From the IMG/VR virus record IMGVR_UViG_3300033182_001047, positions 1-21,293 of that record: a DNA stretch of 21,293 nucleotides; one strand, given 5' to 3'. This DNA is from a virus. Within the stretch, counting starts at the first letter, position 1; the number at the start of each line of letters is the position of its first letter. The position numbers and the translations under genes are program-made. This document shows positions 1 through 21,293 of this stretch, piece after piece. Under the pieces are notes generated by a model. That model worked only from the letters and a program-made list of their open reading frames with translations, was not told where the DNA came from and did no database searches.

Positions 1-357
1 ACCACTGGTTGCACTATTCAAGTTATTCAACTCGTCATGCAGATTGAAGTTTTCAACTTCCTTCTCAACCCAAGTACCACCTGCTGCAATACATGCTGCT
101 TCTGATGCTGGCGGATTTACTGTACTTTCTACTGGATCATAATCATCAAGCAGAGTCTCATCATAGTTTTCACAGTATTGTAAAGTTATTGGACCAGTAT
201 TCTTACCTGCAAGAATATCAAAACCTTCTTTGATTTTATCTTGTGCTTCTTGCATACCAGCAAGTTGAGTTGGACCACGAGACATAAGCGATTTCAAATC
301 TGACATCGCATCAGTCATTTGAGTTATTTGAGCATTATTCGCTGTACACTTACCCAT
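1..357 (-). CDS. Partial virion structural protein (unassigned), C-terminus outside window
   Basis: An open frame begins with ATG at 357 and runs off the left edge of the window with no stop, giving 119 residues (MGKCTANNAQITQMTDAM... at the N-terminus). A good Shine-Dalgarno (GGAGG) lies 8 nt upstream, inside the last codons of the gp5-like gene, whose TGA at 362-360 is only 2 nt away. The two are therefore translated as one unit. There is no signal peptide. The first 60 residues look helical and polar, followed by an acidic stretch near residue 70. I do not recognise the family. Position directly after the spike gene in a baseplate operon suggests a virion or baseplate-associated protein, by inference only. 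Confidence 0.75.
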   Translation of the reverse strand, partial: MGKCTANNAQITQMTDAMSDLKSLMSRGPTQLAGMQEAQDKIKEGFDILAGKNTGPITLQYCENYDETLLDDYDPVESTVNPPASEAACIAAGGTWVEKEVENFNLHDELNNLNSATSG

Positions 358-359
358 TA

Positions 360-1682
360 TCAACCTCCAATGAATACTGTGGCAGAATTACTGGTGATAA
401 CACCATCATCGTTACCGCTTGATTCATCATCATCATCACGAGTAGTGTCACCAAAACGTGCTGCTCCAGGAGCAGAATTCGCATGACTATCATTGACCCA
501 AACTTGTGAACCATCAATACGCATAACACCTTGAGATGTTACAGTGTTTGTTCCAAAGTTGACCAACTTGAAGTTACCCTTTGCCAGAATATTAGTATCA
601 GTAGACGATGTCATAAAGATATCGTCTTGTGTGGTAAGCATATAATCTTTCTTGACATTGATGATCATATTCTTGCTGTTGATGTTGGTGATAGAATCGC
701 CAGTAGCAAGACTCAATAAATCATCACCAGTAATATTAGTTGCTCTATGTTTACCAATCTCTGTTTCATGGTTGTGACCAACTTTAGTTTGCCAAGAACT
801 CTTCAAATCAAAGGTTGTTTCACCCTCAACTTCTAAGTGATAGTTACCTTTGATCAATTCACGTTTTGTTCCCTCAACAGTAACGTTCCAGTCGCCACCA
901 ATGTACATGTTCTTGCCTTTGATGACTATTTCATTATCATCACCGATAATCTTTACTGTTCTTGTTCCATCATTGATAATTTCTTCATATGTACCAGTTG
1001 GGTGAAAACGATGGTATCGAGTTCCACCTGGAGTGTCATCAAATTCTTCTAAGTGCCCAGATTCAGTTTCTCTTACATGGTTTAGAGGATACCAAGAATC
1101 AATTCCATCTGCTGCAGGTTTTTCTTGCCAAAACTTTTTGGTGTAGTATGCATCTGCCTTATCAGGTGCTACAGTAGATAATTTTGGTGGTGTTGCTGTT
1201 GGATAAAGTATGGGTGAACCGTTATCGTTCACTCTGCCTGCATTTTTACTTACTCTTGAAAAGTGTTCTTCGCAAGTGTCTTCACGTGCTGCACGATTTA
1301 CATCAGAATCATCAATACCTTTTGGATATGTTCCTGTTGGATCATTGAACCCAACATTTGGATCTGAAAGTTCTGACGGAATTCCTGGAAGTGTTCCCAT
1401 AACAACTGGTTCTTGTGCACGTTCGCCGTCCATGAAGAAACCAATAACCCACGACCCCTCAACAATACCAGTTGGAGAGAAACCAAGTCCATTGACAGAA
1501 GCAGATTGGACACCATTCATAACTTGTGCCCATGGCAAGTCTTCAGTTTTTATTGCACTTTTATCATCAGTGTGAAAACCAAATGCACGAACACGCAAAC
1601 GACCCAGTTGTACTGGGTCATCTCTATCTTCAACTACACCAACGAACCATGTGAATCCGTCTCTGCCTATAAACTCACGCAT
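360..1682 (-). CDS. 5: gp5-like baseplate hub/tail spike protein without lysozyme domain
   Basis: A 440-residue protein. The N-terminus (about 1-110) matches the gp5/VgrG-type OB fold seen in T4-like central spikes (GRDGFTWFVGVVEDRDDP, then GRLRVRAFGFH, then a GFFMDGE..EPVVMGTLPG strand pair). About residues 225-410 hold short alternating beta repeats rich in V/I/T/N/G, as in the triple-stranded spike beta-helix. T4 gp5 carries a lysozyme domain between these parts. Here the linker (about 115-220) is too short and shows no lysozyme motif, as is common in marine T4-like phages. The gene sits next to a gp27-like hub gene, its expected partner at the tip of the tail tube. The spike would pierce the outer membrane mechanically; peptidoglycan cleavage must be encoded elsewhere. 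Confidence 0.88.
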   Translation of the reverse strand: MREFIGRDGFTWFVGVVEDRDDPVQLGRLRVRAFGFHTDDKSAIKTEDLPWAQVMNGVQSASVNGLGFSPTGIVEGSWVIGFFMDGERAQEPVVMGTLPGIPSELSDPNVGFNDPTGTYPKGIDDSDVNRAAREDTCEEHFSRVSKNAGRVNDNGSPILYPTATPPKLSTVAPDKADAYYTKKFWQEKPAADGIDSWYPLNHVRETESGHLEEFDDTPGGTRYHRFHPTGTYEEIINDGTRTVKIIGDDNEIVIKGKNMYIGGDWNVTVEGTKRELIKGNYHLEVEGETTFDLKSSWQTKVGHNHETEIGKHRATNITGDDLLSLATGDSITNINSKNMIINVKKDYMLTTQDDIFMTSSTDTNILAKGNFKLVNFGTNTVTSQGVMRIDGSQVWVNDSHANSAPGAARFGDTTRDDDDESSGNDDGVITSNSATVFIGG

Positions 1683-1685
1683 AAA

Positions 1686-1901
1686 TTATTTTCTTGATTG
1701 AATTGTAGTTTTTGCTCTTTTTACTGCTTTTTGGATACGACTACCAACTCTTGGTGCTGAACGTTTCTTTGCTGCAGGTTTATCTTCTTCAACAGGTGCT
1801 TCTTCTACAATCTCTTGCAAAAGTTCTGGTTCTACTGGAGTCTGAACTTCTGGTTCAATAACTTCTTGTAAAAATTGTCTTTTCGAATTTGGTAATGGCA
1901 T
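1686..1901 (-). CDS. Small charged hypothetical protein in baseplate operon
   Basis: A 71-residue protein. The first half is acidic and Pro/Glu-rich (PEVQTPVEPELLQEIVEE). The second half is strongly basic and Lys/Arg-rich (AAKKRSAPRVGSRIQKAVKR). No membrane segment or signal peptide is visible. The start ATG overlaps the TAA of the gp27-like gene (TAATG), with GGAGGA upstream, so it is translationally coupled. The stop lies 3 nt before the gp5-like start. The bipolar charge could suit a small chaperone or linker in hub assembly, but no family is recognised. Confidence 0.7.
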   Translation of the reverse strand: MPLPNSKRQFLQEVIEPEVQTPVEPELLQEIVEEAPVEEDKPAAKKRSAPRVGSRIQKAVKRAKTTIQSRK

Positions 1902-3265
1902 TATGCTATTCCTCCGTCTTTAGTGCATTCTAGCACAGTTATCATTTCTGTTTTTGAAAATTGTTGTGTGACTTTAGTAATCAAATATTTTCCAGTAAGG
2001 TATTTATCATGCGTTTCCAAATCTTTCTGGTCAGCAGTATCAATTGGAAAATTGAACTTTATAGTTTGACCTACCTTCAAATGCGGATTCATTGGAATCG
2101 CCACTTCAATAGGTGTGTTGAATATTGCTGTTCTGAAAGAATTTTTTATATCTTTGGTATTTTCAATCCTTTTTACTTTTGGACTTTCACTTGCAAAGAG
2201 TGGATCTAAATCATGACCATTTCTGGTTGTCATCATGCTGACAATTGGTTCCTTTCCAGCAGCAACACCCTGAACAAATTTATTTTGCAATTTATTGAAC
2301 TTTGATGCATATTTTGCATAATCATATGTAACTTGATTCATGTTCTTTTTCAACGTGTCAAGTTTTATAGTTTTTGAGACATACAATCCATTATTCAAAT
2401 TATCTAATAAGTCAAACTGTCTAATTTGTTTATATGATATAATACTCTTTTCATCAGGAACATCTACATTATCGCTATCAACTTTGGTGACGTTTTTATT
2501 CGTATATGAGTATTCATCTACAGGGTCTTCTTTTGTCAAATTGTTCACATTATAGAAATTGAAATTCTCTGAGTCTTCATAAAATACAAAATATGGAATT
2601 CTAGTAGCACAATCAGATTCACGAACTAAGAATCTAATAGTGTCATCAACAGTCAAGTTTGGAATAATAAATTTATGCAAACCTAATGTTTCCATAGTAT
2701 TCAATTGTTTATTGATTCTATTATGGGTGATGCTTCTAAGTTGTCTGTAGATTTGCAACACTTCTGCTGATTTGAAATATCTTTTATGTAAAGATTCAAT
2801 CATATTTTTGGTTGTAGAACCACCAGTGCCACCAAAAGATGATGAAACTCTTGATGCTTGTGTTTGATATGCTTCTTCACTCACACCACTAAACATATAA
2901 ACTTCAGAATTGTTTGCACCTTGTCTATCTCTTACAGCATACAATCTAAATGTGTGTGTATAAATTTTTTCTGGTTCTGGTGCACCTTTAGATCTGTTTC
3001 TATAACTGACAACAAGAATTTCTGTTCCTTGAAAACCACCAGTAAAGTTTCCATCTGGATAATAAGGAAGGTTGTGCAGAAATTTAGATGAGTCAAAGAA
3101 TACAAGATCACATTCAAGATAATGACGAAATATATTTTGGTAAATGTTTATTGCAGTTGTCAAACCTGAGATGTCAATAACATTACCATTAGAGGTAATA
3201 AAATTGACATCAATAATCTCAACATCACCTGGATGGCGATATCCTTGAACCGTTGATTCGCTCAT
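1901..3265 (-). CDS. 27: gp27-like baseplate hub protein
   Basis: A 454-residue protein lying between gp53 and the gp5-like spike gene, where a hub subunit is expected. The N-terminal part (about 15-120) reads as a tail-tube-like beta domain (ISGLTTAINIYQNIFRHYLE, then FDSSKFLHNLPY). The middle has the helical and mixed region typical of gp27/VgrG hub proteins. The C-terminus (about 395-450) has a compact beta domain (LKVGQTIKFNFP, then KYLITKVTQQFSKTEMITVLE) like the second tube domain of T4 gp27, with its 'GVKI.F...Y.V..V.H' pattern. The start ATG overlaps the gp53 stop by 4 nt (ATGA), with AGGA upstream. Identity at the sequence level is distant, so the call rests on pattern, size and context. 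T4 gp27 is 391 residues. Confidence 0.72.
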   Translation of the reverse strand: MSESTVQGYRHPGDVEIIDVNFITSNGNVIDISGLTTAINIYQNIFRHYLECDLVFFDSSKFLHNLPYYPDGNFTGGFQGTEILVVSYRNRSKGAPEPEKIYTHTFRLYAVRDRQGANNSEVYMFSGVSEEAYQTQASRVSSSFGGTGGSTTKNMIESLHKRYFKSAEVLQIYRQLRSITHNRINKQLNTMETLGLHKFIIPNLTVDDTIRFLVRESDCATRIPYFVFYEDSENFNFYNVNNLTKEDPVDEYSYTNKNVTKVDSDNVDVPDEKSIISYKQIRQFDLLDNLNNGLYVSKTIKLDTLKKNMNQVTYDYAKYASKFNKLQNKFVQGVAAGKEPIVSMMTTRNGHDLDPLFASESPKVKRIENTKDIKNSFRTAIFNTPIEVAIPMNPHLKVGQTIKFNFPIDTADQKDLETHDKYLTGKYLITKVTQQFSKTEMITVLECTKDGGIA

Positions 3266-3837
3266 ACACCATTCCTAAGAATATCTTCCGCTTCGCCAAC
3301 AATTGTATTCAAATACTTTTCATGTAGAATCTTGATTCTTCTCTTTTTCTCATTTTGTTCAAGTTCCCAATCCCATTTAGAAACAGAAACTTTATCAACT
3401 CCACCCAAAGTATCATATGTGTCTTTATCAACAACAACATATCTCTCGTTGATGATAGAACCATCAACTTTTGTTTGTTTGGTGTTTAGGATTCTTCGAT
3501 ATTCATGCACTGTTGATTGCGCAGCAGCAATAGAACCATACTTACCTTTGATGTAATCTTCTAAGTCTTTATTGAATAGTGCCCAACCAAAAATAGGGTC
3601 GGTTATATCATTATATAGCAAAACAACCCAAGCATAAGCAGAGTCACCATAATACCTTTCAGCAATTGTATCTGGACGTTCGCCTGCTTGGACATTGTAA
3701 TTATAATACACACCCAATTGATCTTTTACTGAACTTTTTACTTTGAATCTGCGAAGAATATTTGTAACTAATATTGTTTGACCAATATCAGTAAGGTCTT
3801 GTTGGATTTTTGGAAAGTATGAAAAATAATTTGACAT
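3262..3837 (-). CDS. 53: gp53 baseplate wedge protein
   Basis: A 191-residue protein, matching the usual length of T4 gp53 (196). Characteristic features are the N-terminal YFSYFPKI..., a region with VQAGERPDTIAERYYGDSAY (LysM-like, residues about 49-68) and a WVVLLYNDITDPIFGWAL block that is highly conserved in gp53 of T4-like phages. The protein is a wedge subunit that bridges baseplate wedges and the hub. It lies 11 nt downstream of gp48, with AAGGT upstream of its ATG, and overlaps the next gene by 4 nt. It belongs to the gp48 late operon. Confidence 0.93.
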   Translation of the reverse strand: MSNYFSYFPKIQQDLTDIGQTILVTNILRRFKVKSSVKDQLGVYYNYNVQAGERPDTIAERYYGDSAYAWVVLLYNDITDPIFGWALFNKDLEDYIKGKYGSIAAAQSTVHEYRRILNTKQTKVDGSIINERYVVVDKDTYDTLGGVDKVSVSKWDWELEQNEKKRRIKILHEKYLNTIVGEAEDILRNGV

Positions 3838-3848
3838 CTATATCTACC

Positions 3849-5012
3849 TTATGGTGTTTGATCATAATAGTTGGGATTATCTGCCAAGAATGCTTCCATT
3901 TCTGCTTCTTCACTTCCTGGTGGATCTGGAACATAATCAATCTTTTTGAGTTGTTCTGCAAAATCTTCTTTGGTCAAAATTTCTACTTCTTGAAAGGTCA
4001 GAGAAATATCAACAACAACTGGGTTGCCATCGTCATAGAAACGTGGAACACCATCACCATTATAATTCACATTCATATCTTTCAAAACGCTTCTCTTGAA
4101 CTTGAATGTGGTTTCTTGAAGTTTTGGCGCAAGAGAAATCATAAACTCATCAGGATAACTGAATAGGAATCTATTATCTTTAGGTAATGATGGATACATT
4201 GCTTCTTGCATAACACGAATCATTTCTTTCAAAGCATTCGCCTCATTTGGATTTCTTGGGATAAAGCGATAATTGAATGTAAATGATCTGAAACCAACAC
4301 CATCAAATAATACTGCCATATGGGGATTTATAGCAAAACCAGCAGTACTCATTGCACCTTGGAAAGCAGTCCCAACACCACCAACAGCAGTACCAATAAT
4401 TGCGCCAATATTACCACCAGCAAGTTTACCGATTGTTCCTGCTGCACCAACCGTGAATACTGCTGCACCAATATTTTCAATTTGTTTTCTGGTTTCTTCA
4501 TTCATTGATGCTCTTTTATCTTGATCAAAGAAGTTGGTGAAGTCATTGAACTTTTGCTTCACCATTGCTTCTCCAAGATTTACTGCATTTACAACATCTC
4601 CTGGACCAATCTGACCAGAACTAAAAGCACCTGCTAAACCCATTGCTTGGTCATTATACTTTGCGGTGTATTGTGGATTCAACTGAGTTGGAACTGGAAG
4701 GATAATACTTTTCTTTACATTGGTGCTGGTGCTACCCATAGATTTGACTTTTACTCTATCGACAACATCAAATCTGATGTAATGCTCTTCATCTATATCT
4801 TCTGGGAATACTAATGTTGCTCCAGCAACTGGTTCAATCTCATATAACTTTTTCATGCTTGAATCAGTTCTTGAGGCATTCATCGCCTTTTGTTTTCTTT
4901 GATTGAAGTTACCAGATAATGAAAAACCACCCTTACCGAAACTAAGTCCGATTCCGCTGGTTGCATTTCCATGTTGTGCGCTAAGACCGCCGATGATGTC
5001 GCCTATTGCCAT
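3849..5012 (-). CDS. 48: gp48 baseplate tail-tube cap protein
   Basis: A 387-residue protein beginning MAIGDIIGG, with Gly/Ser-rich, flexible first 50 residues. The centre holds a small-residue-rich segment (about 165-210, GAAVFTVGAAGTIGKLAGG). The C-terminal half has the conserved tube-like domain (FDGVGFRSFTFNYRFIPRNP, then NRFLFSYPDEFMISL, then VVVDISLTFQEVEILTKEDF), as in gp48/gp54 tube-initiating proteins. gp48 caps the hub and, with gp54, starts tail-tube polymerisation. It is the first gene of a minus-strand operon. An exact late promoter (TATAAATA) lies 32 nt upstream of its ATG and AGGG serves as the ribosome site. T4 gp48 has 364 residues. Confidence 0.88.
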   Translation of the reverse strand: MAIGDIIGGLSAQHGNATSGIGLSFGKGGFSLSGNFNQRKQKAMNASRTDSSMKKLYEIEPVAGATLVFPEDIDEEHYIRFDVVDRVKVKSMGSTSTNVKKSIILPVPTQLNPQYTAKYNDQAMGLAGAFSSGQIGPGDVVNAVNLGEAMVKQKFNDFTNFFDQDKRASMNEETRKQIENIGAAVFTVGAAGTIGKLAGGNIGAIIGTAVGGVGTAFQGAMSTAGFAINPHMAVLFDGVGFRSFTFNYRFIPRNPNEANALKEMIRVMQEAMYPSLPKDNRFLFSYPDEFMISLAPKLQETTFKFKRSVLKDMNVNYNGDGVPRFYDDGNPVVVDISLTFQEVEILTKEDFAEQLKKIDYVPDPPGSEEAEMEAFLADNPNYYDQTP

Positions 5013-5020
5013 GAGGTTTC

Positions 5021-5028
5021 CCTAAATA
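5021..5028 (+). promoter_or_regulatory. Possible degenerate late promoter for the gp4 operon
   Basis: CCTAAATA on the plus strand differs from the late consensus TATAAATA at two positions. It lies 28 nt before the gp4 ATG at 5057, the same geometry as the minus-strand late promoter opposite it. If real, the two late units diverge from a 44-nt spacer with overlapping start regions. The short degenerate motif in AT-rich DNA makes this tentative. Confidence 0.35.
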
Positions 5029-5043
5029 AGAGTTGTTTCAGTC

Positions 5044-5051
5044 TATTTATA
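5044..5051 (-). promoter_or_regulatory. T4-type late promoter for the gp48 operon
   Basis: The plus strand reads TATTTATA, so the minus strand carries an exact TATAAATA, the T4 late -10 element recognised by the gp55/gp33 form of RNA polymerase. Transcription would begin about 7 nt downstream, near 5037, leaving a leader of roughly 25 nt before the gp48 ATG at 5012. Position and orientation fit the late tail operon gp48-gp53-gp27-gp5. Confidence 0.85.
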
Positions 5052-5056
5052 ATGGT

Positions 5057-5497
5057 ATGTTCAAGTCTTACAAAGGAAAATACAAACCGAAGAATCCCAA
5101 GAAGTATAAAGGTGACCCAAATAACATAACCTATCGCTCCAGTTGGGAACTTCAGATGATGGCATATTTGGATAAGAATCCAGATATTGTCTGGTGGGCA
5201 TCCGAAGAAATGGCAATACCTTATCGCTCTCCAATAGACGGCAAAAGACATCGATACTTCCCAGACTTCATAATCAAGACTACCAACGGCGAAGTTGTTA
5301 TGATTGAAGTCAAACCTGCAAGTCAGTCACGTCCACCTGAAAAGAAATCTCGTGTGACAAAGAAATATTTGAATGAGGTGAAGACTTGGGGAGTCAATCA
5401 AGCGAAGTGGAAAGCAGCAGAAGAATACTGTAAAGATAGAAAATGGAAGTTTCAAGTTATAACTGAAAACCATTTATTCGCAAATCGTCCTAAATAG
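5057..5497 (+). CDS. 4: gp4 head-completion nuclease (PD-(D/E)XK, TnsA-like)
   Basis: A 146-residue protein when started at the ATG at 5057, close to T4 gp4 (150). Visible motifs are the GKYKPKNPKKYKGDP N-terminus, SSWE (E31), RYFPDF (D70) and MIEVKP (E84, K86), which make a PD-(D/E)XK nuclease active site as in the TnsA-like fold. gp4 acts on filled heads to finish the head so that tails can join. A longer reading from TTG at 5033 is possible, but family members start close to GKYKPKNP and neither start has a clear Shine-Dalgarno. It is the first gene of the plus-strand unit; the next ATG is 4 nt after its stop. Confidence 0.93.
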   Translation: MFKSYKGKYKPKNPKKYKGDPNNITYRSSWELQMMAYLDKNPDIVWWASEEMAIPYRSPIDGKRHRYFPDFIIKTTNGEVVMIEVKPASQSRPPEKKSRVTKKYLNEVKTWGVNQAKWKAAEEYCKDRKWKFQVITENHLFANRPK

Positions 5498-5501
5498 TAT
5501 C

Positions 5502-6077
5502 ATGTCAATATTCAGTCAAATTATAGCAGATGGTGCGTCAAAGGGTTATACTCCTGGACAAACTGCCAAGGCACGTCAGTGGTTTAGAGATACCGCAAGG
5601 GATTTTGCTGCTGGTCGTTCACGTATGATGCGTGAAGGTAGAAAGGTATCTGCTCCTGAAATTGGATCAATGTATCATTTTATCTATGATCCAAAAGGCA
5701 AAAAGACATTACCATATTATGATAAGTTTCCATTGATCTTTATGGTTGATGGTGCTCCAGGTGGTTTTTATGGAATCAATCTCCATTACCTTCCACCAAC
5801 AATGCGTGCAGTTTTGATGGATAAGTTGTATACCATTTCATCAGATAAAAGATATGATACAAATACAAAACTTCGCTTATCGTATGATGTTATGAAAGGT
5901 GCAGCAAAGTTCAAGTATTTCAAACCAACTTTCAAGCACTACCTTGCAAGTCATGTAAAGTCTCAATTTTTGAAGATAAATGCAGACGAATGGGATATTG
6001 CTTTGATGTTACCAACTCAGAACTTTGCAAAAGCAAGTTCTGATAAAGTTTACGCTGATTCAAGGATGGCAATCTAA
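5502..6077 (+). CDS. Conserved T4-type structural-module protein, unassigned
   Basis: A 191-residue protein. It has a basic N-terminal helix (ARQWFRDTARDFAAGRSRMM), a strongly patterned core (SMYHFIYDPKGKKTLPYYDK, FPLIF, GGFYGINLHYLPP, MRAVLMDKLY) and a C-terminus ending AKASSDKVYADSRMAI. The core is of the kind seen next to gp4 and gp54 in marine T4-like phages, but I cannot place it with certainty. A relative of the DNA end-protecting protein gp2, which neighbours gene 4 in T4, is one possibility; a baseplate or tail component is another. It starts 4 nt after gp4 and its stop overlaps the gp54 ATG (TAATG), so it is co-translated with both. Confidence 0.8.
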   Translation: MSIFSQIIADGASKGYTPGQTAKARQWFRDTARDFAAGRSRMMREGRKVSAPEIGSMYHFIYDPKGKKTLPYYDKFPLIFMVDGAPGGFYGINLHYLPPTMRAVLMDKLYTISSDKRYDTNTKLRLSYDVMKGAAKFKYFKPTFKHYLASHVKSQFLKINADEWDIALMLPTQNFAKASSDKVYADSRMAI

Positions 6078-6952
6078 TGTCACTACTAAAAGGTATCGTT
6101 CAAGGTGCAGCACAAGGATTTGTTGATAGTGCTATTGGCAAATTTTTGGGGCATGGTGCTTCTGGTGAGAAACAAGGTTTCAATGCTCAGAATATGCTTT
6201 CTTCATTATCGAAGTCTGGTGTTGCCCACTCTGGTCACTTTGAAGTTCAGGTAACTGGACCAAGACAAAGATTACTAGACAAAGATGATTCACCTCAGGG
6301 AGATGAGCGATCAAGAGCATCAACTGGTTTAGGTGGTGGTGCCGAAAGAGAAATGATTTACCGTGCTGAAGCAGCAGAAATTCCTGGACGTTCTATCGCA
6401 ACTGTTGAACACAGATTTGATAACTACTCTCCAATTTCAAGAGTAGCGACTGGTCAAACCTATACACCAATTACAATTTCTTTCTTGCTTTCTGAAGATT
6501 TGAGAGAAAAGGAATACTTCGAACAGTGGCATGACCAAATTGTTGGAACTGGAGCATTTACAACCAATTCACCAAAAGCAAGATCTAACGCACAATATTA
6601 TCATCAATATGTTGGATCAGTAATTATCAGACAATATAGTTCAAACGGTCAGATAAAATCTATTCACACTCTAAATGAAGCATATCCATATGTTATTGGT
6701 GGTATTGGTGTAAATTGGAGCGATGATGCTCATATGAGATTGCAAGTCCAGTTTACATACCACAGTTATCAGGCAGTATTCTACAAACAAGATCAAGCAG
6801 AAAAGGGAATGAGTTTTGGTTTTTCTTTGGGTAAAGGTGGACTTTCAGCATCACTTTCCGTTCCTGAAATTGGTTCTATTGGAACAGGCGGTGGTAGATC
6901 TGCAGCAAATTTCCAACCATTAGGAAAGAAAATTTTTAGTTCAATATTATAA
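6077..6952 (+). CDS. 54: gp54 baseplate tail-tube initiator
   Basis: A 291-residue protein (T4 gp54 has 320). The conserved tube-fold core runs from about residue 55 to 240: SGHFEVQVTGP, AEIPGRSIATVEHRFDNYSP, YTPITISFLLSEDLREKEYF, then LNEAYPYVIGGIGVNWSDD and LQVQFTYHSYQAVFY. This resembles gp19/gp54 tail-tube proteins. The first 50 residues are small-residue-rich (LLKGIVQGAAQGFVDSAIGK), as in gp48. gp54 sits on gp48 and starts polymerisation of the tube and sheath. Its ATG overlaps the previous stop, with AAGGA upstream. The C-terminus (about 245-291) is Gly/Ser-rich. Confidence 0.9.
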   Translation: MSLLKGIVQGAAQGFVDSAIGKFLGHGASGEKQGFNAQNMLSSLSKSGVAHSGHFEVQVTGPRQRLLDKDDSPQGDERSRASTGLGGGAEREMIYRAEAAEIPGRSIATVEHRFDNYSPISRVATGQTYTPITISFLLSEDLREKEYFEQWHDQIVGTGAFTTNSPKARSNAQYYHQYVGSVIIRQYSSNGQIKSIHTLNEAYPYVIGGIGVNWSDDAHMRLQVQFTYHSYQAVFYKQDQAEKGMSFGFSLGKGGLSASLSVPEIGSIGTGGGRSAANFQPLGKKIFSSIL

Positions 6953-6969
6953 TTTTTTGAGGTTATATC

Positions 6970-7665
6970 ATGGCATTACCGACAATATCAGTACCGACTT
7001 ATGAGTCTATCATTCCATCAACTGGTGAGAAGATAACATATAGACCATTCCTTGTCAAAGAAGAAAAGATTCTTTTGATGGCATTAGAAGGCAGAGATAA
7101 AAAAGAAATTAGTCTTGCAATACACAAAATCTTAGATTCTTGCGTAAATGAAGATATAGATTTTGGCAAACTTCCAATGTTTGACATTGAATTTTTGTTT
7201 TTGATGCTTCGTGCGAAGTCTGTTGGTGAAGTTATTTCATTTAGACTTGGTCACACAGGCGAAAGTGATTGTAATCACAAAACCGATATTGAAATTGATT
7301 TGAATGAAGTTCAAGTTATTGGTGAAATCAAAGACGGAAAAATTATGTTGGATGATAAGGTTGGAATCAAGATGCATTATCCAACAGTTTCGTCTTTAGA
7401 TAATGAAGTCAAAGGTAACGAAGATCTTCTAAGTGTAATTGCAGATTGTATTGATGTTGTGTTTGATCAAGAAGAAGTTTATGAAGACTTTACAAGAGAA
7501 GAACTTATTGAGTGGTTAGGAAATCTAAACCAAACTCAATATAGAAAGATAAATGAATTCTTTAGATCTGCTCCAAAACTTTCATACACTGCCAAGTGGA
7601 AATGTAAAGAATGTGGTGAAGAAGATGAGATGACAATTGAGGGTTTATATAATTTTTTTATGTAA
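6970..7665 (+). CDS. 26: gp26-like baseplate hub / tail assembly protein
   Basis: A 231-residue protein of the T4 gp26/gp51 baseplate family (Pfam T4_baseplate type). It shows the N-terminal YRPFLVKEEKILLMALEGRD block, PMFDIEFLFLMLRAKSVGE in the middle, and a C-terminal AKWKCKECGEEDEMTIEGLY segment with a CxxC pair. The Shine-Dalgarno GAGGT precedes the ATG. A run of seven T's (7653-7659), in phase with the last two Phe codons, lies just before the stop. The next gene is in the -1 frame, so a longer gp26-gp51 fusion of about 291 residues may also be made. Its position upstream of a tape-measure-like gene matches the tail assembly chaperones (lambda G/GT) of other tailed phages. Confidence 0.88.
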   Translation: MALPTISVPTYESIIPSTGEKITYRPFLVKEEKILLMALEGRDKKEISLAIHKILDSCVNEDIDFGKLPMFDIEFLFLMLRAKSVGEVISFRLGHTGESDCNHKTDIEIDLNEVQVIGEIKDGKIMLDDKVGIKMHYPTVSSLDNEVKGNEDLLSVIADCIDVVFDQEEVYEDFTREELIEWLGNLNQTQYRKINEFFRSAPKLSYTAKWKCKECGEEDEMTIEGLYNFFM

Positions 7666-7699
7666 GCATGATACATGACTCGTTGGCGAATATGTATCA
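7653..7699 (+). promoter_or_regulatory. Predicted -1 programmed ribosomal frameshift signal (gp26/gp51)
   Basis: The heptamer T TTT TTT occupies 7653-7659 in the zero-frame phase X XXY YYZ of gp26, two codons before its stop. After a -1 slip the ribosome reads Tyr-Val-Ser and enters the 7668 gene in frame. A 9-nt spacer is followed by a perfect 8-bp inverted repeat, TGATACAT (7669-7676) and ATGTATCA (7692-7699), with a 15-nt loop and a possible extra G-U pair. The downstream gene has no clear Shine-Dalgarno of its own. The pieces are all seen directly; their function is inferred. Confidence 0.55.
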
Positions 7700-7844
7700 G
7701 TTGAATTTCGCCCTTATGCAACATCATAAATATTCTTTGGCAGAAATTGAGAATATGATACCTTTTGAAAGAGATATCTACGTTGTTATGTTGCAACAAT
7801 ACTTGAAAGAACAAGAAGAACGTGCAAAGGCACAACAAGGATAG
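7668..7844 (+). CDS. 51: gp51-like baseplate hub assembly protein (small)
   Basis: A 58-residue protein from ATG at 7668 to TAG at 7844, beginning MIHDSLANMYQLNFALMQHH. The pattern HHKYSLAEIENMIPFERDIY, followed by a short helix and a charged tail (YLKEQEERAKAQQG), is typical of the small gene that follows gp26 in marine T4-like phages and is usually called gp51, the hub assembly catalyst. The ATG lies 2 nt after the gp26 stop and lacks a Shine-Dalgarno. Translation may depend on coupling or on a -1 frameshift from gp26. It ends 4 nt before the tape-measure-like gene, whose ribosome site (AAGGA) it contains. Confidence 0.78.
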   Translation: MIHDSLANMYQLNFALMQHHKYSLAEIENMIPFERDIYVVMLQQYLKEQEERAKAQQG

Positions 7845-7848
7845 GTAA

Positions 7849-9285
7849 ATGGCATTACCACAAGTAGATACACAAGACTCATCACTTGCTACCGCAGTTG
7901 CAGGTGGAATAATTGCAAACGAAATGGATAAAGCGGAAGATGAATTGCGTACAATGGACGCAACGCTTACCAATGTCTTTGGTTCACTTATAGATCTAAT
8001 TAGAGTAAATGAAAGAATTGCTAAAGCAGTTGAAGGTTTGTTCAACATACAACAAGAACAACAAACTGGTGAAGATCTGAGTAGAGGTTTAGAATTAGAA
8101 AAAGAGAGAGAAGCAAAACGTCCGCTGTCAGATTTTCTTGGGTACAAAAGTCTATTCCCAGAAATGAAAAAAGTCAAAGAAGGTGCATCAACAATCGGAC
8201 TTATTCTTGCCACGCTTTTAGGTGGTATTACTGCTTTCTATGATAAACTTCCGAATTGGGCAAAAGATCTTTTAGGTGGTAAACCAGGACAAGCAGCAAG
8301 AGCAGAAGCAGAGAAAAGGTATCCGACGCAATCTCCAGGGGAAGCAGCACCACCAACAAACATGTCTAAAACTATTCAGGACACTAGGGATGCGCTAAGA
8401 AATCCTTTTGATACCGACGAGAAGAAACTAGAAAGAACATTCGGTAATATTAGAACACAAGACGAATTCAATCAATTCTACAGAGGTTTCAATAGAGAAA
8501 GTGGTGGGGATTTATCAAAAAGGTTGAACACACATCTCACTGAAGGCGAGAAAGAAAAGTATATTGAACCAACCCTAAAAAGATTAGGTATTGATCCAAG
8601 TCAATTTTTTGCTGGCAAATATCAACCGACCCCTGCAAGCGTGACAAACAAACAAAAGATAATTGAAGCATTCAGATATCAATATTATGAAAACAAAGAG
8701 TACGATTGGTTGAGAAATGCTAGACCTATTGCCAAAGAAGCAGGTATGGGAGAAAGAGAATTTGTCCAAGCAGTAACTGGTAATAATGAATATGGGTATG
8801 AGGCATGGGACAGAGTTTCTGATATGCCAGTTGTTCCAGAAATGTTCCCAAATACTGTTGAAGCATTAGATCCAAACAGTTACGATGCTAGATTGATTGA
8901 AATGACTATTGATCAACACAGAGGTAAAGAATTTATTATTTCTACAGATAATAAAGGGGTTCCAATTTCACCACCTCCACCAAAAAGTAAAATGGATGCT
9001 CTTGGTGTTGGTGCTGCAGCATCAGGTAAAATTGATAGAAGCACCAGACCTGTTACACCATCAGCAAACCCAAATGTAACCAAAGCAATTTCAGAAAGTG
9101 GTTCTACTCCAACACAAGTTACCATAAACCAAAATGATAATAGTGTTCATACAAATACCGTTGCAGGTGGCGGTGGTGGTGGTCGTGGTACTGGTGTTAC
9201 AACTCCTTCTGCCACAAAGACAACCAGAAGTTCTGGTACTTTAGGAAACACAGAACTAACAGACTTTGTTCACGGATCTATGTAA
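7849..9285 (+). CDS. Tape-measure-like / baseplate hub protein (gp29-like position)
   Basis: A 478-residue protein directly downstream of the gp26/gp51-like pair, where the tape measure gene usually lies. The N-terminal 90 residues are helical and charged (DKAEDELRTMDATLTN, then LFNIQQEQQTGEDLSRGLEL). One hydrophobic segment at about 113-131 (STIGLILATLLGGITAFY) resembles the membrane-active segment of tape measure proteins. The middle (about 170-350) is polar. The C-terminus is Ser/Thr/Asn-rich with a six-glycine run near residue 442 and looks disordered. The length is below T4 gp29 (590), so the name is by position and architecture only. The ATG has AAGGATAGG upstream. Confidence 0.6.
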   Translation: MALPQVDTQDSSLATAVAGGIIANEMDKAEDELRTMDATLTNVFGSLIDLIRVNERIAKAVEGLFNIQQEQQTGEDLSRGLELEKEREAKRPLSDFLGYKSLFPEMKKVKEGASTIGLILATLLGGITAFYDKLPNWAKDLLGGKPGQAARAEAEKRYPTQSPGEAAPPTNMSKTIQDTRDALRNPFDTDEKKLERTFGNIRTQDEFNQFYRGFNRESGGDLSKRLNTHLTEGEKEKYIEPTLKRLGIDPSQFFAGKYQPTPASVTNKQKIIEAFRYQYYENKEYDWLRNARPIAKEAGMGEREFVQAVTGNNEYGYEAWDRVSDMPVVPEMFPNTVEALDPNSYDARLIEMTIDQHRGKEFIISTDNKGVPISPPPPKSKMDALGVGAAASGKIDRSTRPVTPSANPNVTKAISESGSTPTQVTINQNDNSVHTNTVAGGGGGGRGTGVTTPSATKTTRSSGTLGNTELTDFVHGSM

Positions 9286-9564
9286 ATGAAGACGCTGAAA
9301 GAATACACAAAAGAAAAAACAATTGTTGATAAAAAAGATCTAGAAATTTCTTATGGCAAATACGATATAGCAACACAGATCAAATATAAAGGGAAAGTTG
9401 TGAATACCTTTTATGTTGATGTTCCAAGTTATTCAAAAGTTGCTAGAAAATTTGACTGGTCACCAAGATTCAAAAGATATATTTCATCCTTCAGAAGAGG
9501 AGAAATTGATTTAGATAAAGAAGTGTTTGGTGATATCAAAGGTAAAGTAACAATCATCAAATAA
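9286..9564 (+). CDS. Small basic hypothetical protein, last gene of plus-strand unit
   Basis: A 92-residue Lys-rich protein (MKTLKEYTKEKTIVDKKDLE...), predicted mostly beta with a basic C-terminal helix (ARKFDWSPRFKRYISSFRRG). There is no signal peptide or membrane segment. The ATG immediately follows the TAA of the preceding gene (TAAATG). I do not recognise the family. Its stop is 5 nt before the stem of the gp32 terminator, which lies between two convergent units. Confidence 0.75.
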   Translation: MKTLKEYTKEKTIVDKKDLEISYGKYDIATQIKYKGKVVNTFYVDVPSYSKVARKFDWSPRFKRYISSFRRGEIDLDKEVFGDIKGKVTIIK

Positions 9565-9586
9565 AAAAGGGGTGCCGAAGCACCCC
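9563..9586 (-). terminator. Intrinsic terminator after gp32
   Basis: On the minus strand GGGGTGC-TTCG-GCACCCC forms a 7-bp stem with a TTCG tetraloop (9569-9586) followed directly by six T's (9568-9563). It lies 18 nt after the gp32 stop. Read on the plus strand the stem has no T-run after it, so it mainly stops minus-strand transcription. Confidence 0.92.
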
Positions 9587-9603
9587 TCAGAACATTAGCA
9601 GAA

Positions 9604-10509
9604 TTAGTCCTCTTCTGCTAGTTTCTCAAAGAACGACAGGGAGTCGTCATCATCATCAAAAGAAACCTCTTCTGCTTTAGGGGCAGCAGCGGTTTTCATT
9701 GGAGCAGGTTCGGCAACCTTCTCCGCCACATCATAGTCTTCAGCACGAGTTGCTGGGGCAGCACCACCTAAACCGAGTACACGGTCAAGTTTTGCTTTCA
9801 ACTCGTCATAAGACTTGAAGTTCTTAGGATCTACAAACTCTTGTAGCGAGTACATTTGGTTGTATACCTTTTCAAGTTCGTCATCATCACCAGCAAGCAG
9901 AGGAGATTGTGAATCAAACTCTGACTTATCATAGTTACGATAACCTTCAACATTACGAATCTTCAACTTGAAGTCAGCACCTTCCCAGAAATCAAAAGGA
10001 TTCATTGGAGTTTCATCTTCAAACTCTGGGTTCATTGCTTCATTCAGTTTATCCCAAATCTTCTTACCATATTGGAACAAGAATACCTTGCCTTCGTTAG
10101 CAGGGTTTGCAGGATCCTTCACAACATAAATGTTTGAGAAGTATTTTAGGCGACGTTTTTGCTTACGTGCTTGCTCTTTACCAGCATCGGTGCCATTATT
10201 CCACAAAGTGGTATTATATTCACCAACTGGGTCTTTTTGACCAAGAGTAGTCAAAGAGTTCTCAATATACCAACCACCTGGACCTTGGAAACCATGGTCA
10301 AACATACGAACGAAAGGAAGATCTTCGCCGTTAGGTTCAGGAAGGAAACGAATTACAGCAAAACCGTTGCCTGACTTGTCGACTTCTGGTTTCCAGATTC
10401 GCTCGTCAGCACCAGAGCGTTGTTCGCCACCTGATTGGAGTTTTTGAGATTCTTGAACAAGACGGTTGAGAGAGTCACTGCGTGACTTTTTGAGAGATGC
10501 AAAAGACAT
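9604..10509 (-). CDS. 32: gp32 single-stranded DNA-binding protein, cysteine-free
   Basis: A 301-residue protein, the length of T4 gp32. The N-terminal cooperativity region is basic (MSFASLKKSRSDSLNRLVQE). The core is conserved with T4: YFSNIYVVKDPANPANEGKV, FQYGKKIWDKLNEAM, FWEGADFKLKI, GYRNYDKSEFDSQSPL. The acidic C-terminal tail (DDDDDSLSFFEKLAEED) matches the partner-binding tail that recruits gp59 and polymerase. The whole protein contains no cysteine. Where T4 has the zinc ligands C77, C87 and C90, this protein reads TLGQKDPVGEYN, so the zinc site is lost. It binds and protects ssDNA at the replication fork. It lies next to gp59, has its own strong promoter and GAGGT ribosome site, and is followed by a strong terminator, so it is probably highly expressed. 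Confidence 0.95.
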   Translation of the reverse strand: MSFASLKKSRSDSLNRLVQESQKLQSGGEQRSGADERIWKPEVDKSGNGFAVIRFLPEPNGEDLPFVRMFDHGFQGPGGWYIENSLTTLGQKDPVGEYNTTLWNNGTDAGKEQARKQKRRLKYFSNIYVVKDPANPANEGKVFLFQYGKKIWDKLNEAMNPEFEDETPMNPFDFWEGADFKLKIRNVEGYRNYDKSEFDSQSPLLAGDDDELEKVYNQMYSLQEFVDPKNFKSYDELKAKLDRVLGLGGAAPATRAEDYDVAEKVAEPAPMKTAAAPKAEEVSFDDDDDSLSFFEKLAEED

Positions 10510-10577
10510 ATTGTTACCTCGTATTTGCGTTGTATTAGAGTATTTTCGTATCCACAGTATTCATAATATAGAGAATA

Positions 10578-10606
10578 AGTATAATACAGTTATCCATAAA
10601 TGTCAA
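10578..10606 (-). promoter_or_regulatory. 32: Sigma70-type promoter for gp32
   Basis: The minus strand reads TTGACA (10606-10601), a 17-nt spacer, then TATACT (10583-10578). This is a perfect -35 and a near-perfect -10 at optimal spacing. Transcription would begin near 10571, giving a leader of about 60 nt before the gp32 ATG at 10509. The -35 lies inside the last codons of gp59. It would allow early, host-polymerase expression of gp32 apart from gp33-gp59. Confidence 0.8.
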
Positions 10607-11198
10607 GGATTATTTTCTTATACTTACTTTTGTCAACAAGTACAACATTGTGGAGAAATGGTTTGTACTTGTTTAGTTTGAAAACAAAGTCGTTCAGCAT
10701 CATATCGTCATATTTCAACCATAACTTACTGTAACCAACCAAGTCATCTAAAACGACCATCGTTTCCAAACTAATCTTTTGACGAAGATACAAGCGATAT
10801 AATAGCGGATGCTTTCCATCAACTTGTTTCAACGCCATATCAAAATTATCCTCCATCTCCCACATTTTGTCAAGTTCTTCTTTGAAGTTATATGAGAGAG
10901 AGTCGACGTTTTTCTTCCACTTCTTATACTTGATAAGATTACCTTCTGACATAAGATTACCAATCCAATGATCATCAGAGGCAATGTAGTTTGCTAATAG
11001 GAAGTCACGGAAGTCTTCACGTTTGAACTTTTTTGCTGCCTTCTCGAAGAAGTAGCGATCTTTGCGACCAAGAAATGCAGACTCACTTGCTTTGACTTTT
11101 CCATTATACTTGAAGAAATCATAAGTCTTTCTTGTAAAGTGCTGCTGCATTGCGAGGTACGTTTGATAAGCACTAAATGCTGACATAGTTTCACTCAT
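10590..11198 (-). CDS. 59: gp59 helicase-loading protein
   Basis: A 202-residue, basic, almost all-helical protein (T4 gp59 has 217). The N-terminus SAFSAYQTYLAMQQHFTRKT-YDFFKYNGKV matches the conserved gp59 start, in which a helix is followed by 'YDFFKYNGK'. Further features are FFEKAAKKFKREDFRDFLLA and the C-terminal FKLNKYKPFLHN. gp59 loads the gp41 replicative helicase onto gp32-covered forked DNA; its neighbours support this. The ATG overlaps the TAA of the gp33-like gene (TAATG), so the two are coupled. The gp32 promoter begins inside its 3' end. Confidence 0.93.
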   Translation of the reverse strand: MSETMSAFSAYQTYLAMQQHFTRKTYDFFKYNGKVKASESAFLGRKDRYFFEKAAKKFKREDFRDFLLANYIASDDHWIGNLMSEGNLIKYKKWKKNVDSLSYNFKEELDKMWEMEDNFDMALKQVDGKHPLLYRLYLRQKISLETMVVLDDLVGYSKLWLKYDDMMLNDFVFKLNKYKPFLHNVVLVDKSKYKKIILDIYG

Positions 11199-11428
11199 TA
11201 GATAGGTAGTTTAGCGGAACTCTTTGTGATAAGAAGATTCAACTCTTGGCATTCAACCATCATCTTCTCTTTGATAATTGGGGAAATCATTTTAGCGACT
11301 GTTTCAATCTCAACTTGATTATTTTCACACCAATGACAAATTGCGTCCATATAAGTTAGGTTGCCTTCTCTAACCATTTGCTCAATCATTAGAGAAAAAC
11401 GCTCTTTTGTCATCATATCAATCATCAT
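11198..11428 (-). CDS. 33: gp33-like late transcription co-activator
   Basis: A 76-residue helical protein: KERFSLMIEQMVREGNLTYM, then DAICHWCENNQVEIETVAKM, then ISPIIKEKMMVECQELNLL. It follows the gp33 pattern 'I..MV...-MSYL-A...F.EEN-I.....AK.I...I.EKI..EA...NLL'. In T4, gp33 links the beta flap of RNA polymerase to the sliding clamp and, with sigma factor gp55, activates late promoters. The TATAAATA promoters in this window would be its targets. The ATG at 11428 has AAGGA upstream. Overlap with gp59 places it in a replication and late-transcription operon. T4 gp33 is longer (112), mainly at the N-terminus. Confidence 0.82.
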   Translation of the reverse strand: MMIDMMTKERFSLMIEQMVREGNLTYMDAICHWCENNQVEIETVAKMISPIIKEKMMVECQELNLLITKSSAKLPI

Positions 11429-11466
11429 AGAATATCCTTACTAGAAAGGTTTATTCTACTACAAAA

Positions 11467-11637
11467 CTATTTTTGAAACAATCTTTTTATCAACGTTCCA
11501 TGTTTCGTTCTACGTTCCCAATAACCACTACACCATCTATCAAGTTCGTAGAATTCCATTTCAGGACGCATGCGAATTAGTATAGAACCTTTGCGTTTAT
11601 CCGCAATACACGTTCTAATCTTCCAATAGGTGTTCAT
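11467..11637 (-). CDS. Small hypothetical protein (56 aa)
   Basis: ATG at 11637 to TAG at 11467 encodes 56 residues (MNTYWKIRTCIADKRKGSIL... ending RTKHGTLIKRLFQK). It is basic, with several Trp and Tyr residues and no membrane segment. It overlaps the 3' end of the next upstream small gene by 23 nt. The upstream sequence (CAGGCGCACC) is only a weak ribosome site. I do not recognise it. It fills most of the space between the exported-protein block and gp33, where no other minus-strand frame is convincing. Confidence 0.5.
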   Translation of the reverse strand: MNTYWKIRTCIADKRKGSILIRMRPEMEFYELDRWCSGYWERRTKHGTLIKRLFQK

Positions 11638-11743
11638 GGTGCGCCTGCTTATGAATCATTTTATATCGATGCATTCTTGCTTTCTTCATCTTACCTTTCA
11701 CAAGAGCAAGCAGAAGTTTTTTATATCGCTTTTGTAGTTTCAC
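11615..11743 (-). CDS. Small very basic hypothetical protein (42 aa, GTG start)
   Basis: GTG at 11743 overlaps the TGA of the preceding gene (ATGTGA), giving 42 residues: KLQKRYKKLLLALVKGKMKK, then ARMHRYKMIHKQAHHEHLLED. More than a third are Lys, Arg or His. The overlap suggests translational coupling. Its function is unknown; the composition would fit a nucleic-acid- or membrane-binding peptide. The non-ATG start and small size limit confidence. Confidence 0.42.
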   Translation of the reverse strand: MKLQKRYKKLLLALVKGKMKKARMHRYKMIHKQAHHEHLLED

Positions 11744-12102
11744 ATCTCTACCCCATCAGGTTCAATCCCTGCAGGACGTAATGTACCAGCACCACCAGCA
11801 GCAACACAATGTAAATTTTCACCCAATTCATACATTAGAGTCCATGATCCATTGTCTGGGTTTACAAGTAAGGTCATTTCAATAGGTGCAGATTTTTTGT
11901 CGCCCATATTGATGTCACCATTGCCTTGCACAAAAGGTATTTCCCCAAACCCTTCTTCTAATGCATGTTTTCCGTCATAGTCAAAGCATTGAAGTACCAT
12001 TGGAACTTCAACGCCTTCTGGGTTTGCATAAGCACCACCAGACATTAGTATAATACCAAGTAGTGCTTTTGTCAACATATTATTTTTTGTCTTTTTTCTC
12101 AT
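11740..12102 (-). CDS. Exported small protein of a marine-phage family
   Basis: Up to 120 residues. The N-terminus is a signal peptide (LTKALLGIILMSGGAYA), with cleavage expected after AYA. The mature part has the pattern CFDYDGKHALEEGFGEIPF, then TLLVNPDNGSWTLMY, then LHCVAAGGAGTLRPAG. That layout (GE-IP near the start, NP..GSWTL, then C-A-G-RP at the end) recurs in small secreted proteins of marine T4-like phages and marine bacteria, none with a known role. There are two mature cysteines. The start could be ATG 12102 or the internal ATG 12078, which gives a tighter signal peptide; both overlap or touch the preceding gene's end at 12080. Confidence 0.75.
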   Translation of the reverse strand: MRKKTKNNMLTKALLGIILMSGGAYANPEGVEVPMVLQCFDYDGKHALEEGFGEIPFVQGNGDINMGDKKSAPIEMTLLVNPDNGSWTLMYELGENLHCVAAGGAGTLRPAGIEPDGVEM

Positions 12103-12415
12103 CTTTTTTGCCTGCTTTCACGTATGCGTCAGCACCGAAGAATGCACCAACAACGACAGATACTGCCATAAAGTATGTAGGTGCCATATCACCAATCACT
12201 CCAGATGCATTAGAGAAACCCAATGCCTCAGTTCCAAATACAAAGAGAGGATAAAGCAACATACCAAAAAGAGCAAACCATACCATTTTTCTCTGCTGAT
12301 CTCGTTTTGCGTCTTCATCTTCCATCTCCCGACGTTTGCCTTCAAGATAGATACGCATCTCCTCTTCTGAGATGATGCCATCGCCGTTTAGATCGACATC
12401 TTCCTTTTTGACCAT
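12080..12415 (-). CDS. Membrane protein with EF-hand motif
   Basis: A 111-residue protein. An EF-hand loop DLNGDGIISEEE lies at residues 8-19 with canonical ligands (D, N, D, I, E). A charged helix follows, then two hydrophobic segments at about 44-65 (MVWFALFGMLLYPLFVFGTE) and 77-97 (DMAPTYFMAVSVVVGAFFGA), and a Lys-rich tail (AGKKDEKKDKK). It is probably an inner-membrane protein with a cytoplasmic calcium-binding-like loop. The two-helix layout with a basic tail could fit a holin or antiholin, but nothing confirms that. It lies 11 nt downstream of the coiled-coil membrane gene, with GAGGG/CAGGA upstream of its ATG. Confidence 0.78.
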   Translation of the reverse strand: MVKKEDVDLNGDGIISEEEMRIYLEGKRREMEDEDAKRDQQRKMVWFALFGMLLYPLFVFGTEALGFSNASGVIGDMAPTYFMAVSVVVGAFFGADAYVKAGKKDEKKDKK

Positions 12416-12426
12416 TTCCTGTTCCC

Positions 12427-12879
12427 TCAGTTTGCTAATGGATTGTCTAGTGCTTTCTGGATTTTATCTTCCAGTTCTGCTTTTGTATTTTCAGTTCGTT
12501 GCTCAAACTTGTCCATTTTGTCTTCGAACCGAACAATTTTGTCATTGACTCGTTTTTCGATATCGTATGTCAACTGCTTGGTGTCACGAAGATTCCCTTC
12601 AATAGATTGTAACAACTTTGATTGTATTTCTATTTGTTGACTGGTTTCTGTCATCTGTTGTTGGTAAGATGCTAGATCCAAAGAGGCAATCTCTTCAATC
12701 TGTTGATACATGGTAAAACCAGCATACAACGCACCAATCACACTTGATAGTGCAGCAAAAACAGCACCAATAGTCATCGGTGTCATTTTGATACCGAATA
12801 ACTTGAATTCCTTGTTCTTTAGATTCTCAACACCTTCTTCGATGTTTTCGAGTTCTTCTCCGAGATCCCTATCAGACAT
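12427..12879 (-). CDS. Membrane-anchored coiled-coil protein
   Basis: A 150-residue protein. Residues 1-30 are acidic then basic. One membrane segment lies at about 33-58 (TPMTIGAVFAALSSVIGALY). The rest (about 60-145) is a long coiled coil (QQIEIQSKLLQSIEGNLRDT and FEDKMDKFEQRTENTKAELE). The topology is that of a single-pass anchored rod. Similar proteins occur in marine T4-like phages without known function. It could be a spanin-like or membrane-organising protein, but no spanin signal or lipobox is present. AAGGT precedes the ATG, 3 nt after the previous stop. Confidence 0.78.
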   Translation of the reverse strand: MSDRDLGEELENIEEGVENLKNKEFKLFGIKMTPMTIGAVFAALSSVIGALYAGFTMYQQIEEIASLDLASYQQQMTETSQQIEIQSKLLQSIEGNLRDTKQLTYDIEKRVNDKIVRFEDKMDKFEQRTENTKAELEDKIQKALDNPLAN

Positions 12880-12882
12880 AGT

Positions 12883-13056
12883 TTACACCTTATGTGTTTC
12901 AATTTTTCCCTTGCTATTATACAAGTCCAATTGAAAGTGTTGCTCAACTTGAGTTACTTTCTTTTTCGTCACCTCATCTTGTAGTTGTTTGTACTCAGTT
13001 GTACGAAACATGCTCAAATACATATCAAAGATCTGGTTGATCTTTGTTACTACCAT
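12883..13056 (-). CDS. Small hypothetical protein (57 aa)
   Basis: ATG at 13056 to TAA at 12883: MVVTKINQIFDMYLSMFRTT, then EYKQLQDEVTKKKVTQVEQH, then FQLDLYNSKGKIETHKV. It is amphipathic and helical in the first two thirds and ends with a short beta-like stretch. The ATG overlaps the TAG of the preceding exported-protein gene (ATGGTAG). The stop is 3 nt before the next start and provides part of its AAGGTG ribosome site. The tight fit on both sides and sensible composition support a real gene. The family is of the small cytoplasmic type seen in marine T4-like phages; its function is unknown. Confidence 0.72.
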   Translation of the reverse strand: MVVTKINQIFDMYLSMFRTTEYKQLQDEVTKKKVTQVEQHFQLDLYNSKGKIETHKV

Positions 13057-13352
13057 CTCTTTATATTTTCCTTTCCTGGATATTGTTTTTGTACTTCTTC
13101 CCAGTTCCAGTTACTTCCTGTGTACCATGGGTTTTCTTCCAACCACAACTTAGACTTGATATATTCTTCTCTAAGTTTACCTGACTTCCAATCATGATAA
13201 CAAGCAGATGCTTTGGAAAAATCATACATCAAAAATACAGAACCGTTGTAACCATGCGCTAAGAGGCATGCTTTCATTGCTTCATTATTCTCATTTGCAA
13301 ATGCTGTTGTCGACAATAAGCACAGCGCAAATATTTTAGTTTTCAAACCCAT
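13050..13352 (-). CDS. Exported small protein (about 100 aa)
   Basis: Started at ATG 13352 it encodes 100 residues. The signal peptide is MGLKTKIFALCLLSTTAFA, with cleavage before NENN. The mature part has two cysteines (AMKACLLAHGYNG and SKASACYHDWKSG) that may form a disulfide in the periplasm, and is Trp/Tyr-rich (LWLEENPWYTGSNWNWEEVQ). AAGGTGG lies 6 nt before this ATG; a frame from ATG 13361 is less likely because it would extend the n-region and lacks the site. It overlaps the end of the preceding gene by 17 nt. No family is recognised. Confidence 0.72.
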   Translation of the reverse strand: MGLKTKIFALCLLSTTAFANENNEAMKACLLAHGYNGSVFLMYDFSKASACYHDWKSGKLREEYIKSKLWLEENPWYTGSNWNWEEVQKQYPGKENIKRW

Positions 13353-13761
13353 TCTTACCACCTTGATTCATTCTTCTAAGTTGTTGGAGTTCTTCTTCCA
13401 ACCTCAATACTTCAAGTCGCTTCTTTCGTAACTCTAACTGATATAGCGAGTTACAATTGATTCGCTCTTTCGGTGCATCTAAAGGAATAACAATCCTTGC
13501 GTATACACCAACGTCTTTAGTTTGATTGATGTCGGCAGGATTGCTATCACCAAATGGACTTTCATAGTTGTCCACAATACCAGTCATACCAAACTCAAAG
13601 TTAGTTGCACCACCAATAGAGTTCTTGCAGTCTAAACCATCTTGTGTTCTAATACTGTCTTGTCCATAAGCAGAAGGTGCGTTTGGTATCGCCAAGTTTA
13701 GCGAACTTGTTTCAGCATATGCCGTTGATATCAAGAATAAACCAATCAATAATCTATACAT
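13336..13761 (-). CDS. Exported protein with C-terminal coiled coil
   Basis: A 141-residue protein. The signal peptide is MYRLLIGLFLISTAYA, followed by ETSSLNLAIPNAPSAYGQDS. The middle has a cysteine (GLDCKNS), a probable beta region with DVGVYARIVIPLDAP, and a second cysteine (RINCNSLYQ). The last 40 residues form a charged coiled coil (LELRKKRLEVLRLEEELQQL). The two cysteines probably pair. The layout (secreted beta domain plus helix) recurs in marine T4-like phages; its function is unknown. AGGTG is upstream. It lies 7 nt after the preceding gene. Confidence 0.78.
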   Translation of the reverse strand: MYRLLIGLFLISTAYAETSSLNLAIPNAPSAYGQDSIRTQDGLDCKNSIGGATNFEFGMTGIVDNYESPFGDSNPADINQTKDVGVYARIVIPLDAPKERINCNSLYQLELRKKRLEVLRLEEELQQLRRMNQGGKNGFEN

Positions 13762-13768
13762 TATTTTT

Positions 13769-14155
13769 TCACCTAAATTTAGAACATATCTTTGAAGAGA
13801 TTGCCGTCCTTACCTCGTCTGATTTCCTCAACTTAGACTTAGAACAAATATAGACTGCTCGTTCTTTATCTTTCTTGTTGATATATACATCAAACTTTAC
13901 ATGACCAAGATATTGTAATTTGAATACTTTATAAGACGAAACAAAAGGAATGGGATTCCAGTCCTTATCGAATAATCCTATCTCATAGTATTCTACATCT
14001 TGTCGCTTATTGAACATTTCCATTGTTGTTTGAACAACGTCTTGGAATGCTGACTGTTTCCATGTTGGATACGTTGGAACCATCTCGTGCGCCGAAACAC
14101 TAAGAGACAGGAAAACACCAATGAATCCAAAAAGTAACGTTTTCATAATATACAT
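13769..14155 (-). CDS. Exported protein (about 125 aa), unassigned
   Basis: A signal peptide (MKTLLFGFIGVFLSLSVSA) begins at ATG 14146; an upstream in-frame ATG at 14155 adds MYI. Neither has a clear Shine-Dalgarno. The mature part starts HEMVPTYPTWKQSAF and contains a region rich in aromatic residues (QYLGHVKFDVYINKKDKERA) and two cysteines (YICSKSK and KICSKFR) near the C-terminus. The pattern of small secreted protein with late cysteines is shared by its neighbours. I do not recognise the family. The stop is 7 nt before the next gene. Confidence 0.72.
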   Translation of the reverse strand: MYIMKTLLFGFIGVFLSLSVSAHEMVPTYPTWKQSAFQDVVQTTMEMFNKRQDVEYYEIGLFDKDWNPIPFVSSYKVFKLQYLGHVKFDVYINKKDKERAVYICSKSKLRKSDEVRTAISSKICSKFR

Positions 14156-14167
14156 AGGGTGCGCTCA

Positions 14168-14671
14168 CTATTGTGCAATACATACTGCTTCTACTACTGC
14201 AGTGTAATTACCTCCAGGAAATGCTTTACTGCCACCCATGGTTGCAGTGCTTGATGTTTTGAACCAAGTTGAACCAGTGGCAGTCAAATCATACTTGTCA
14301 GTATAACCCAACTCAATTTTATTTGTTTCATACGAACCCATACCAGTTGCATCTGACACTGCTTGTACTTCTGTATCACCAACCCAAGTTACTGTATCAG
14401 GTAATGAGGGACTTGATGTGAATGAAGTTGGAGCAGTGATTTCTGCATAGTATGCATCGGCAAGTGTAACGTCAAAACGTACAACTGCTAATTGACCACC
14501 ATCTGCTGGGGTTGTCGTCAATGTGTATGCATTAGGGTTGCCATAAACACCTGGAGTGTCAGTCGAAATAATACAACGTGACTGGACAGTACCTGTGATT
14601 GGAACGTCTTCCGCAAATGCAGATGTTGCACACAAACCAAGTGCCGCAACTAAAATTCCTTTTTTGAACAT
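14168..14671 (-). CDS. Exported beta-rich protein, pilin/spore-coat-like fold possible
   Basis: Started at ATG 14671, which has AAGGAG 8 nt upstream, it has 167 residues. The signal peptide is FKKGILVAALGLCATSAFA. The mature part is Thr/Ala/Gly-rich and beta in character, with one cysteine near the start (TVQSRCIISTD) and one at the end (YTAVVEAVCIAQ). This spacing and the final 'GNYTA.V' strand resemble the secreted beta-sandwich domains of fimbrial subunits and spore-coat-U-like proteins. That likeness is by pattern only. It could be an extracellular or virion-surface protein made late in infection. Confidence 0.72.
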   Translation of the reverse strand: MFKKGILVAALGLCATSAFAEDVPITGTVQSRCIISTDTPGVYGNPNAYTLTTTPADGGQLAVVRFDVTLADAYYAEITAPTSFTSSPSLPDTVTWVGDTEVQAVSDATGMGSYETNKIELGYTDKYDLTATGSTWFKTSSTATMGGSKAFPGGNYTAVVEAVCIAQ

Positions 14672-14697
14672 GTCGTTCTCCTTATTTGTTAGCATAA

Positions 14698-15606
14698 TCA
14701 TTTGTACTGCTCGTCCACCATTTTACGATGCAGTCCGTCTTGTGCCATATTTCGTAATGCTTTTCTGTTGTCTGGAATATTACCGCCATCTAAAGTAACA
14801 ACATCATTATAAGTACCACCAGCAATATATGCCGAATAATAAGAAGTCATATTCACTGCATTATTCATTTGTTGAAGAAGTTTGCCTTGATCAAATGCTT
14901 GAGAAAATAACGCAGAGTTATCTACCGCAGCAAGTGCTTTTTCTAAACGATCTTGCGTTTTCTTTTTCTTCAGTTCTTCTTGCTCAGCAAGTTCTTCTTC
15001 ACTAAGTAATTCTTCATCTTCAACCTCAATCAATTCTGAATCAACAGTCTGATCAAGATTTATATTCTCATCGTCCATCGCATTGTATATGGTAGAAGGA
15101 TCTACTTCAACAATCGTTGGAACAGGTTTTACATATCCAGGACAGTTTGGATCAAACTGTGGATCGTAACATGGGTCAACCTTATACAGATATACCACGT
15201 TTGGATCAGTTACCGATCCTGGACCTGTTACCTCAATTGAACCATCACCCCAAAGCGATCTGTTGCTTGGAACGACTGGCACAACTTTGTTTATCGTTGT
15301 TCCACCTAAAGATCCTGGACGCCATTCGTCTGTTTCTCTAAAGATATAACCAGTACCATTAGCATTTTCGTTCTGTACATTTACTGTTACAGAATCTTGA
15401 ACCTGCTTTTGTATGGTGTAGTTATACAACACACCATTTATATCAAGTCCAGGAACACCAGGAAGGATACTATCCATGTTCCAAAGATTCCCATCCACAG
15501 CAGCGTTTCCAGTTTGCCCATAGTACGGTGCTATGCTCTCAGAATAAGAGTATTGTGCCGAGCAAACCAAGACCGCCAAAAGTAGCAGTTTCTTTGATAT
15601 TAGCAT
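14698..15606 (-). CDS. Large exported protein with coiled-coil segment, unassigned
   Basis: A 302-residue protein. The signal peptide is about 1-22 (LISKKLLLLAVLVCSAQYSYS). The mature N-terminal half is beta-rich and Gly/Asn/Pro-rich, including RSLWGDGSIEVTGPGSVTDP and YKVDPCYDPQFDPNCPG, where two cysteines are close together. Residues about 190-240 are very acidic then Lys-rich and helical (VEDEELLSEEELAEQEELKK). The C-terminus (about 245-302) is mixed helical. The family occurs in marine T4-like phages without a known role. AGAGGAA precedes the ATG. It overlaps the upstream gene by 68 nt, a long overlap that points to a compact, coupled operon. Confidence 0.78.
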   Translation of the reverse strand: MLISKKLLLLAVLVCSAQYSYSESIAPYYGQTGNAAVDGNLWNMDSILPGVPGLDINGVLYNYTIQKQVQDSVTVNVQNENANGTGYIFRETDEWRPGSLGGTTINKVVPVVPSNRSLWGDGSIEVTGPGSVTDPNVVYLYKVDPCYDPQFDPNCPGYVKPVPTIVEVDPSTIYNAMDDENINLDQTVDSELIEVEDEELLSEEELAEQEELKKKKTQDRLEKALAAVDNSALFSQAFDQGKLLQQMNNAVNMTSYYSAYIAGGTYNDVVTLDGGNIPDNRKALRNMAQDGLHRKMVDEQYK

Positions 15607-16105
15607 CAGATTCCTCTAATTCCTTTTTAGTTGTTTCAACATGCGTTTCCCAACCAAGTCTTGCTGCATCACCAACCATACCATTATAAGGGCAAGGGGT
15701 TCCAGCATGCATCATAGCATCAAAGACTTTCTGATCTTGACACATTACAGATACAGCAGCGACCTTCATTCCCATATCGTACAAAGTCTTTGCATTCTTT
15801 AGTCTAATACAGTTGTCTTCAGTAAAGGTTGTGCCTGCCGAGATACCAAGAATCTGAGTTTGAACAGCACCAGCAACACCAATAGTACAAAGATCACTAT
15901 TATTACCAGCACTAAATTGTGGCGAGATGGCAGAAGGTGGTGGTTGCTCAATCTTAGTAGTCTGACTGCCATTAGTCGTCAGTGTACTGTTTGTTGTTGA
16001 GTGCGTCGCAATCGGATCGTCCAATGCGCCAGAACCAGTATATGTTTCTGCCATTACAGAGGTGGATAATACAAGTGCAACCATCAGTGTAAATATTCTA
16101 ATCAT
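15539..16105 (-). CDS. Exported protein with conserved 'MGMKVAAVSVM' helix and C-terminal membrane segment
   Basis: A 188-residue protein. The signal peptide is MIRIFTLMVALVLSTSVMA. A Ser/Thr-rich linker leads to QPPPSAISPQFSAGNNSDLC. The conserved core is VQTQILGISAGTTF, then NCIRLKNAKTLYDMGMKVAA, VSVMCQDQKVFDAMMHAGTP and CPYNGMVGDAARLGW, with four or five cysteines or near-pairs. The C-terminus ends in a hydrophobic segment (TFGGLGLLGTILLF). The core pattern is familiar from hypothetical proteins of T4-like cyanophages and other marine myoviruses; no function is known. It is the second gene after the late promoter at 16292-16299, with AGGT upstream. Confidence 0.78.
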   Translation of the reverse strand: MIRIFTLMVALVLSTSVMAETYTGSGALDDPIATHSTTNSTLTTNGSQTTKIEQPPPSAISPQFSAGNNSDLCTIGVAGAVQTQILGISAGTTFTEDNCIRLKNAKTLYDMGMKVAAVSVMCQDQKVFDAMMHAGTPCPYNGMVGDAARLGWETHVETTKKELEESDANIKETATFGGLGLLGTILLF

Positions 16106-16113
16106 AGTAATAC

Positions 16114-16263
16114 CTAATCGAAAATCGCTTTCTTCGCAGCAATAGCACCAATGCCAATAGCGAATATAGAAAGAATAATTGTAGACAGTCCACCCATTTC
16201 TAACCCAACGGTACCGCCAAGCACTAGAATTACAGACAATCCTGCCATCGTTTTCTTACTCAT
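16114..16263 (-). CDS. Small hydrophobic membrane protein (49 aa), first gene of late exported-protein operon
   Basis: ATG at 16263 to TAG at 16114 encodes 49 residues: MSKKTMAGLSVILVLGGTVG, LEMGGLSTIILSIFAIGIGA, then IAAKKAIFD. It has two hydrophobic stretches separated by a short LEMGG turn, with positive charges at both ends, so it is probably a small inner-membrane hairpin. AAAGG lies 8 nt before the ATG, and an exact late promoter starts 29 nt upstream. The next gene begins 8 nt after its stop. A holin-like or assembly role is possible, but nothing in the sequence decides it. Confidence 0.68.
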   Translation of the reverse strand: MSKKTMAGLSVILVLGGTVGLEMGGLSTIILSIFAIGIGAIAAKKAIFD

Positions 16264-16291
16264 AAACAAAACCTTTGAAGTCAATTTCGAC

Positions 16292-16299
16292 TATTTATA
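16292..16299 (-). promoter_or_regulatory. T4-type late promoter for the exported-protein block
   Basis: The plus strand reads TATTTATA, giving an exact TATAAATA on the minus strand. It starts at the last T of the T-run of the pstS terminator (shared base 16299), so one unit ends and the next begins with no gap. The initiation site would be near 16285, about 22 nt before the first ATG (16263). No other exact late promoter or strong terminator is visible down to 11467, so the whole block may be one late transcript. Confidence 0.85.
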
Positions 16300-16323
16300 A
16301 AAAAAGGGATGCGCTTGCATCCC
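16299..16323 (-). terminator. Intrinsic terminator after pstS
   Basis: On the minus strand GGGATGC-AAGC-GCATCCC (16323-16306) forms a 7-bp stem with a 4-nt loop, followed by seven T's (16305-16299). It lies about 47 nt after the pstS stop. Its T-run runs directly into a late promoter. A weaker 6-bp inverted repeat (16328-16333 with 16354-16359) lies between pstS and this terminator. Confidence 0.9.
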
Positions 16324-16369
16324 TTATCCCAGTCATTTATCCCATTATACGCCACTGGGTGGGCGAGCA

Positions 16370-17317
16370 TTACTTGTCGACAGTAATCAAACCAAGTTCT
16401 TCAAGTTTACCTTCTGGTTTTGCCATCTTCTTGAACAAGTCATCATACGCTTCAATACCAGGGATCTTACCAATGTGCTCTTGTTTGATATAGTAGAACA
16501 ATGGACGTGAGATTGGATATGATCCATCTGCAATAGTTTCAAAGTCTACATCAACACCATTGATTGTAGCACCCTGCACTTTATCACGATTGTTATCTAG
16601 GAATGAGAATCCAAAAATACCAAAGCGAGTCTTTTCAGCAGTTAGTTTCATAATAACCACATTGTCGTTCTCACCAACTTCAGTTACATGACCATCCTCA
16701 CGCAAGGATGAACACATAGTCTTATAACCATCAGCACCTTTCTTTGGCATACCATAATCTTTCTTACAAGTCTTATGCATAACAAGTTCTACAAATGCAT
16801 CACGAGTACCAGAGGTTGGTGGTGGTGCAAGAATATCAATCTTGATGTTCGGTAAATCTGGATTGATTTGATTCCAGTGTGTATATGGATTAGGAACCCA
16901 ACCACCATTTACACGAACAACTTTAGAGATTGCTTTGAATAATTCTTCTTTTGTTACAGAGATCTTTTCACCACCTTTGCTATTAGCAAATGCGATACCA
17001 TCAAAACCAATTAGTCTTTCAATTGGAGTAACACCATTCTTTTTACATAAGTCGATTTCAGTTTGTTTTATTTGACGAGATGAGTTTGTAACGTCTGGTG
17101 TATCAACACCAATACCTTTACAGAACAACTTCATACCACCACCTGAACCTGTTGATTCAATAACTGGTGCTTTGTATGTACCATATTTTCCGAGAGTTTC
17201 TGCCACGACTGTAGCGAATGGATAAACTGTTGATGAACCTACGATTTGAATTTGATCACGAGCGAATGCTGAAGTAGTGATTGCCAACGCAGCAATTGCC
17301 AATAGAGTTTTTTTCAT
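16370..17317 (-). CDS. pstS: PstS, periplasmic phosphate-binding protein
   Basis: A 315-residue protein. The signal peptide is MKKTLLAIAALAITTSAFA (1-19). Phosphate-site motifs are visible: GSSTVYPFA at 27-35, ESTGSGGGMKLFC at 54-66, NSSRQIK at 78-84 and PPTSGTRDAFVE at 167-177. These are the loops that hold phosphate in PstS of the Pst ABC transporter. The length and all motifs are intact, so it should be functional, delivering phosphate to the host PstCAB complex. Phage-carried pstS is well known in marine myoviruses. It appears to be its own unit, with a TATAAT-type -10 upstream and terminators on both sides. The KMFK-type start has TAGGAAAC upstream. No convincing Pho box is present. Confidence 0.95.
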   Translation of the reverse strand: MKKTLLAIAALAITTSAFARDQIQIVGSSTVYPFATVVAETLGKYGTYKAPVIESTGSGGGMKLFCKGIGVDTPDVTNSSRQIKQTEIDLCKKNGVTPIERLIGFDGIAFANSKGGEKISVTKEELFKAISKVVRVNGGWVPNPYTHWNQINPDLPNIKIDILAPPPTSGTRDAFVELVMHKTCKKDYGMPKKGADGYKTMCSSLREDGHVTEVGENDNVVIMKLTAEKTRFGIFGFSFLDNNRDKVQGATINGVDVDFETIADGSYPISRPLFYYIKQEHIGKIPGIEAYDDLFKKMAKPEGKLEELGLITVDK

Positions 17318-17361
17318 TTTTTGTTTCCTATGTTACGTGCAGTCCTATACTACACAAGCAT

Positions 17362-17367
17362 ATTATA
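17362..17367 (-). promoter_or_regulatory. pstS: Possible sigma70 -10 element for pstS
   Basis: TATAAT on the minus strand lies 45 nt before the pstS ATG and downstream of the preceding terminator (17401-17423), so pstS can be transcribed on its own. No good -35 hexamer is found at 16-18 nt spacing, so an activator or a phage-modified polymerase may be needed. Confidence 0.5.
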
Positions 17368-17400
17368 ACCCAATAATATTTCGAGAATATTTCTTACAAT

Positions 17401-17423
17401 AAAAAAGCACCCGAAGGTGCTTT
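17401..17423 (-). terminator. Intrinsic terminator after the tusA-dsrC unit
   Basis: The minus strand reads AAAGCACC-TTCG-GGTGCTTT, an 8-bp stem with a TTCG loop (17423-17404), leading into a run of six T's (17406-17401) that partly pairs. It separates dsrC and the small gene after it from pstS. Confidence 0.88.
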
Positions 17424-17559
17424 AGAGTGGTAATATGGTAAACACCACTGTCGGATATATTGTAGCAAGGTGCGCTATGCAATGTAGAGCAAGATCATAA
17501 CTGGCATATACTGCGTCAACAGTAACACCTGATCCTTGATGCACTACAATATAACCCAT
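17422..17559 (-). CDS. Possible small hydrophobic protein (45 aa) after dsrC
   Basis: ATG at 17559, 4 nt after the dsrC stop, opens 45 codons: MGYIVVHQGSGVTVDAVYAS, YDLALHCIAHLATIYPTVVF, then TILPL. The composition is credible, with a small beta/helix pattern (VDAVYASYDLALHCIAHL). The upstream CGGG is a poor ribosome site, so translation would rely on coupling with dsrC. The stop overlaps the terminator stem. It does not resemble a Dsr or Tus protein. It is either a small phage gene or a chance frame in a 140-nt spacer. Confidence 0.4.
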   Translation of the reverse strand: MGYIVVHQGSGVTVDAVYASYDLALHCIAHLATIYPTVVFTILPL

Positions 17560-17563
17560 CCCG

Positions 17564-17875
17564 CTAGATACAACCAGTTGGTTTTGGTAAACCAGCAATC
17601 TTACATGCTTGCTTTCCTGGACCATATGGGAACAACTCATAAAGGTATTTTTGATTGCCTTTATCTTTACCCATCTTCTTTCCAACTGCTTTAGTCAATA
17701 CACGGATAGCAGGTGCTACCATATACTCATCGTAATACTCACGCAAGAAGTTTACAATTTCCCAATGCTCATCTGAAAGATCAATACCTTCAGACTCTGC
17801 AAGTTCAACTGCAATCTCTGGTGTCCAATCATTTAGATTTGCCAAATAACCTTCTTCGTCTACTGCATAACTCAT
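17564..17875 (-). CDS. dsrC: DsrC, sulfur-carrier protein with both reactive cysteines
   Basis: 103 residues from ATG 17875, which has AGAGGT 7 nt upstream; an in-frame ATG at 17902 is less likely because DsrC proteins begin at MSY. Family motifs are DEEGYLANLNDW, DEHWEIVNFLREYYDEY, APAIRVLTKAVGKKMG and KYLYELFPYGPGKQACKIAG, followed by LPKPTGC. CysA is C102, the penultimate residue, and CysB is C91, 11 residues earlier. TusE, the tRNA-thiolation relative, keeps only CysA, so this is DsrC-type. DsrC carries sulfane sulfur as a trisulfide to or from dissimilatory sulfite reductase; in sulfur oxidisers it receives sulfur from DsrEFH. Phage-borne dsrC is known from viruses of marine SUP05-type sulfur oxidisers. 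It lies downstream of tusA, separated only by a tiny possible gene. Confidence 0.95.
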   Translation of the reverse strand: MSYAVDEEGYLANLNDWTPEIAVELAESEGIDLSDEHWEIVNFLREYYDEYMVAPAIRVLTKAVGKKMGKDKGNQKYLYELFPYGPGKQACKIAGLPKPTGCI

Positions 17876-17891
17876 GCTACATACCTCTTCA

Positions 17892-17975
17892 TTATTTGCC
17901 AATCTGATTCTTCACGAATCGGATCATTTTAGGAACGGGACACTTATCCCACCATAGTTGGAAGATTGTGTTCAT
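17892..17975 (-). CDS. Possible 27-aa microprotein between tusA and dsrC
   Basis: ATG at 17975 with a strong ribosome site (AAGGAG, 6 nt spacing) opens 27 codons (MNTIFQLWWDKCPVPKMIRF, then VKNQIGK), ending in TAA at 17892. It fills the space between tusA (stop 17986) and dsrC (start 17875). The peptide has a Trp pair and a Cys-Pro-Val-Pro followed by a basic helix, which resembles the CPxP region of TusA (CPLPILRAKKFL). The good ribosome site is its best support. No family is recognised, and 27 codons can be open by chance. Confidence 0.5.
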   Translation of the reverse strand: MNTIFQLWWDKCPVPKMIRFVKNQIGK

Positions 17976-17985
17976 TTCTTACTCC

Positions 17986-18213
17986 TTATGTTTTCTTGAT
18001 ATAAAATTCAAACTTACCATTCATTTGACCAGACTGTTCAAGTGTGTTTCCAGTTTGACTACAAAATGCTTCAAAGTCTTTGATGCTTCCTGGATCTGTT
18101 GTAATAATTTTCACCACATCACCTTGATTCATTCCTGCTAAAAACTTCTTAGCACGAAGGATAGGCAAAGGACAATTCAGACCACTTGCATCTAATTCTT
18201 CTTGATAATCCAT
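17986..18213 (-). CDS. tusA: TusA-family sulfur-carrier protein
   Basis: 75 residues, the usual TusA/SirA length. The hallmark CPxP motif is C14-P15-L16-P17 (LDASGLNCPLPILRAKKFLA), with C14 the persulfide-carrying cysteine. The rest follows the alpha/beta TusA pattern (GDVVKIITTDPGSIKDFEAF, CSQTGNTL, KFEFYIKK). TusA accepts sulfur from a cysteine desulfurase or rhodanese and passes it to TusBCD/DsrEFH, then TusE/DsrC. Here its neighbour is a DsrC with both cysteines, so two soluble carriers of the same relay are co-encoded, without DsrEFH. GGAGA is upstream. A terminator hairpin ends only 23 nt before the ATG, leaving no room for an ordinary promoter after it. Confidence 0.94.
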   Translation of the reverse strand: MDYQEELDASGLNCPLPILRAKKFLAGMNQGDVVKIITTDPGSIKDFEAFCSQTGNTLEQSGQMNGKFEFYIKKT

Positions 18214-18230
18214 ATTAGTTTCTCCGTGTG

Positions 18231-18254
18231 AAAAAAGGGATGCCGAAGCATCCC
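18231..18254 (-). terminator. Intrinsic terminator after amtB, directly before tusA
   Basis: The minus strand GGGATGC-TTCG-GCATCCC (18254-18237; a further G precedes it) is a 7-bp TTCG-loop stem followed by six T's (18236-18231). It lies 28 nt after the amtB stop and 18 nt before the tusA ATG. tusA therefore depends on read-through or on a promoter that overlaps the hairpin. Confidence 0.9.
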
Positions 18255-18281
18255 CTTATCTTTATTTAGCATATTCTAATA

Positions 18282-19433
18282 TTACTTTTTCATAAAGTCA
18301 GGATAGGCAGTACCAGTGCCTTCCCATAAATCAGAACCTGCTAGTTCTTCTTCTTCGCCAACACGAATGCCGATAGTGTACTTCAAAATTGTCCATACAA
18401 TCAAAGAAGCAACAAATACGAATCCAAAGATTGCGCCAGTACCGATCAACTGTGCCATTAGAGTAGCATCAGCGTTGAGTACAGGAACAAGTAGCAGACC
18501 CAGAATACCTGCGACACCGTGAACCGAGATTGCACCGACTGGATCATCGACACCCCATTTCTCAAGTAATGCCATAGCAGGAACTACGATCAAACCACCT
18601 AATGCACCATACAATGCTGCCATTTCTGCAGAAGGTGTCAGAGGATCAGCAGTAATAACTACCAAACCTGCCAACGCACCATTTACAGTAGCATTCAACG
18701 CAGTCTTACCTGTAAACAACTTAGCAAGTAGCATAGCAACAATCAAACCTGCTGCCGCTGCTGTGTTAGTGTTTACAAAGATTTGAGCAACAGCATCTGC
18801 GTTTTCGTTACCCAAGATAGATAACTGCGAACCACCATTGAAACCAAACCAACCCATCCAAAGGATCAACATACCAAGTGCTACTTGACCAGTATTAGAA
18901 CCTGCGATGTGTTGAGGTTTACCGTTCTCATCATACTTACCTTTACGAGGTCCAATCAACAATACTGCTGCCAGTGCTGCTGCCGCACCTGCCATGTGTA
19001 CGATACCTGATCCAGCAAAGTCAAAGAAACCTGCTTCTGATAGGAAACCACCACCCCATGACCAAGAACCTTGGATTGGATAGATGACTGCTGTAAACAC
19101 AGCGGCAAAGACTAAGAATGACCATAACTTCTTACGTTCTGCCACCGCACCTGAAACAACCGACATTGCCGTTGCTACAAATACAACTTGGAAGAAGAAG
19201 TCTGACATAAGAGCATGATCTTCTGGTTGTGACCAACCACCATACATTAGACCGTATCCAGCGAAGAGATACGTTAGAGATGCCACTGCATAAAGAGCGA
19301 CGTTTTTGACTAGGATTTCAGTTACGTTCTTTGTACGAACAGAACCTGCCTCCAACATAGTAAAACCTGCTGCCATCCACATTACTAGCACTGCTGACAT
19401 GAGGAAGTAGAAGGTGTTTAGTGAATATTCCAT
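18282..19433 (-). CDS. amtB: AmtB ammonium transporter
   Basis: 383 residues with about 11 membrane segments. Hallmarks are all present: the N-terminal FYFLMSAVLVMWMAAGFTML-EAG, D138 in FFDFAGSGIVH, and the twin pore histidines H146 (GSGIVHMAGA) and H305 (ISVHGVAGILG). The C-terminal cytoplasmic tail (GIRVGEEEELAGSDLW, then TAYPDF) has the pattern that binds the PII protein GlnK. It has no cleavable signal peptide, unlike E. coli AmtB (428 residues). It should move ammonium into the infected cell under host PII control. AAGGAG lies 5 nt before the ATG. A terminator hairpin sits 21 nt upstream and another follows it, so it is an isolated unit. Viral amt genes are known but uncommon. Confidence 0.96.
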   Translation of the reverse strand: MEYSLNTFYFLMSAVLVMWMAAGFTMLEAGSVRTKNVTEILVKNVALYAVASLTYLFAGYGLMYGGWSQPEDHALMSDFFFQVVFVATAMSVVSGAVAERKKLWSFLVFAAVFTAVIYPIQGSWSWGGGFLSEAGFFDFAGSGIVHMAGAAAALAAVLLIGPRKGKYDENGKPQHIAGSNTGQVALGMLILWMGWFGFNGGSQLSILGNENADAVAQIFVNTNTAAAAGLIVAMLLAKLFTGKTALNATVNGALAGLVVITADPLTPSAEMAALYGALGGLIVVPAMALLEKWGVDDPVGAISVHGVAGILGLLLVPVLNADATLMAQLIGTGAIFGFVFVASLIVWTILKYTIGIRVGEEEELAGSDLWEGTGTAYPDFMKK

Positions 19434-19454
19434 AACAACTCCTTAGAATATAAT

Positions 19455-19475
19455 AAAAAGGGGTCCGAAGACCCC
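19455..19475 (-). terminator. Intrinsic terminator before amtB
   Basis: The minus strand GGGGTC-TTCG-GACCCC (19475-19460) is a 6-bp TTCG-loop stem with five T's after it (19459-19455). It lies 7 nt after the stop of the small exported-protein gene (19482) and 21 nt before the amtB ATG. No recognisable promoter fits between it and amtB. Confidence 0.88.
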
Positions 19476-19481
19476 TAGAGA

Positions 19482-19682
19482 TTAGTCGAATAGACTTTTG
19501 ATTGAGTCCCAAACACCAACTGAAGTTTCCTTCACAGTGTCTGCTGCTTCAGTTACAACTTCCTTAGCAGAATCAACAACAGTTTTTTCCTCAGCAACAA
19601 CAGGTGCTTCGGTCTTTGCTTCTTCTGCAGCAAAGGTAGCAGTTGATGCTAATAACATCATTGTGATCAAAGTCTTTTTCAT
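19482..19682 (-). CDS. Small exported acidic protein (66 aa)
   Basis: Started at ATG 19682, where AAGGA lies 9 nt upstream, it has 66 residues: a signal peptide MKKTLITMMLLASTATFA, then an Ala/Glu/Val-rich helix (EEAKTEAPVVAEEKTVVDSA, KEVVTEAADTVKETS) ending GVWDSIKSLFD. A TTG 15 nt upstream also opens the frame but would spoil the signal peptide. The mature part is a single amphipathic, low-complexity helix similar to small periplasmic or outer-membrane-associated proteins of bacteria, so it could be host-derived. It follows the OMP-like gene by 15 nt; the two form a pair ended by a terminator. No function is assigned. Confidence 0.72.
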   Translation of the reverse strand: MKKTLITMMLLASTATFAAEEAKTEAPVVAEEKTVVDSAKEVVTEAADTVKETSVGVWDSIKSLFD

Positions 19683-19697
19683 TCCAATATCCTTCAA

Positions 19698-20060
19698 TTA
19701 GAAAGTGTACTTTACGCCAACTTTGGTTTCCGAACGATCAAAGTCTGATGTAAAATCATTTTCAGCATAAACACTAACAGCATCAGTCACTGCGTATGAA
19801 CCATCCAAATTGATGTTGTTTACATCACCACGATTATCTGACTTGCCTTCCAGATCGATTTGAACAGTCAAATCTAAAGCACCTGCAGATACACCTGCAC
19901 CAACATATGCGGTGGTAGCATCTGCTTCAACTTCACGCTCGATACCAACGTATGGAGTCATGTCAACAGATACTGCTGCACCTTCTGCTTTTGCTTCCTC
20001 GCCACATGCAGCGAGACCCAAAGTTGCTACTGTTAGAGTAGCGATTGCGATTTTCTTCAT
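19698..20060 (-). CDS. Small outer-membrane beta-barrel-like protein with lipobox
   Basis: A 120-residue protein. The signal peptide ends in a lipobox-like LAAC (ATLTVATLGLAACGEEAKAE). The rest is alternating beta strands (TPYVGIEREVEADATTAYVG, AGALDLTVQIDLEG, INLDGSYAVTDAVSVYAEND) ending SETKVGVKYTF. A terminal Phe after alternating hydrophobic residues is the C-terminal signal read by the BAM complex in outer-membrane proteins. The length allows roughly 6-8 strands, so it could be a small barrel or a truncated porin. It is intact, with AAGAGGT upstream. A phage could use it to change the surface of the infected cell, for example superinfection exclusion. That is speculative. Confidence 0.75.
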   Translation of the reverse strand: MKKIAIATLTVATLGLAACGEEAKAEGAAVSVDMTPYVGIEREVEADATTAYVGAGVSAGALDLTVQIDLEGKSDNRGDVNNINLDGSYAVTDAVSVYAENDFTSDFDRSETKVGVKYTF

Positions 20061-20132
20061 TAGATTTACCTCTTATTGTTGAAGACGTACAGAACGCATC
20101 CTGTACCATTCACATGATATAGTTACTACATC

Positions 20133-20167
20133 AAAAGGGGATGCTGCCAACATCGACAGTCATCCCC
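20133..20167 (-). terminator. Intrinsic terminator after the sulfur-globule-like gene
   Basis: On the minus strand GGGGATG (20167-20161) pairs with CATCCCC (20143-20137), followed by TTTT. The 17-nt loop can add a small inner CTG/CAG stem. It lies about 45 nt after the stop at 20212 and upstream of the OMP-like gene. Confidence 0.82.
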
Positions 20168-20211
20168 CTATCTTTTATTATTGTACTCTAATATAGAGTA
20201 TTAGTCAATAA

Positions 20212-20676
20212 TTATTTTGCTTCTGGAGCGTAGTAGTATGGAGTAGAAACAGACGAGAAACCGTTGTTGTTATCCATGTTACCGTTGCCACGGAAGTCAC
20301 CGTTGCCTTTTGCACGAGCAGCGAAGTTCATAGAGAACTTAGCAGAACCTGCTGCGTCACCTTCACCACGACCGTTTGCTGAAGCATCAGCGATACCGTT
20401 TGCACGACCTGAAGTATCAACGTCGTCAGATGCTAAACCGTTTGCTGCACCGTTGGTGTTGCCGTTACCAGTCAACTTACCGTTAGTTGAACCAGTACCT
20501 TCGAAAGTCATACCGAAAGTTGCTTCACCTTCACCAGTTGCGTTACCAACTACGTCAGCGTTGCCGTTGTTTACAAAGTTGCCGTTTGTGTTATAATCGT
20601 CACCACCAAAGAATGCTGATGCTTGTGCTGATGCTACGATTGCTGCGATTGCTGCGATTGCGATAATTTTTTTCAT
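20212..20676 (-). CDS. Exported Asn/Gly-rich protein, sulfur-globule-protein-like
   Basis: Started at ATG 20676 (TAGGAGA upstream), 154 residues. The signal peptide is MKKIIAIAAIAAIVASAQASA. The mature protein begins FFGGDDYNTNGNFVNNGN, is very rich in Asn, Gly and Ala, and ends STPYYYAPEAK. Two related units stand out: GEGEATFGMTFEG...TGNGN and GEGDAAGSAKFSMNFAA...RGNGN, each with an F-x-M-x-F core and a GNGN end. Signal peptide, N/G-rich low complexity, FxMNF-type motifs and a Tyr-rich C-terminus recall the periplasmic sulfur globule envelope proteins (SgpA-C) of sulfur oxidisers. The match is compositional; an amyloid-like or adhesin protein is an alternative. It is preceded by the best promoter in the window and followed by a terminator. 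The reading frame is intact. Confidence 0.8.
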   Translation of the reverse strand: MKKIIAIAAIAAIVASAQASAFFGGDDYNTNGNFVNNGNADVVGNATGEGEATFGMTFEGTGSTNGKLTGNGNTNGAANGLASDDVDTSGRANGIADASANGRGEGDAAGSAKFSMNFAARAKGNGDFRGNGNMDNNNGFSSVSTPYYYAPEAK

Positions 20677-20777
20677 TAGATTTCTCCTAAAATAAACATT
20701 AGTGTTATGTAAAATAAACTTACTACAATTGCCCATGGATATCCAGAGCAGTTTTTGCTTTCGTTGCTACAAAACAT
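20676..20777 (-). CDS. Small single-pass membrane protein (33 aa), coupled to next gene
   Basis: ATG at 20777, with AAGAGGT 5 nt upstream, opens 33 codons: MFCSNESKNCSGYPWA, then the membrane segment IVVSLFYITLMFILGEI. Its TAA overlaps the ATG of the Asn/Gly-rich gene (TAATG), the usual sign of translational coupling, and its last codons form that gene's ribosome site (TAGGAGA). Two cysteines lie in the short soluble part. It lies within the transcript that starts near 20807. Its function is unknown. Confidence 0.6.
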   Translation of the reverse strand: MFCSNESKNCSGYPWAIVVSLFYITLMFILGEI

Positions 20778-20813
20778 TTCATACCTCTTATGTTTTCTTC
20801 AACTTATAGTATT

Positions 20814-20842
20814 ATTATATTACCTTTTACTTATATAGTCAA
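20814..20842 (-). promoter_or_regulatory. Strong sigma70-type promoter for the Asn/Gly-rich gene
   Basis: The minus strand reads TTGACT (20842-20837), a 17-nt spacer, then a perfect TATAAT (20819-20814). Transcription would begin near 20807, 30 nt before the micro-gene at 20777. It is the closest match to a host vegetative promoter in the window, which suggests strong expression early in infection. Confidence 0.85.
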
Positions 20843-20872
20843 CACTTTTTTTCATCTTTTTTGAAAATATTT

Positions 20873-21293
20873 TTAAGAGAGTTTGTGATATGCTTCGATG
20901 GTGTCTTTGAGATAAGGATACCAGTTATCTCGTTTCTCTACGAACACTTGCGGTTCATCTTCATCATCGACTGTTATGACAATAACGATTTTGTCAATAG
21001 GGATTCCAGTTCGCTCTTCCCACATGATACAATAGGCAGTTGCTTGCTGGAAATAGGATTGAATCCATTCTTTCTTTTTGAGTTTACGACTGGTTTTGAA
21101 GTCTATAATAGACAACCGACCATCCCACTCAGCAACGCAGTCAACACGCCCAGCCACACCAAGAAAATCAGAGTACAGAGGTGCTTCTTGAGCATATACT
21201 GCTCCGATGGATTTATCAAGTGCCTTTTTGATGGGGTTGAACAGTAACCGTTCATGGGGTAGAAAATCTTTTTCAACCAGTTCATTATTCAAA
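20873..21293 (-). CDS. Partial PD-(D/E)XK nuclease (RecB/Cas4 type), N-terminus outside window
   Basis: The frame is open to the right edge and ends at 20873, leaving about 140 C-terminal residues. The nuclease core is visible: GVAGRVDCVAEWDGRLS (motif II Asp), IIDFKTSRK (motif III D-x-K) and the QQATAYC motif (Q...Y, motif IV), the signature of the RecB/Cas4-like family. A C-terminal beta and helix region follows (IVIVITVDDEDEPQVFVEKR). T4-like marine phages often carry such exonucleases of about 250 residues, probably for DNA recombination or host DNA breakdown. The start is not in view. No clear terminator follows it. Confidence 0.85.
   Translation of the reverse strand, partial: LNNELVEKDFLPHERLLFNPIKKALDKSIGAVYAQEAPLYSDFLGVAGRVDCVAEWDGRLSIIDFKTSRKLKKKEWIQSYFQQATAYCIMWEERTGIPIDKIVIVITVDDEDEPQVFVEKRDNWYPYLKDTIEAYHKLS

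Follow-up and report, generated by a model that had tools for sequence, protein, structure and literature searches.

Tail assembly chaperones of lambda (gpG/gpGT) and HK97 (gp13/gp14; Xu, Hendrix, Duda 2004) are made in two forms from a pair of open reading frames, the ribosome slipping by -1 where the first ORF ends and entering a second that lies in the -1 frame, an arrangement that the T4-like locus described here very probably shares. The lambda and HK97 pairs sit before the tape measure gene, and the present pair lies before a putative tape measure gene. Among T4-like phages, the work of Vladimirov and colleagues is said to have named genes 26 and 51 as the chaperone genes of T4, which itself uses separate genes, and reportedly found that a number of T4-like groups seem to have kept the frameshift. 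As related in the papers that cite it, this study identified the tail assembly chaperone genes of T4-like phages (TAC-N / TAC-NC; Vladimirov, Gautam, Davidson 2022, Virology 566:9-15, 10.1016/j.virol.2021.11.003). One later paper (PMC12846349) credits it with polyT slippery sequences in TAC-N genes of this phage group, and PRFect cites it for T4-like phages with separate short and long chaperone genes (PMC10274946/PMC10885494). The first-pass annotation of the DNA studied here had known of no description for a T4-type gp26/gp51 pair, a claim that has to be withdrawn in view of Vladimirov et al. (2022), as the citing papers convey that work. The frameshift reading thus rediscovers, correctly and independently, an arrangement of a kind published in 2022. 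Possibly new is the stem that recurs downstream, of which no description was found, the 2022 study being represented here by the papers that cite it.

The window, that is the whole stretch of DNA analysed, is the IMG/VR virus record IMGVR_UViG_3300033182_001047 (21,293 bases), from an uncultured T4-like relative. The features discussed below are the following, with the evidence for each in brackets.

6970 to 7665, plus strand: gp26-type gene, putative TAC-N (short chaperone form), 231 aa, ATG to TAA (PF12322, phrog_150, strong Shine-Dalgarno, AF2 model).
7653 to 7659, plus strand: slippery heptamer T TTT TTT in the gp26 phase (sequence; kept in 79/79 readable IMG/VR relatives).
7659 to 7844, plus strand: predicted -1 frame extension, TAC-C, 'gp51-like', YVS plus 58 aa, then stop (sequence, phrog_634, phrog_150 tail, alignment).
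7669 to 7699, plus strand: 8-bp RNA stem-loop 9 nt past the heptamer, probable stimulator (fold, pairing in relatives, local structure excess).
7849 to 9285, plus strand: 478-aa gene at the tape measure position, putative (position; variable gene in relatives).

Read from the sequence, the zero-frame end of gp26 is AAT (7651), TTT (7654), TTT (7657), ATG (7660) and TAA (7663). The heptamer at 7653-7659 stands in the X XXY YYZ phase of the gene, with only ATG and TAA to follow. Reading in the -1 frame from 7659 gives TAT GTA AGC ATG..., or YVS and then 58 aa up to a stop at 7842-7844, and a slip would join 230 residues of gp26 to these 61 in a 291-residue fusion. The first-pass annotation had placed the heptamer in this phase, with the next ORF at -1, and had put the fusion (YVS plus 58 aa) at about 291 residues; codon reading agrees with the former, and translation gives exactly the latter. 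Its names for the two products, gp26 and gp51-like, are matched by profile searches, in which gp26 hits PF12322 (5e-62, 209.8 bits against a curated cut-off of 24.5) and phrog_150 (9e-67), and the downstream ORF hits phrog_634, 'baseplate hub assembly catalyst' (E 1.1e-26, profile positions 60-116 of 121), as well as the tail of phrog_150 (7e-7). Residues F229 and F230 of gp26 are invariant across the alignment of relatives. The cysteines C58, C101, C212 and C215 are invariant or almost so and may bind metal, the C-terminal pair (C212, C215) having weak zinc-ribbon matches.

Relatives were gathered with gp26 as the sole query, so that the heptamer played no part in the selection of loci. The 99 loci comprise the window, 19 phage records and 79 IMG/VR relatives in which the end of gp26 could be read and whose gp26 is 39-60% identical. 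Comparison of the gp26/gp51 junctions, which had been proposed as a check, found T TTT TTT or T TTT TTC in phase and an ORF in the -1 frame in 79/79 of the readable IMG/VR relatives, the heptamer lying 0-8 codons ahead of the gp26 stop and the -1 ORF measuring 57-68 aa where complete. Over all loci, T TTT TTY is in phase in 92/99, or 93/99 if Rhizobium phage RL38J1, with T TTT TTG, is added. The heptamer-bearing set spans cyanophages, Sinorhizobium phage phiM12, Acidovorax phage ACP17, Stenotrophomonas phage BUCT608, the KVP40-like Vibrio phages V05 and Va3, Rhizobium phage LG08 and Cronobacter phage S13. Homopolymers are prone to error, and a sequencing or assembly mistake in a single contig could in principle have produced the frame relation of the window. 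This highly improbable explanation is refuted by the same frame relation in these 93/99 loci, which include complete isolate genomes.

Relatives with the two genes in another relative frame, without the heptamer and stem, or with a good conserved ribosome site for gp51 would, as the first-pass annotation had held, speak against a frameshift, and those that depart from the common pattern are two Tevenvirinae, in which the long form has its own gene, and four loci of the Ackermannviridae-like kind. In the Tevenvirinae, namely T4 and a Karamvirus, gp26 ends in non-slippery Phe codons and gene 25 comes next, which is consistent with a separate long-form gene. In the Ackermannviridae-like loci (CBA120, Se_AO1, cp18 and Vibrio phage K441) the -1 ORF is retained, and that of CBA120 is gp51-like by profile. 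The standard heptamer is absent from these four, their gp26 genes ending in ...ATT TTC ATT TAA or ...CTT TTC AAG TAA, and either another slip site or separate initiation may operate there.

The Phe-Phe pair is conserved as protein, even in T4 gp26 with its non-slippery Phe codons, and the heptamer must therefore be tested at the level of codons. The T-run might simply encode this pair, and a separate small gp51 might arise by termination and reinitiation at the ATG at 7668, much as several GenBank records give gp51 a gene of its own. Phe-Phe, however, requires neither TTT as its first codon nor a T before it, and in a non-redundant set of 75 loci (<85% identical) both are found without exception: the first Phe codon is TTT in 75/75 (50 expected from each gene's own codon usage), and the codon before the pair ends in T in 75/75 (44 expected on the same basis). 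The joint probability of this choice is about 10^-35 over the 75 loci on the assumption of independence, which the loci do not fully satisfy. In-phase T TTT TTY occurs at 10/17,321 other codon positions of the gp26 genes. A chance heptamer is ruled out by the conservation among relatives together with this codon-level test.

Reinitiation is also poorly served by the available start sites. The ATG comes straight after the stop in the window and in many relatives, and in the window it lies two bases past the gp26 stop, making coupled re-initiation possible for the window taken alone. Yet in 21/75 loci the 30 nt past the slip site contain neither ATG nor GTG nor TTG, and a Shine-Dalgarno (counted at -4 kcal/mol or better) precedes 2% of gp51 ATGs, where gp26 has one in 91% of cases and the gene that comes next in 49%. 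In the window, the score is 0 for the gp51 ATG, which had at first been described as lacking a Shine-Dalgarno, and -6.3 and -5.3 for gp26 and the gene at 7849, respectively. The homologous ORF is moreover always in the -1 frame, and the structure described below follows the slip site, while start sites usually lack structure. Taken together, these observations make reinitiation a highly improbable source of gp51.

Slippage by RNA polymerase would change the transcript rather than the reading of it, with bases gained or lost at the T-run, and the fusion protein could be identical. A run of seven T can cause such slippage. In 32/75 loci, however, the heptamer is T TTT TTC, and six T followed by C is short for this process; strict codon phase and a downstream RNA stem suit the ribosome instead. 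Transcriptional slippage is accordingly considered a shade less probable even than reinitiation.

Downstream of the slip site, positions 7669-7676 (TGATACAT) pair perfectly with 7692-7699 (ATGTATCA) after a spacer of 9 nt (7660-7668), and both spacer and 8-bp stem are exactly as first noticed. The stem is included in the minimum-energy fold of 7660-7710 (-11.9 kcal/mol), for which the z-score against dinucleotide shuffles is -1.5; for 7645-7710, the stretch whose folding had been suggested as a check, the RNA is more stable than its shuffles with a z of -2.4. A scan of 71 loci, in which sliding 45-nt folds were set against versions of the -1 ORF with its synonymous codons shuffled, showed more stable folding just past the slip, with a mean z of -1.14 +/- 0.18 at 3 nt and -1.11 +/- 0.15 at 9 nt, an offset that lies outside the gp26 overlap in most loci; the effect fades to a z of about 0 at 27 nt and about -0.15 further downstream. 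The stems differ in sequence by clade, with 13 bp in two loci (L064 and L067), 11 bp in another (L095) and further examples in L026 and L033; their strength varies among relatives, and some loci have no stem. In the clade of the window (27 sequences), 87.0% of stem cells are paired, compared with 18-55% when the stem is slid, and compensatory changes are seen, one pair occurring as A-U, G-C and G-U and another as G-C and C-G, with a covariation score matched by 2/500 shuffles. These statistics draw on related sequences and provide evidence that is good but not final. It appears moderately likely that the downstream stem is a selected stimulator whose sequence turns over while its place is kept, different clades having built different hairpins inside the code for the chaperone tail.

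The tie of gp26 to tail chaperones comes from its fold, as sequence methods gave none. Searching by sequence alone, with gp26 and gp51, for relatives of solved structure returned nothing meaningful, and a Pfam scan of gp51 gave no chaperone family. In the AF2 model of gp26 (pLDDT 88), residues 1-87 align by VIA to the HK97 chaperone 2ob9 (gp13), to YqbN (3klu) and to 3fgx (rbstp2171) with a Z of 7.5, the next unrelated chain having a Z of 2.7. When the model was compared with the PDB by Foldseek, none of the E-values was significant, and the VIA realignment was needed to part chaperones from noise. With Z below 8, this is moderate evidence that the modelled N-terminal domain resembles solved tail assembly chaperones. 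YqbN presumably belongs to a Pfam tail-chaperone family. A second line runs through T4, whose gp51 matches phrog_150 over 14-280, and thus spans both a gp26-like part and this C-terminal piece; what is predicted as a fusion in the window is therefore encoded by one gene in T4.

A -1 programmed ribosomal frameshift of the G/GT type very probably makes both tail assembly chaperone forms of this T4-like phage. This was the reading of the first-pass annotation, and it is upheld by the kept heptamer, phase and frame, by the scarcity of starts and ribosome sites, by the structure downstream and by the chaperone-like fold. On this model, most ribosomes would terminate at 7663 and release gp26 (TAC-N, 231 aa). 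A presumed minority, carrying Phe-tRNA at both of their tRNA sites over U UUU UUU, would be held by the downstream stem, move back by one base and continue through the 'gp51' frame, yielding the 291-aa TAC-NC. As the tail is assembled, the two forms would coat the tape measure protein and deliver it, in the manner of lambda G and GT.

The first-pass annotation had also stated that the pair precedes a tape-measure-like gene, and here position and size hold while a family match does not: the 478-aa product of 7849-9285 has no Pfam or PHROG match. In relatives, a variable gene, often of 480-930 aa, is found at the same place, either directly or after an ORF of about 107 aa, and the phiM12 record annotates a gene there with similarity to tape measure proteins. 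Elsewhere in the window, on the minus strand, a 440-aa protein (360-1682) has 'baseplate hub and tail lysozyme' matches in two stretches, about half the profile length, and may be without the lysozyme domain. Also on the minus strand lies a run of small proteins with apparent signal peptides (11740-16105); the members that were scanned had no match in Pfam, and the PHROG matches were only weak ones or ones to families of unknown function. Host-like metabolic genes follow at 16370-19433, again on the minus strand, encoding a PBP/PstS-type phosphate-binding protein, DsrC, TusA and an Amt ammonium transporter, and DsrC together with TusA suggests a sulfur-oxidising host.

In public databases, a joined frameshift gene is annotated at the locus in 0/17 of the annotated phage records, and those of CBA120, ACP17, S13, S-CAM7 and Se_AO1 have no gene annotated over the -1 ORF. 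Re-annotation of the 'gp51' of these phages as part of a joined gene is suggested, and the recurrent downstream stems offer a testable stimulator.

Compared with the described systems, the N-terminal fold of gp26 is similar to that of HK97 2ob9 (Z 7.5). In contrast to lambda and HK97, the phage of the window is T4-like, its heptamer is U UUU UUU/C, the proteins have no detectable sequence similarity to theirs, and gp26 carries an extra C-terminal part with conserved cysteines. The T4 counterparts are divided otherwise, T4 gp26 corresponding to the short form and T4 gp51 to a gp26-like part with the same C-terminal motif as the window extension; they are encoded by two divergently oriented genes with no slippery heptamer at the end of gp26, unlike the window. 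Independent loci support the making of a tail chaperone by ribosome slippage in T4-like phages beyond the T4 subfamily, as in lambda-like phages.
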